This document shows, one piece after another, positions 1-48,595 of a DNA stretch of 48,595 nucleotides. The stretch is from positions 1 through 48,595 of the IMG/VR virus record IMGVR_UViG_3300011116_001003; one strand, written 5' to 3'. The stretch comes from a virus. Under the pieces are notes generated by a model, which was not told the origin of the DNA, ran no database searches, and saw only the letters and a list, made by a program, of their open reading frames with translations. Each line of letters opens with the position of its first letter. Position 1 is the stretch's first letter. A program made the position numbers and the translations under genes.

Positions 1-546
1 GTCAAGAGTCGACAGTCTCTTGATAAGCGTATTCAGGTCTTTGTTCGAGTCAACCGCCATGTTCAGGGAGCTGCTCATCAGCCCCACGAGCTGGCTGCGG
101 CGGGCCATGTTGGTCTCGTTGGCGATCCGTTGCTGCTCAACCTCCATCTCAGCGAGACGGGACGCGACCTCCTCGTTGACATCACCGCCGGACTCGTCCT
201 CCCCCTCGTCTCCGCCCGAGACTCCATTGCGTGCCGCGTGGTACGCGGACAGCTGAGCCTCGATCTGATCCTGCGAGAATCCGGCTCCCGCCATGGCCGT
301 CCGGAAGTTCGACTCGACGGAGCTGGGGTCCGTGTTGTCGGGCGACAGCAGGTTCTTGGCGGCTTCCCAGTTCCGGTTCAGCGAGTCGTGCTGCATCCGC
401 ATGCGGGTGAGTTCGGCGTCGCGGGCGGCGAGCTCGGCCCGCAGGGCCGCAGTGTCGGCTGAACTCTGGGGGGCGGCGGGAGCTCCCTGCTCGGGGGCGG
501 AGGGAGCGGCGGCGTCATCGAAACGAACTTCATTTGCGATCTTCAT
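1..546 (-). CDS. Scaffold-like head assembly protein, C-terminus cut by window edge
   Basis: The first 182 codons are present and the frame runs off position 1. The start ATG (544-546) lies 13 nt after the portal stop. The protein is hydrophilic: an Ala/Pro/Glu-rich leader, a predicted helix around residues 35-70 (AALRAELAARDAELTRMRMQ), an acidic Gly/Glu/Asp stretch near residue 125 (GGDEGEDESGG), and another charged helix (RLAEMEVEQQRIAN). A charged coiled-coil-rich protein directly after the portal is the usual place and character of a scaffold, with the major capsid gene expected next, beyond the window. The role is inferred from synteny and composition; no specific motif proves it. Confidence 0.55.
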   Translation of the reverse strand, partial: MKIANEVRFDDAAAPSAPEQGAPAAPQSSADTAALRAELAARDAELTRMRMQHDSLNRNWEAAKNLLSPDNTDPSSVESNFRTAMAGAGFSQDQIEAQLSAYHAARNGVSGGDEGEDESGGDVNEEVASRLAEMEVEQQRIANETNMARRSQLVGLMSSSLNMAVDSNKDLNTLIKRLSTLD

Positions 547-559
547 GTGTGGTGTGTCC

Positions 560-2572
560 TTACTGCTGCATGGGTGGCATCATCTGCTGAGGTTGACCGG
601 GGAACCCTCCCGGTGCGCCCTGCATCGCCATCCCCGAAAGCATAGCCGCATCATCGGGGTTCGGCACGGCCTTCGGCAGGCCGATGCCAGCGAACTGCAT
701 GAGCGTCTCCCGAAGCGTCATGAACGCGTTCATCACCTCGGGGCTCGCGTACTGCATGACGGGTTTCGTCATGAAGCTGCCGAGGATCCGCAACGCCAGA
801 TCCGGCTTCGTCGTGTGCGGAGTCGGTGCGATGAAGCCGGGAGTGTCTCCGTCGTTGTACAGCGTGAGGATCATGCGGACGGTGCTCTCGTACGCACCCG
901 AGTCGTCATCCATGTACAACGCGACGTCCAAGCCCTCCTTCATGCAGAAGAGCTTGAAGTTCATGGGGTCCTTCTCGACGCCAGCCTGCCACAGCTGAAG
1001 TGCTTCCTGCTTGCGTGCGGTCGGACTCTTGGGGCTCGCGCTCTTGATCGTGAAGTTGATCTTCGAGACGTCGGGAATCGGATTGTCCTTGAAGGAGACG
1101 GTGCTCTCCTTCGGGTTGATCACGGCTCCCGCCAGATCCAGCGTCAGGTCCTTGACGGGCAGGGCCCTCTGGCTCAACGCCAGATTCTGCGAGGCCTTCT
1201 GCACCAGACTCTTGTACATGTTGGACCACATCATCTGCACGCCCAGCGACGGCGTGGTGATGGCCTTGTTCATCTGCTCGTCGAGGAACTGCAGACCGCT
1301 CGCGCTGTCGACCCGGCCCTTCTCCTCCAGCAGATCCCGAATCGGATTGATGGCGGACATCGTCTCCATCGCGTGCTGGGCGACCTTGCCGGGGAAGTCT
1401 CCGCTGTTGACGGGCTGGATCGGGAACGGATTGAAGCCCTCAGCGATCGGATCAGGCTCGTAGAACATGGTGCGGAGGCCTTCGCCGACGTCCCTGAGCA
1501 CCACGTTCTGGTTCATCTGACCGGCCGGAATCACGAGGATGCCGTACTTGTCGATCTTGCGGACGTTGTCGAACAGGCTCTTCTGCAGCTTCTCCAGCTC
1601 CCGGTGGATGCTGAACATCATGTCGAACATGCCCGCGCCGTGGAAGCTGCCGTTGTTGAAGAACCTCGCGAACCCGATGGGGCAATACGCCTCGACGTCG
1701 CCCATGTCGTGGTCCTCGAAGATGTGGTCACCGCTCGCGCAGATGTAGCGAGTCGTCGTGTTGGACGGACCCAACAGCCACAGCTCACGCACTCGCACCA
1801 TCTCGATGGTCGTGTCGTACGCGGTGCCCGTGCTCTTCCTGTTGCCGCTGAACCACCTGAGTCCGGTGCCGTCCGTCGTACCCACCGCCAGACTTCCGTC
1901 CGTCCACATCTCGCCGACGGGTGCCTCGTAGTACTCCATCCGCTCCTTCGCGGCGTTGAGCCGTCCGCCGTAGACCTCCTTCATGTGCTCGAAGGGCACC
2001 ATTCGCTGTCGGACGATGCCCCGCAGCTTCGTGAAGTCCTGACCCAGCAGCGGGAACGGGAAGATCTCTCGGGGGTGAATGACCTCGATGTCGCTGGTCA
2101 GCCCGATCGTGGGATGATCGACGAGGTGTCCTTGGATGCCGACGCTGCCCAGACACGTGAAGAGGTAGGCCGCCTGCTCCTTCACGGCGTTGATGTGATT
2201 CTCCGCGACGATCGCGTCGGCCGTGATCTGGGCCGTGCTCTTGTTGCGGATGTTGCCGAGGCTCGTCGCAGCCGCCGTGGCCACCGGCATGCAGTCCATC
2301 GCCTGAAACCTGCCCGCCAGCTGGTTGATCGCGAACGCGAGCTGCTGGCTCTGGTACTCCATCTTGTTGTCGCGGTCCATGTAGAACGGCGTGAAGCCGC
2401 CCGTCACCGGGTTGTACGTGTCGAAACGCCTGTACCCGTTCATGTAGTACCACGCCAGCATCCAGTTGATGCGGCGGACCATGAGCTGCGACTCGCTTCG
2501 GCTGCAGTGGAAGTGAAGGATCCTCGCGAGGCTGTCCTTGTCCTTCGTCAGCTGATAGATGTCAACGGGCAT
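560..2572 (-). CDS. Portal protein
   Basis: A 670-aa protein two genes after the terminase and directly before the scaffold-like gene, the expected place for the portal, the dodecameric ring at one capsid vertex through which DNA is packaged and ejected. The start at 2572 (MPVDIYQL) is chosen because GGAG lies 7 nt upstream; an in-frame ATG 24 nt earlier has no ribosome site. The sequence is mixed alpha/beta with long helices in the second half (around FLDEQMNKAITTPSLG) and a Met/Gln/Pro/Gly-rich tail (PGGFPGQPQQMMPP), typical of portal C-termini. It overlaps the upstream 94-aa gene by 11 nt. The length fits podovirus-type portals. The assignment rests mainly on context and overall character. 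Confidence 0.72.
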   Translation of the reverse strand: MPVDIYQLTKDKDSLARILHFHCSRSESQLMVRRINWMLAWYYMNGYRRFDTYNPVTGGFTPFYMDRDNKMEYQSQQLAFAINQLAGRFQAMDCMPVATAAATSLGNIRNKSTAQITADAIVAENHINAVKEQAAYLFTCLGSVGIQGHLVDHPTIGLTSDIEVIHPREIFPFPLLGQDFTKLRGIVRQRMVPFEHMKEVYGGRLNAAKERMEYYEAPVGEMWTDGSLAVGTTDGTGLRWFSGNRKSTGTAYDTTIEMVRVRELWLLGPSNTTTRYICASGDHIFEDHDMGDVEAYCPIGFARFFNNGSFHGAGMFDMMFSIHRELEKLQKSLFDNVRKIDKYGILVIPAGQMNQNVVLRDVGEGLRTMFYEPDPIAEGFNPFPIQPVNSGDFPGKVAQHAMETMSAINPIRDLLEEKGRVDSASGLQFLDEQMNKAITTPSLGVQMMWSNMYKSLVQKASQNLALSQRALPVKDLTLDLAGAVINPKESTVSFKDNPIPDVSKINFTIKSASPKSPTARKQEALQLWQAGVEKDPMNFKLFCMKEGLDVALYMDDDSGAYESTVRMILTLYNDGDTPGFIAPTPHTTKPDLALRILGSFMTKPVMQYASPEVMNAFMTLRETLMQFAGIGLPKAVPNPDDAAMLSGMAMQGAPGGFPGQPQQMMPPMQQ

Positions 2573-2846
2573 TTTCGTTCTCCGGGGGCGGCTCACTCAT
2601 AGTACGAGCGGCTACGCCTCGGGGCTTCCAGCCCGGAGTTCTGGTGATGACGAGGTCGCTGAGCAACGGTTCGTCCGTCTGCTCGGCCATCGGCTGTTCC
2701 GGCTTGGGCGGCACGACCGGCTTCTGAACCTCGCCCTGCTCCGGTGCCATCCGGTCCCTGCTCCCGCCCCCGTAGTAGCACCTCGCCATCGCTTCGAACA
2801 ATGGGAGGGGGACGAACACTCCGTTCTTGGTGGTCTCGACGCTCAT
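2562..2846 (-). CDS. Hypothetical 94-aa protein between terminase and portal
   Basis: A small gene beginning MSVETTKNG. Its ATG shares bases with the TerL stop (ATGA overlap), has AAGGAG upstream, and its stop overlaps the portal start. Tight coupling on both sides makes it a real gene despite its size. It is Pro/Glu-rich with an Arg-rich C-terminal part and shows no recognisable domain. A copy of the dispersed 13-bp motif lies inside it and is read as VPLP. It might be a head-completion or terminase accessory factor, but that is only a guess from position. Confidence 0.7.
   Translation of the reverse strand: MSVETTKNGVFVPLPLFEAMARCYYGGGSRDRMAPEQGEVQKPVVPPKPEQPMAEQTDEPLLSDLVITRTPGWKPRGVAARTMSEPPPENENAR
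2801..2813 (-). repeat. Dispersed 13-bp motif, exact copy
   Basis: GTCCCCCTCCCAT reads on the minus strand. It lies inside the 94-aa gene, in the frame giving VPLP. Its role is unknown. Confidence 0.9.
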
Positions 2847-4786
2847 ATCGCCGACTCCTTGTCGTTGGGTTGATGGTCCGCCATCTTGAGGAGGACGCTG
2901 GCCGGAATTTGGTTCAGGTCCATGCCTCCCACGATGGGCATCCCGTGAATCTCCATGACGCCCTTCTCGAGAAGCTCGAGCGGGTTCTCCTCCTTGCCGT
3001 CCTGAAGAGATTTCCTCAGGGAGTTGCTCCTCAGGATGAAGAGGCTCATGGAGACCGTGTCGATCTCGTCGTCCTTGTCGAGTCCTCCGCCCGGAGCGTC
3101 CGGGTTGAAGGACTCGATCTGGTCGCACAGGCGGGAGATGCCGGGCTTGGAGCCCCTCTGGAACAACGGCAGCTTCAGCAGCTTGTGCTCGAATCGGATG
3201 TCCAGCGTCTCGATCTTCTCGATCTTCGACATGGTGCCGATCTTCAGGGCCTTGATCGCCGGAACGAATCCCACGGCCATCTGCTCCGTCAGCCTCGTCT
3301 GCAGGGTCGCGAGGAATCTCCGATACAGCTTGAAGGATTCCTTGACCACCTCCACGTGGATGACCGGGCACCGCCACTTGTCCGCCATCTCGAAGGACTT
3401 GGCCTCGAGGATGGCGTCGGTCTTGCGGTCGCTCCACATGTCCAGCACGAACAGGATGTTGCCGGGGTGGTGGGCCATGAGGGTGCAGACTCGTCGGTCG
3501 CTCGTGCTGTTCTCGCTGAACGCCGTGTCCACCGTGATGAAGAGCCTGCTCTCGTTCAGGAAGTCTTGAATCTTCTTGCGGACGATCGTCCCGTCCTTCG
3601 GACTGATCCAGCAGACCGTGCAGGTGCTGTTGCGGGGGCTGGTGCCCAGAACCTCGGGATCCGGATCCTCGACCCACCACGCGTGCGGGCCCGCAGGACT
3701 GGGGTCCCACTGGAAGAACTGCTCGCCGGAGTCGCCCGGCCTGCCCATCATCTCCGCGTTGAATGCGGAGGCTCCCATGATGGAGGGCATCTCCTCGATG
3801 GAGATCTTGTTGGTCCACCCGTTCTTCTTCTTGATCTCAATCGTGGAGGGCCACATCTCCTCCCAGACCGACTGCATCCGACCGTCCTCGGTCTCGTAGG
3901 CCGCGTTGATGCCGAGGCGTGCCCAGTGATCGAAGCGAGGATCCACGGCCCTCTCCACCCCTCCGATCGTGTGCGTCAGCATCGCATGCCAGAGGTAGTG
4001 CCTCTTGCTCACGAAGGTGCCGACCCAGTCGATGCCCGTGTTCGCACGGAGGACCATCGGGATCGCCAGCTTGAACAGCAACCTGTCCATGTAGTCCCGG
4101 AACATCTGCAGCTGGGAGCTGGCCTTCTCGTCGTACTCCGGGTCGTCCAGACGGAAGCGGCGAGGACGCAGACCTCTCAATCGAGACTCGGCGCTCACGC
4201 ACCTGAGCCAGCTTCCGTTGTTGATGTAGAAGTACTCGATGCCCGTGCTTCGACTGCCTCTCGTGGGCTTCAGCGTGTCCAGCCGGTAGGCCTCGCAGAA
4301 GTCCTCCGTGATCCGGTCGTTGCCGTAGCACTGATCCCTGATGATCTGGCCCGTGTGCTTGGCGTTGTCGTGCGAGCTCGTCGCGTACACGAAGCTGTAG
4401 AGCGGAGCCGTCAGCAGGCACATGAGCATGTCCTTGCGGCAATGCGTGCTCTTCGCGCAGCCGCGAGGGGCCTTCGTCACGTTCATGCGATAGAGGGCCC
4501 ACTGCCTGCTCATGTCCCAGTGGATCTGGGGAGTCGGCAGCGGGACGTCGTCGTAGAACCCGCTCTCGAAGTTGTTCTCGTGATCCGGGTGCAGGTAGTA
4601 CTTGTCGAAGAACCACGTGCTGATGATGCGGCGGTGGGCCGTCAGCTCGGGGTCTCCGGGGATGAGCCACTGCCTGCACGCGTTCACTCGCGCGAGACGA
4701 CGACCCTTCTCCGTCAGCTCCTCGTAGTCGGGAGGAAGCGGATAGAGCGGGTTGCCTTCCCTCTCGATCGGAACGACCTCAAGCAT
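2843..4786 (-). CDS. terL: Terminase large subunit
   Basis: A 647-aa protein with the two-domain layout of large terminases. The N-terminal ATPase domain has a Walker A-type loop APRGCAKST at about 106-114 and a Walker B-like stretch FRLDDPEYD at about 211-219. The C-terminal RNase H-like nuclease has candidate metal-binding acids at about D420 (FITVDTAF), D450 (VLDMWSD) and in KDDEID near 571-576. It powers DNA translocation into the prohead and makes the packaging cuts, working with a small subunit and the portal. It starts inside the end of the preceding 149-aa gene and couples to the next gene by an ATGA overlap. The Walker A loop is slightly unusual (C-A-K-S-T), but all elements appear in order. 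Confidence 0.88.
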   Translation of the reverse strand: MLEVVPIEREGNPLYPLPPDYEELTEKGRRLARVNACRQWLIPGDPELTAHRRIISTWFFDKYYLHPDHENNFESGFYDDVPLPTPQIHWDMSRQWALYRMNVTKAPRGCAKSTHCRKDMLMCLLTAPLYSFVYATSSHDNAKHTGQIIRDQCYGNDRITEDFCEAYRLDTLKPTRGSRSTGIEYFYINNGSWLRCVSAESRLRGLRPRRFRLDDPEYDEKASSQLQMFRDYMDRLLFKLAIPMVLRANTGIDWVGTFVSKRHYLWHAMLTHTIGGVERAVDPRFDHWARLGINAAYETEDGRMQSVWEEMWPSTIEIKKKNGWTNKISIEEMPSIMGASAFNAEMMGRPGDSGEQFFQWDPSPAGPHAWWVEDPDPEVLGTSPRNSTCTVCWISPKDGTIVRKKIQDFLNESRLFITVDTAFSENSTSDRRVCTLMAHHPGNILFVLDMWSDRKTDAILEAKSFEMADKWRCPVIHVEVVKESFKLYRRFLATLQTRLTEQMAVGFVPAIKALKIGTMSKIEKIETLDIRFEHKLLKLPLFQRGSKPGISRLCDQIESFNPDAPGGGLDKDDEIDTVSMSLFILRSNSLRKSLQDGKEENPLELLEKGVMEIHGMPIVGGMDLNQIPASVLLKMADHQPNDKESAI

Positions 4787-5228
4787 GGTTCTCGTATTCG
4801 ATGAAGGCTCTCAGAAACGCATCCCTCGCCAGAACCCGCAGCAGGATCTCCTCCGAGACCACCTGCTTGGCCATGCTCTTCTTCACGGAAGAGTAGAACA
4901 GGAACGAGGTGTCCCCCTCCCATGTGAGTTTGGAGCGGAAGTTGTTCATGAAGGGTGTGTTGTTGTTGAACCAGTCCATCACGTAGCGGATGCCCATGTC
5001 CTCCACGAACGGGCGGACGAGCAGGACGAGGTCCTCGCGTGAGGCGTTACGGAGCTTCTTGAGGATGCGGATGGTCTGGTCGTCAAGCGGACGAGCCGCC
5101 TGAAACACCACCCGGTCCTTCGGGAACTGGTCCCTTGAAGACTCGACCTGAGGCTGGGAGATCGGTGCCGGGGACTCCGCCGAAGCGATGGATGAGTCCT
5201 GTGGTGCTGAGAGTTTGGGTCTGGCCAT
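4779..5228 (-). CDS. Hypothetical 149-aa protein upstream of terminase
   Basis: The unrecognised protein has a Ser/Pro-rich N-terminal third followed by a compact, probably helical domain (residues about 48-149: IRILKKLRN, FVEDMGIRYVMDW, RDAFLRAFIEY). Its 3' end overlaps the TerL start by 8 nt. The annotated ATG has AGGA upstream but makes the gene overlap the previous one by 146 nt. An in-frame GTG near 5112, preceded by AAGGA, would cut the overlap to about 30 nt and leave only the folded domain. An exact copy of the dispersed motif lies within it and reads as TWEGDT. It may be a terminase or packaging accessory by position. Confidence 0.6.
   Translation of the reverse strand: MARPKLSAPQDSSIASAESPAPISQPQVESSRDQFPKDRVVFQAARPLDDQTIRILKKLRNASREDLVLLVRPFVEDMGIRYVMDWFNNNTPFMNNFRSKLTWEGDTSFLFYSSVKKSMAKQVVSEEILLRVLARDAFLRAFIEYENHA
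4911..4923 (+). repeat. Dispersed 13-bp motif, exact copy
   Basis: GTCCCCCTCCCAT is on the plus strand, antisense to the gene that contains it. The coding strand reads the complement as part of TWEGDT. Confidence 0.9.
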
Positions 5229-5607
5229 TGGGCGTTTCCTGCTTGATCTTGGCCACGCCGATCTTTCCGTTCAGGGCAAGGCTGTCCTTCATGAAACGGA
5301 GAAGCATCGTCATGGCCTTCTGGGAGACCTTGGGCGAAGGGTCTCGCGACTGGATGACGAGACGCCTCACGAGTTCCTCTCTCGTGAAGTTGGTGGACTT
5401 GAGCGCCATGCCCACGCCTTCGAGATCGAAGAACGCCATGAGTGCGTTCTCTCCCTCGGGCGTGAGCGACGTGAGATCTTCGGCGCGCACGAGGTCCGGA
5501 TCATCGAGATCCGGATTCGAGAGCGGACGCGACTGCCCTTTCGAGATGCGCTTCGATGTCGTCTCGTCTGGTGTGCTTGGTCGTGGATGTTGCTCGGAAG
5601 GCTTCAT
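5083..5607 (-). CDS. Candidate terminase small subunit
   Basis: Up to 174 aa. The central part (LTSLTPEGENALMAFFDLEG, then REELVRRLV, then SPKVSQKAMTMLLRFMKDSL) has the pattern of small terminase subunits, where a helix-turn-helix is followed by a statement of repeated units and a helix such as SPKVQLKALELL. Its place two genes before TerL fits a DNA-recognition subunit. The first ATG has no visible ribosome site and overlaps the upstream gene by 107 nt. An internal ATG at 5439 (MAFFDLEG) is preceded by GAGGGAGAG and removes that overlap, so it may be the true start. The C-terminus is Gly/Pro-rich. The family call is inference. Confidence 0.45.
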   Translation of the reverse strand: MKPSEQHPRPSTPDETTSKRISKGQSRPLSNPDLDDPDLVRAEDLTSLTPEGENALMAFFDLEGVGMALKSTNFTREELVRRLVIQSRDPSPKVSQKAMTMLLRFMKDSLALNGKIGVAKIKQETPNGQTQTLSTTGLIHRFGGVPGTDLPASGRVFKGPVPEGPGGVSGGSSA

Positions 5608-6091
5608 GCCGTGTCGCGGAGATGATAGCCGCTCTCATGCGCTCGACCGCGAGTCTCGCCGCTTTCGTCATCTTTTCGTCGTTCTTGAGTCGATTCCACT
5701 TCTGGGAGAGGGCCAGTTCCATGATCACTTCCCAGTAGTTGTCCTCAAGGTCTGCAACATCGAGGCGAGTTGTGCAGCCCTTCAGGCTGAGCCCGCCTTT
5801 CTGGAGGGCGGAGGAGCCGGGAGCCGCGAAGTCCTTGCGGCCCAATCGCATGATGGCCCTGAAGGCCATCGCCAGCGTGAAGCTGTCCACGAACCGCCGT
5901 GAGCCGATGCGAAGGGTGGGCACCCCGATTGCCTTCAGGAAGTAGCGGAAGCTCCTGAGCGACATGCCAAGGGGCTTCATGGCCCTCCAGAAGACGCGAT
6001 CGTCGTAGATCCTCCCCAGCATGTGGGGGAGCTGAATCGCCGTGACTTCATCAATTGGGGTAATTTGTGAAGTTCTTGGTTGACGTGCCAT
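5501..6091 (-). CDS. Winged-helix/HTH-like DNA-binding protein, 196 aa
   Basis: The region around residues 40-75 (LGMSLRSFRYFLKAIG, then RIGSRRFVDSFTLAMAF) has the helix-turn-helix plus wing pattern seen in excisionase- or MerR-like DNA-binding folds. The C-terminal half is helical and basic. It lies at the upstream end of the packaging operon, so it could be a packaging-site binding protein or an operon regulator. No closer family is recognised. It starts 25 nt downstream of the end of the 238-aa gene. Confidence 0.5.
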   Translation of the reverse strand: MARQPRTSQITPIDEVTAIQLPHMLGRIYDDRVFWRAMKPLGMSLRSFRYFLKAIGVPTLRIGSRRFVDSFTLAMAFRAIMRLGRKDFAAPGSSALQKGGLSLKGCTTRLDVADLEDNYWEVIMELALSQKWNRLKNDEKMTKAARLAVERMRAAIISATRHEAFRATSTTKHTRRDDIEAHLERAVASALESGSR

Positions 6092-6116
6092 GCTGAGCTG
6101 AGTAGGATTGACTCAC

Positions 6117-6833
6117 TTATCGGTTTCCGATCAACCAGTCAACGGCGTTGCTCACCACCGGACGGGCCGCACGGTATCCTCTCTTCAAAAGATTCATTCC
6201 ATATTCCTGCGGAATGAGGGGACGATTGGGGTCCGGAAACGCGTTGATGTTCTTCCTGTTCTGGTCGATCGCGGAATTCAGCGTGGAGCCAAACTTGTCA
6301 AGACCTCTCCGCATCTCGCCCATGTGCCAGTCGATGTTCTCAAACCTGCTGTCCGGAACGGGAGACGTGTCTTGAACCGGACCTTGGGTCGGATCACGCG
6401 GAGGCGGTGTGGCCGGTGCCGCAACCCTGTTGGGGCGGTAGGTCTGCGGCATCGTGACGTTGGTTGTGCGGACACGATAGTTCTGAATGGCAGATCCGAT
6501 GGTGGGGTCTCTAAGCTGCTCAGCAGTGAATCCGGTGGCTGCTTGAAGGATGCTTTTGGCTTCACCCGAATAAGCTCGGTTGAGGGCGGCTTCGACAGAG
6601 TCAACCCCACGAGTCTTCAAATTGGATTGGATTGCCCTGATCTTGCTTTGGGTGATCTTTGGTCGGTTTGTTGGCTCTGGGGGACCGACAAACTCATCGA
6701 CCGCTGTTTGTGTTTGTTGTGGCTTGTCGGGAGTTTGGGCAGGCGATCCTTGCTTGCCTTGGGCTTTGGACCTCCGCAAGAAAACTCTGGCGGGTTTGCG
6801 TTGAGAAAACGAAGATTGATCCCACATTGGCAT
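6117..6833 (-). CDS. Hypothetical 238-aa protein, first gene of left operon
   Basis: Start chosen at 6833 (MPMWDQSS) because AAGGAG stands 7 nt upstream; an in-frame ATG at 6851 lacks a ribosome site. The N-terminal half is basic, Pro/Gln-rich and probably disordered. The middle (SKIRAIQSNLKTRGVDSVEA, ATGFTAEQLRD) is helical, and the C-terminal end contains GMNLLKRGYRAARPVV and VDWLIGNR. No family is recognised. The gene is divergent from the SF3 helicase gene with only 30 nt between starts, so the two opposing promoters must share a very short region or lie inside the coding sequences. The open frame continuing on the minus strand up to 8288 is a shadow of the helicase gene. Confidence 0.6.
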   Translation of the reverse strand: MPMWDQSSFSQRKPARVFLRRSKAQGKQGSPAQTPDKPQQTQTAVDEFVGPPEPTNRPKITQSKIRAIQSNLKTRGVDSVEAALNRAYSGEAKSILQAATGFTAEQLRDPTIGSAIQNYRVRTTNVTMPQTYRPNRVAAPATPPPRDPTQGPVQDTSPVPDSRFENIDWHMGEMRRGLDKFGSTLNSAIDQNRKNINAFPDPNRPLIPQEYGMNLLKRGYRAARPVVSNAVDWLIGNR

Positions 6834-6863
6834 TTCTGGTCTCCTTGACATTGGAGTATACGC

Positions 6864-8303
6864 ATGACGACGAAAGGTGTGATCGGTTCGACTGACAACG
6901 CGATCGAGCTCATGGAGCCGATGAAGATCGCGAGGGCGTTCATCGAGGCCAACTGCCGGACTCCCGAGGGTCGGCAGGGTCTCTGGTACTGGCGTGGCAA
7001 CTTCTGGCTGTGGCACGGCGGCGTGTGGGTCATGAGGGACGCCGAGCTCATGCACGACATGATCTTCAAGTGGGGCGAGGACGTCCACTGCTGGGTCCGC
7101 GTCGGCAAAGGCGTGGCGATCCAGCGGTGGGCCCCCACTCGCAGCAAGGTGGATGACGTGGTGGGTGCGATCGCGGCTCTCACGAGGAGTCCGTGGACGC
7201 GAGCTCCGCTGTGGACTGACGATTTGCAGAACAACGTGATGGGTCGTGCGAGGCCCGACACCTGCATCGGGTTCCTCGACAAGGTGGTCAGCGTGGGCGG
7301 CGGCGAGGTCAAGACGTACGACAGGAGCGAGGCGTGGTTCGATCCTGCGGTGGTGCCCGTGGAGTATCAGCCCGAGGCGGCGTGTCCTACGTGGGAGCGA
7401 GTGCTGGATGAGTGGAGCATGGGCAACGAGGAGTGGAAGAAGACGCTCCGGATGTTCATGGGCTACTCGCTGATGAGCACGAGGAAGCACGCCAAGTTCC
7501 TGCTGCTGTACGGTGCGACTCGAGGCGGCAAGGGCGTCATCACGAGGGTGCTGAAGAACCTGATCGGAGACTCGTGCTTCTGGAGCAGCAGCATGAAGAG
7601 TCTGGCGGACACGTTCGGATTGGATGGTGCGGAGCGTGCCAAGGTGCTGAGCGTGGGCGAGGTGGGCCAGCTGGAGTGGGGTGACGGCCAGACCTTCAGC
7701 GTGATCCTGAAGAACATCTTGGGTGAGGACGCGATGAGCGTCAACATCAAGCACAAGCGGCAGATGGCCAACGTGGTGTGCCATGCGGCTCCCATCCTGA
7801 GCAGCAACGAGATCCCGCACATCCCCAACAAGGGAGACAGCATCACGAGCAAGATGCTGGTGCTGCCCTTCAGGAGGAGCTTCAGGGACAAGCCCGACCT
7901 CACGCTCACGGAGAAGCTGCTGGCGGAGCTGCCGGGCATCGCCTCGTGGTGCGTCGAGGGTGCGAGGATGCTGGAGAGCGGGGAGCCTTGGCCCGAGGTC
8001 AAGGAGGCACGCGATGTGGTCGAGACGTACCGGGGTCTCAACAACCCGCTGGAGATGTTCCTCAGCAGCAAGTTCGTCAAGGACCCCAACGGCTTCGTGT
8101 CGAACCAGACGATCCTTACGGAGTGGATGGACTACAAGACCAAGAACCAGCTGCAGGACAGGACGCCCCTGAACCACCTGTTCGTCAAGCTGGAGACGGA
8201 CACCAGCTGGAACCTGACGAGGATGCGGAAGCGGATCCCCGAACTGGGTCAGCAGCTGGCCGGGATCCGAGGGATCAGGCTGGCCCACACTGAGCAGGGG
8301 TGA
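6864..8303 (+). CDS. SF3 (P4/D5-type) primase-helicase
   Basis: A 479-aa replicative helicase of superfamily 3. The Walker A loop is GATRGGKG at residues 217-224, followed by a Walker B/B' region (KVLSVGEVGQLEWGDG, about 260-275) and the sensor-1 motif ILSSNEIP with Asn at about 315. An SF3-typical DSITSKMLVLPFRRSF segment follows. The N-terminal 200 residues correspond to the D5-N-like domain; a full primase catalytic domain is not evident, so primase activity is uncertain. The start has GGAG 7 nt upstream. It is the first gene of the plus-strand block, directly followed by the AT-rich non-coding region, which suits an initiator helicase loading next to its origin. Confidence 0.88.
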   Translation: MTTKGVIGSTDNAIELMEPMKIARAFIEANCRTPEGRQGLWYWRGNFWLWHGGVWVMRDAELMHDMIFKWGEDVHCWVRVGKGVAIQRWAPTRSKVDDVVGAIAALTRSPWTRAPLWTDDLQNNVMGRARPDTCIGFLDKVVSVGGGEVKTYDRSEAWFDPAVVPVEYQPEAACPTWERVLDEWSMGNEEWKKTLRMFMGYSLMSTRKHAKFLLLYGATRGGKGVITRVLKNLIGDSCFWSSSMKSLADTFGLDGAERAKVLSVGEVGQLEWGDGQTFSVILKNILGEDAMSVNIKHKRQMANVVCHAAPILSSNEIPHIPNKGDSITSKMLVLPFRRSFRDKPDLTLTEKLLAELPGIASWCVEGARMLESGEPWPEVKEARDVVETYRGLNNPLEMFLSSKFVKDPNGFVSNQTILTEWMDYKTKNQLQDRTPLNHLFVKLETDTSWNLTRMRKRIPELGQQLAGIRGIRLAHTEQG

Positions 8304-8415
8304 GGTAACTCCGCACGTTTCCCTATTATATATATATATTTATCTATCTATCAAAGTAAGAGTAGATATATCTCATGTCCCTCACATCTCTCAAAGGCTG
8401 TGGGGGACATGTCTT

Positions 8416-8428
8416 ATGGGAGGGGGCC
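8416..8428 (-). repeat. Dispersed 13-bp motif, one mismatch
   Basis: The plus strand reads ATGGGAGGGGGCC, differing from the consensus complement at one position. It is non-coding, within a cluster of four G-runs (8401-8440) that could form a quadruplex. Confidence 0.75.
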
Positions 8429-8731
8429 GGGTAACTCGGGATCTGGATTGAGCGGGGTCCGGCTATATGCTGTGAAGAAATTTTCAGATATGGGGGGTGT
8501 TTCCCCTCGATCGCTGCACTTCCCACGGGGGCCTCCACCGGGGGTAACCCGAACGAACCACGGACGGGTTTGCAGTGCGGAGTCACAAGGCGAATGAAAG
8601 CCTAACGAAGTTCCTCAGTCTGAAGAGTCGCCACAACAAGAGCGGAGGCTCACGCCCTCGCACACTCATCGCCACAGCGGCTCGCGTGCTGGGCCCCCCT
8701 TTCCCCCGGTGCCGCTGCTTGCAAACGGGGG

Positions 8732-8750
8732 TCGGTTCAGATAACGCGTG
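8732..8750 (+). promoter_or_regulatory. Promoter-like repeat, copy 1
   Basis: TCGGTTCAGATAACGCGTG matches the copy at 9633-9651 in 18 of 19 positions. Each stands about 50 nt before a start codon with a good ribosome site, and the sequence after each is also similar (GTCTG, then CCTTTG). This suggests a shared phage promoter or 5' leader element. Confidence 0.5.
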
Positions 8751-8804
8751 TGCGTGTCTGGCCGTCTCCGGACCTTTGTGGCTCAGCCACAGAAAGGGGA
8801 GCCA

Positions 8805-9341
8805 ATGGCTCTCTACATCTCAACCGTCACCCGCACCATCCCCTCGGCCGAACGCAAGCCGGTGGGCAATGCAAACACGGCGGGTGCAGCGTTCTACATC
8901 TCGCCGCCGGACAAGTCGCTGGGTCAGACCGGAACGTACGTCACCTACACGACGTACACCATCGACCCCGCGACCGGTGACGAGGTGCAGAACGCCCAGT
9001 CGTTCGTGGCTCCCGATCGCATGATCGCGGGCCACAACATGGCCGGGTCTTCGGAGCCTCGCTGCTCGCTGTACTCGCTCCGCTCGCACTTCATCGACAA
9101 GGTGCGTGCCGGAGCCGATCGTGCCTGGGCGGACGCGTACTGGGCCAAGGTCGTGACCTTGGCCCAGGCCCTGCACATCGACGTCGACGTCGATGCGGTG
9201 CTGGACGCCATGATGGGTGCGACCAAGCCCACGACCGCGGCCAAGACGATGCCCACGGTCGTCCGCGGCAAGGCGGCCAAGCCCGCTGCCAAGCCCGCTG
9301 CCAAGGCGACGCGGGTCGAGGAGGACCAGCCCTTCGCGTAA
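8805..9341 (+). CDS. Hypothetical 178-aa protein with SSB-like acidic tip
   Basis: Start chosen at 8805 (MALYISTV), preceded by AAAGGGGAG; the longer frame to 8748 lacks a ribosome site. The body is mixed beta/alpha, rich in Thr and Tyr near residues 40-55. It is followed by a helical stretch (ADAYWAKVVTLAQALHI) and an Ala/Lys-rich linker with AAKP repeats, and it ends EEDQPFA. A flexible basic linker ending in an acidic tip with Pro-Phe recalls the C-terminal tail of bacterial SSB (DDDIPF), but no OB-fold is recognisable and the final Ala differs. The gene has a promoter-like repeat upstream and a strong terminator downstream, so it is probably transcribed alone and abundantly. Confidence 0.6.
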   Translation: MALYISTVTRTIPSAERKPVGNANTAGAAFYISPPDKSLGQTGTYVTYTTYTIDPATGDEVQNAQSFVAPDRMIAGHNMAGSSEPRCSLYSLRSHFIDKVRAGADRAWADAYWAKVVTLAQALHIDVDVDAVLDAMMGATKPTTAAKTMPTVVRGKAAKPAAKPAAKATRVEEDQPFA

Positions 9342-9357
9342 AACGGGGACGGGGAGT

Positions 9358-9387
9358 GGCGAGGACGATGAGTCCTCGCCATTTCTC
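9358..9387 (+). terminator. Intrinsic terminator after the 178-aa gene
   Basis: Perfect 9-bp stem GGCGAGGAC/GTCCTCGCC with a 5-nt loop followed by ATTTCTC, 16 nt after the stop codon. Confidence 0.75.
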
Positions 9388-9456
9388 GTGCGCCGCCAGA
9401 TAACGCAAGCCTGTCCACGCTCTCCAAGCGGGAACGGGAACGGGATCGCTGCGGCA

Positions 9457-9471
9457 GGGGACTTCGTCCCC
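9457..9471 (+). other. Very stable short hairpin
   Basis: GGGGAC-TTC-GTCCCC, a 6-bp GC stem with a three-base loop in non-coding sequence. There is no T-run after it, so it is more likely an RNA structural element than a terminator. Confidence 0.5.
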
Positions 9472-9523
9472 CGCACCCCCTGCAGGAACGCGCGTAACAC
9501 GCTGCGGGACGCTCCAGCGGTGG

Positions 9524-9553
9524 CTGCGGCTCGTCGAGGACTCCGAGCCGCAG
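9524..9553 (+). other. Hairpin in non-coding region
   Basis: Perfect 9-bp stem CTGCGGCTC/GAGCCGCAG with a 12-nt loop, followed by a purine-rich stretch rather than a T-run. Confidence 0.45.
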
Positions 9554-9569
9554 AGGGGGCAGGGGGCTC

Positions 9570-9589
9570 CACCCCTAATGCTCGCATTT
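9570..9589 (+). promoter_or_regulatory. CGCATTT box, copy 1
   Basis: CACCCCTAATGCTCGCATTT matches the boxes at 11233 and 13380 closely (17/20 to the 11233 copy). All three are intergenic and upstream of a gene on the same strand. A promoter or operator is possible. Confidence 0.4.
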
Positions 9590-9632
9590 CGCTCCTGCCC
9601 TCGCGCCTCTTTCTCCTCCTTGCGCCGGGGCT

Positions 9633-9651
9633 TCGGTTCAGATAGCGCGTG
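9633..9651 (+). promoter_or_regulatory. Promoter-like repeat, copy 2
   Basis: TCGGTTCAGATAGCGCGTG matches the element at 8732-8750 in 18/19 positions. It is 47 nt before the next start codon. Confidence 0.5.
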
Positions 9652-9697
9652 CTCGTTGCTCGTGCGTCTGTCCCTTCCCCGTGCCTTTGGAGGTCCC

Positions 9698-10042
9698 ATG
9701 AAGAACAGTCGTGTCCTCACCAGCGTGAACGAGCTGAACCGGATCAGCTACCGAATGAACGAGTTCTTGAACTCGGAATCTTTCGAATCCCTTCCCCTCA
9801 CCAAGAAAGTGTGGATCAAGGACAATGTCATCGGTTGGCTGTCAATCCTGCACACAGAATGCAGTCAACTCAACCGGATCGTGATCGACAACGAGGTGTT
9901 CAATCTTGAGAAGCTGAAGGAGCAGGTGAAGGACAACGAAAACCTGACCAACGACGAAATCAAGAACGCCACGAAGGACTGGCAGCCCTGCGAGTGCAGC
10001 GGCTGCCGCGAAGAGGAGCCCGAGAAGTTCGACGTCTTCTGA
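9698..10042 (+). CDS. Hypothetical 114-aa protein with CxCxxC tail
   Basis: Start chosen at 9698 (MKNSRVL), with GGAGG upstream. It is mostly helical (VNELNRISYRMNEFL, VFNLEKLKEQVKDNE) and acidic at the end. A short cysteine group CECSGC near residue 100 could bind a metal. No family is recognised. It opens a run of small accessory genes, is preceded by a promoter-like repeat, and is 11 nt from the next gene, which is likely co-transcribed. Confidence 0.65.
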   Translation: MKNSRVLTSVNELNRISYRMNEFLNSESFESLPLTKKVWIKDNVIGWLSILHTECSQLNRIVIDNEVFNLEKLKEQVKDNENLTNDEIKNATKDWQPCECSGCREEEPEKFDVF

Positions 10043-10053
10043 GGAGGCACACC

Positions 10054-10242
10054 ATGGAAGAAGAATTCAATGAGTGGGGGAGTGAGGACCCCTACATGTG
10101 CAACATCTGCGGACTCCGCGTCGATGATGATGGGCACTGCGAGAATTGCAGGCTCTTCGAAAAGCACATGGAGCAAATCGAACGTGACCACAAGTGCGGC
10201 CACCTCTGTGACCTTCACGGCTGCCCCTACGGCAAGTCGTGA
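10054..10242 (+). CDS. Small zinc-ribbon-like protein, 62 aa
   Basis: Starts after a strong GAGGAGG. Two CxxC knuckles (CNIC and CENC, 13 residues apart) form a typical zinc ribbon. A second Cys/His group (HKCGHLCDLHGC) near the C-terminus could bind another metal ion. Such small proteins in early phage regions often bind nucleic acid or inhibit host proteins, but no specific role is shown. A terminator follows 21 nt downstream. Confidence 0.7.
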   Translation: MEEEFNEWGSEDPYMCNICGLRVDDDGHCENCRLFEKHMEQIERDHKCGHLCDLHGCPYGKS

Positions 10243-10263
10243 ATGACCCCTCAACCCCAACTG

Positions 10264-10298
10264 GGGACTGCAGTTCCACAGAGCTGCAGTCCCTTTAT
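10264..10298 (+). terminator. Intrinsic terminator with GGGACTGCAG stem
   Basis: Perfect 10-bp stem GGGACTGCAG/CTGCAGTCCC, 10-nt loop, then TTTATC. The same stem with another loop recurs at 10726. Confidence 0.85.
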
Positions 10299-10336
10299 CG
10301 TCTCATCTTTTTCTTCAACCCTTTTGAAAGGAGCAC

Positions 10337-10720
10337 ATGCGACACATCAACATTCGTTCGAACGAGCCGTTCACCCACTACGCAGGACGCGACTGCGGAC
10401 GGCACAAGGACATCGGCTTGGGCAACCCCTTCATTGTGGGCAAGCACGGAGCTCGCGGCGAATGCTGCGAGTTGTTCGGAATGCTGATCTTCGGAGCGGA
10501 CTTCCTCGACGCCAAGCGTTTGCTCGAAGAGGGCGATCCTCTTCCGGTCATCCGCAAGCTTCTGAAGACCGGGTACAGCTTGGAGGAGCTGGAGTCGCTT
10601 CAGTCCGAGATCACCAGCACCATCATGAAGCTTCCGAAGGACGCAGTCTTGGGATGCTGGTGCAAGCCCAACAAGTGCCACTGCGAGTCCATCATCCAGT
10701 ACTGGGATTGGACTCACTGA
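10337..10720 (+). CDS. DUF4326-family protein
   Basis: A 127-aa protein with the conserved layout of DUF4326: an Arg-rich start with a YAGR motif (residues 15-18), the signature GLGNPF (27-32), and the C-terminal CWCKPNKCHC (107-116), which forms a cysteine-rich site. The family is common in phages and lacks an assigned biochemical role. The start has GAAAGGAG at ideal spacing. It stands alone between two near-identical terminators, so it is probably an independent or read-through-controlled unit. Confidence 0.85.
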   Translation: MRHINIRSNEPFTHYAGRDCGRHKDIGLGNPFIVGKHGARGECCELFGMLIFGADFLDAKRLLEEGDPLPVIRKLLKTGYSLEELESLQSEITSTIMKLPKDAVLGCWCKPNKCHCESIIQYWDWTH

Positions 10721-10725
10721 ACTGC

Positions 10726-10761
10726 GGGACTGCAGGCTTCAACGTCTGCAGTCCCTTTACC
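10726..10761 (+). terminator. Intrinsic terminator, same stem as 10264
   Basis: The stem GGGACTGCAG/CTGCAGTCCC is identical to the previous terminator but the loop differs, followed by TTTACC. Confidence 0.85.
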
Positions 10762-10798
10762 GTGTCAGTTTCCCACATCTCATTTCAGAAAGGCAGCA

Positions 10799-11161
10799 AT
10801 GACAGAAGAAGAATTCATGCTCAAGAACGTCGCGGTGATCTTCTCCGGCCTCATGGCGGGAGCCCTCACCAAGGACTGGACTCCCAGCAGTTCTCATCGG
10901 AAAATGATCGAGGAAGCCGCTGTCAATACGGCGGAACGTCTTTACCACAGCGTGAAGGTGCGAGTGGTCAAGAAGGAAGTTGACAGGCTCGGCAAGATCT
11001 TGGACATCCTCCAGTACGACAACGAGAACATGACCAAGAACGGCTACAAGATCACCGATCGCAACCATCTTCTCAATGAGATCGAGGAAACGAAGATCGC
11101 CTTGAGGGCGGAGGAGAACAAGTTGGTGCATCTTCTCGAATGCCCAACCGGCGAGTACTGA
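10799..11161 (+). CDS. Hypothetical 120-aa protein, helical
   Basis: Starts after AAAGG. The first 25 residues include a moderately hydrophobic stretch (VAVIFSGLMAGAL), perhaps an amphipathic or membrane-contacting helix. The rest is a long charged helix with coiled-coil character (KKEVDRLGKILDILQ, HLLNEIEETKIALRAEENKL). No family is recognised. It lies between two terminators in the accessory gene run. Confidence 0.65.
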   Translation: MTEEEFMLKNVAVIFSGLMAGALTKDWTPSSSHRKMIEEAAVNTAERLYHSVKVRVVKKEVDRLGKILDILQYDNENMTKNGYKITDRNHLLNEIEETKIALRAEENKLVHLLECPTGEY

Positions 11162-11185
11162 TCCGACCCATCAACCACCTCGAAT

Positions 11186-11215
11186 CTGCAGGGCTCACCC
11201 CCTGCAGTTTCATTC
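11186..11215 (+). terminator. Intrinsic terminator
   Basis: Stem CTGCAGGG/CCCTGCAG with a 6-nt loop, then TTTCATT. It shares the CTGCAG core with the two preceding terminators. Confidence 0.75.
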
Positions 11216-11232
11216 CTCCGGGCAGGTAGCTT

Positions 11233-11252
11233 CACCCCTCATCGTCGCATTT
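11233..11252 (+). promoter_or_regulatory. CGCATTT box, copy 2
   Basis: CACCCCTCATCGTCGCATTT, directly after a terminator and 149 nt before the next gene. Related to the boxes at 9570 and 13380. Confidence 0.4.
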
Positions 11253-11294
11253 GGAAGGGCTCTTCCCTCCCTTCCTTTCCCCCCTGTTGGCTCC

Positions 11295-11330
11295 GAACTC
11301 CGCCCGCCGCTTCGCGTCCGGGCGGAGTTC
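11295..11330 (+). other. 12-bp hairpin in leader of the 267-aa gene
   Basis: Perfect stem GAACTCCGCCCG/CGGGCGGAGTTC with a 12-nt loop, followed by a pyrimidine-rich tract (11340-11388). It could be a terminator or a leader structure stabilising the mRNA. Confidence 0.55.
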
Positions 11331-11400
11331 TCCGCCCAACATCATTGTTGTTTCTTTCCCATTTCCTTTCTTTTCACTTTTTTCACAGGAGCAGTGCAGC

Positions 11401-12204
11401 ATGTCCAAGAACAAGAACTCGAACCGCAACCCCGACGGCCTCACGGAGCACGACATCAACGAGCTTCGCGACAATCCCCCCAGCGAATTCAGCACCGCTG
11501 ACATCGAGCTCCTGCAGGCCATGAAGGCCATGCAGGCCGAGATCGCCTCCCTCAAGCAGCAGGCCTCCTCCGCCAAGGCCGACGCCGCCAAGCTCAACAA
11601 GGAGCTCATGGTCAAGAAGTTGACCGAAGACAGCTACGACATCGTCGTCGGCACGTCTTCCAATGCGACCGACCTCCCCCGCGAGGGCGGCCTCGACATC
11701 TACGTGGCCAACAGTGCCAGCCATCTCTTCCAGCAGGTCTCCGCACACGGCGACCGCTGGGAGCGTCCGATCGCGTGGGTGCCGGTAGTGCTCTACACGG
11801 CCCTCAAGCAGGACGCCAAGAAGCCGTTCCAGTCGATCACAACCAAAGACGGATCTCAAATTCCGAACTACAAGCTCGGTCAAACGATCATCAATCAGTC
11901 GTACGGCACTCACACCGTGACCGATCCGCAGACGCTGGACAAGGTGACCGTCAGCCTCACCGGCTACGCCAGCCTCTCCGTGGCGATGAACATCTCCAGC
12001 GGAGACATTCAGGACCCCAAGGCGTTGATGGAACGCCTCGATCGTGCTCACGAGAAGAACGCCAAGCTGGTGAGGTACAACAACGGCGACCCCGACAGCG
12101 ATCCTGAGACGCCCGCCTTCATCGGGTATGAGCAATCGAACAAGCCGGGCGTGAGGTTCGTCGCGGACCAGCCCGACGCCCTCGACGAGGCCCGCAAGTC
12201 CTGA
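11401..12204 (+). CDS. Hypothetical 267-aa protein
   Basis: Start chosen at 11401 (MSKNKNSN), with CAGGAG upstream. Residues 1-35 are polar and residues 38-75 form a likely coiled coil (DIELLQAMKAMQAEIASLKQQ). The remaining 190 residues look like a folded mixed domain with beta segments (YDIVVGTSS, DIYVANSASHLFQQ, VTVSLTGYASLSVAM). The Asp-rich end (DPDSDPE) is acidic. It has its own long leader and terminator, so expression is probably high. A DNA-binding or single-strand-binding role is conceivable but not shown. Confidence 0.6.
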   Translation: MSKNKNSNRNPDGLTEHDINELRDNPPSEFSTADIELLQAMKAMQAEIASLKQQASSAKADAAKLNKELMVKKLTEDSYDIVVGTSSNATDLPREGGLDIYVANSASHLFQQVSAHGDRWERPIAWVPVVLYTALKQDAKKPFQSITTKDGSQIPNYKLGQTIINQSYGTHTVTDPQTLDKVTVSLTGYASLSVAMNISSGDIQDPKALMERLDRAHEKNAKLVRYNNGDPDSDPETPAFIGYEQSNKPGVRFVADQPDALDEARKS

Positions 12205-12227
12205 TCAACTGTGACATCCCCTCCCCA

Positions 12228-12264
12228 CTGGGGCAGTCGGCTACCGCCACTGCCTCAGCTTTAC
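12228..12264 (+). terminator. Intrinsic terminator after the 267-aa gene
   Basis: 10-bp stem CTGGGGCAGT/ACTGCCTCAG with one G-T wobble, followed by CTTTACTG. Confidence 0.7.
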
Positions 12265-12265
12265 T

Positions 12266-12278
12266 GTCCCCCTCCCAT
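12266..12278 (+). repeat. Dispersed 13-bp motif, exact copy
   Basis: GTCCCCCTCCCAT immediately follows a terminator, 70 nt before the next gene. Intergenic. Confidence 0.9.
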
Positions 12279-12348
12279 CCGCGTGGAATGGGAGAACCTC
12301 ACCAGCACATCCGACAGAGTGTGCAGCCAGTGACCCCGAAAGGAACCC

Positions 12349-13026
12349 GTGAAGCCTGACCCAAATAGAGCATACCAAGCCTACCGCGAAGACGCGGCGT
12401 ACCTCCTCACCCTCAACGTCGGCGACACCACGGACCTGTACAGGGGCTGGCTGGTCAAGCTCCTTGACAAGTCCGGCGACGATGTCTGCGTCAAGGTGAC
12501 GCACGACCCCGCCTATGGCGACCACGAACGCATCCGGTTGCAGAACATGCACAAGTGGGGCTACTTCGGCAAGAACGGAGGTGGCCTGTTCCAAGGACAC
12601 CCACTCGCACTCGATGACATGAGCGAAGAGAAGTGGATCGCGGAATTCAAGGAGCACATTGAGTTCATCCGTGACCACTTCGCAGGGGTCACCGCCCACC
12701 CCCGCTCGATCATCACGGAAGACTGGGGGCACTACATCCCCTCGAACAACCCAATCCCCGGCGACAACAAGCGGTTCCTCCAAGGATTTGGAGGCACTCA
12801 GTTCTTCATCAAAGAACTCAACGGCCCCGGACGCTGGAGGCACTGCAACGTCTGGCATCAGGGGACCATCCCCTCTGACATGCGACACCGCATTACTCCC
12901 ACTCATTACCTCGGCGGACTCCCCGCCGGTGAGAACAAGGAGCTCTACGTGGAGCTCCCGGACAGTTGGGTGCTGAACCCTCGGCACCTCGATTACGTTG
13001 CGGCACAGCCGCAGAAAGCATCGTGA
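12349..13026 (+). CDS. Hypothetical 225-aa protein
   Basis: Starts with GTG after AAAGGA. It is aromatic- and His-rich (MHKWGYFGKNGGG, CNVWHQGTIPSDMRHR), suggesting a globular enzyme-like or ligand-binding domain, but no motif is recognised. The first 60 residues (DLYRGWLVKLLD, VCVKVTHDPAYGDHERIRLQ) resemble a small beta-barrel. The stop overlaps a GTG start of the next small gene (GTGA). Confidence 0.6.
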   Translation: MKPDPNRAYQAYREDAAYLLTLNVGDTTDLYRGWLVKLLDKSGDDVCVKVTHDPAYGDHERIRLQNMHKWGYFGKNGGGLFQGHPLALDDMSEEKWIAEFKEHIEFIRDHFAGVTAHPRSIITEDWGHYIPSNNPIPGDNKRFLQGFGGTQFFIKELNGPGRWRHCNVWHQGTIPSDMRHRITPTHYLGGLPAGENKELYVELPDSWVLNPRHLDYVAAQPQKAS

Positions 13027-13031
13027 ACATC

Positions 13032-13232
13032 ATGAGCAGCAACAACACCCCCACCGGCAACGGCATCCTTTACATCCTCGAGGAGATGGGCAGCCGCCTC
13101 CAGAAGTCCGAGGCCCGCATCGACTACCTCACTCGCGACAACGAGATGTACTACAAGTGGTGGCAGGAGTCCCAGGCCCGCGTCAAGGCCCTCGAGGCCA
13201 AGCTCAAGGAGGCCAACCTTCCCATCAACTGA
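13032..13232 (+). CDS. Hypothetical 66-aa coiled-coil protein
   Basis: Starts at ATG 13032, or at the in-frame GTG 13023 that overlaps the preceding stop. The central and C-terminal parts form a long helix with heptad-like spacing (ILEEMGSRLQKSEARIDYL, ARVKALEAKLKEA). It is likely translated by coupling with the upstream gene, as there is no strong ribosome site. The function is unknown. Confidence 0.55.
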   Translation: MSSNNTPTGNGILYILEEMGSRLQKSEARIDYLTRDNEMYYKWWQESQARVKALEAKLKEANLPIN

Positions 13233-13264
13233 CCGTGGTACAATCCTCCGAAAGGAGGTGCCCC

Positions 13265-13306
13265 ATGGCAAAGAAGCCGAAAGGCGGAAAGGGCTGCGGC
13301 TGCTGA
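13265..13306 (+). CDS. Micro-ORF, 13-residue basic Gly/Cys peptide
   Basis: Reads MAKKPKGGKGCGC then TGA. It is preceded by AAAGGAGGTG, a near-perfect Shine-Dalgarno at ideal spacing and among the strongest noticed in this window. It is followed 24 nt later by an intrinsic terminator, so it sits as the last cistron of an mRNA. Four lysines and a CGC end suggest nucleic-acid or metal contact. It could instead be a leader peptide or a relic whose ribosome site survives. Confidence 0.5.
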   Translation: MAKKPKGGKGCGC

Positions 13307-13330
13307 GCTGCACCCCCTGAGCCCAACGAA

Positions 13331-13364
13331 CTGAGAGCTGCCTACCCGCAGCTCTTCAGTTTTC
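13331..13364 (+). terminator. Intrinsic terminator after the micro-ORF
   Basis: Stem GAGCTGC/GCAGCTC extended by CTGA/TCAG across a one-base bulge, 6-nt loop, then TTTTCC. Confidence 0.8.
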
Positions 13365-13379
13365 CGGATCTATCGAATC

Positions 13380-13399
13380 CTCCCCGAATCGTCGCATTT
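13380..13399 (+). promoter_or_regulatory. CGCATTT box, copy 3
   Basis: CTCCCCGAATCGTCGCATTT, 17/20 identical to the copy at 11233. It ends 11 nt before the next start codon, so if it were a promoter the transcript would be nearly leaderless. Confidence 0.35.
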
Positions 13400-13410
13400 C
13401 GGAGAAGCCC

Positions 13411-13773
13411 ATGCCCAAGTTCCTCTCCATCCTCTCGCAGCTCCGCATCTTCCACTGGCAGACTCGCGGCTATGCCGAGCACGTGGCGTTGGGATCCCTC
13501 TACGACGACCTCTCCGAACTCATCGACGACTTCGTCGAAACCTACTCCGGCTGCAAGGGCTCAGTCCCTCCAGCCAAGGAGTTCTACTCCGAAGCCCCCG
13601 TCGACTACCAGTCCACCACCCAAGTGGTCAAGTACCTCGACTCCATCGAGGACTACCTCGTGAAGGATCTCGGCAAGTCCCTCAAGGACCCCGAGCAGAC
13701 CTCCCTTCTCAACATCCGAGACGACATGCTGGGCAAGGTCCAGCACACCAAGTACCTCCTCCGTCTCAAGTAA
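13411..13773 (+). CDS. DUF5856-family ferritin-like phage protein
   Basis: A 120-aa all-helical protein. The N-terminal pattern (LRIFHWQTRGYAEHVALGSLYDDL split over residues 11-34), followed by ELIDDFVETYSG, is the signature of DUF5856, a phage family that resembles small Dps/ferritin four-helix bundles. His and Asp/Glu positions in the first two helices could bind metal. The role in infection is unknown. GGAG lies 8 nt upstream of the ATG, overlapping the end of a CGCATTT box. Confidence 0.8.
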   Translation: MPKFLSILSQLRIFHWQTRGYAEHVALGSLYDDLSELIDDFVETYSGCKGSVPPAKEFYSEAPVDYQSTTQVVKYLDSIEDYLVKDLGKSLKDPEQTSLLNIRDDMLGKVQHTKYLLRLK

Positions 13774-13918
13774 CCCGCAACCTCCAGCCGTGCGCAGGTG
13801 CCCTTCTCCTTTCGGGCACAAGAGCGAATCCAAGCTTCCGTCGAACTCAGCTTGCCTCAGGCCGAGCGTCTCGGAGCGGGAGCGGCACGTCCACACCTCA
13901 CCCCTTTCAGGAGTCCCC

Positions 13919-14284
13919 ATGTCAACGCAACGCCTCGCAGAACTTGACCGCGAATACGCCGAATTCCGTGAGAAGATCCTCGCCATGCTGAACGAAGACC
14001 CCAACATCTTCGTCCTGCTCACCAAGGACATCGACACCCTTCGAACCGATTCGAAGATTCCCACCGCCCGCCTTTGCGCAGCCGTCACCTCCATGGTGAT
14101 CCGCACCATCATCCTCGAGAACAAGGATCGTCTGCCCGCCAAGATGCAGACCATCTTCCAACTCTTCGAGCAGATCCGCCGCCAACAGCCCGGCATGACC
14201 CACGAGCAGATCGCAAACCTGATCGCCGACATGGGCCCCGACGGCATGCACTTTGACAACCCGCCTTCTCCTCCCTCCCCCTGA
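13919..14284 (+). CDS. Hypothetical 121-aa helical protein
   Basis: Start chosen at 13919 (MSTQRLAE), preceded by CAGGAG; the longer frame to 13790 is unsupported. It is mostly helical: an N-terminal charged helix (ELDREYAEFREKILAML), a central helix (RLCAAVTSMVIRTIILE), then QTIFQLFEQIRRQQPG and a Pro/Ser end. No family is recognised. A hairpin in the preceding leader (GTGCCC/GGGCAC near 13799-13821) may be a weak terminator. Confidence 0.6.
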   Translation: MSTQRLAELDREYAEFREKILAMLNEDPNIFVLLTKDIDTLRTDSKIPTARLCAAVTSMVIRTIILENKDRLPAKMQTIFQLFEQIRRQQPGMTHEQIANLIADMGPDGMHFDNPPSPPSP

Positions 14285-14296
14285 CATTCGTCGTCC

Positions 14297-14335
14297 GTCG
14301 CGTGGCGTCCGGGGCGTCGCCACGCGACTTCCGCC
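14297..14335 (+). terminator. Hairpin terminator after the 121-aa gene
   Basis: Perfect 11-bp stem GTCGCGTGGCG/CGCCACGCGAC with a 10-nt loop, followed by TTCCGCCTTCC, a weak pyrimidine tract. Confidence 0.65.
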
Positions 14336-14363
14336 TTCCTGTTCCCTCACCGAAAGGATTCCC

Positions 14364-14798
14364 ATGATCAACTTCTCCCTTCTCCCAGCCGACGTCAATC
14401 TCCTTCAAGACGCTCTATCACTCCTCTTGACTCACACCTATCTTGTCCCCGGCTACTCCCCGTCCTACGTCCGCAACGCGGAAGCCCTGTCCAACTTCCT
14501 CGCCGATGCGGGTCATCCTCACGTCAAGAGGCATCCATGGCTCAGCAGCCCCCAGTCCCCGACGACTTCGTCCGATCCTTCATCACCATGCCCGATCGAC
14601 CCGGCATCTATTGGGTCCCGTCCTTCCAGCATCCCTTCCTCGTTGCTCGACCTCTCACCGACCTCAGCACCTCCATCATCGTTCACTACCCCAGCACCAA
14701 GTTCGATGTCATCCCCAGCTCCATCGTCAGCGCAACCATCCCCGCTGACGTTCTCCGAAATCTTCCCGAGACTTGAGCCCGACGACATCCCCTTCTGA
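14364..14798 (+). CDS. Hypothetical protein, outer member of a nested gene pair
   Basis: Starts after AAAGGA. The first 58 residues (MINFSLLPADVNLLQDALSL, YSPSYVRNAEALSNFLADAG) look like a genuine small helical domain. Beyond residue 58 the frame overlaps another gene in a different frame. The protein becomes Ser/Pro-rich, as expected of an overprinted stretch, then ends FPRLEPDDIPF. The DDIPF end is the same as the tip of bacterial SSB that recruits replication proteins, which may be chance. Translation could stop being useful after the domain or could produce a helix plus flexible tail. Confidence 0.5.
   Translation: MINFSLLPADVNLLQDALSLLLTHTYLVPGYSPSYVRNAEALSNFLADAGHPHVKRHPWLSSPQSPTTSSDPSSPCPIDPASIGSRPSSIPSSLLDLSPTSAPPSSFTTPAPSSMSSPAPSSAQPSPLTFSEIFPRLEPDDIPF
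14537..14776 (+). CDS. Hypothetical 79-aa protein nested inside the 14364 gene
   Basis: Begins MAQQPPVPDD after AAGAGG at good spacing. It has normal amino-acid composition (IYWVPSFQHPFLVARP, SIIVHYPSTKFDVIP) and looks like a small beta-rich domain. It lies entirely within the longer frame 14364-14798. Of the two overlapping sequences this is the more protein-like, so the outer frame is probably the overprinted one in this stretch. No family is recognised. Confidence 0.6.
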   Translation: MAQQPPVPDDFVRSFITMPDRPGIYWVPSFQHPFLVARPLTDLSTSIIVHYPSTKFDVIPSSIVSATIPADVLRNLPET

Positions 14799-14799
14799 G

Positions 14800-14812
14800 G
14801 TCCCCCTCCCAT
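14800..14812 (+). repeat. Dispersed 13-bp motif, exact copy, running into a start codon
   Basis: The AT of GTCCCCCTCCCAT forms the first two bases of the uracil-DNA glycosylase ATG. Confidence 0.9.
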
Positions 14813-15512
14813 GCTCCCGATGACGTTGGTCCAGCACCCGTCGTCAGGTTCCTGCACCCTTCTCAATCCGAAGGGGCAGCCCTGTCCTCTCCTCTCGCGT
14901 CCCATCAAGACCCGCTGTGCCCAGACCGCCCACGTCCAGTCACAGCCCTTGCATCCCGCCACTCCGATCGTCATCATGATCGGCCGCAATCCGGGACTCG
15001 ACGAGGACAGCACAGGCCTTCCCTTTCAAGGCCGTCTATCCGAACGCTTCTGGTCCGCATGGCTTCCCGGCAGCAAGCTTCCGCAACTCGCCACGCTCTT
15101 CATCACCAACATCGCACGCTGCTTCCACGTCGACGGCCAAGCACCGAAGCCCGCCGTCTTCAATCTCTGCCGCACCCACCTGATCCCCGACCTGCACACC
15201 ATCAGTTCCATGGGAGGGGGACCCATCTTCCTGTTGACCATGGGTGCCGAAGCCACCACCCACACGTACGCACTCGGCGGTCAGCGAGCCATCACGTTGA
15301 CCAAGGCCTTCTCCCGCCAAGGCTACCCGCTCACCATCGACGGCGTCTCCGTTCACGTGTACTCCACGTTCCATCCCGCGTTCTGCGAACGCGAGGAACG
15401 TCACATCTACGCCGTCCAAGATCACCTTGCATTGCTGACCGACGCATTGCGTGGCACCCGCCCGCTCCCATCCAAACCCCAGTTCACCGCACCTCGGAGT
15501 CCCCGCCCATGA
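14811..15512 (+). CDS. Uracil-DNA glycosylase superfamily protein (family 4-like)
   Basis: A 233-aa protein with the ordered motifs of family 4/5-type uracil-DNA glycosylases: GRNPGLDED (about 58-66, the water-activating/uracil pocket motif), TNIARC (99-104) with C120 downstream as in the iron-sulfur loop, LTMGAEATTHTY (142-153), and the DNA-intercalating STFHPAF (185-191). C15, C25 or C36 with C104 and C120 could complete a 4Fe-4S cluster. The enzyme would remove uracil, or another altered base, from DNA. The ATG is fused to a dispersed motif and the gene ends in an ATGA overlap with the next. The substrate is uncertain; UdgX-like behaviour cannot be excluded. Confidence 0.8.
   Translation: MLPMTLVQHPSSGSCTLLNPKGQPCPLLSRPIKTRCAQTAHVQSQPLHPATPIVIMIGRNPGLDEDSTGLPFQGRLSERFWSAWLPGSKLPQLATLFITNIARCFHVDGQAPKPAVFNLCRTHLIPDLHTISSMGGGPIFLLTMGAEATTHTYALGGQRAITLTKAFSRQGYPLTIDGVSVHVYSTFHPAFCEREERHIYAVQDHLALLTDALRGTRPLPSKPQFTAPRSPRP
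15210..15222 (-). repeat. Dispersed 13-bp motif, exact copy
   Basis: Inside the uracil-DNA glycosylase gene, read as SMGGGP on the coding strand, in a surface-loop position between conserved motifs. Confidence 0.9.
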
Positions 15513-16681
15513 GCCTGCTCAACCCGGTCATCGTCGCACCGAAGGTCACGCCACTCGTCGGCCTCGTGCAGCACCGCCACCACCAGTACTACGAGTGGAC
15601 CGTCGACGAGTCCCGCATCGCCAACGACCCGCTCGCCATGGTGGGCGACACCTTCTCGCAGTGCTTCGCCCAACTCCTCGAACGCTTCCCGTCTCCTCCC
15701 GGCACCTGCCGCGTCTTCCCCATCTCCTACGGCGAACCCCACTACATCCTTCGAGAGCACTCCGAACTCCGGGAATTCTGGGACGAGTTCTACAACCAAT
15801 ACCCCCGCCTCTCCTGCTTCAGCTCCAGCATCGCACCCTACGGGGCCACGATCGTCACGTACGGGACGCCCATCATCACGACGTCCGACCCCCACCGAAT
15901 CGTCGAGCTTCTCTCCCAGTACGGCACGATGCCCCACGCATTGGGGCACAAGCCCCCCGTCCTCGACGACCCGCTCTGCCGATTCGCACCGGCCAAGTCC
16001 ACGTTCGCACCCGGCGCTCTCCCCCAGTTCATTCCCGATCCGGACGGCCGCATCGCCGCTCGCCGAGCCCGCAACAAACTCATCAAGAAGTCCGACAAGT
16101 TCCCGCTCAACATGCTGTGCGGTGACGAAGCCGCCGTCGTCGAACGCCTCTACCAAGAACAGGCCGCCCTTCTCAAGGCCCGTCTCTCCAAACGCAGCCT
16201 TCTCCCCCGTTCTCCCCTCCGAGACACGGACATCCGCAAGCTCACGTACGACATCCCGACGTGGTCTTCCTACTCCAGCTCCTACAACCCGTTCCACGCA
16301 TTCATCCAGATGAGTGCGATCGAAGTCACCGAAATACCCACACTCCTCAAACCCATCACCGAATTCCTCGACGACCACCACTTCCTCATCAATCTTCTCT
16401 GCAAGCAAGAACCAACACTCCGCACAGCCTTCCTCGACTTCCTCTTGACGTTCACCAATCACTCATCTACACTCTGTTACCTCATCTGTGAAGCGTATTT
16501 GGAACACGACGAGAGTCACTACGACCGTGCTCGTCAACTCACCCTGAACGCGTGCTTCGCGGTGGCACGCGTCATCAGGAACCTCAAACCCACACCGCTG
16601 GAGATTCGCAATGTCCGAGACCAACACCAACCCTTCGACCCAGACCCTTACCTTGCAGCTCTCCGGAAACGGCGCAAATAA
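15509..16681 (+). CDS. Hypothetical 390-aa protein
   Basis: The ATG overlaps the glycosylase stop (ATGA), so the two are translationally coupled. It is a mixed alpha/beta N-terminal half with many aromatics (HRHHQYYEWTVDE, FWDEFYNQYP), a basic middle (RIAARRARNKLIKKSDK), and a helical C-terminal third (FHAFIQMSAIEV, FLDFLLTFTNHS). No catalytic motif was recognised. Its coupling to a DNA repair enzyme hints at DNA metabolism, but that is inference. It overlaps the next gene by 71 nt. Confidence 0.65.
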   Translation: MSLLNPVIVAPKVTPLVGLVQHRHHQYYEWTVDESRIANDPLAMVGDTFSQCFAQLLERFPSPPGTCRVFPISYGEPHYILREHSELREFWDEFYNQYPRLSCFSSSIAPYGATIVTYGTPIITTSDPHRIVELLSQYGTMPHALGHKPPVLDDPLCRFAPAKSTFAPGALPQFIPDPDGRIAARRARNKLIKKSDKFPLNMLCGDEAAVVERLYQEQAALLKARLSKRSLLPRSPLRDTDIRKLTYDIPTWSSYSSSYNPFHAFIQMSAIEVTEIPTLLKPITEFLDDHHFLINLLCKQEPTLRTAFLDFLLTFTNHSSTLCYLICEAYLEHDESHYDRARQLTLNACFAVARVIRNLKPTPLEIRNVRDQHQPFDPDPYLAALRKRRK

Positions 16682-17321
16682 CCCCGCCGAGCCGAAGAAC
16701 GCCCTCGCCAAGACGCTCACCGACGCGGGCATCACGGTGTCCATGAGCTCGCAGGACCTCATCGCCATCAAGGTGGCCCAGCACGAGTCGGAGATCTCCT
16801 CGCAGATCTCCTCCCTCAACAAGCAGCTGACCACCCTCAACCGCGAGATCTCCGTCCTCAACGACAAGATCGCCGTCGAGGTGCGTGCGTTCCCCGCCCC
16901 CGAGGCCGTGACCAACGCGTCCATCGCCCTGTGCAACGCCCTCTCCGCCTTCTACGAGGGCGTCCGCTTCACGACGACCTACACCAACGAGCTCCGCGAG
17001 AACTCCGAGCTGGGCGTCATCGTCCGCAACACCGCCAAGGTGTCCAGCTCCTTCACCAGCTCGGCGGGCACTCACTACCTCAACACCGAGATCCCCGCCC
17101 CCGAGTTCATCACCAAGCATCTGGTCCGCCGCAACGACCTGATGCAGGACGTCGCCAACATCCAGAGCGAGATCGCCCAGAAGCGTCGTGACCTCGCCCA
17201 GATCCCGCAGCTCGAGCGTCAGGCCAAGGCCGCTCTCGTCTCGACCATGCTCGCCGAGACCGAGGCCGGTCAGCGTCTGCTCTCCGCCGTTAGCGGCACC
17301 AAGGCGACTCCCGCCATCTGA
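16611..17321 (+). CDS. Hypothetical 236-aa coiled-coil protein
   Basis: Starts MSETNTNP with GGAG 8 nt upstream, inside the end of the previous gene. Residues about 55-92 form a clear coiled coil (ESEISSQISSLNKQLTTLNR), and a second helical segment follows at 180-220 (MQDVANIQSEIAQKRRDLAQ). The section between is beta/Thr-rich. It has its own strong terminator, suggesting abundant expression. It may be structural or a DNA-associated scaffold, and no family is recognised. Confidence 0.6.
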   Translation: MSETNTNPSTQTLTLQLSGNGANNPAEPKNALAKTLTDAGITVSMSSQDLIAIKVAQHESEISSQISSLNKQLTTLNREISVLNDKIAVEVRAFPAPEAVTNASIALCNALSAFYEGVRFTTTYTNELRENSELGVIVRNTAKVSSSFTSSAGTHYLNTEIPAPEFITKHLVRRNDLMQDVANIQSEIAQKRRDLAQIPQLERQAKAALVSTMLAETEAGQRLLSAVSGTKATPAI

Positions 17322-17341
17322 TCCCGTTCACTCCCCTTGCC

Positions 17342-17381
17342 GGGCCCGCATTCCTTCACTGGTTTGCGGGCCCTTTCTTCC
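17342..17381 (+). terminator. Intrinsic terminator after the 236-aa gene
   Basis: Perfect 9-bp stem GGGCCCGCA/TGCGGGCCC with a 14-nt loop, then TTTCTTCC. Confidence 0.85.
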
Positions 17382-17466
17382 GGGTCGAGATCCGCGATCC
17401 ACATAGGCTATAGACCCGATGTGAGAGGGGTTGGACTCCCCTTCGATCCACTTTCAGGAGCTTGCC

Positions 17467-17715
17467 ATGCACGTGACTCTCGCCTGCCCCATCTGTTCCC
17501 ACGAGTTCTCCGTCGAACTTCCGAGGACCCTTTCCGATGCCACGCCGAACACCCCGCTCCCCGTCCTGTTCCACATCCCTTCCTCCGACGTCCTCATCCG
17601 CCAGACCGGAGTCGGACCCCACGCCGTCTTCGACATCAGCCGAGACCACGGAGTCTTCTTCGACCAGACCAACCGCATCCACGCCCAAGCTCTCCTCTCC
17701 TACCCCTGTCCCTGA
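17467..17715 (+). CDS. Hypothetical 82-aa protein with CPIC motif
   Basis: Starts at 17467 after CAGGAG. The N-terminal ACPICSHEF is half of a zinc ribbon, and no second CxxC is present in this frame. Another frame overlapping its end continues to 17788 and ends in a plausible-looking peptide (SIADDRRTLPGWCCATDWL) with a second Cys pair. A frameshifted extension is conceivable but unsupported. The gene lies between a strong terminator and the DNA polymerase. Confidence 0.55.
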   Translation: MHVTLACPICSHEFSVELPRTLSDATPNTPLPVLFHIPSSDVLIRQTGVGPHAVFDISRDHGVFFDQTNRIHAQALLSYPCP

Positions 17716-17805
17716 CCCCGTCGCCCAATCCATCGCCGACGACCGCCGCACCCTCCCCGGCTGGTGCTGCGCCACCGACTGGCTCTAACGCACATCCACC
17801 CCCTC

Positions 17806-17818
17806 ATGGGAGGGGGAC
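17806..17818 (-). repeat. Dispersed 13-bp motif, exact copy
   Basis: Intergenic, ending 18 nt before the DNA polymerase start codon, with the G-rich strand as the sense strand. Confidence 0.9.
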
Positions 17819-17836
17819 ACTCGGAGTTTCCTCCAC

Positions 17837-20131
17837 ATGAGTGACCCCACGTTCGCATCCGTCGACATCGAGACCTACGGAATCTGGCACAGCCTGCCCG
17901 CCCAGACGGTCTTCCACCCTCGCCGCATGTTCTTCGTCGACCGCATTCCGCTGGCCGACATGATCCAGTGCGTGTCCATCACGCTGCCCAAGAAGAACCC
18001 GCCCGACATCTCCATCGAATCCCTCGCCGCCATCGAGCCGGGCCCCACCCTCGTCTTCGAGCCCCGCTACACGACGGACCGCATCCACCTCACCAAGTGG
18101 CTGGCCCACCTCCGCACGTGGTGCGGCATGAACCTCGCGTTCGACACGCTGTGCCTCCGCAGCTTCTCGCCCCTGTTCCGTCACCACGTGACGCCCCGCA
18201 TCCAGCTGGTCGATCTCTCGGTCCTCAACTTCCTCGAGAATCCCAGCCGGCCCGAGAAGTCCCTCAAGACCATCGGCCTGGCCCTCAACACGCACACCTA
18301 CGAGGAGACCGCCAAGACCACCCGCTTCTCCGACCGCCACAAGATGCTCCGCTACTGCGGCGAGGACACCCACAACACGCTGGTGGACATCGCGACCCTC
18401 GCTCGTCGCATCCTCTCCAACCACCTGCTCAAGTCCCGCATCTCTCCCTACACCCTCCGCATGTACTCGGACACGCAGTGGTCCTGCATCCAGATGTCGG
18501 AGAACGGCGTGCCCATCCACCGCCCATCCCTCGAGTCCCTCGCACTTCGCCTCCACCGTCACGCCACCCACTGCGCACGCCGCTGCTCAGCCCTCAACCT
18601 CCAGCTCTCCGGCTCCGGTTCCCAGACCTCCAAGGACACCTTCATGAAGTCCATGCTGGAGGAGGCAGCGGTCTCCGATCCCACCATCCTGTCCAACCCC
18701 GTGCTCGGCTTCACGCCGACCGGCAAGCTCCAGATCTCCGAAGCCAACCGCGACCTCATCACACCCCACCTCAAGTCCCCACACCTCATCGAAGCATCAA
18801 ACCTGTGGTCCTCCTTCGTCCACACCGACAAGCTTCTCGGCACCTATTGCTTCCCGCTCCTGTGGCGTCGTCGTAAGATCGACAAGGCCAAGGTCTCCCG
18901 CAAGTCCATCCTGTGTCCCCAGTCAGGTGTCCCCCTCCCACTCCTTCCGGAGCCCCCATCATGTCTGAGACTCTCCGCCGAACCTTCGCTCTCCGATTCA
19001 TCGGAACCGCCGTCCTCCTCTGCATCGTCATGTCCCGCGTCGGCTACAAGTTCTGGTCCAGCACCGACTGGCTCTACCAGATCCTCTGGGGTGCCGCGTT
19101 CTTCTGGGGCTTCACGGCCGTCATCTGCCTCGGGGCCATCACGTTCGCACTCCCGGATGAGGAGGATCTCGACCCCCGGAACCCCCAATCGTGACGTCTG
19201 GCTGAGCCACACCTCGTGGTACATCGTCCCGTCCGCCATCAAGGACGAGGGCGGAGCCTCCGGCGGCACCGTCCAAGGTCGCATCACCTGCAAGGACGGA
19301 GCCCACCAGACCGACCCCGACTCCATCCAAGCCTGCCATCGTTCCCGTTGGCACGGCGGAGTCCTGCTGGGCGGCGACCTCTCCCAGATCGAGCTCCGCG
19401 TCCCCGCCGTCACCAGCGGCGAACCGCTCTACGTCAACGCCTTCGTCCGCAACGACGACATGCACACGGCCACGGCCCGCATGTTCTGGTCCGACGACGA
19501 GCTCTTCGCCCGCTACCCCATGCTGCGTGGCCAGCCGCCCAAGCTCTGGAAGAAGCTGTCCCTCGCCTTCGATCGACGCGAACGTCAGGTCGGCAAGCGA
19601 GGCAACTTCGCACGCGGCTACCGAGCCGGTGCCGACAAGATCCGAGCCTCCGTCCACGAGGACATCGGCGAGCTCCTGCCCATGGAGATCTTCGAGAAGT
19701 TCACGAAGAACGCCAAGCACGACACCCCCCTCCTGTGGGCCTACCAAGAACGGCTGATCGCAGAGGCCCGCTCCACTCGCCACATCATCCTGCCCATCAC
19801 CGGCCAGCAACGCCAGTTCGGCGGCACCGAGTACGACATCAACGAGATCTGCAACTTCCCGATCCAGACCATGGCGGGCAACGTCATGAACCGGATCCAG
19901 TACCGCTTCCGGATCCTGACCGAACGATGGTCCGACCACATCAAGGCTTACCTCAACATCTACGACGCCCTCAAGGTCGACTGCCGCTCCATGTCCTACG
20001 CCCTGCTGGCCAAGCGGAAGCTTCTCGAGTCCTGCGAGTGGGTCGCCAAGCACGACTACTGGGCCATGCTCCAAGATCACTACAAGCGTGAAGTTCCCTT
20101 GTCCATGGACTTCAAGATGCTGCAGGCCTAA
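17837..20131 (+). CDS. Family A DNA polymerase with 3'-5' exonuclease; ORF interrupted by an inserted gene
   Basis: The 3'-5' exonuclease has DxE (D10/E12 in SVDIETYG), the NxxFD element (GMNLAFDTL) and YCGEDTHNT. The polymerase has motif A GGDLSQIELRV (D514), a motif-B-like region (GKRGNFARGYRAGADK) and motif C (IYDALKVD). It would copy the phage genome. Between CPQS (about residue 363) and DVWL (about 453) lie about 88 Ser/Pro-rich residues that match no polymerase segment. In another frame this stretch encodes the membrane protein at 18961. The frame stays open, so the product is either a polymerase with a low-complexity insert between the thumb and motif A, or two polypeptides, with an ATG at 19157 available for the second. 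Confidence 0.85.
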   Translation: MSDPTFASVDIETYGIWHSLPAQTVFHPRRMFFVDRIPLADMIQCVSITLPKKNPPDISIESLAAIEPGPTLVFEPRYTTDRIHLTKWLAHLRTWCGMNLAFDTLCLRSFSPLFRHHVTPRIQLVDLSVLNFLENPSRPEKSLKTIGLALNTHTYEETAKTTRFSDRHKMLRYCGEDTHNTLVDIATLARRILSNHLLKSRISPYTLRMYSDTQWSCIQMSENGVPIHRPSLESLALRLHRHATHCARRCSALNLQLSGSGSQTSKDTFMKSMLEEAAVSDPTILSNPVLGFTPTGKLQISEANRDLITPHLKSPHLIEASNLWSSFVHTDKLLGTYCFPLLWRRRKIDKAKVSRKSILCPQSGVPLPLLPEPPSCLRLSAEPSLSDSSEPPSSSASSCPASATSSGPAPTGSTRSSGVPRSSGASRPSSASGPSRSHSRMRRISTPGTPNRDVWLSHTSWYIVPSAIKDEGGASGGTVQGRITCKDGAHQTDPDSIQACHRSRWHGGVLLGGDLSQIELRVPAVTSGEPLYVNAFVRNDDMHTATARMFWSDDELFARYPMLRGQPPKLWKKLSLAFDRRERQVGKRGNFARGYRAGADKIRASVHEDIGELLPMEIFEKFTKNAKHDTPLLWAYQERLIAEARSTRHIILPITGQQRQFGGTEYDINEICNFPIQTMAGNVMNRIQYRFRILTERWSDHIKAYLNIYDALKVDCRSMSYALLAKRKLLESCEWVAKHDYWAMLQDHYKREVPLSMDFKMLQA
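18929..18941 (+). repeat. Dispersed 13-bp motif, one mismatch, at a gene insertion junction
   Basis: GTCCCCCTCCCAC sits where the DNA polymerase coding sense ends and the inserted membrane-protein gene begins, 20 nt before that gene's ATG. Confidence 0.8.
18961..19194 (+). CDS. Small two-helix membrane protein nested in the DNA polymerase ORF
   Basis: Reads MSETLRRTFALRFIGTA and has 77 aa, with GGAG 9 nt before the ATG. There are two clear transmembrane segments (about 12-25, FIGTAVLLCIVMS; about 41-63, WGAAFFWGFTAVICLGAITF) joined by a short polar loop with an aromatic cluster (FWSSTDWLYQ). The tail is acidic (PDEEDLDPRNPQS). The size and topology fit a class II holin-like or other small inner-membrane protein. 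It lies wholly within the polymerase frame, where the polymerase translation is low-complexity, so this frame is the evolved one. It appears to be an insertion into the polymerase gene. Confidence 0.7.
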   Translation: MSETLRRTFALRFIGTAVLLCIVMSRVGYKFWSSTDWLYQILWGAAFFWGFTAVICLGAITFALPDEEDLDPRNPQS

Positions 20132-20139
20132 CGTACCCC

Positions 20140-20445
20140 ATGCCCAAGCATTCGACGATCCCCTCAAAGATCATCACACTCCTGAACAACGGCACCACCG
20201 TCAAGGACGTGGCCAAGTCTCTCGACGTGTCCACTCGCTACGTCTACGACGTCGCCGGTCGCCACCAGTGTCCCACCAATTCCTCGATTCGCTTGTGGGG
20301 TCGACGGGAACACAAGCTTCTCCGTCGCATCGTCGCATGCTCGCAGCCCAACTACGAGAAGGTGGCGAAGCTCACGGGAATGTCCGAGGGATTCCTCAAG
20401 CGGTTCGTCAAGTCGATCGCCGCCTCCGAACTCCCCCGCATTTGA
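20140..20445 (+). CDS. Helix-turn-helix protein, 101 aa
   Basis: Two HTH-like units are visible: residues about 12-36 (ITLLNNGTTVKDVAKSLDVS then TRYVYDV) and about 70-95 (NYEKVAKLTGMSEGFLKRF). The protein is basic. It could be a transcriptional regulator, and it is the best candidate in the window for a protein that recognises a dispersed DNA motif. It follows the polymerase by 8 nt and its stop overlaps a TTG start of the nuclease gene. The regulator role is inference. Confidence 0.65.
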   Translation: MPKHSTIPSKIITLLNNGTTVKDVAKSLDVSTRYVYDVAGRHQCPTNSSIRLWGRREHKLLRRIVACSQPNYEKVAKLTGMSEGFLKRFVKSIAASELPRI

Positions 20446-20993
20446 AGACGACATGGACCATCCTGATCGACGAGCGGGAGAAGAAACCTCTTCCCTTCCC
20501 CGACCATCTCTCGGTCATGGATCACGGTTCGTCCGCATCCAACCCCCGCCTCACGACGGTGATGCTTCGCACCAAGAAGGCCACGCTCAAGACCGGCGAC
20601 TACGTCCTCGAAGGACACGAGTCCGCAGGCTGCATCGAACGCAAGCAGCACCTCGTGGAACTGCACGGCAACCTCTGCACCACCGAAGGCCGCACCCGAT
20701 TCCTCAAGGAACTGGATCGCTTCCGTGAGTACAGCCACCCCTGCATCGTGCTCGAGTCCCCCTCCCCGGACAAGAGACACCCGCACCCTGACGTCAAGTA
20801 CTCACCGACCGCCGTCCGAGACATGCTGCTCATGGTGTGCGTCAGCCGTAAGATCCCCCTTCTTACGTTCACCTGCACGACCGACAGCCAACGTCGACTC
20901 TGTGCCGAGTGGACCGCCTCCTTCCTCATCCAAGCCGCCATATCCTCTTCCATAGGTTCCACCACATTGGAGACCGGAAATGAGCAGCCATGA
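20442..20993 (+). CDS. ERCC4-type nuclease
   Basis: A 183-aa protein with the XPF/ERCC4 nuclease pattern: LIDERE (D10, E13), KTGDYVLEG (D53), and CIERKQHL (E66-R67-K68). These form the GD...ERK metal-binding site that cuts branched DNA. The family's usual following Asp (ERKxxxD) is replaced by Val72, which may weaken or change activity. The start is taken as TTG at 20442, overlapping the previous stop (TTGA), because an ATG in the same area is in a different frame. The stop overlaps an ATG of the next gene (ATGA). A role in processing replication or recombination forks is likely. Confidence 0.75.
   Translation: MKTTWTILIDEREKKPLPFPDHLSVMDHGSSASNPRLTTVMLRTKKATLKTGDYVLEGHESAGCIERKQHLVELHGNLCTTEGRTRFLKELDRFREYSHPCIVLESPSPDKRHPHPDVKYSPTAVRDMLLMVCVSRKIPLLTFTCTTDSQRRLCAEWTASFLIQAAISSSIGSTTLETGNEQP
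20756..20766 (+). repeat. Partial copy of the dispersed motif
   Basis: GTCCCCCTCCC followed by CG instead of AT (11/13), inside the ERCC4 nuclease gene. It may be coincidental or degenerate. Confidence 0.4.
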
Positions 20994-21351
20994 AGAACAC
21001 CGCATTCGTCTTGTCCTTCGCGTCCTTCCTGTCCTGTCTTTCCTTCTGTGCGTGCTGTCAGGCTGCGCGGTGGGAAGGAACTCATCCGGCGACGTCGTCA
21101 TCGGAGTCCGTGCAGGAGGCCTCCCCGAAACCGCCGGAGAAGCCCTCCACGCCGCAGCCGACTTCCTCCCCCCACCCTGGAATCTCATTGCAGGAAGTGC
21201 CGCGACGCTGCTCGTTGGCGGTGCCGGAGCCTCCCTTGCCAAGAAGCAAGCCGAGCTCGCAAGAGACCGTGAACACGCAGCTTGGGACGAAGCCCACCGA
21301 ACCGCCACTGCCGGATCCGGAGCCCCTCCTGTCCAGCCTCCAGTCGCATGA
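20980..21351 (+). CDS. Lipoprotein, candidate outer-membrane spanin
   Basis: Has GGAG 7 nt before the ATG. The N-terminus is a signal peptide (RIRLVLRVLPVLSFLLCV) ending in a perfect lipobox LSGC (cleavage before Cys at about residue 29), followed by an export-compatible region. The mature part includes a hydrophobic glycine-rich helix (LIAGSAATLLVGGAGASLA) and a charged helix (KKQAELARDREHAAWDEA). A small lipoprotein beside other small membrane proteins fits an o-spanin, which joins the outer and inner membranes at lysis. The internal glycine-rich helix is atypical, so another lipoprotein role is possible. A second frame overlaps it almost completely. Confidence 0.6.
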   Translation: MSSHEEHRIRLVLRVLPVLSFLLCVLSGCAVGRNSSGDVVIGVRAGGLPETAGEALHAAADFLPPPWNLIAGSAATLLVGGAGASLAKKQAELARDREHAAWDEAHRTATAGSGAPPVQPPVA

Positions 21352-21523
21352 GGAGTCCCTCCGCTCCATCAACCGGACGCTCTACTCCCCGTCCTGCCAG
21401 TCGGACACCCCCCTCCTCATCCTGTCCCTGCTCATCGGATCGGTGATATGCTTGAACACCGCCCTGCTGTACCTGTCCAAGCCCCAACGCATGGGAGGGG
21501 GACACCACTCACCCCCCGCCTGA
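20990..21523 (+). CDS. Overlapping ORF with N-terminal hydrophobic segment and C-terminal TM helix
   Basis: The ATG overlaps the nuclease stop (ATGA). The 177-aa frame starts with a hydrophobic, Cys-containing leader (FVLSFASFLSCLSFCACC). It continues through a Pro/Ser-rich stretch that overlaps the lipoprotein gene, then a charged segment (LQSHEESLRSINRTLYS) and a strong TM helix (PLLILSLLIGSVICLNTALL). After 21351 it is the only open protein-like frame, so at least its C-terminal part is real. A leader, Pro-rich linker and C-terminal TM match a unimolecular-spanin layout, although the lipobox is poor. A shorter product or frameshift fusion with the lipoprotein is an alternative. Confidence 0.45.
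   Translation: MKNTAFVLSFASFLSCLSFCACCQAARWEGTHPATSSSESVQEASPKPPEKPSTPQPTSSPHPGISLQEVPRRCSLAVPEPPLPRSKPSSQETVNTQLGTKPTEPPLPDPEPLLSSLQSHEESLRSINRTLYSPSCQSDTPLLILSLLIGSVICLNTALLYLSKPQRMGGGHHSPPA
21491..21503 (-). repeat. Dispersed 13-bp motif, exact copy
   Basis: Near the 3' end of the 20990 frame, read as RMGGGH, 33 nt before the next start codon. Confidence 0.9.
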
Positions 21524-21535
21524 TGAGACCAAGTC

Positions 21536-21793
21536 ATGAGCGAGAAAGTCATCAAGCAGCTGAACGCCCTGTCCGTGATCCTCTCGGTGGTTTCGATCTT
21601 GGTCACACCCTTCATGACCTACGCGGTGGCGAACGCCGTCCACGGCGAGCAGATCAGCTCTCTCCGCTCGGAGATGTCGGACATCAAGGCATCCCGAGAC
21701 AAGATCCTGTCTACACTTGATGAGATTCGGGACAAGGTCTCCGACATTCGGGACCGCCTGTCCAAGGTTGAAGGTCACCTCAGTCGTCCGTAA
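21536..21793 (+). CDS. Small membrane protein with coiled coil; i-spanin or holin-like
   Basis: An 85-aa protein with one N-terminal TM helix (about 11-33, ALSVILSVVSILVTPFMTYA) and then a long charged coiled coil (EQISSLRSEMSDIKASRDKI, DEIRDKVSDIRDRLSKVEGH). A single TM anchor with a periplasmic coiled coil is the classic inner-membrane spanin layout and pairs with the lipoprotein gene just upstream. Some phage holin-associated proteins share this layout. No endolysin was recognised in the window. Confidence 0.6.
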   Translation: MSEKVIKQLNALSVILSVVSILVTPFMTYAVANAVHGEQISSLRSEMSDIKASRDKILSTLDEIRDKVSDIRDRLSKVEGHLSRP

Positions 21794-21803
21794 GGAGTCA
21801 ATC

Positions 21804-22442
21804 ATGCCCACCGCTGGCACCGTCAAGGCCCCTCCCTTCTTCGATCGACTCCCCGCCTCCTCGCTGATCGTGGGTGCGGCTCACTCCCTGACCGTCACCT
21901 TCAACACGAACTCCAAGCAGGCGACCGCCAGCCCCGCCAACCCCTTCAAGATCCTCGACGGCACCGAGACCTACGCGGACAAGGTCAACATCGTGAGCGT
22001 CCCCTCGAACGCCACGTACCTCGACCTCTACCACTTCTTCTCGAAGGCCACGGCGGGTGCGGGCACCATCACGACGCACCCCATCGTCCGCGTCTTCGGC
22101 GAGCTTCCCTGCCCCAAGGGCGACAGCTACGTCGACCACCCGATCAGCGGCATCAATGCCACCGGCGTCAATCTCGTGACCGCAGGCTACGGCGACTGGA
22201 TTCCCCTCACCACTGTGGCTGGTGGTGCGGGGTCCACGTCCATCACCGTCGGCGACTCGACCGACACCGAGCCCATGTGCTACATCACCGGACTCGCCTC
22301 AGCCGGAACCAACGCCATCTCCCGTTCGGCCCCCGCCTCCATCCTTCTCAAGGGCGTTCGTCGCGTCATCGTGACGATCAAGACCGCTGCGGTCGGCACT
22401 GCCGTCGAGACCGGCTACATCGGCGGCAACTTCCGCTGCTGA
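21804..22442 (+). CDS. Beta-rich 212-aa protein, possible virion decoration protein
   Basis: Start chosen at 21804 (MPTAGTVK), preceded by AAGGAG. It is rich in Thr, Ala, Gly and Val with repeated beta-strand patterns (SLTVTFNTNSKQ, TTHPIVRVFGE, GSTSITVGDSTDTEP) and resembles small phage decoration or fibre proteins. Such a structural-looking gene in the early/replication block is unusual. It is followed by a 13-bp-stem terminator, suggesting abundant product. No family is recognised. Confidence 0.5.
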   Translation: MPTAGTVKAPPFFDRLPASSLIVGAAHSLTVTFNTNSKQATASPANPFKILDGTETYADKVNIVSVPSNATYLDLYHFFSKATAGAGTITTHPIVRVFGELPCPKGDSYVDHPISGINATGVNLVTAGYGDWIPLTTVAGGAGSTSITVGDSTDTEPMCYITGLASAGTNAISRSAPASILLKGVRRVIVTIKTAAVGTAVETGYIGGNFRC

Positions 22443-22469
22443 TCCCTTCCCTGCTTTCTCCTCCTGTGC

Positions 22470-22510
22470 GGAGAACGGCGGCGTCGCTTGCGCGGCCGCC
22501 GTTCTCCTTC
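22470..22510 (+). terminator. Strong hairpin terminator
   Basis: Perfect 13-bp stem GGAGAACGGCGGC/GCCGCCGTTCTCC with a 12-nt loop, followed by TTCAC. It lies directly before the ribosome site of the nuclease gene, so it could also limit that gene's translation in read-through mRNA. Confidence 0.8.
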
Positions 22511-22523
22511 ACAAGGATCCACC

Positions 22524-23786
22524 ATGCTTTTCAAAACTCGTCGTGACTCCTCCTCCATCCCTTTGCTGGAGGAGATGGGTCTTCGTCCCCTCACACCCTC
22601 AATCCGTTCGTCCCACTACGGACAAGCCCTGCGTGATCCGTGGGCCTACTTCGTGACCCAGCGACTGGGCCTCGTGCCCAAGCTGTCGTGGTCCCAGTGC
22701 CTCACCCTCGGCAGCTGGTATCACACCGCCTGCGAGTTCCACATGAACGGCAGCCCCTCTCCGTGGGCCGCCTATCGCCAGCTCATCAACACCCGCCTGC
22801 AGGAGCTGGCCACCCTCTGCACCTCCATGGCGTACACGCCCCACGCCATCGAGAGCACCTGCATCCGCGAGGAGCGTGAGGCCTACTCCGCATGGGCCCT
22901 CTTCCATGGGTCGGCAAAGGTCCCCCTCCCATCCAACGCGATGTCGTGGCTGGACACCATTCGGGATCCCAGCCGCTACGAAGTGGTGGCCACCGAGTTC
23001 GAGCTCACGATGACGCACCCGCTCATCCAGCATCCGGTGGGCATCCGCGTCGACGCCATCCTCTATCACAAGCAGCACAACGTCCTGTGGCTGGTCGACT
23101 ACAAGACCACCAGCAAGAACCCGGTCGACCGCTCGGCCGTGTGCCCCATCGAGTTCCAGACCCAGCTCTACATCGACGTCATGAAGCTGGCGTTGGGTGA
23201 CCGGAACCCCAAGCTCGAAGTTCGGTTGGAGGGACTGGGCCTCACCAAGCAACAGCGTGACTCGCTCGACGTGCAGGGCATGCAGCACATCATCATCAGG
23301 AAGCCCGGCATCCGCTTCGGCATGGAGGATCGTGACTTCGAGGAGAAGGAGTTCACGCCGTCTCGCGGTCCCAACAAGGGAATCACTCGCATCGAACGCG
23401 AGTACGTGGGCGAGCCACGCCTCTCCAACTTCGTTCGTCGAGTCTCCGATTGGTATACGAAGAGTGGACAGTATTTGCACCTTCAGGAAACCGATCCGAT
23501 CGGTCCGGTCCTGATTTCTCGCAGTCCGGCAAGCCTCGTGCTTGACGACACGGGACTTCACTCGTACTATTCACGGTTGAAGTATCTGCATTCGTTGGCG
23601 ACCAGACTCCCGTCCCCGGACAACTTCCTCGTCAACCCCGGCGCGTCCGATGAGCACGGCCGCGTCTCCTACGTCACGGACCTGTCCGTCGTCGACATCG
23701 CCGACTGGCCTGCCGTGATCTCAGCTCAGGAACTGATGGTTCGCAAGCCCACCGACGCCATCGTTCAACTTGAATCCGGGCAATAA
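22524..23786 (+). CDS. PD-(D/E)XK nuclease (RecB/Cas4-like exonuclease)
   Basis: A 420-aa protein. The N-terminal HYGQALRDPWAYFVTQRLGL and GSWYHTACE (H67) correspond to the RecB-type motif I. The catalytic core is VGIRVDAIL (D177), LVDYKT (D192, K194) and the QxxxY motif FQTQLY (Q212, Y216). The enzyme is expected to resect DNA ends for recombination. With the Sak4-like ATPase and the ssDNA-binding-like protein downstream it forms a recombination module. It starts after AAGGATCC. A copy of the dispersed motif is read within it as KVPLPS. Confidence 0.85.
   Translation: MLFKTRRDSSSIPLLEEMGLRPLTPSIRSSHYGQALRDPWAYFVTQRLGLVPKLSWSQCLTLGSWYHTACEFHMNGSPSPWAAYRQLINTRLQELATLCTSMAYTPHAIESTCIREEREAYSAWALFHGSAKVPLPSNAMSWLDTIRDPSRYEVVATEFELTMTHPLIQHPVGIRVDAILYHKQHNVLWLVDYKTTSKNPVDRSAVCPIEFQTQLYIDVMKLALGDRNPKLEVRLEGLGLTKQQRDSLDVQGMQHIIIRKPGIRFGMEDRDFEEKEFTPSRGPNKGITRIEREYVGEPRLSNFVRRVSDWYTKSGQYLHLQETDPIGPVLISRSPASLVLDDTGLHSYYSRLKYLHSLATRLPSPDNFLVNPGASDEHGRVSYVTDLSVVDIADWPAVISAQELMVRKPTDAIVQLESGQ
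22920..22932 (+). repeat. Dispersed 13-bp motif, exact copy
   Basis: Inside the nuclease gene, read as VPLP between conserved motifs. Confidence 0.9.
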
Positions 23787-23787
23787 G

Positions 23788-23800
23788 GTCCCTCTCCCAT
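23788..23800 (+). repeat. Dispersed 13-bp motif, one mismatch, running into a start codon
   Basis: GTCCCTCTCCCAT begins directly after the nuclease stop, and its last two bases are the start of the next gene's ATG, as at 14800. Confidence 0.8.
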
Positions 23801-24386
23801 GTCAGACGACACCACAGATACCGACGTCACCCTCACCACCCGCAAGAAGAAGATCCACTGGTCCGAGCCGTTCGAGACCGAGATCCTCAACGCCGTCCTC
23901 GCACCCCGCATCCGGGCCATCCTGCACGAGGGCGTCCGCCACCGCAGCCACCTCCTCGAGAAGTGGTCGGAGAAGGTCGGCGGCGACCCCGGTCACGACC
24001 GCATGCAGCGTTGGCTGGAGCAACTGGGCTACGGTGCCCTGTTCGGCAACAAGCCCCTGATCCGGGTGCCCATGCACGCACAGGCCGAACCCATCCGCGA
24101 GCCGGTCCCCGCCTTCACGACGCAGACCGATCAGGCTCCCGTGGTGGACGGGCTGCCCAGCCCCCGCGTCATCGCCCCCGCCGTCATCAAGACCCGCATG
24201 CCCAACGGCCAGATCGTCGAGATCCCCGGCATCGGATCGGCCGCGCAGTTCACGGCAACCACCGACAACATCCAAGGGGTTGAGATCCGCAATCCTCTGG
24301 ACGTGCCCGGCATGTCAGGATCCGTCCACTACACCAGCGGCGACTTCGCCAACGACGGACCTCCGGGCATCACGATCAACGGATAA
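23799..24386 (+). CDS. Hypothetical 195-aa protein in recombination module
   Basis: Lies 12 nt after the nuclease and 9 nt before the Sak4-like gene. Residues 15-80 are helical and charged (KKKIHWSEPFETEILNAVLA, HLLEKWSEKVGG), with HDRMQRWLEQLGY as a possible DNA-contact helix. The C-terminal half is Pro/Thr/Gly-rich and probably disordered. No family is recognised. Its place suggests an accessory role in recombination or loading. There is little room for a ribosome site because the motif ends in the ATG. Confidence 0.6.
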   Translation: MSDDTTDTDVTLTTRKKKIHWSEPFETEILNAVLAPRIRAILHEGVRHRSHLLEKWSEKVGGDPGHDRMQRWLEQLGYGALFGNKPLIRVPMHAQAEPIREPVPAFTTQTDQAPVVDGLPSPRVIAPAVIKTRMPNGQIVEIPGIGSAAQFTATTDNIQGVEIRNPLDVPGMSGSVHYTSGDFANDGPPGITING

Positions 24387-24395
24387 GGAGTCATC

Positions 24396-25325
24396 ATGGA
24401 AGAACAGACGCTCTCATTCGGCCGAACTCGTCAGCAGAAGTACGAAGGGCTCGGCGGCTACATCGGCCACAGCATCGCACCGCTGGACCGGGTGAGGGCC
24501 GTCATCGCTTCCATGCCCAAGGTCGGCAAGTCCACGCTCCTGCAGTCCTGCGAGGACGCCTTCATCTTCAACATCGACCAGAGCAGTACGGTCACGCCCA
24601 CCCCGCGTGCCGTCATGTTCCCGATGGTCGGCGAGGACGGCAGCTGTCTTCTCGACACGGGCCCCGGCATCCTCACGTGGGACGCCATCGAGTCCAAGAT
24701 CGAGGTCCTCAAGAAGCTGGCGTTGGAGCGGAAGCCCCGTCCCAAGCTCGTCATCTTCGACAGCCTGTCGACCCTCCTCAACCTCGTGCGTCCGTGGATC
24801 GTCCGCAACGCCGCCAAGCTGGGCATCGCCAAGGGCGAGGTCACCGACTTCAAGCAGCTGCACGGACCGGCCGCCTACGACGCACTCTTCGAGACGATCG
24901 TCAAGTCCATCAACGATCTGTATCAGGCGGGCTACGGCGTGATCCTCACGGTTCACATCGTCAACGCCAAGATCCAGCTCGGCGAGGACGCCATGACGAT
25001 CATCCCCGAGCTCTGTGCTTCCGACGGTCTCTGGAAGCGCATCTACCCCCTCATGGAGTTCGTGGCCGTGATGCACCGGAAGGACGTCGTCACCACCAAG
25101 GAGGTGGAGACCACCGTCATGATCCGTGGCACCCCGTCCACCCACAAGAAGACGGTCACCGAGACCGCCCAGAAGGTCTTCCTCTCCATCAACGAAGCCT
25201 ACTACAAGGACGTCTCCGGTGGCCGCGTCCAGTTCCCGCCCATCGAGGTGCCCAAGGCCGACGGTTGGAAGACCGTCTCCGAAGCCTACGAGGCCGCTCG
25301 CCAGAACCACATGCGTGGTTCCTGA
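24396..25325 (+). CDS. Sak4-like RecA-fold ATPase, single-strand annealing recombinase
   Basis: A 309-aa protein with Walker A ASMPKVGKST (38-47) and Walker B KLVIFDS (about 117-123), in the AAA_24/Sak4 arrangement used by phages for single-strand annealing. The C-terminal region (IIPELCASDGLW, ETAQKVFLSINEAYYKD) contains the family's typical beta-rich end. The preceding nuclease and the following ssDNA-binding-like gene match the usual exonuclease/annealing protein/SSB set. AAGGAG precedes the ATG. A strong terminator follows. Confidence 0.82.
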   Translation: MEEQTLSFGRTRQQKYEGLGGYIGHSIAPLDRVRAVIASMPKVGKSTLLQSCEDAFIFNIDQSSTVTPTPRAVMFPMVGEDGSCLLDTGPGILTWDAIESKIEVLKKLALERKPRPKLVIFDSLSTLLNLVRPWIVRNAAKLGIAKGEVTDFKQLHGPAAYDALFETIVKSINDLYQAGYGVILTVHIVNAKIQLGEDAMTIIPELCASDGLWKRIYPLMEFVAVMHRKDVVTTKEVETTVMIRGTPSTHKKTVTETAQKVFLSINEAYYKDVSGGRVQFPPIEVPKADGWKTVSEAYEAARQNHMRGS

Positions 25326-25344
25326 TCCTGTTCCTCTTGTTCGT

Positions 25345-25390
25345 CGGCACGCCGCCCCGCCGAGGCGTCGGCGGCGTGCCGCCTACACAC
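25345..25390 (+). terminator. Strong hairpin terminator
   Basis: Perfect 12-bp stem CGGCACGCCGCC/GGCGGCGTGCCG with a 13-nt loop. The T-run (ATCGTTTTCTTTTC) begins about 11 nt after the stem. Confidence 0.75.
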
Positions 25391-25435
25391 ATCGTTTTCT
25401 TTTCTTTCCTTTCCTCTTTGTTGGAGTTTCGTGCT

Positions 25436-25987
25436 ATGAGTCTCGATCCCACTGTCGCTCAACTTTTCGCCGCCACCCAGACCGCGTTCAACAACGCCAC
25501 CGAGTCCGCCGACAACTGGCCCCCGGCCGGTGAGTACGACCTCGTCGTGACCGCCCTCGACACCAAGCCCGGCAAGTTCAAGTACACGAACAGCCACGGC
25601 GCTCAGGCCGAGATCCCCTGCATCAACGCGTGGGGCCGCTTCACCCGCGTCATCAGCAAGGACGACCCCGACTTCCGCGAGGGCCAGTCCTACGACTTCC
25701 GTGGTGCCCTCTTCCAGATCGCGGAGATCAAGCCCGACATGCCCGAGAACGTGATCTCCCGCATCAACGCCAACGCCAGCCGCTTCACGACTCACGTGTC
25801 GGTCATCCTCGGCAAGCCGTTCGCCGAGGTCAAGGCCAACATGCAGGGCAGCGTTGGTGCTGCGGTCAGCCGCATCTCCGACGGCGTGACCATGGTTCGC
25901 GCCCGCGTCGTCTACAAGCAGAACGATCGTGATCCGGCTAACCCCTACCGTACGGAGTACCTGATCGCGAATCTCTCCAACGCCTGA
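25436..25987 (+). CDS. Single-stranded DNA-binding-like protein (DUF669-like)
   Basis: A 183-aa protein beginning MSLDPTVAQ with GGAG upstream. The pattern W-PPAGEYDLVV near residue 28, alternating strands (ALDTKPGKFKY, AEIPCINAWGRFTR), and a C-terminal strand (MVRARVVYKQ) resemble the DUF669/gp2.5-like ssDNA-binding proteins that accompany Sak4 recombinases. No acidic SSB tip is present. Its position after the recombinase and its own terminators suggest high-level expression. Confidence 0.6.
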   Translation: MSLDPTVAQLFAATQTAFNNATESADNWPPAGEYDLVVTALDTKPGKFKYTNSHGAQAEIPCINAWGRFTRVISKDDPDFREGQSYDFRGALFQIAEIKPDMPENVISRINANASRFTTHVSVILGKPFAEVKANMQGSVGAAVSRISDGVTMVRARVVYKQNDRDPANPYRTEYLIANLSNA

Positions 25988-26025
25988 TTGACGGCACTCC
26001 CAACCGGGAGTACTGTCTGCCCGGA

Positions 26026-26038
26026 GTCCCCCTCCCAT
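26026..26038 (+). repeat. Dispersed 13-bp motif, exact copy
   Basis: Intergenic, 3 nt before the left arm of the terminator at 26042. Confidence 0.9.
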
Positions 26039-26041
26039 CTG

Positions 26042-26078
26042 GGGCCGAATCGTCCCACAAGACATTCGGCCCTTTTCA
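26042..26078 (+). terminator. Intrinsic terminator
   Basis: Perfect 9-bp stem GGGCCGAAT/ATTCGGCCC with a 13-nt loop, then TTTTCATT. Confidence 0.85.
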
Positions 26079-26094
26079 TTCCAGCGAGCAACCC

Positions 26095-26694
26095 ATGATC
26101 ATCTCGACTCTCTGCCACACGAGAACACCCAAGGGTTGCCGCAACGATTTCGACAGTCCGCTCTTCCTCGTCTTCACGAAGCCGCCCGTTCCTCAGGCTT
26201 GGCGAGCGCCCAAGCCTTCCTACCAGAAGTGCCTGTTCGGAACGCTTGAGAGTCAGCCCGGACTTCTCGGCATCTACATCACGGGCGATCCGCTCTTCCT
26301 TCCCTCCGACTTCAAGGCGATCGAGACGGGCTCCATTTCCCTGACCAACGAAGACAGCCGGTGTGCGGTGGCCAAGATCTATCTCGGTCGCTCACTCGTC
26401 AAGTCTCTCATCAAGAACAATGTGGCGTTGGGTCGCTCCGCATCCTTCAACGCGGAGTACCGGACCAGTCCGTCCTTCATGTTCTGGGTGGTGAACACAC
26501 GAATCACCATGCCGGAAGCGGAGCCGTTCGTCTCCGTGACGGACGCGATCGGTCGCCTTCGCAGGCACGCCATCAAGTTGAACCTGGCCCCTCCTCCCGG
26601 AGATCACGCATGGACGGATACGAAATCAAAGTCAGCCGACCCAACTTCGAAGTCGAGATCCGATGCGGAGGAGGAATCGCCTACGGCAAGATGA
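26095..26694 (+). CDS. Hypothetical 199-aa protein
   Basis: A basic protein (PPVPQAWRAPKPSYQKCLF) with mixed strands and helices and no recognised motif. The last 28 residues, rich in Ser/Lys/Asp (TKSKSADPTSKSRSDAEE), overlap the next gene and look overprinted. It is the penultimate gene of the plus-strand block. Confidence 0.6.
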   Translation: MIISTLCHTRTPKGCRNDFDSPLFLVFTKPPVPQAWRAPKPSYQKCLFGTLESQPGLLGIYITGDPLFLPSDFKAIETGSISLTNEDSRCAVAKIYLGRSLVKSLIKNNVALGRSASFNAEYRTSPSFMFWVVNTRITMPEAEPFVSVTDAIGRLRRHAIKLNLAPPPGDHAWTDTKSKSADPTSKSRSDAEEESPTAR

Positions 26695-26870
26695 GGTTCA
26701 AGGAGCTGGACCATGTCATCCGACACGACGACGGATCAGTCGAATTCCACTGCCTGCCCCGAGACCTGCTCCAGTTCTCAGCCACGGTGCTGTCCGCCCA
26801 CCAGCTCTACCAAGCAGGACAAGACGCCATCGACGACACCATGGGAGGGGGACCCAGTGCCGCCGACTGA
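26610..26870 (+). CDS. Hypothetical 86-aa protein, last plus-strand gene
   Basis: Begins MDGYEIKVSRP with GGAG 7 nt upstream. The first half is beta-rich (FEVEIRCGGGIAYGKMRF, SVEFHCLPRDLLQF) and the second half is helical. It ends TMGGGPSAAD because the dispersed 13-bp motif overlaps its 3' end. It stops 40 nt before the convergent minus-strand block. The function is unknown. Confidence 0.6.
   Translation: MDGYEIKVSRPNFEVEIRCGGGIAYGKMRFKELDHVIRHDDGSVEFHCLPRDLLQFSATVLSAHQLYQAGQDAIDDTMGGGPSAAD
26841..26853 (-). repeat. Dispersed 13-bp motif, exact copy
   Basis: At the 3' end of the last plus-strand gene, read as TMGGGP, next to the convergent junction. Confidence 0.9.
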
Positions 26871-26909
26871 CATGGAACTTCCGATGGAAGGCCGGACCGA
26901 TCTGGAGTG

Positions 26910-27164
26910 TTAGCACTTCCAGCGGCGACGGGCCGCCAGCCCACGCTCGCCGTGCCAGCCCCTGCTCCTCGCGCAGAAGGACCGCTTGCGGGGCCCGCCC
27001 TCAGGCTGAGGAGCCTGCAGATTGGATCCCGTAGCCCTGTTGTACTTGGCTCGGCCCTTCGCGGTCAAGCCGCCGCCCGCCTTCACGGAGAGCTTCTCAC
27101 CACGGCCGACGCTGAGGTTGGGCTTCTTCTTGGACTTGGTCTTCAGGATGGGGCTCATCGCCAT
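26910..27164 (-). CDS. DUF6321-like small basic protein
   Basis: An 84-aa, strongly basic protein with the pattern AGGGLTAKGRAKYNRATGSN then APQPEGGPRKRSFCARS and ending GLAARRRWKC, the signature of DUF6321, a short phage family of unknown role. It is the last gene of the right-hand virion operon and has two neighbours of similar character. A virion-packaged or nucleic-acid-binding role is plausible from composition. Confidence 0.75.
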   Translation of the reverse strand: MAMSPILKTKSKKKPNLSVGRGEKLSVKAGGGLTAKGRAKYNRATGSNLQAPQPEGGPRKRSFCARSRGWHGERGLAARRRWKC

Positions 27165-27172
27165 GGGTCACC

Positions 27173-27343
27173 TCAGTGCATCTTCTTGAGCGTCTGCGCC
27201 AGCCGAGCACGCTTGCCCAGCTTGCCACCGGCCTGTGCCGCCTTCGCCAGCATGGCCGGAGGAATCTTCTGACCTTGGGGAACGCCCAGCTGCTTGTGCA
27301 GGGCGCCGGGCTTCTTGATCGCACCCTTGATCCAGTTCGCCAT
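27173..27343 (-). CDS. Small conserved basic phage protein, 56 aa
   Basis: Reads MANWIKGAIKKPGALHKQLG, then a PPAMLAKAAQ stretch and ends RARLAQTLKKMH. The pattern GAIKKPGALHKQLGVPxGxKIP is familiar from very small phage proteins encoded near virion genes. It is strongly basic and helical in its second half. AAGGGA lies 7 nt upstream. It is separated by only 3 nt from the gene before it and 8 nt from the gene after it. Confidence 0.7.
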   Translation of the reverse strand: MANWIKGAIKKPGALHKQLGVPQGQKIPPAMLAKAAQAGGKLGKRARLAQTLKKMH

Positions 27344-27346
27344 GAC

Positions 27347-27490
27347 TCATCCCTTGAGGAAGTTGTCGAGGGCCGTGTCCTTCTTGCCACCCTTCTTCTT
27401 CAATGCGCCCTTCTTGGTGAAAGGAGCGGCTTTGACCTTGCCCATCTTGTCGCCCTTGGCGGGCAGGTTCTTTCTGAATGAAGGCTTCAT
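27347..27490 (-). CDS. Small basic protein, 47 aa
   Basis: Reads MKPSFRKNLPAKGDKMGKVK, then AAPFTKKGALKKKGGKKD and ends NFLKG. About a third of its residues are Lys or Arg. AAGGA precedes the ATG, and the start lies 1 nt from the stop of the 1287-aa gene. It forms a tight cluster with the next two basic proteins. Nucleic-acid binding is likely from charge alone. Confidence 0.65.
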   Translation of the reverse strand: MKPSFRKNLPAKGDKMGKVKAAPFTKKGALKKKGGKKDTALDNFLKG

Positions 27491-27491
27491 G

Positions 27492-30400
27492 TCATGGTCC
27501 TTGATCGACGGAGGTGGAGGCCGGGCCCACAGGGCTTGAGCCGCCCGTCGCTGCGGCTCCCACGGATTGTACCCTGCTGAAGATGTCGGCGACCATCTGA
27601 TCGCGTCCAGCGGGGTTGTATCGCTGCCGCTGGCCAGCCGTCATGCCCGACGTCAGATCCGAGCCGGTGGTGACGGCACCACCAATCGCATTCGCCATCT
27701 GCATGCGGACGTCCGGCGTGAGGCTGTCGAGGATTCGCTCCGTCCTGCCGATGTTGTCGCGAGACCTCAGATACTGCTTGACCTGAGACTGCGTCACCGT
27801 CAATGGGAGGGGGGCCCCCGTGTTCGGATCCTTGTACTTGGCGGAGAACTCCCGACGGACGGCTTCCGCCCCGCTCATGTCGTTGCCCGCCATCCTCCGC
27901 AGGAACTCCTGCCTGTAGTTGATGATCTCCTGACGCTGCTTGATCAGGTAGCCGTCGATCTGGCCCTGCTGCTGGCCTGAGCCGAGGTCCACGCCCAGCC
28001 CCTTCAGCACGATGTTGCTGGCCTTGTCGTAGCCCACCAGCGATCCGTCGGGCTTGTAGATGGGAACGGTGCCGTCCTGCTGCACGTTCGAGTAGTCCAC
28101 GTAGGTTTTTTGAAGCAGTCCCCCTCCCATCATCGGGAGCTGGGGAGCCATGGACAAGGCTCGACTCAAGGCGATGCCGCCGGGGATCAGCGCGGACAGG
28201 GCCTGCACGCCTTCGGTGCGATCTCCCATGACTCCGCGAATGGCGGAGGCGGGAAGACGGGCGATGGGCGGCATCGGGAACCACGCATCGTCGTGCAGGA
28301 TCTTGCGTCCGCCCGTGATGTCGGTGACGGCACTGGCGGTCAAGCCCTTCGAGAGGTCGGCACCAAGCAGGTGCTTGCCTGCCTCGTAGACGATCGCGCT
28401 GTAGCCGAGTGAACGTCCCGCATGGCGAGCAAGACCCGCCCAGTAGTTCTCCTCAGCCCCCCATTGGGGGGCCTTCACGAGGAAGGTGGTCGCGGTTCTC
28501 AGCGGGAACTGCATGAACTGACGGAACAACGGGTGGCTGACCATGCCAGAGCCGTGGACACCGGGGACTCGTTCTCGGTTGAAGATCATCGGACGGTACA
28601 GTCGATTCGATCCGAACTGCGTGACGGCCTGCAGCTCCTCCAGATCTCGATTCCAGAGGTTGCTTCCGATGTCCGCAATCCTGCCTTCTCGCTTGTACGC
28701 AGCCTCCAGAAGATTGCTCGTCACCTGCTTGTTGAACCACTCGCTCTTCTCGAACATCGACATCGCAGCATGCGAAGCTCGGGACAGGAACGTGTCCTTC
28801 TTGTTCAGGTGCTGGCCCTCCAGCATTGCCATGAAGTCAGCCGTGAGTCCGGCTGATTCCGCGTAGGGAAAGTGCTTGCGGATCAAGGCGTCTCGTTCCG
28901 CCAACGTGGCGAATGCCTTGCCTGACTTCGCACGGTCCGAGAGATATCCGAACACGGACTTGAAGGCCTTGCCGTAGGCCCCCATCACTTCGCCGGGAGT
29001 GGCGGTGGTGGCCGCGTTGGTCAGAGGCTGAAGCATGTTCAGCGCCACGCTCGCGAGATTGAATCCCATGTGCGTGACGTACAGGTAGGATGCCGCCCTC
29101 TCGGAGACCGTCGCCACCCGACGCATCGGACTGTTGGGATCGCCGAAGAACTTCAGTTGTTGGATGTACTCCTTGCCGATGTCTCCGCCGTGCTCCTCAA
29201 TGGCCTTGCCGAGCCAGCTTCCTGCGATCTTGCGGGCCCACTCCTTCTGCTTGAACATGGAGGAGAGTGCGGCGATCGTGTCCTCCTTGTGCAAACCCAG
29301 CATTCCGGGAACGATCACGTCCTTGAGAATGTCCTGACGCACCGCAGGAAGCAGGTTGTGGATCAGCGTGATGCCTCTCCAGTTGGAGTCGGTGTTCCGG
29401 TGGTGCAGATCGCGATCAGGACGTTTTCCCCCTGACTCAATCAAAGAGACTTCATCGTCAGTGAGGAATCGCACTCCTACCCCGGTTTCCTTGTTGATCC
29501 CCTTCGGGATCGACCACTGCACGTTGGAGGGTGCCGTGACCATGGCATGCAGAGCGGACGAGTCACGGATCGCACGCTCGTTCGACAGCACGGGATTCAA
29601 CGAGATGGTTCGAAGGAACGGGTCTTCGTTCTTGGGGATGTTGTTCTGGTACTTCTTGGCGGCTGTCCGCTGCACCATGTCCAAGTGTTCGTATCCTTCT
29701 TTGGTGAGACCTCCAGCCTTGCCGATCAGTCCAAGGTCATCCGTCGAGTACATGGGCACGAGATTCGTGCGGGGCATCAGACGTGAGTGCTTGACGGACA
29801 GGTTGAAGTCGACGCTTTCCAGACCCCACTTCTTCAACGCCTCCGTCACGTCCACGCCCGGAACCTTCTCCGGAGTCATGACGTTTCGGGGTCGATAGCT
29901 TGAGGCGAACTCCCAGTTGAACTCCATGGTCATCAAGTCCTTCATGGCCTTGATGCGTTCGGAGTCGGTCATGGCGAGACCGACACCTCTGTTGGCGATG
30001 GATCCGAGATACTCCTCACCGATCAGAGGTCCGCCCTTCAGGTTCTGCGACCCCATGTAGTCCGCGAATCGAGCCACCTTGGCGTCGTCGAAGTGGAACT
30101 TCTCGTTGACTCCGCTGGGTGTCGTGATCTCGATGGTCCCATCCGCATTCTTCCTCAGCATCTTGGACTCGTCGCCGATCAATCGGATCAGCTCGTAGTC
30201 TCGTGCCTTTCTGAATCCCTCGACGTACTCCTTGAATCCTGGAGTCGTCTTCTCGAGGTTGCTCAGCCACGCGGAGTCGACGAGTGGTTTCTGCTCCGTG
30301 TTGATGAGAGCTTCCTCCAACCCCTCATTCGTCTTCTCAACCGTGTATCCGTGGTGTTCAAGGCTGTACGGCTGCGACCGAGCCTTAGACACGCTCTCGT

Positions 30401-31355
30401 CAAACTCGGCCAAATAGGCCTCTTTCTCACGCCTCATGCTCCTCATCTCATTTCGCCAAGAACGCCAGTCCTTCTTGGAGGATCCCGGCGGAGGCTTCAA
30501 TCCGATGTGGGCCTCCATTCGCGAATTCATCTTCTCCATGAAGGCCTTGCGATCCTCCCAGAGTTTTCGGATCTCGTCTTCGACTTTGGTGCGGAGCATC
30601 TCCTCATGCTCCTTGGCGAGGTTCAGGTATGTGTCTCCTCGCATCTCCGCTTCGGTGACGGGTGGCCGAAACTCGTAACCCTCGACGACGTCTCCGTTCT
30701 TGTTGCGGGCGGTCGACTTCTCGAACTTCATCTCCTGATAGCGTTCGACGCGACCGAGGTCCAGACCCTCAAGCTTCGCCCCGATGCCCGTCATGACCTC
30801 GCCGACGATTTGTCGTTCCAGAGGATCGGCGAAATCCGCAAGATCCAAGCTGGTGATGGGCCTCTTGAATCGCTTGGAGAAGTAGTCGAGAAGCGGCTTC
30901 TGCGCCTCGATCGAGATGAGCTGCGAGACCCGTCGAGTCTCCTCGATGTGTCCGGCGGCCGATGCCACGTGGTTCGGCAGCTTCGTGCCGTTGCCCGCCA
31001 TGTACATGGGGTCCATGACACCGAGCGCCTCAAGAAAGCTGAGGCTGTTCCTGAAGAAGACGCTGTTCTTCTGAGACACCTCAAGAAGAGACTTGCCTTC
31101 CTTGAGAGCCTTGGCTCCGACGGGCCCGGTCAACAGCAGGATGTACGTGAAGGGATTGCTGGCGATCTCCCCCACCGTATCCAACAGCTTGTTCTTGAAA
31201 CCCCCCGCCGTAGCGCCCTCATACAACGACTGGCGTTGGGAGGGGGACAACGCGTCCGGGTTCAACAACGTGTTGCGGACGTCGAGGTTGCCTCGCACCG
31301 CCTGCTGCACCATCATGCCGGGGGCGTCGTAGAAGCTGGGGTTGCTGAAAGCCAT
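27492..31355 (-). CDS. Large internal virion-type protein, 1287 aa
   Basis: One of the largest genes. The first half is helical and charged (EEMLRTKVEDEIRKLWEDRK). The region about 760-1000 (FNLASVALNMLQPLTNAATT, LQAVTQFGSNRLYRPMIFNR, FRQFMQFPLRTATTFL) resembles the large polyvalent-protein-associated LPD38-type region found in giant ejected or internal proteins of podovirus-like phages. The C-terminus is Gln/Gly-rich. Such proteins travel in the capsid and enter the host with DNA. No lytic transglycosylase motif was found. A terminator hairpin lies just upstream and no good ribosome site is visible. Confidence 0.6.
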   Translation of the reverse strand: MAFSNPSFYDAPGMMVQQAVRGNLDVRNTLLNPDALSPSQRQSLYEGATAGGFKNKLLDTVGEIASNPFTYILLLTGPVGAKALKEGKSLLEVSQKNSVFFRNSLSFLEALGVMDPMYMAGNGTKLPNHVASAAGHIEETRRVSQLISIEAQKPLLDYFSKRFKRPITSLDLADFADPLERQIVGEVMTGIGAKLEGLDLGRVERYQEMKFEKSTARNKNGDVVEGYEFRPPVTEAEMRGDTYLNLAKEHEEMLRTKVEDEIRKLWEDRKAFMEKMNSRMEAHIGLKPPPGSSKKDWRSWRNEMRSMRREKEAYLAEFDESVSKARSQPYSLEHHGYTVEKTNEGLEEALINTEQKPLVDSAWLSNLEKTTPGFKEYVEGFRKARDYELIRLIGDESKMLRKNADGTIEITTPSGVNEKFHFDDAKVARFADYMGSQNLKGGPLIGEEYLGSIANRGVGLAMTDSERIKAMKDLMTMEFNWEFASSYRPRNVMTPEKVPGVDVTEALKKWGLESVDFNLSVKHSRLMPRTNLVPMYSTDDLGLIGKAGGLTKEGYEHLDMVQRTAAKKYQNNIPKNEDPFLRTISLNPVLSNERAIRDSSALHAMVTAPSNVQWSIPKGINKETGVGVRFLTDDEVSLIESGGKRPDRDLHHRNTDSNWRGITLIHNLLPAVRQDILKDVIVPGMLGLHKEDTIAALSSMFKQKEWARKIAGSWLGKAIEEHGGDIGKEYIQQLKFFGDPNSPMRRVATVSERAASYLYVTHMGFNLASVALNMLQPLTNAATTATPGEVMGAYGKAFKSVFGYLSDRAKSGKAFATLAERDALIRKHFPYAESAGLTADFMAMLEGQHLNKKDTFLSRASHAAMSMFEKSEWFNKQVTSNLLEAAYKREGRIADIGSNLWNRDLEELQAVTQFGSNRLYRPMIFNRERVPGVHGSGMVSHPLFRQFMQFPLRTATTFLVKAPQWGAEENYWAGLARHAGRSLGYSAIVYEAGKHLLGADLSKGLTASAVTDITGGRKILHDDAWFPMPPIARLPASAIRGVMGDRTEGVQALSALIPGGIALSRALSMAPQLPMMGGGLLQKTYVDYSNVQQDGTVPIYKPDGSLVGYDKASNIVLKGLGVDLGSGQQQGQIDGYLIKQRQEIINYRQEFLRRMAGNDMSGAEAVRREFSAKYKDPNTGAPLPLTVTQSQVKQYLRSRDNIGRTERILDSLTPDVRMQMANAIGGAVTTGSDLTSGMTAGQRQRYNPAGRDQMVADIFSRVQSVGAAATGGSSPVGPASTSVDQGP
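27803..27815 (-). repeat. Dispersed 13-bp motif, one mismatch
   Basis: The plus strand reads ATGGGAGGGGGGC. Inside the 1287-aa gene, read as APLP. Confidence 0.75.
28118..28130 (+). repeat. Dispersed 13-bp motif, exact copy
   Basis: Inside the 1287-aa gene, read as MMGGGL on the minus strand. Confidence 0.9.
31236..31248 (-). repeat. Dispersed 13-bp motif, one mismatch
   Basis: The plus strand reads TTGGGAGGGGGAC. It is near the 5' end of the 1287-aa gene, read as LSPSQR. Confidence 0.75.
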
Positions 31356-31369
31356 GCAACACTATACGC

Positions 31370-31407
31370 GCAGCAAGAAGGGGTGCCTTCCGCCCGAAGG
31401 TCACCCC
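31370..31407 (-). terminator. Minus-strand terminator after the 198-aa virion gene
   Basis: On the minus strand the stem GGGGTG-(A)-CCTTC/GAAGG-CACCCC, with a 5-nt loop and one bulge, is followed by CTTCTTGCT. It lies about 30 nt after the 198-aa gene stop and before the 1287-aa gene. Confidence 0.7.
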
Positions 31408-31437
31408 GTTCACCCGCAACACCACATGCAGGACCGA

Positions 31438-32034
31438 TCAGTTCTTGCGTTCGCTGCAGCGGATCTGGACCCACAGGCCGATCAACCCCGTGGGGGCGAT
31501 GTCCGCAGTGAGGTACAGGTTGTTGCCTCGCTCGATGATGTTGTCCCAGACCTTGGTCTGGCCGACGCCAGCCGGATCGACGTTGGGGTCGCCGGGAGTC
31601 ACCTGACTGGTGAAGGTCGTCGCTGCGGTGGTCAGGAAGCCCTTCTGCACAGGGAGCCACTCCAGACGAGACACGACGACGTTGCCGCTGTTGATCAGTC
31701 GCCCAGTGCAGACCTGCTGGTTGGCGGGGATCGGCTGACCTTCGGTCGGCTTGGTGCAGACCTTGGTGGTCGCGTCGACCAAGCCCTTGGCGAGGTACAG
31801 CGTGGGGCCAGTACCCGGACCACCAGAGATGGTGGAGAAAGCACCACCAGTCGCTCCGGTCGAGGCGATCTTGATGCGGACATCCTGAATGATCATGTCC
31901 TTCGTGAACTCGATGGGCAGCTTGTAGTACTTGTACGCCGTCGACAGGTCTGCGAGGGCGAACGGGCCGAAGCAGAAGATTTCGTGTTCCTTGTCGGACC
32001 AATCGGTAACGGGAGTCGGGAACTGACCAGCCAT
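31438..32034 (-). CDS. Beta-rich 198-aa virion protein, probably abundant
   Basis: Preceded by AAGGAG and followed by its own terminator, unlike neighbouring virion genes, which points to high expression. The sequence has beta-strand patterns throughout (MIIQDVRIKIAS, PTLYLAKGLVDA, GNVVVSRLEWLPVQ, GLIGLWVQIRC) and resembles small decoration or head-fibre-type proteins. No specific family was recognised. Length and composition recall the 212-aa protein at 21804, but no clear sequence match was seen. Confidence 0.6.
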   Translation of the reverse strand: MAGQFPTPVTDWSDKEHEIFCFGPFALADLSTAYKYYKLPIEFTKDMIIQDVRIKIASTGATGGAFSTISGGPGTGPTLYLAKGLVDATTKVCTKPTEGQPIPANQQVCTGRLINSGNVVVSRLEWLPVQKGFLTTAATTFTSQVTPGDPNVDPAGVGQTKVWDNIIERGNNLYLTADIAPTGLIGLWVQIRCSERKN

Positions 32035-32044
32035 GTGAGTCTCC

Positions 32045-35000
32045 TTAGATCTTGGGTACGTTGCGGAGGATTGCCTTGAGGATGGGAACTACTTTGCTTT
32101 CGGGAGAGAGCAGGTTGATTGCGCGGCCCGGTTTGGGAGCCGCGACCTCAGCCGCAGAAGCATAGGCTTCCGCAGACTTAGCTGCACCCCCAAGGGTTCT
32201 TGTCGTCCTTTGCGCCGCCTGTGCTGTTCGCAGTTCGGAGGCGATCTGAGCTGCCGTCTTCTCAGGAAGGCTCAAGAACTGGTTGAGTTCCGCCTCCTCC
32301 AATTTCCTGCCTTCCTTGAACCAGCCCAACGATTCGCCCTTGGGGCTGAACTTTTCGTGAACCCCGTAGGATCTGAGATGTGTTGCGACCTTTTCCTGTT
32401 CCCGCTTTTTCACCAAGAAATCGGAAACGGCTTCAGTGTCGACCTTTGACCGCTTCTTGCCACTTCGAACCTTGGTCGCGATGACGGGGCTTGTCCTCTG
32501 AGCCAGACCCGGACGTACCTCTGAGGCCTTTCCACCGTACGACAGGAATACCGCATTGTGCTTCCGTACCGCTTCGTCGATTTCGGGTCGAGCTTCCTCA
32601 AGTGCGGCGGCGATCTGAGCGTTCCATTTTTTGGGATCGACGCCGGACCTGTTCAGGCTGTCTCGAGTCATCCTGCGGACTTGATCTTCCAAGGTGCTTC
32701 GATAGGCCTGAGGAGTCTGCATCGTCAGAAGAGGACTGATGCTCGAAGCGGCCCTCTCCGGATAGAGGAACGAATGAAGTTCCCGAATCTGACGCTGATG
32801 CTCAACGGTGAGCTTGCCTCCTTCTTTGGCCTCATTGACGATCTCGCCCAGCTTCTGATTGACGTACTCCTCAAGTTGCTGACGGGCGTCTGGGTTGTCT
32901 TCAAGGTGGACCGACCTCAGCAATTGCTGAAGATCGGCATCCTGATGCTTCATCGTTCGCCGGAGTCCAGACCGGGCTCGCTTGGCCGTCTCCTCTTCAA
33001 GGAGCTTTTCAGACTTGAGTTGGGCCTCTCGTTCAAATCCGTATCGTCCTTCCTCGAATCCCTTGGCACGGTCGGCCTCAACGCCCTCTCCCGTGTCTCG
33101 CTTCTCCAGCTCACCAAGAAGCTCCGTCTCGCCCTTCGCGAAGCGGTGGCGTCCTTCGGACAGCTTGTCGATCTGACGCTCATAGCCCTCGATCATGTCC
33201 GAGGACACATCTCCGTTCGTGATCATGCCGCCCACCTTGTAGTGCAGCATGGCCTTGGTGAAGTTGCCCTTCTCAAGCTCGGACAGTGCGGAGGTAAGGT
33301 GTTTCTGAGCCGCTTTGTTTCCGCCAGCCTGATCCAACGCGTACGCGAAGCGGTTGCTCAAGGCCTGTTGCGCCAACGGATCCGCCTTCACGAGGGACTC
33401 CGCGACCGCCTGTCCATCGGAAGTTCGAGACAACTCCTCGAGAGTCGCCAACATCTTCTCCGTGTGTGCGGCCATGTCGGGGCCCATGTTCCCGCGAGTC
33501 TTCACGGCTCGAAGCCCCTGCGACAGACGCCCGTACATGGCCCTCGCAAGCTGCTCGGTCCTCTGGGGAGTCATCCTCCCGGCTTGCTCCAGGTTCTCCG
33601 GAGAGAACGGGTCGAACGGCTCAAACAAGGTCTGAACCGAACCGCTTCGTCGCACCTGCTCCAGAAGCTTCGGATTCTTCTTGATGAACTCGGGGTCCCA
33701 ACCTTCTCGTTGAGCCCACTCCCGCCACGCCTCCTCGGAGATGCTCTGGTCTTTCATCAAAGAGGTCAGACTTGGACGGATCTCTCTGACCCTGAATCTC
33801 TTGCCCGGAACTCCCTGAAACTCCACGACGTCTCCGACGTCGGCGAACTTCGCACGAGTGGTTGAACTTCGAAGTCCCTTGCCGATCAACTCCGCCGTGC
33901 TGGTTCCTTTGGGAAACATCTCTCGAAGGTCGGCACGGACCGCTTCAGGCGGCATCTGGTAGTGCATCGGCACGCCCTTGATGAGCTTGCCGCCACCCGC
34001 GACGAGGTCCGGAAATTCCTCAAGGATCTTTTGAGTGTCTTCAGGAGACAGCTGTTCGCCGAACGTGATCTTCTTGAGGAGGCTCTCGAACTCGTGAGAC
34101 CTCTGCGCATTCTGGAAGGAAGCATCGGAGAACAACATTCCGGACAGCTTCTTGCCGCCTTCCGTATTCGCGTCCCGGAACATCTTGAAGGCTTCGAACT
34201 GTGCGTCCGTCAGCTTCTCTCCGGCGGGAATGTTGTTCAGCTTTCGGAACTGATCCTTCAGCTGGTTCTCGATCTTGACCGCCTCCGCATGTCTGGCCAG
34301 ACGCCTTCCGGCTTGAGTCTCGGAGGACCTATCTCGAGTCTCGAACGCGAAGTCCTTCAGATCTCCGACGTTCTTCTGTTCCTGTTCAGACAGCTTCGTG
34401 AGCCTGTCGAACGCTTCGTTGGGAACTCCAAAGCCCTTCTTTCTGTACTCCGCAGCGATCTCCTCAAGTCTCTTCACTTCCTTATCCAACATCTCCTGCT
34501 CGTACCCGCCGGGGCTGCGAGTGAGGAGTTCTCGAGAGGCCTTCTGCTGCAACACCGAAGTCAACCTTCGACGGTGGTCGGTCAGCTCTCGGTAGAGATC
34601 CAAGATCTTCTGCGACGGCCGAGACGTCTGGATCGCTTGGTATTCCTTGACGGCCTCGGGGTTCCTGTAATCCCATCTGGGCTTCTGCTCGTGTTTGGCA
34701 ACGCTTGGATCAAGAGGTGCGGGATACTTCTTGATCAGCTCCTGCTCCGCACGGAACCTCTCGTTCCTGTGCAGGTTGTCGACCGTCGCGAGAATCTGTT
34801 CTTCGGTGAGCCCTTCCTTCTTCAGGATCTCCTGCACCTGATCGTCAATTTTGTTGAGGACGGAAGCCCGTGCTTCACCCATCAAGCTCTTGGCTTGCTC
34901 CGCTTCCTCGACGTCTTCAGGTCGATAGGACCGCGTAGGCGACTTGGGGTTTGAGAACAGCTCCTGAATCCTGTCCTCTCTGTCCCTGATGGCATCCGCA

Positions 35001-35122
35001 ATACCCCTCTTGAACAGCAAGGGGTTGAGCTCAAGAAGCTCCTCGGGGGATATCTCCTTCGGGTTCGGGAGACGAAGCTGAAGCTTGGACTGCAGGACGG
35101 GGACTTCAACTTTGCGAGCCAT
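32045..35122 (-). CDS. Large helical internal virion-type protein, 1025 aa
   Basis: Preceded by GGAGG. Almost entirely helical and charged with many coiled-coil-like stretches (RIQELFSNPK, EEAEQAKSLMGEARASVLNK, RLARHAEAVKIENQLKDQFR). Near residues 405-440 lies a more globular patch (FADVGDVVEFQGVPGKRFRV). Large, helical, soluble proteins in this position of podovirus genomes are usually internal core or ejection proteins. Enzymatic motifs were not seen. Confidence 0.55.
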   Translation of the reverse strand: MARKVEVPVLQSKLQLRLPNPKEISPEELLELNPLLFKRGIADAIRDREDRIQELFSNPKSPTRSYRPEDVEEAEQAKSLMGEARASVLNKIDDQVQEILKKEGLTEEQILATVDNLHRNERFRAEQELIKKYPAPLDPSVAKHEQKPRWDYRNPEAVKEYQAIQTSRPSQKILDLYRELTDHRRRLTSVLQQKASRELLTRSPGGYEQEMLDKEVKRLEEIAAEYRKKGFGVPNEAFDRLTKLSEQEQKNVGDLKDFAFETRDRSSETQAGRRLARHAEAVKIENQLKDQFRKLNNIPAGEKLTDAQFEAFKMFRDANTEGGKKLSGMLFSDASFQNAQRSHEFESLLKKITFGEQLSPEDTQKILEEFPDLVAGGGKLIKGVPMHYQMPPEAVRADLREMFPKGTSTAELIGKGLRSSTTRAKFADVGDVVEFQGVPGKRFRVREIRPSLTSLMKDQSISEEAWREWAQREGWDPEFIKKNPKLLEQVRRSGSVQTLFEPFDPFSPENLEQAGRMTPQRTEQLARAMYGRLSQGLRAVKTRGNMGPDMAAHTEKMLATLEELSRTSDGQAVAESLVKADPLAQQALSNRFAYALDQAGGNKAAQKHLTSALSELEKGNFTKAMLHYKVGGMITNGDVSSDMIEGYERQIDKLSEGRHRFAKGETELLGELEKRDTGEGVEADRAKGFEEGRYGFEREAQLKSEKLLEEETAKRARSGLRRTMKHQDADLQQLLRSVHLEDNPDARQQLEEYVNQKLGEIVNEAKEGGKLTVEHQRQIRELHSFLYPERAASSISPLLTMQTPQAYRSTLEDQVRRMTRDSLNRSGVDPKKWNAQIAAALEEARPEIDEAVRKHNAVFLSYGGKASEVRPGLAQRTSPVIATKVRSGKKRSKVDTEAVSDFLVKKREQEKVATHLRSYGVHEKFSPKGESLGWFKEGRKLEEAELNQFLSLPEKTAAQIASELRTAQAAQRTTRTLGGAAKSAEAYASAAEVAAPKPGRAINLLSPESKVVPILKAILRNVPKI

Positions 35123-35133
35123 TGAATCCTCCG

Positions 35134-35718
35134 TCAGAAGGGATCGCCGGGGTTGTGTTGATTCAGCATGGCCTCGACTCCGAAGGGAGTGTTGGCGAAC
35201 TGCTGGCCGGGAGTCTGGTAGTTGCCGGACGCCATGTTCGTGGTGACCTCGTCAAGCAAGTCTCGACGCTGCACGCCACCGATCGGAACGGCACCCATCG
35301 GGAGTTGACGGCCCACCGAGATCTCCGCATACAGGTGGGGGTCAAGCTGAGACAAGCGGATCTCGTTTCGAGCTCTCGCCTCCTCCAGCCTCCTCTGCTC
35401 AATCTCCTGAAGAAGCTGGTTCTGACGAGCCTGCCGAACCATGTACATCTTCTGGTTGAAGCGACGGCGAGTCATCAACTCATCCGCCGTGCGAATTCCC
35501 TCCGCACCCAGACTGACGATCTGCGGACCGAACATCAAACCGGCAGTGGAAGCCGCAGCCAAGGCCGGACCCATCACGCCGACCCCGCCTGCGAACTCCT
35601 TCGCACCCTTCGACAAGCCCTCGAGTCCGCCCTTGATGGACTCCTTGTTGACGGCACCCTTGACCTTGCTGACGCCGCTCTTGAGTTTTTCGCCGATGTC
35701 CTTGAAGTTCAGGGGCAT
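35134..35718 (-). CDS. Hypothetical virion protein, 194 aa, with membrane-active-looking segment
   Basis: Residues 35-75 are Gly/Ala-rich and hydrophobic (FAGGVGVMGPALAAASTAGL, MFGPQIVSLGAEGI), like segments of ejected proteins that enter membranes. A charged helix follows (ARQNQLLQEIEQRRLEEARA), with a Gln/Pro/Asn-rich end. It overlaps the preceding gene by 10 nt. It probably works with the neighbouring large internal proteins. Confidence 0.5.
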   Translation of the reverse strand: MPLNFKDIGEKLKSGVSKVKGAVNKESIKGGLEGLSKGAKEFAGGVGVMGPALAAASTAGLMFGPQIVSLGAEGIRTADELMTRRRFNQKMYMVRQARQNQLLQEIEQRRLEEARARNEIRLSQLDPHLYAEISVGRQLPMGAVPIGGVQRRDLLDEVTTNMASGNYQTPGQQFANTPFGVEAMLNQHNPGDPF

Positions 35719-36026
35719 ATCACGGATCCTCCGAAACGAAGCCAGCGAGAGAGCACCGAATCATCCGCCCTCACGGCGAACCCATAGTAGGTTCTTCCGT
35801 CTTGCTGAAGGCCCCAGATCGCCACCGATGGCCTCTTCAGAACGCGACAGGCCCTACGCAGCCACAGCCACCTGCGAAGCTCCTTGAGCGACACAAGGCC
35901 CTCCTGCTCCATCGGGGGCCCTACAGGAATCCAAGTCCCCCTCCCATCATCCTGAATGATGTGGACGGAGGATCCGTCGGTGCGGACTTCCTGCTGAAGT
36001 TCGGATGTGAGGGTCTTCCATTTCAC
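35709..36026 (-). CDS. Hypothetical 105-aa protein, GTG start
   Basis: The start GTG at 36026 overlaps the previous stop (GTGA). It contains a compact basic, Trp-rich centre (LKELRRWLWLRRACRVLKRP) and a strand-like end (YYGFAVRADDS). The dispersed motif is read as DDGRGTW. No family is recognised. A short protein inside the virion operon may act in assembly. Confidence 0.55.
   Translation of the reverse strand: MKWKTLTSELQQEVRTDGSSVHIIQDDGRGTWIPVGPPMEQEGLVSLKELRRWLWLRRACRVLKRPSVAIWGLQQDGRTYYGFAVRADDSVLSRWLRFGGSVICP
35935..35947 (+). repeat. Dispersed 13-bp motif, exact copy
   Basis: Inside the 105-aa gene, read as DGRGT on the minus strand. Confidence 0.9.
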
Positions 36027-37042
36027 ACGGGGAGTCCGAGACGAAGGGCCAGTTCCTCAACCGACGGCTTCTGATTTGAGGGTTCGCTCAGCTGTGCAAG
36101 ACGCATCTGCTTGTTGTTCATGTAGTTGCTGAACGCGGCTTGGGCGTTTGCTTCGGCGATACCCAACGGCCGTCCGGTCGGAGTGATTCGACGCATGGCG
36201 TTGGTCAGCTCAGGGATCGTGCTCATCTCGTTGAACTTGTCCTGATTCTGCAGGATGTTCCGATCGAGGGCCGAAGCGATGTCCTCTCCGAAGATCTTTC
36301 GCTCTCGGGCCTTCTTGCCGTAGATGTCGGCACCGGACTCCTCCGCGATTCGCAGGCCGATGTCCAAGAGCATGAGAGGCGTGAGCAAGGCTCCGCCGAT
36401 GTGCAGGCCCTTACCCAACAACTTTCCGGTCTTGGACCAGAAACCCGCCGCCTTCGCAGCCTCCGCCGCCACCTCCGCACTCTTCCCGACGCCAGCTGCC
36501 TCAGCAAGAGCCTCGGTTGCCTTGGCGGCTTCTTCTCCCTCTGCTCCTGCCGCAGCGACACTTCCTCCCAAAGGAGGAATCTTTCCACCACCTGATCCTC
36601 CAAGCGGAGAGCCCAAACCCTCCACCGCTTCAGGGTTTTCGCTGAGGATTGCATCCAATGCGGCTTCAGGGGTGGGCTCTACGCGGGCTGCAGCCTCCGC
36701 TGCTGCGGTGATTTTGGCTTGTTTTTCAGCAGCCAGTCGGGCGGTCTTCTTTGCACGCTGCTCCGCAAACGTGAGATTCCCGGAAGCTTCTCTTGCTGCA
36801 GCTCTTCTCTCCGCCAAAACCTTCTTTGCGTCTCCGAAAGCCTTAGTGTCCTTCTTCATGTTGGCCCGGTTCAAGATCTGACGAGCTCTTTCTTGCTCAA
36901 CCGCCAATGCGATTTCCTCATCAGCCGCCTCTGACGCCGCACCCCAAGCTTCTGCTTCCTTGTTGTATCGAAAGCCCTCTCCGGACAAGGGAATGCGAGG
37001 GGAGGCCTTTGAAGTTCTCTTTGCGCTGGGTCTCTTCGCCAT
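36023..37042 (-). CDS. Helical Ala/Glu-rich virion-type protein, 339 aa
   Basis: A basic N-terminus, a long Ala/Glu/Lys helix (residues 35-125, for example AADEEIALAVEQERARQILN), then a Gly-rich linker. A hydrophobic stretch follows near residues 210-230 (GKGLHIGGALLTPLMLLDIG), which could insert into a membrane. The C-terminal 80 residues are globular. The layout resembles ejection-type proteins. Confidence 0.5.
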   Translation of the reverse strand: MAKRPSAKRTSKASPRIPLSGEGFRYNKEAEAWGAASEAADEEIALAVEQERARQILNRANMKKDTKAFGDAKKVLAERRAAAREASGNLTFAEQRAKKTARLAAEKQAKITAAAEAAARVEPTPEAALDAILSENPEAVEGLGSPLGGSGGGKIPPLGGSVAAAGAEGEEAAKATEALAEAAGVGKSAEVAAEAAKAAGFWSKTGKLLGKGLHIGGALLTPLMLLDIGLRIAEESGADIYGKKARERKIFGEDIASALDRNILQNQDKFNEMSTIPELTNAMRRITPTGRPLGIAEANAQAAFSNYMNNKQMRLAQLSEPSNQKPSVEELALRLGLPV

Positions 37043-37051
37043 GACTTCTCC

Positions 37052-38998
37052 TTATTGTCCGTACAGGTCGCCGACGTCTTTCAACACATCATCATAGATG
37101 TCGCCCATCGCCGGAGGTGGCGGTGCGTCCTTGTTGGCCTGAACTGCCCTTGTCCTTCGCATGCTTTCGATCGCTTGCCTTTGAGCTCGAATGTTCTTGC
37201 GGACGTCCTCGCCCTTGTAGTTCGTGCCAAACACGTTCAGATCCGCATGATGTTCCGCAATGTGTTTGGTCACCTGTGCGTGAACGGCATCTCGAAGGAA
37301 CTTGATCTGGCTCGGATTGAGGCTCTGAAGAAGCTTCTGCCCAGCAGGAGACACATGGGCGAAGTCGTCCATGGGGTTCTCGCTGATCTGCTCCATGTCT
37401 TTGAGGAACTCGACGTTGTCTGCGGAGCCCATGAGCTCCCTGCCCACGTTCACGAGGAGCTTGGCTTCGGGCAGGTTGGGAATCAGCGTGCCGTTCATGT
37501 TGAGCGTCCCTCGACGGAAGCCCTGTCCAAACAGCCCGGCATCGGCGGCCTTGTCCGAAAGACCTGCGATTGATCCCAAGATGTCCATCTTCCCCTTCAG
37601 GAACGGAGAATCGGTGGTCTTGAACTCGATGGGGGATCCGCCTTGAGCCAGACGTTCCATGTTGATCTTTTCGAGCATGGAGCTCTGAACTTCTCCGCCC
37701 CCCTCCGCCGACTTCGAAAGCAACGTGAGGAAGTTTCCGATCTCGTATCGGAGAGAGCTTTCATCGAAGTCAGTGCCTGCCTTGTCCTTGTTCTGCTTGA
37801 TGACTCCGTCGATCAAAGTCTTCACCGAATCAAACGTGTTCTCGTCGTTGGTCTGGCTCCAGAGATGAAGATCCTCAACGATTCTCTGTGCGGTCGACTG
37901 GTCGATGGAGTAGCCCTGATTGTGCAGAAACCGACTCATTGCGGATCCAACTTCGCTGAGATCGGGGAGGACCTCCTCAGGCCTCAAGAAGCCGTTTTGA
38001 ATCAGTTCTTCCTTGGTCGCATGCCAAGTAGTTTCGTCTGTCGCCGGATCCCGACTCACTTCCTTGTCGATCGGATTGCCATGGGAGTCGAATCCCTTCA
38101 GTCTGCGGACTACTTCTACGGCACCTGTGTCCTTGTTCTTCTCAAGACTCACGTCAACAGGCGTGCCTGAGAAGAAAGACTTTGCAGCCTGTATGTTGGT
38201 CTGCTGTTTTGGGGACACCATGAAGTAATATCCTGGGTTGTTCGGATCCTCCATGATGCCTTTTGCCACGGAAGTACGTACACCGTAGCCTCCAAATCCC
38301 GACTTGTCGGGAGTCCAAAGCTGGCGAGAGCCTCCAACCACATGGCTCTTGCCTGCCTTGATCAACGCCTTCGCGATGTCCTTGCCCGCGTTGTTGTAGT
38401 TGGGCAGCCTTGACTCGATGTTGCCCTGCACCTGCGAGATGACGCCCTTCATGAATCCGTTGGGATTCTCAGCGTCCAGATCCGATGAGAGGCCCTGAGT
38501 CAAACTCGTCCACAGGAGATAGTTGTCCTCCATGTCGTTGACTTGGTTCTCCAGATCATTCGCTTGTTTTTCAATGTTGTTGGCCTCCTCCAAATTTCCG
38601 TTGCGGCGGGCCAAGGCAGCGGCGTTTCTGCGTTCCTCAGCCGCCTGCTTGCTCCTCTCAAGAATGATTTGAGTCTTTGCCTCGATGGCGGACAGGCTCT
38701 TCGCATTGGTGTTGCGAAGATTCTCCATGCTGATGTCGTGCTGCCGAGACAGCTCGTTTTCCTTCGTCGCAGCGTCCATCTGCTGCTTTCGCTGAGCCAT
38801 CTCCTGATTGAACTGCCGTCCCTGCTGAGCCATCTGACGACCCTGCATGGCCGTCTGTCGCTGAGACAAGGTGTTCTGCAGCTGGCGGTTCGAGAGCTCG
38901 CCCATCTGAGCCATGGCCGCGTTCGGGTCCACGCCCGTCGGGTTCATGACGTTGACCTGCGGAGCCATCGGAGTCTGCTGAATCGTGTTCGGTTCCAT
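37052..38998 (-). CDS. Hypothetical virion protein, 648 aa
   Basis: Residues 30-170 are Gln/Met/Glu-rich helix (NTLSQRQTAMQGRQMAQQGR, AEERRNAAALARRNGNLEEA) with coiled-coil character. The rest is mixed, with PGYYFMVSPKQQTNIQAAKS near 260 and a helical C-terminal region. It is in the run of internal virion-type genes. No recognised enzymatic motif; an internal core or ejection role is inferred. Confidence 0.55.
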   Translation of the reverse strand: MEPNTIQQTPMAPQVNVMNPTGVDPNAAMAQMGELSNRQLQNTLSQRQTAMQGRQMAQQGRQFNQEMAQRKQQMDAATKENELSRQHDISMENLRNTNAKSLSAIEAKTQIILERSKQAAEERRNAAALARRNGNLEEANNIEKQANDLENQVNDMEDNYLLWTSLTQGLSSDLDAENPNGFMKGVISQVQGNIESRLPNYNNAGKDIAKALIKAGKSHVVGGSRQLWTPDKSGFGGYGVRTSVAKGIMEDPNNPGYYFMVSPKQQTNIQAAKSFFSGTPVDVSLEKNKDTGAVEVVRRLKGFDSHGNPIDKEVSRDPATDETTWHATKEELIQNGFLRPEEVLPDLSEVGSAMSRFLHNQGYSIDQSTAQRIVEDLHLWSQTNDENTFDSVKTLIDGVIKQNKDKAGTDFDESSLRYEIGNFLTLLSKSAEGGGEVQSSMLEKINMERLAQGGSPIEFKTTDSPFLKGKMDILGSIAGLSDKAADAGLFGQGFRRGTLNMNGTLIPNLPEAKLLVNVGRELMGSADNVEFLKDMEQISENPMDDFAHVSPAGQKLLQSLNPSQIKFLRDAVHAQVTKHIAEHHADLNVFGTNYKGEDVRKNIRAQRQAIESMRRTRAVQANKDAPPPPAMGDIYDDVLKDVGDLYGQ

Positions 38999-39007
38999 GG
39001 TGTTTCC

Positions 39008-40270
39008 TTATGCCATCCTCTGAGCCGCCTGCGCACCCTGAATGCTGAGAAGTCCCTGCACCCACGAGATCATGCTGCGGGGGTTCTCCCGAATCGCGTT
39101 CGCCAAGGCCGTGCGTCCCTGCAACTCAAGCTCCGCCGACTGAAGCAGTCCGGTGTTGTAGATGTTGGAGGCCATGTCCCGATACTTCATCGCCATCTCA
39201 CGTCCGGACTGAAGAACCTGCTCCCACGCCATCCGAGTCTTCATGTCGTCCTGCTGCATGCCGTGGGCAGTCATGGCCGCCTGCTGCCCCATCTGGGCTC
39301 CCTGCATCTTCAGGTTTGCGTTGGCCTGCCCCATCTGAGCAATCATCTGATCCATCTCCGACGCCCGCTTTCGGTAGTCGCTGTGGATCTGAGTCACGAC
39401 CTGCTGCCGTTGAGCCGCCCCATCCATGTCCATGGCTCGACTCAGCTCCATCAGCTGGTCCTTGCTCATGGTGTTGCCGCCCTGACCCATTGCAGCGGCC
39501 TTCTGGCTTTCCGTGTTTCGCTTGAGGGCGTACGCGGCCGACGACGCATCCTCTTCCGACATGGCGTCGATGTTCTTGCGGGACTGCTTGATGCCCGCCA
39601 TCGCCTTGTCGCCTTCAGCCGTTGCCTTGCTGATGTCGCCGAGGCCTCTTGCATAGATGGCGTTCGCATCCAAAGGACGACCCGCTCGCTGCTGCATGTC
39701 CTGAGCGAACATCTGATTGACCGCATCCATCTGATTGGCACGGGCGCGAAGATCCGCAGCGGAGGCGGCAAGTCCGCCTCCAACTCGGCCTGCAGCACCA
39801 AACGCCGCATTCTGCATGATCTGACCCTGCTGCAGATTGGCTGCACGCTGCTCATCCGAGTACTGCTTCGCGAAGCCGATGTCATGCTCCAGAGCACGCC
39901 TCATCATCATGTTCTGGCCACCGGGTCCCCCTCCCATGCCGCCGGGACCACCGGCCGAGAACCCACCTCGCTGCCACTCTCCGGGCCATCCGCCCGTCGT
40001 GTCCAGCATGTTGGAGGCCATGCCCCTCATCATGTTGGCCTGACCGGCTCCCGTGATTCCGCCGCGAGCCCGCTCGGAAACGCCGACGGTGCCGTCCGGA
40101 TTCAACGAGTACGTGGCTCCGGGAGCCAACGGATTGTTGTACCCGCTGTTGTAGAAGGGATCGCGTCCTTCCGGAGTCTGCATGTTCCACTGCCCCTGAG
40201 CATTCCTCTTGAACGGAGGAGGAGGAAGTTTCTGCATCTCGTTGAGGAAGTTTCCGAAGTCGTCTTGCAT
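39008..40270 (-). CDS. Ala/Gln/Met-rich helical virion protein, 420 aa
   Basis: The N-terminal third is Pro/Gly/Asn-rich with GGPGGMGGGPGGQN encoded partly by the dispersed motif. The rest is a nearly continuous helix (QYSDEQRAANLQQGQIMQNA, AMAGIKQSRKNIDAMSEE, QMIAQMGQANANLKMQGAQM). The composition matches small internal head/ejection proteins that line the DNA channel. The family is not recognised. Confidence 0.55.
   Translation of the reverse strand: MQDDFGNFLNEMQKLPPPPFKRNAQGQWNMQTPEGRDPFYNSGYNNPLAPGATYSLNPDGTVGVSERARGGITGAGQANMMRGMASNMLDTTGGWPGEWQRGGFSAGGPGGMGGGPGGQNMMMRRALEHDIGFAKQYSDEQRAANLQQGQIMQNAAFGAAGRVGGGLAASAADLRARANQMDAVNQMFAQDMQQRAGRPLDANAIYARGLGDISKATAEGDKAMAGIKQSRKNIDAMSEEDASSAAYALKRNTESQKAAAMGQGGNTMSKDQLMELSRAMDMDGAAQRQQVVTQIHSDYRKRASEMDQMIAQMGQANANLKMQGAQMGQQAAMTAHGMQQDDMKTRMAWEQVLQSGREMAMKYRDMASNIYNTGLLQSAELELQGRTALANAIRENPRSMISWVQGLLSIQGAQAAQRMA
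39925..39937 (+). repeat. Dispersed 13-bp motif, exact copy
   Basis: Inside the 420-aa gene, read as GMGGGP on the minus strand, within a Gly-rich segment. Confidence 0.9.
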
Positions 40271-40279
40271 GGCTGCTCC

Positions 40280-40717
40280 TTACCCAAAGACCGGACGATT
40301 CCTGCCGCCGCCCCCGACGTTGAATGCGTTGCCTCGATAGGAACCCATTGTGGGTATCTTTGCCCCAATCATCGGACCCGTTCGGGGTTGAAACGGCTTC
40401 TTGTTCTTGGAGAAGACCCCAGCCGGAAGGTCGTACGTCGACGCATCCTGACCGTCTTCGAACCCCCCACGAGTCTGATGAGGAGTCTGCCTCCACTGGG
40501 AAATGGCTTCTCGGTCGCTTGCTGTGAAGCCTTCCTTGTCGAGAGGCTGTCCGGTCAGATGATCGACTCCTCGGTAGCCGCTGGGGTCTCCGGGGACGAA
40601 GGTTCCCTTCGTCGGATCCCACACCAGTCCGACCTTCTTCCTCTGAGGATCCTGTTCCTCATTGCTCAGGAAGGATGAGACCGGGTCGATCTTGAATGGA
40701 TTCCATCCCTTGTTCAT
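40280..40717 (-). CDS. Hypothetical 145-aa protein
   Basis: The ATG overlaps the stop of the nozzle-like gene (ATGA). Hydrophilic, with WNPFKIDPVSSFLSNEE at the start and RTGPMIGAKIPTMGSYRGNA near the end, and low hydrophobic content, so probably an extended connector or tail accessory. No family is recognised. Confidence 0.6.
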   Translation of the reverse strand: MNKGWNPFKIDPVSSFLSNEEQDPQRKKVGLVWDPTKGTFVPGDPSGYRGVDHLTGQPLDKEGFTASDREAISQWRQTPHQTRGGFEDGQDASTYDLPAGVFSKNKKPFQPRTGPMIGAKIPTMGSYRGNAFNVGGGGRNRPVFG

Positions 40718-43461
40718 CAGGTCACTTCTCCGGCTCGGAAGGTGCTTCGCATCGAACCGCTGACCATCACGCCGCTGAGCATGTAGTCCAGATTCGGACA
40801 GAAGATCTCAATGCCCGGCGAAAGTGTAGACCCGTCGACGCCGTACAGGCCGGAGGAGGAGTTGTTGTTGCTGCCGAAGGCAGCCGCCCACTTGGGGTTG
40901 TCCTCCAGCACAGACTGCACGAGATCTCCGTTCCTGTCGAACGTCTCCCCGTAGACGGGAGTGTCGGAGTTGCCCCGGTACACCAAACCCCTGTACCTGC
41001 AGGACGTCGGGAAGTCAATGGTGGACGTGCCCCCCACTCCCGTGAAGTGGGGCACGATGGTCTTCACGTGCTTGACGCGGAACCAGTCCTGCGTCATTCC
41101 GGTCTGAGTGCCGTCCTCCGCCTGCGGAATGATCGGTCCGCCCACCCACCTGAAGTAGACCGGACTGATGCCGACCACGTCTCCCGCCGACAACGACAGG
41201 GCAAACTCCCCATCCCCATAAAGACGAATCTCTCGAGTGGAAGAAGGTCCCGTGGTCCCCTTCTCCTTGATCATGACCTTATTGCCGATCTTCGAGCGAT
41301 CCGTCGAGTTCAGGATGTAGAGGTAGCAACCGTTGATGTCCGACGGCACCACCTTGCCTCCGGGCTCATTCACGTAGCAACTGCCGTCGATTCCGACGGT
41401 GAAGACCGAATCGCCTGAATACGGCATCAGCGTCATCTGAAGATCGGACGATCTTGATCCGGATCCCTGCGTCTTGTCTCTCGTGTAGTCCACCACCATC
41501 AGCTGCCACTTGGCGTCCGAGACGTTTGTGATGTCCGGTTGCGGGTTCTTCAGGAAGAACGCACGCTCAGTCAAAGGGTTGAGATACTGAAAGTTGCTGT
41601 CGTTGGTGAGGTTGAAGTTCTGGGGCCAAGAGCCTCGAATCACCTGCGAGAAGGTCATGTCGTAGAGCTCGGTCACGCACGCGGTCGTGAACCAAAAACA
41701 AGCCGTGTGTTCGTTCGTGGCGTTGTGGATGAACAAGGCACTGAGGACGGGATCGAACGCCACGCTCACCGAATCAAGCGTCGTGGCCCAGTCCGTGAGA
41801 ATCAGGTTGTTGAGGGAACGGACGTCGTCGAGAGCGCCCTGCGTGTCCACCGCCTTGATGCCCTTCGTCGTCACGAAGTAGATGAGCGATCCCACGGTGT
41901 CGAGGGCTCGTTCATTGATGACGCCGAATCCTTCGTGCATCTCCTGCACCTTGATGTAGTTCGACTCCTTGCGGATGTGGTACTGCCTATCTCGGCTGAA
42001 CGCGATGACGTTCGGCCCGGCCTGCCGCATCGCGATGATCTCGTTGCTCTGGATGCTCGGCACGTAGATGTTGCCGGGAGGAAAGAGCTCGGGACTCGGA
42101 TCCGTCAGGCTGCTCCAACGGAGTTCTCCCAGCCCCGTGAACGAGTCGTTCGGACGGTTCTCCGTGCTGCTGCTCGTGCTCTGGCTGCTGATGTTGCCCA
42201 CCACCATCGTGCCTTCGTACATGGTGGAGACGCCGCCCTTGGGCATCTTCTCGTCGAAGAGGGCCCTGTCCATGAAGACGTCTTGATACACCAACTGCTT
42301 GTCGTCAAGCGTGTACCAGTAGGTGACGTGCTTGGTGTTGTTCGCCATCGCGGGCGTGTTCAGCTTCGTGCAGTAATCCGCCAGCGTGATGATCCGCTCG
42401 AGGTGCATGATCGACGCGACGTACGTGCCGCCCGCCGACTGGACCTTCACGCTCCTGTAGATGTAGCACTGATCCCACTTGCTGCTGTCGTACACCAGCT
42501 CAAGCATCGCGTAGAGCGGAATGCCGTAGGTGAGCGGAGACGGAATGAAGTCAGGATCCTCCTTCGCGGCGGCCACCTTGGACAAGGCGCTTCTTCGTCC
42601 GGTCTTGCTGTCGAAGAGAACGTATCCGAACGCGTACTCTCCGGGAAGAAGCTTGCCCTGTTCCAGATCCTCCGCGACGTCCGGGTAGATCAGACCCGAT
42701 CCGCTTCCCGTGTTCGTCGTCCCATCTCGATTCTTGAGGGTGTCCCACAACGCACCCGCACCAAGATCGGGAGGCACGTTGTTCGTGAGGAAGAGCTTGC
42801 CGTAGCCGGGATAGTCCGCCCTGTCTGCGTCGTCCAACACTCCGATGAGTCCCGCCGACGCAGGACTCAAGAGCTCCGGCTGCTTGCCGGGTCCGGGCGT
42901 GATGTACGCCTGAAGCGTCCAAGGACTGCTCTGAAGACACGTGATCGAGAAGACGTCCTGATCCTCGATGAAGATGTAGATGTAGCGTCCGAAGACGCTC
43001 ACCGACATCTGCTTGCCCGTGGAGTCCTCCGTGTGCGAGACCGGAACTCCGGCCTTCACGAGAGCTCCTCGGACCCACGTCGTGTTGTGGCTGTTGTAGT
43101 AGTCGATGAACACGTCCGCGACCGTCGAGTAGGCGGTCACAAGATTCTTTCGACGAACTCGATAGACGAATCCGTAGCCGTAGCCGTCGTCTCCGATCGT
43201 GAAGTTGACGGGGAACACGTCGATGACCTTCGAGCTCTGGTCGTGGTTGGGGCTGGTGAACGAACCCTGTCCGTACTTGAACTCATGGACGGTCTTGAAG
43301 CCCGGAAAGATGTGCAGACCGCCCTCGGTCAGGCCGTCGGCTCCGATGATCTCATACGACTTGGGCGGAGTGACGCCCAGACGGGTCGTCCTCTTGTCTT
43401 CGGAGGTCTCGACCGTCGGGTATATCCAGATCGTGTCTTGGTTTCCGGGAATCGGGGGCAT
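40717..43461 (-). CDS. Tail nozzle protein (tail tubular protein B-like)
   Basis: A 914-aa, beta-rich protein with the character of podovirus nozzle or tubular protein B: repeated strand pairs and propeller-like patterns, notably the stretch GPNVIAFSRDRQYHIRKES followed by GFGVINERALDTVGS and YFVTTKGIKAV (about residues 480-560). The nozzle closes the tail and passes DNA at infection. Start taken as ATG 43461; a longer frame begins at a TTG inside the preceding gene. It is among the best markers for a podovirus-like tail here. Confidence 0.65.
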   Translation of the reverse strand: MPPIPGNQDTIWIYPTVETSEDKRTTRLGVTPPKSYEIIGADGLTEGGLHIFPGFKTVHEFKYGQGSFTSPNHDQSSKVIDVFPVNFTIGDDGYGYGFVYRVRRKNLVTAYSTVADVFIDYYNSHNTTWVRGALVKAGVPVSHTEDSTGKQMSVSVFGRYIYIFIEDQDVFSITCLQSSPWTLQAYITPGPGKQPELLSPASAGLIGVLDDADRADYPGYGKLFLTNNVPPDLGAGALWDTLKNRDGTTNTGSGSGLIYPDVAEDLEQGKLLPGEYAFGYVLFDSKTGRRSALSKVAAAKEDPDFIPSPLTYGIPLYAMLELVYDSSKWDQCYIYRSVKVQSAGGTYVASIMHLERIITLADYCTKLNTPAMANNTKHVTYWYTLDDKQLVYQDVFMDRALFDEKMPKGGVSTMYEGTMVVGNISSQSTSSSTENRPNDSFTGLGELRWSSLTDPSPELFPPGNIYVPSIQSNEIIAMRQAGPNVIAFSRDRQYHIRKESNYIKVQEMHEGFGVINERALDTVGSLIYFVTTKGIKAVDTQGALDDVRSLNNLILTDWATTLDSVSVAFDPVLSALFIHNATNEHTACFWFTTACVTELYDMTFSQVIRGSWPQNFNLTNDSNFQYLNPLTERAFFLKNPQPDITNVSDAKWQLMVVDYTRDKTQGSGSRSSDLQMTLMPYSGDSVFTVGIDGSCYVNEPGGKVVPSDINGCYLYILNSTDRSKIGNKVMIKEKGTTGPSSTREIRLYGDGEFALSLSAGDVVGISPVYFRWVGGPIIPQAEDGTQTGMTQDWFRVKHVKTIVPHFTGVGGTSTIDFPTSCRYRGLVYRGNSDTPVYGETFDRNGDLVQSVLEDNPKWAAAFGSNNNSSSGLYGVDGSTLSPGIEIFCPNLDYMLSGVMVSGSMRSTFRAGEVT

Positions 43462-44350
43462 GCCAGATTCTAGCAGCAGCGGCGGCGTGTCTTCGCTTGA
43501 CTTCCTCGGCGACGGTCCACGGATCAATCCCGGCCATGCTGAAGCATCCGTGGTCGCACCACTTCCGGTAGCCCTTGTCGAATTGGAAATCGCAGTTCGT
43601 GCATGGGACGTCCGGATTGATCACGAAATGCGTGTCCGGAAGATGCGATCCGTACCTTCTGAAGGACGTCGGGCCCGAAATCACGACGCAAGTGGTGCCC
43701 ACCGACCCCGCCACGTGCATGGGTCCGCTCTCATTCGTCAGAACCACGTCGGCCCCCCACACCAACGACATCATCACGTCCTTGGAGAAGCCCCAGATCG
43801 ACGTCGGATACAGGCTGCTGGTCTTGGATTCCTGCGAAAACACCGCACAGACGTCGTACCCGGCATCCGACAGCAGGTAGGACGTCCTCACGAAGTGCGG
43901 AACAGGCCAATTCCTGCAGATCCAAGCGGGCTGGCTCACCTCCGGGAACACCAAGACAAGGGGTTTACCGGAACACCGTGTCCCCCTCCCATCCAGCAGA
44001 CGGAGGGCTTCGTTGTGGGCCTTCTCCTCGGGCATGAAGGGCGGACATTCGATCCCGAGACCGTCGTGGGCGTCCACTCCGGCGTAGTTCTTCAGCCAAG
44101 ACTCCACCCAAGACAGGGTGTCCGTCCCCTTCGGCGGCTCCACGGCCATGGCTCCCGGCTGTCCGGGGGGCAGAAGCCACGACACAGGAATTCCGAACCG
44201 CAGATAGACGTGCGGATTGTACTTCGGGATGATGTGGAGGGGGACTCCTCGTCTCCTCGCGTTCCAGAGAACCCAGCAGTAGACGATGGTGTCTCCGATT
44301 CCGGCCGCGACCGGATCAATCACGAGAGTTGCTGAAGCCGGGTCGCTCAC
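43352..44350 (-). CDS. GT9-family glycosyltransferase (heptosyltransferase-like)
   Basis: Start GTG at 44350 with GGAG 7 nt upstream. The N-terminal GIGDTIVYCWVLWNARRRG is the GT-B glycine loop and first helix. Near the C-terminal third, VLTNESGPMHVAGSVGTTCV and VISGPTSFRRYG form the nucleotide-sugar-binding signature of GT9. A Cys-containing CTNCDF...CDHGCF patch follows. GT9 enzymes add heptose or similar sugars. In a tail module it may glycosylate virion proteins or alter host surface sugars. The last about 35 residues overlap the nozzle gene and look overprinted. It contains one dispersed motif. Confidence 0.82.
   Translation of the reverse strand: MSDPASATLVIDPVAAGIGDTIVYCWVLWNARRRGVPLHIIPKYNPHVYLRFGIPVSWLLPPGQPGAMAVEPPKGTDTLSWVESWLKNYAGVDAHDGLGIECPPFMPEEKAHNEALRLLDGRGTRCSGKPLVLVFPEVSQPAWICRNWPVPHFVRTSYLLSDAGYDVCAVFSQESKTSSLYPTSIWGFSKDVMMSLVWGADVVLTNESGPMHVAGSVGTTCVVISGPTSFRRYGSHLPDTHFVINPDVPCTNCDFQFDKGYRKWCDHGCFSMAGIDPWTVAEEVKRRHAAAAARIWHAPDSRKPRHDLDIPDGRDLRRQEDDPSGRHSAQVV
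43980..43992 (+). repeat. Dispersed 13-bp motif, exact copy
   Basis: Inside the glycosyltransferase gene, read as LDGRGTR on the minus strand. Confidence 0.9.
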
Positions 44351-44969
44351 GAGGGCACTCCAAGAAGGGATAGTCGAGCTTGGTGTAGGAGCCTTCCGGC
44401 CCATCAAGGTACGCCATGGACCGATCTCCGCATCCGCAGGCGTTGCAGTAGTGGGACCCCGAAGGAGACTTGGTGAGAGACGGGCATGGGGATTTCTCCT
44501 CATTTCCGAAGCAGCTCTCGATTCTCTTGTTCTTGACCGTCAGCTCCACCCTCTTGTTCATGATGCCGCGACTCATGGCGGACCTCACGAAGGACTCGGC
44601 CATGTCCCAAGACGACTTGACCTTCTCCCACTTGGTCTTCTTGTTGATCGCGAAGTCGAACTCCGGGTTCTCGCGAACCGCCGTGTTCTCCTCTTTGTTG
44701 AGGTGTTGGGTCGTCATGACCTTGATGATCTCGGGCGGAGCCTTCATCAGGTTCTCGACCTTCCTGTAGTGGTCGACGATCTGCTTGATCTTCTCGTTGC
44801 GGTAGGCGATGGCGGCCGAACTGTCGTTGGTTCCGCACGCTTGACAGGCTTCGCAGATCTTCGGGTCCAGCTTGTTGGACCAACCCACGTTGGCGTCAAT
44901 GTCCCTGCAGGTCCCTCTTTGGGTCCACAAACTACATTCAATTTTCACAAGAGGATTGATCTCTTTCAT
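44316..44969 (-). CDS. Hypothetical 217-aa Cys-rich protein upstream of GT9
   Basis: Start at 44969 (MKEINPLV), 8 nt after the preceding stop. It has Cys clusters CEACQACG (about residues 38-45) and YCNACGCG (about 175-182), likely zinc-binding, with a helical middle (EKIKQIVDHYRKVENLM). It ends DYPFLECPRERPG. The stop region overlaps the GT9 start. Pairing with a glycosyltransferase suggests a partner or target-recognition role, which is inference. Confidence 0.65.
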   Translation of the reverse strand: MKEINPLVKIECSLWTQRGTCRDIDANVGWSNKLDPKICEACQACGTNDSSAAIAYRNEKIKQIVDHYRKVENLMKAPPEIIKVMTTQHLNKEENTAVRENPEFDFAINKKTKWEKVKSSWDMAESFVRSAMSRGIMNKRVELTVKNKRIESCFGNEEKSPCPSLTKSPSGSHYCNACGCGDRSMAYLDGPEGSYTKLDYPFLECPRERPGFSNSRD

Positions 44970-44977
44970 GCAGGATC

Positions 44978-45826
<849 letters not shown>

Positions 45827-45827
45827 G

Positions 45828-46937
45828 TCACGATCCGATCACGAAGCCTCCGGCGGATTCCTGACGCTGCAGGGCCCCCATGTCGAGGTAAAGAGGTTGA
45901 GCCGCAGCCTTGCCGGGGGCCGAGCTGAGAAGGTTGAAGTTGCTGTTGGTGTTGTCCACGTAGTCTGAGGACGCTCCGCTTCCGCTCGTCACGTGATTGA
46001 GAATGGACGCGAGCAGGGAATTGGACGTGCCGCTCAGGTTCACGGCTCCGCTCGTGTTGTCTCGAGTCCTGTTGTACGCCGCGAATACGGCGTTGGTGGT
46101 GGCTACGGGGTCGATTCCGTAGGCCGCAAGATCCGTGATGTGGTTGTTGACGATGGTGTTTCGGAACGTGTTGCCGCTCGTCACGTAGACGCCGCTTCCG
46201 GTGGCTCCGGAGTAGGGCTTCGCGATCGTCGTGTTCATGACCAGCCAAGGCCCGGACACGATCTCCACGCCACGAGTCTTGCAGTTGCTCACGACGCAAA
46301 ATGCGATCACGCCGGTTCCGGTGGTCGTCGCCACGTAGAACCCGGACCCTACCCCTCCGTCTGCTCTGCATCCGATTGCGATGAACCCTTGAGTGTCCTG
46401 CGTTCCGATGGCCGCTCGAGTCGACGCTCCGGTGGCGTACGCATCGCAGCCGTAGGCCAGTGTTCTCTGTCCGAGATACATCGCAATGGACGTGGTTGTG
46501 CCCGAGTTTGTCACCTTGCAGTTGTACACGACGCAGTCGTTGGCCGTGACGAATCCGTTTCCGTTGAAGTTGATTCGGATGTCGAGGTTCATGAAGTTGT
46601 TGAAGTTCGAGCTGGTCAGGCGCGTTCCCGCCGTTCCGCTGAAATCCAACACCGGAAAGTTGGTGGTATTCAACGTCCCGTTCGCGTTGTTCCTCGAGAT
46701 GACGTCCAGATCTCCGGGGCTCGTGTTGTATCCTCGCCACACGATGGGTCCGGTGGAGGTGCCGACACCGGCTGCCTGAGTCGTCGAAATGGTGTACGTG
46801 CCGCTCTTGATGTTGATGCGGTCTCCGGCCACGGCGTTCGTGAAGGCCGTGGTGATGCTCATCGGCGTACCGATGTTGGTGCTTCCGGCGTACGTGCCGG
46901 AGCCCGTCGTCGTCACGTATCTCTCCGTGAGGGCCAT
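45828..46937 (-). CDS. Parallel beta-helix tailspike-like protein
   Basis: A 369-aa protein made of short repeating strands rich in Asn, Thr, Gly and Val (FPVLDFSGTAG, NLDIRINFNGNGFV, DCVVYNCKVTNSG, FIAIGCRADGGVG, NTIVNNHITDLAAYG), the pattern of right-handed parallel beta-helices (pectate lyase/Pel-like fold). It ends ALYLDMGALQR-like (LYLDMGALQRQES), a motif seen at the end of such proteins. It may bind or cut a surface polysaccharide. The N-terminus contains AFTNAVAGDRINIKSGTYTI, a typical first coil. Confidence 0.75.
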   Translation of the reverse strand: MALTERYVTTTGSGTYAGSTNIGTPMSITTAFTNAVAGDRINIKSGTYTISTTQAAGVGTSTGPIVWRGYNTSPGDLDVISRNNANGTLNTTNFPVLDFSGTAGTRLTSSNFNNFMNLDIRINFNGNGFVTANDCVVYNCKVTNSGTTTSIAMYLGQRTLAYGCDAYATGASTRAAIGTQDTQGFIAIGCRADGGVGSGFYVATTTGTGVIAFCVVSNCKTRGVEIVSGPWLVMNTTIAKPYSGATGSGVYVTSGNTFRNTIVNNHITDLAAYGIDPVATTNAVFAAYNRTRDNTSGAVNLSGTSNSLLASILNHVTSGSGASSDYVDNTNSNFNLLSSAPGKAAAQPLYLDMGALQRQESAGGFVIGS

Positions 46938-46946
46938 TCAGCCTCC

Positions 46947-47252
46947 TTAGATCTGTCGAACGCAGGGCTTCGAGATGATCGCGGCGTTCAAGGGGTTGGA
47001 TTCGAGAGCCGTCTGCAGCCCGTGCAGCAGCGTCATCACGGCCGTGATGTCCTGTCCGGTGAGGATGGAGATGCCTTCCGACGCACGCCCGTCCTGAAGC
47101 ACGGATGAGTCGTCGGGGATCACGGACTGGATCTGGGCTTCCCACTGCAGAATCGCGGAATCGCCCTTGACCTTGAGGTCCCGAACCGCTTCACAGAGGG
47201 GACGAACGCACTCGTTGACGAACTTGATGGCTTGGGGGTTGGTGATGTCCAT
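46947..47252 (-). CDS. Hypothetical 101-aa virion-associated protein
   Basis: Starts MDITNPQAIKFVNECVRPLC and is helical (LCEAVRDLKVKGDSAILQWE, VMTLLHGLQTALESN). It lies between the tail fibre-like and beta-helix genes with tight spacing. The function is unknown; probably a small tail or baseplate component. Confidence 0.6.
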   Translation of the reverse strand: MDITNPQAIKFVNECVRPLCEAVRDLKVKGDSAILQWEAQIQSVIPDDSSVLQDGRASEGISILTGQDITAVMTLLHGLQTALESNPLNAAIISKPCVRQI

Positions 47253-47259
47253 GTGTTTC

Positions 47260-48588
47260 TCACTTGTACTCGACGTTGCCGATGACCGTGTTGGCGGACA
47301 ACGCCGTCATGTCCTGATCCGCGATGCTTCCCGTGACTCGAATGCCGATGCCCGTGCTGAAGGCCACGCCGTTGGTCCAGCTCTTCACGAATCCGGCTCC
47401 GCTCGTGTTTCCCGGCACCATGAATCGAAGGATGATGTTGGCGTCATCCAAGGCACCGGGGGCTCCCGTCTGGTTGTAGAGTCGAACGTAGACCGGATTG
47501 GCGGAGTTGTTGAAGAACTCCATGCTGTAGACCTGACCGGCGGATCCCTTGATTTGGGCACTCTGCAGCGCCGCCGTCGACAGGAAGCTGTAGGTCGAAA
47601 GTCCGCCCGAGGTGATCGGAAGAAGTCCCGTGTTCCACGTGCCGGACTGCGTGACCGCACCAATCACGTTGGAGCCGGTCGCAAGAGCCGGAAGCGATGC
47701 CAGACTCACGGGCTGAGTCGCTTGCCAGAAGGTTCCCGTGACGGCCTGGGTCGCCGGGAAGTTGCTGACGGAGACCGTGCCCGTGACGTCAGTCGCCAGA
47801 GCTCCGCTGGGATTCACCTTCACGTCGACGTACCCGCCGCCGCCGCCCGTCGTCTTGCCGAAGATCAGAGACCTCGTGACGGACGCCTGCGTCTCGTCGC
47901 TGAGCGCGTTCGTCAGACGGTACTGGGAGGCTTGAGCCGCACTCGCCTTCAGGACGGACTGGAGCTTGAAGACGGTCTGGGCCGAACTCGTGTTCGTGTA
48001 CACGACTCGAAAGTACCTGAACTCCAACGCGAACGAGTATCCGATGCCGCTGGAGCCGCCCGCGTACGTGTAGTAGTGGTTGTGGTGGACCGTCACGCCG
48101 TCGTAGGAAAACTGGATGTTGAGGCCGTCGGTGGCCGACGCCTTGTCGGAGTACACGCCGATCTGCACCGAATTCCAGTTGGTGATCTCCTTCCACGTGC
48201 CCGTGAAGACGCCGCCGCTTCCGAGCGTCGTGGTCGTGGAGTTGCCGGAATCCAACGCTCCGTCCATCTGCAGCACTTCGACGGGGATGCCGCCGCTCGC
48301 CGCCAACGCGGGGATCTTGCCGTTCAGCGACGAAAGCGTCGTCTCCGTGGCCGCACCGGATGGGAGGGGGACCGTGCCCGTCACTCCCACGTTCCAGCTT
48401 CCGGTCTGGGCCGCTTGCACCGCGAAGGTGCCCGAGTTCGTGACTGAGACCGTTCCCGAGACGGCGGTCACGTTCACAACGTTCGTGACCTCGTCCACGT
48501 TGTGGTGAGGTGTGTGGACGCCGCCGGTCTCGGTCGTCTTCACGATCTTCGTCGCACCAACCGAATCGAGGATGTTGATGTTCGCCAT
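47260..48588 (-). CDS. Tail fibre/receptor-binding-like protein, 442 aa
   Basis: First gene of the visible right-hand virion block. The N-terminal 120 residues repeat Val/Thr/Ser-Gly strands (VNVTAVSGTVSVTNSGTFAV, GSWNVGVTGTV). A region about 130-220 resembles a carbohydrate-binding beta-sandwich (FTGTWKEITNWNSVQIGVYS, FEFRYFRVVY-like). The C-terminal domain is beta-rich (VYSMEFFNNSANPVYVRLYN). This is typical of phage fibre or adhesin-like proteins. The upstream operon lies beyond the window edge. Confidence 0.6.
   Translation of the reverse strand: MANINILDSVGATKIVKTTETGGVHTPHHNVDEVTNVVNVTAVSGTVSVTNSGTFAVQAAQTGSWNVGVTGTVPLPSGAATETTLSSLNGKIPALAASGGIPVEVLQMDGALDSGNSTTTTLGSGGVFTGTWKEITNWNSVQIGVYSDKASATDGLNIQFSYDGVTVHHNHYYTYAGGSSGIGYSFALEFRYFRVVYTNTSSAQTVFKLQSVLKASAAQASQYRLTNALSDETQASVTRSLIFGKTTGGGGGYVDVKVNPSGALATDVTGTVSVSNFPATQAVTGTFWQATQPVSLASLPALATGSNVIGAVTQSGTWNTGLLPITSGGLSTYSFLSTAALQSAQIKGSAGQVYSMEFFNNSANPVYVRLYNQTGAPGALDDANIILRFMVPGNTSGAGFVKSWTNGVAFSTGIGIRVTGSIADQDMTALSANTVIGNVEYK
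48360..48372 (-). repeat. Dispersed 13-bp motif, exact copy
   Basis: Inside the tail fibre-like gene, read as TVPLPS on the minus strand. Confidence 0.9.
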
Positions 48589-48595
48589 GTCAGAA

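Follow-up and report, generated by a model that had tools for sequence, protein, structure and literature searches.

Results

A small gene lies within a family A DNA polymerase ORF

The window, the whole stretch of DNA analysed here, is IMG/VR virus record IMGVR_UViG_3300011116_001003 (48,595 bases), which comes from an uncultured phage. Its polymerase ORF shows no break in frame over all 764 codons (Table 1) and matches PF00476 (1e-8) and phrog_17 (1.2e-29). The C-half contains motif A (DLSQIELR), the O-helix sequence RQVGKRGNF and motif C (YDAL), and across 55 sequences the family A residues D10, E12, D103, D177 and D514 are invariant, with R583, K587 and D710 nearly so. An AlphaFold model of the full ORF (mean pLDDT 88.3, pTM 0.88) matches Bst, Taq and Klenow Pol I (Foldseek probability 1.00). 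With exonuclease and polymerase motif residues and a Pol I fold, the ORF is that of a family A DNA polymerase. In the O-helix region (window 19583–19640, residues 583–600), where the family reads RQVGKxxNFADLF, the window has NFARGYRAG, as against the usual NF..YG.

Table 1 Features of the interrupted polymerase locus in the window
Feature	Position	Strand	Basis or remark
Family A DNA polymerase ORF, 764 aa	17837–20131	+	3'-5' exonuclease, thumb, palm, fingers
Polymerase N-half (exonuclease and thumb), to CPQS	17837–18925	+	Alignment with uninterrupted relatives to residue ~354–363
Insert, ~88 codons, Ser/Pro-rich filler when read in the polymerase frame	18926–19192	+	Missing from uninterrupted relatives; low pLDDT
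Copy of 12-bp dispersed motif GTCCCCCTCCCA	18929–18940	+	In leader of nested gene
Shine-Dalgarno-like CCGGAG of nested gene	18947–18952	+	Sequence; same place in L087 and L088
Nested gene, 77 aa, +2 frame	18961–19194 (ATG 18961, stop TGA 19192–19194)	+	Codon usage, hydropathy, positional homologue in L087
ATG in polymerase frame; a separate C chain might start here, with poor support	19157–19159	+	
Polymerase C-half (palm and fingers), from DVWL	19193–20131	+	Alignment with relatives, up to 63% identity

An earlier note on this DNA had placed the end of polymerase homology near CPQS and its restart at DVWL, and had proposed alignment with relatives lacking the insert as a check. That alignment agrees with the note: the relatives are collinear with the window apart from about 88 codons, and the stretch without a counterpart in uninterrupted relatives, between thumb and palm, is bounded at residues ~364–452. 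Measured between the counterparts of residues 354 and 456, the spacing is 13 codons in uninterrupted relatives such as L006 and 101 in the window, an excess of 88 codons. Residues 382–436 of the insert have pLDDT <50 in the AlphaFold model and are thus predicted to be disordered. The polymerase frame here is Ser/Pro-rich filler, as the note had said.

In the +2 frame of the insert lies an ORF for a 77-aa protein with two predicted transmembrane (TM) segments (approximately residues 8–27 and 41–65) and an acidic tail. The presence of a +2 ORF alone is not significant, because the same frame of this C-rich gene stays open by chance for 302 codons elsewhere, at 17968–18876. Within the insert, however, codon scores (mean log p per codon) calculated from the polymerase's own usage were −3.74 for the nested frame versus −4.75 for the polymerase frame, and those calculated from the usage of six other window genes were −3.75 versus −4.37. 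The best 17-residue hydropathy of the nested ORF is 2.12, whereas +2-frame windows of the conserved polymerase reach at most 0.66. The closest relative found, L087 (C-half identity 63%), carries a two-TM ORF of 68 aa in the same place behind the same CCGGAG, the two proteins sharing position and a weak sequence similarity (E=7e-4 in a single comparison). Hydropathy, codon usage and the L087 homologue together support the 77-aa ORF as a real coding sequence. Both frames are open and the inner one carries a coding signal, so that the locus is, by sequence, a putative nested gene pair, in keeping with the proposal that a two-TM gene was inserted without closing the polymerase ORF. Among 30 related records searched, the 77-aa protein was found in the window only. 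It matched no Pfam or PHROG family above noise, holin families included; nothing specific suggests a holin, and two TM segments alone are insufficient for such an assignment.

The sequences at the edges of the insert had also been drawn to attention. A copy of GTCCCCCTCCCA does lie at the left edge and the near-repeats CCCCAGTC/CCCCAATC do flank the insert, but neither marks an insertion. There are 17 exact copies of GTCCCCCTCCCA in the window (2802, 4911, 12266, 14800, 15211, 17807, 18929, 21492, 22920, 26026, 26842, 28118, 31237, 35935, 39925, 43980 and 48361), where shuffles give ~0.8 even allowing one mismatch; they occur on both strands, within and between genes, and the next base is mostly T. 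This over-representation is real but specific to the window: the motif is missing from the sister records except for one copy in L090, which rules it out as an insertion mark, and since L087 lacks it the copy at 18929 is no marker of the insert edge. Another copy overlaps the start codon of a uracil-DNA glycosylase-like gene (window 14811–15512; PF03167, 5.3e-11). The near-repeats, offset by 266 nt (not a multiple of 3), were rejected as a target-site duplication or insertion scars, since, for positions drawn at random 265 nt apart, such a pair turns up 44% of the time. The left copy encodes PQS, residues common to L087.

Nested genes recur at four loop sites

Relatives were gathered by alignment-based scans of viral contigs, which yielded 78 distinct polymerase ORFs; searching viral contigs with one protein as query (the C-half, the N-half, the nested protein or the primase) returned no relatives, nor did a search of a bacterial genome collection. 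A later viral scan with N-halves added 16 further contigs, in which the polymerase is never split and the window's site never holds an insert. In-frame inserts of at least 30 residues in the 78 ORFs concentrate at a few sites, at core columns 60 (exonuclease), 199, 281 (thumb) and 366 (thumb/palm, the site of the window). The majority of inserts at these four sites hold an insert-spanning ATG ORF, without exception in the +2 frame (31/31), and the polymerase frame is open in every one (31/31). Codon usage supports nested ORFs at all four sites. At the window's site these ORFs encode 95 aa in L089 and in L015, 129 in L107, 124 in L120 and 140 in L137.

Plain inserts of 46–52 aa with no nested ORF occur in L116, L117, L122, L123, L130, L131 and L134, and the inserts of L020 and L033 likewise lack one. 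These served as a control: their codon usage favours the polymerase frame, opposite to that of the nested inserts. When the nested and polymerase frames were compared codon by codon between pairs of contigs, only close pairs such as L014/L112 were informative. Standalone homologues of most nested proteins were absent from the collected loci, except for genes between the L090 and L091 halves. An intein-like insert of 338 residues is present in the polymerase motif B region of L033 (2902–3915) and also in L209.

The polymerase frame is kept open across the family

In 24 representatives we replaced the codons of the nested gene within the insert by synonyms, drawn according to the usage of the polymerase concerned. 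About 52 polymerase-frame stops are expected on this basis and none is observed. The product of P(open) is ~10^-29.6, and ~10^-22.7 in a second control based on the frequency of stops in the conserved regions of these genes; such a product overstates the case because the representatives share ancestry and the set was limited to polymerases whose two halves share a single ORF, which excluded only four contigs. Strong single cases are L128 (0.0001), L014 (0.0015), L120 (0.0045), L124 (0.006) and L207 (0.006). The window has a P(open) of 0.45; nothing can be concluded from its open frame in isolation, and the argument rests on the family. Nor does stop avoidance explain the constant use of +2, since stop density is similar in both alternative frames. 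That the family retains an open polymerase frame argues for a single chain with disordered loops.

Sister polymerases are split at the same site

In the tree the window groups with L087, L088, L089, L090 and L091 (99/89). A gene is present at the window's site in all six members of this clade, and nested genes at this site require at least four changes on the tree. Three of these polymerases (L088, L090 and L091) are split at the window's site, and that of L139 is split at site 2. L088 has a stop within the insert and a C-half starting at GTG with GGAG, while in L090 1.7 kb with several genes separates the halves and the C-half starts at ATG. In L091 a GroES gene (1922–2254; PF00166, 6.5e-10) stands between the halves, the N-half stop lying at the GroES ATG and the GroES end carrying AAGGAG for the C-half ATG. 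Homologues of this GroES occur elsewhere in other contigs, from which we conclude that a pre-existing gene probably entered the L091 polymerase. In L139 (1524–2464) the split falls within the N-half, the parts being separated by a 176-aa gene and a TM/coiled-coil gene, and nested +2 ORFs are present at sites 1 and 4.

The window has a single ORF rather than a closed N-half ORF and a C-half with its own start. In L089 the C-half is without any start codon, and in L087 it has no ATG or GTG and one TTG ~125 nt upstream, far inside the filler, so that read-through is the simplest route to the polymerase in both. The order of nested and split states is not fixed by the tree; we infer a direction from nested to split.

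Discussion

We think it likely that the window's polymerase is one chain with a disordered loop, and that a 77-aa membrane protein is started independently from a gene lodged in that loop. A small gene equipped with a ribosome-binding site of its own would have become lodged, in the +2 frame, in a surface loop at the thumb/palm boundary. Ribosomes from 17837 would read through to give a single chain carrying the Ser/Pro-rich disordered loop of ~88 residues, and other ribosomes would initiate at ATG 18961 to make the two-TM protein; both products would thus be made and the loop tolerated. Codon choice in the nested gene would permit the polymerase frame to stay open. The same event would have been repeated at four loop sites within the phage family, and in some lineages the filler would have been closed later or would have arrived closed, the C-half then having its own start and the polymerase two chains.

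The earlier note had offered a tolerated insert or two chains, and both forms do occur among relatives at this site; one chain is the better-supported form in the window. It is rather unlikely, in our judgement, that the window's polymerase is made as two chains, with the C-half from ATG 19157 or from re-initiation near the nested stop and the open frame a by-product of C-rich codon usage. The split polymerases at the very site of the window, and that of L139 at site 2, favour this reading, as does the value of 0.45 for an open frame by chance in the window, and we count it against one chain that the nearest lineages beyond L087 (L088 and L090) are split there. However, the N frame has no stop, so that a full-length chain must form unless translation ends early. 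Moreover, ATG 19157, the only polymerase-frame ATG between the nested start and the palm, lies within the nested gene's tail, has no clear Shine-Dalgarno upstream and has no counterpart in L087 or L089, the two relatives in which a C-half start is distant or absent. A second, shorter C product from ATG 19157 in the window is possible.

The long chance opening in the +2 frame of this C-rich gene would allow the 77-aa ORF to be a similar accident, with the insert an in-frame disordered expansion like the 46–52 aa plain inserts. We regard this as highly improbable, given the strong preference of codon usage for the nested frame, a hydropathy far beyond any +2 window of the gene, the two-TM ORF of L087 with the same Shine-Dalgarno in the same place, the reversal of the codon signal in plain inserts and the identifiable GroES gene at the window's site in L091. 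Removal of the insert by intron splicing or programmed ribosome bypassing we hold to be extremely improbable. The polymerase homology is indeed interrupted, and group I introns are known from phage polymerase genes according to a passage in PMC10580990, yet covariance-model searches for group I and II introns gave no match in Rfam at gathering thresholds or at E≤10. Neither mechanism needs an open frame, yet one is preserved across the family, and in the split sisters the C-half starts on its own instead. For bypassing, matched take-off and landing sites are lacking except for the chance near-repeat. An intein in the window was rejected, the host frame being Ser/Pro filler with a codon score poorer than that of the nested frame, in contrast to L033; the earlier statement that intron and intein hallmarks are absent therefore holds.

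A single-chain polymerase with a gene lodged in its loop resembles several known systems in part. In the OM43 phages MEP401 and MEP402 a small ORF of unknown function separates the two ORFs that make up polA, and the authors considered an intron (PMC10580990); there too polA is interrupted by a small ORF, but the break is placed later in the gene, directly ahead of motif A, and the three ORFs are consecutive, with no nesting. Viral overlapping genes have arisen by overprinting (PMC8227390), and lysis genes of ssRNA phages are embedded in other genes (PMC7693330). Our locus shares with these a small, often membrane, protein in another frame of a larger gene, but the overlapped part of the host frame is in our case inserted filler and not an old protein domain. 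The recognisable GroES as intervening gene in L091 likewise argues for gene insertion rather than overprinting of old polymerase sequence. Phage MIJ3 has an intein with a split PolB (PMC6892783) and, like the intein-like L033 and L209 elements, is an example of insertion in a polymerase gene. The window differs in that no splicing signals were found in it and its insert is a gene for another protein, whereas the L033 insert is at motif B and codes in the polymerase frame. Both overlapping genes and a polA divided by a small ORF thus have precedents; a limited search of one open library found no description of small genes nested repeatedly in loops of a gene whose own frame is kept open, and the recurrence of such genes side by side with split forms looks new.

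Within this phage family, such loops may be where small genes repeatedly land or arise, in one fixed frame, with the open frame selected and the nested state a step to a two-chain polymerase, a wider proposal whose chances we consider evenly balanced. Annotation is liable to miss nested genes of this kind, which offer a possible explanation for cases of a polymerase split by a small ORF that have hitherto been guessed to be introns. The inserts mark four permissive loops in a family A polymerase. Within one gene family they form a natural series, from uninterrupted through plain insert and nested gene with open frame to a cut at the same site, and this series makes the splitting of an essential enzyme gene without loss of function directly testable.
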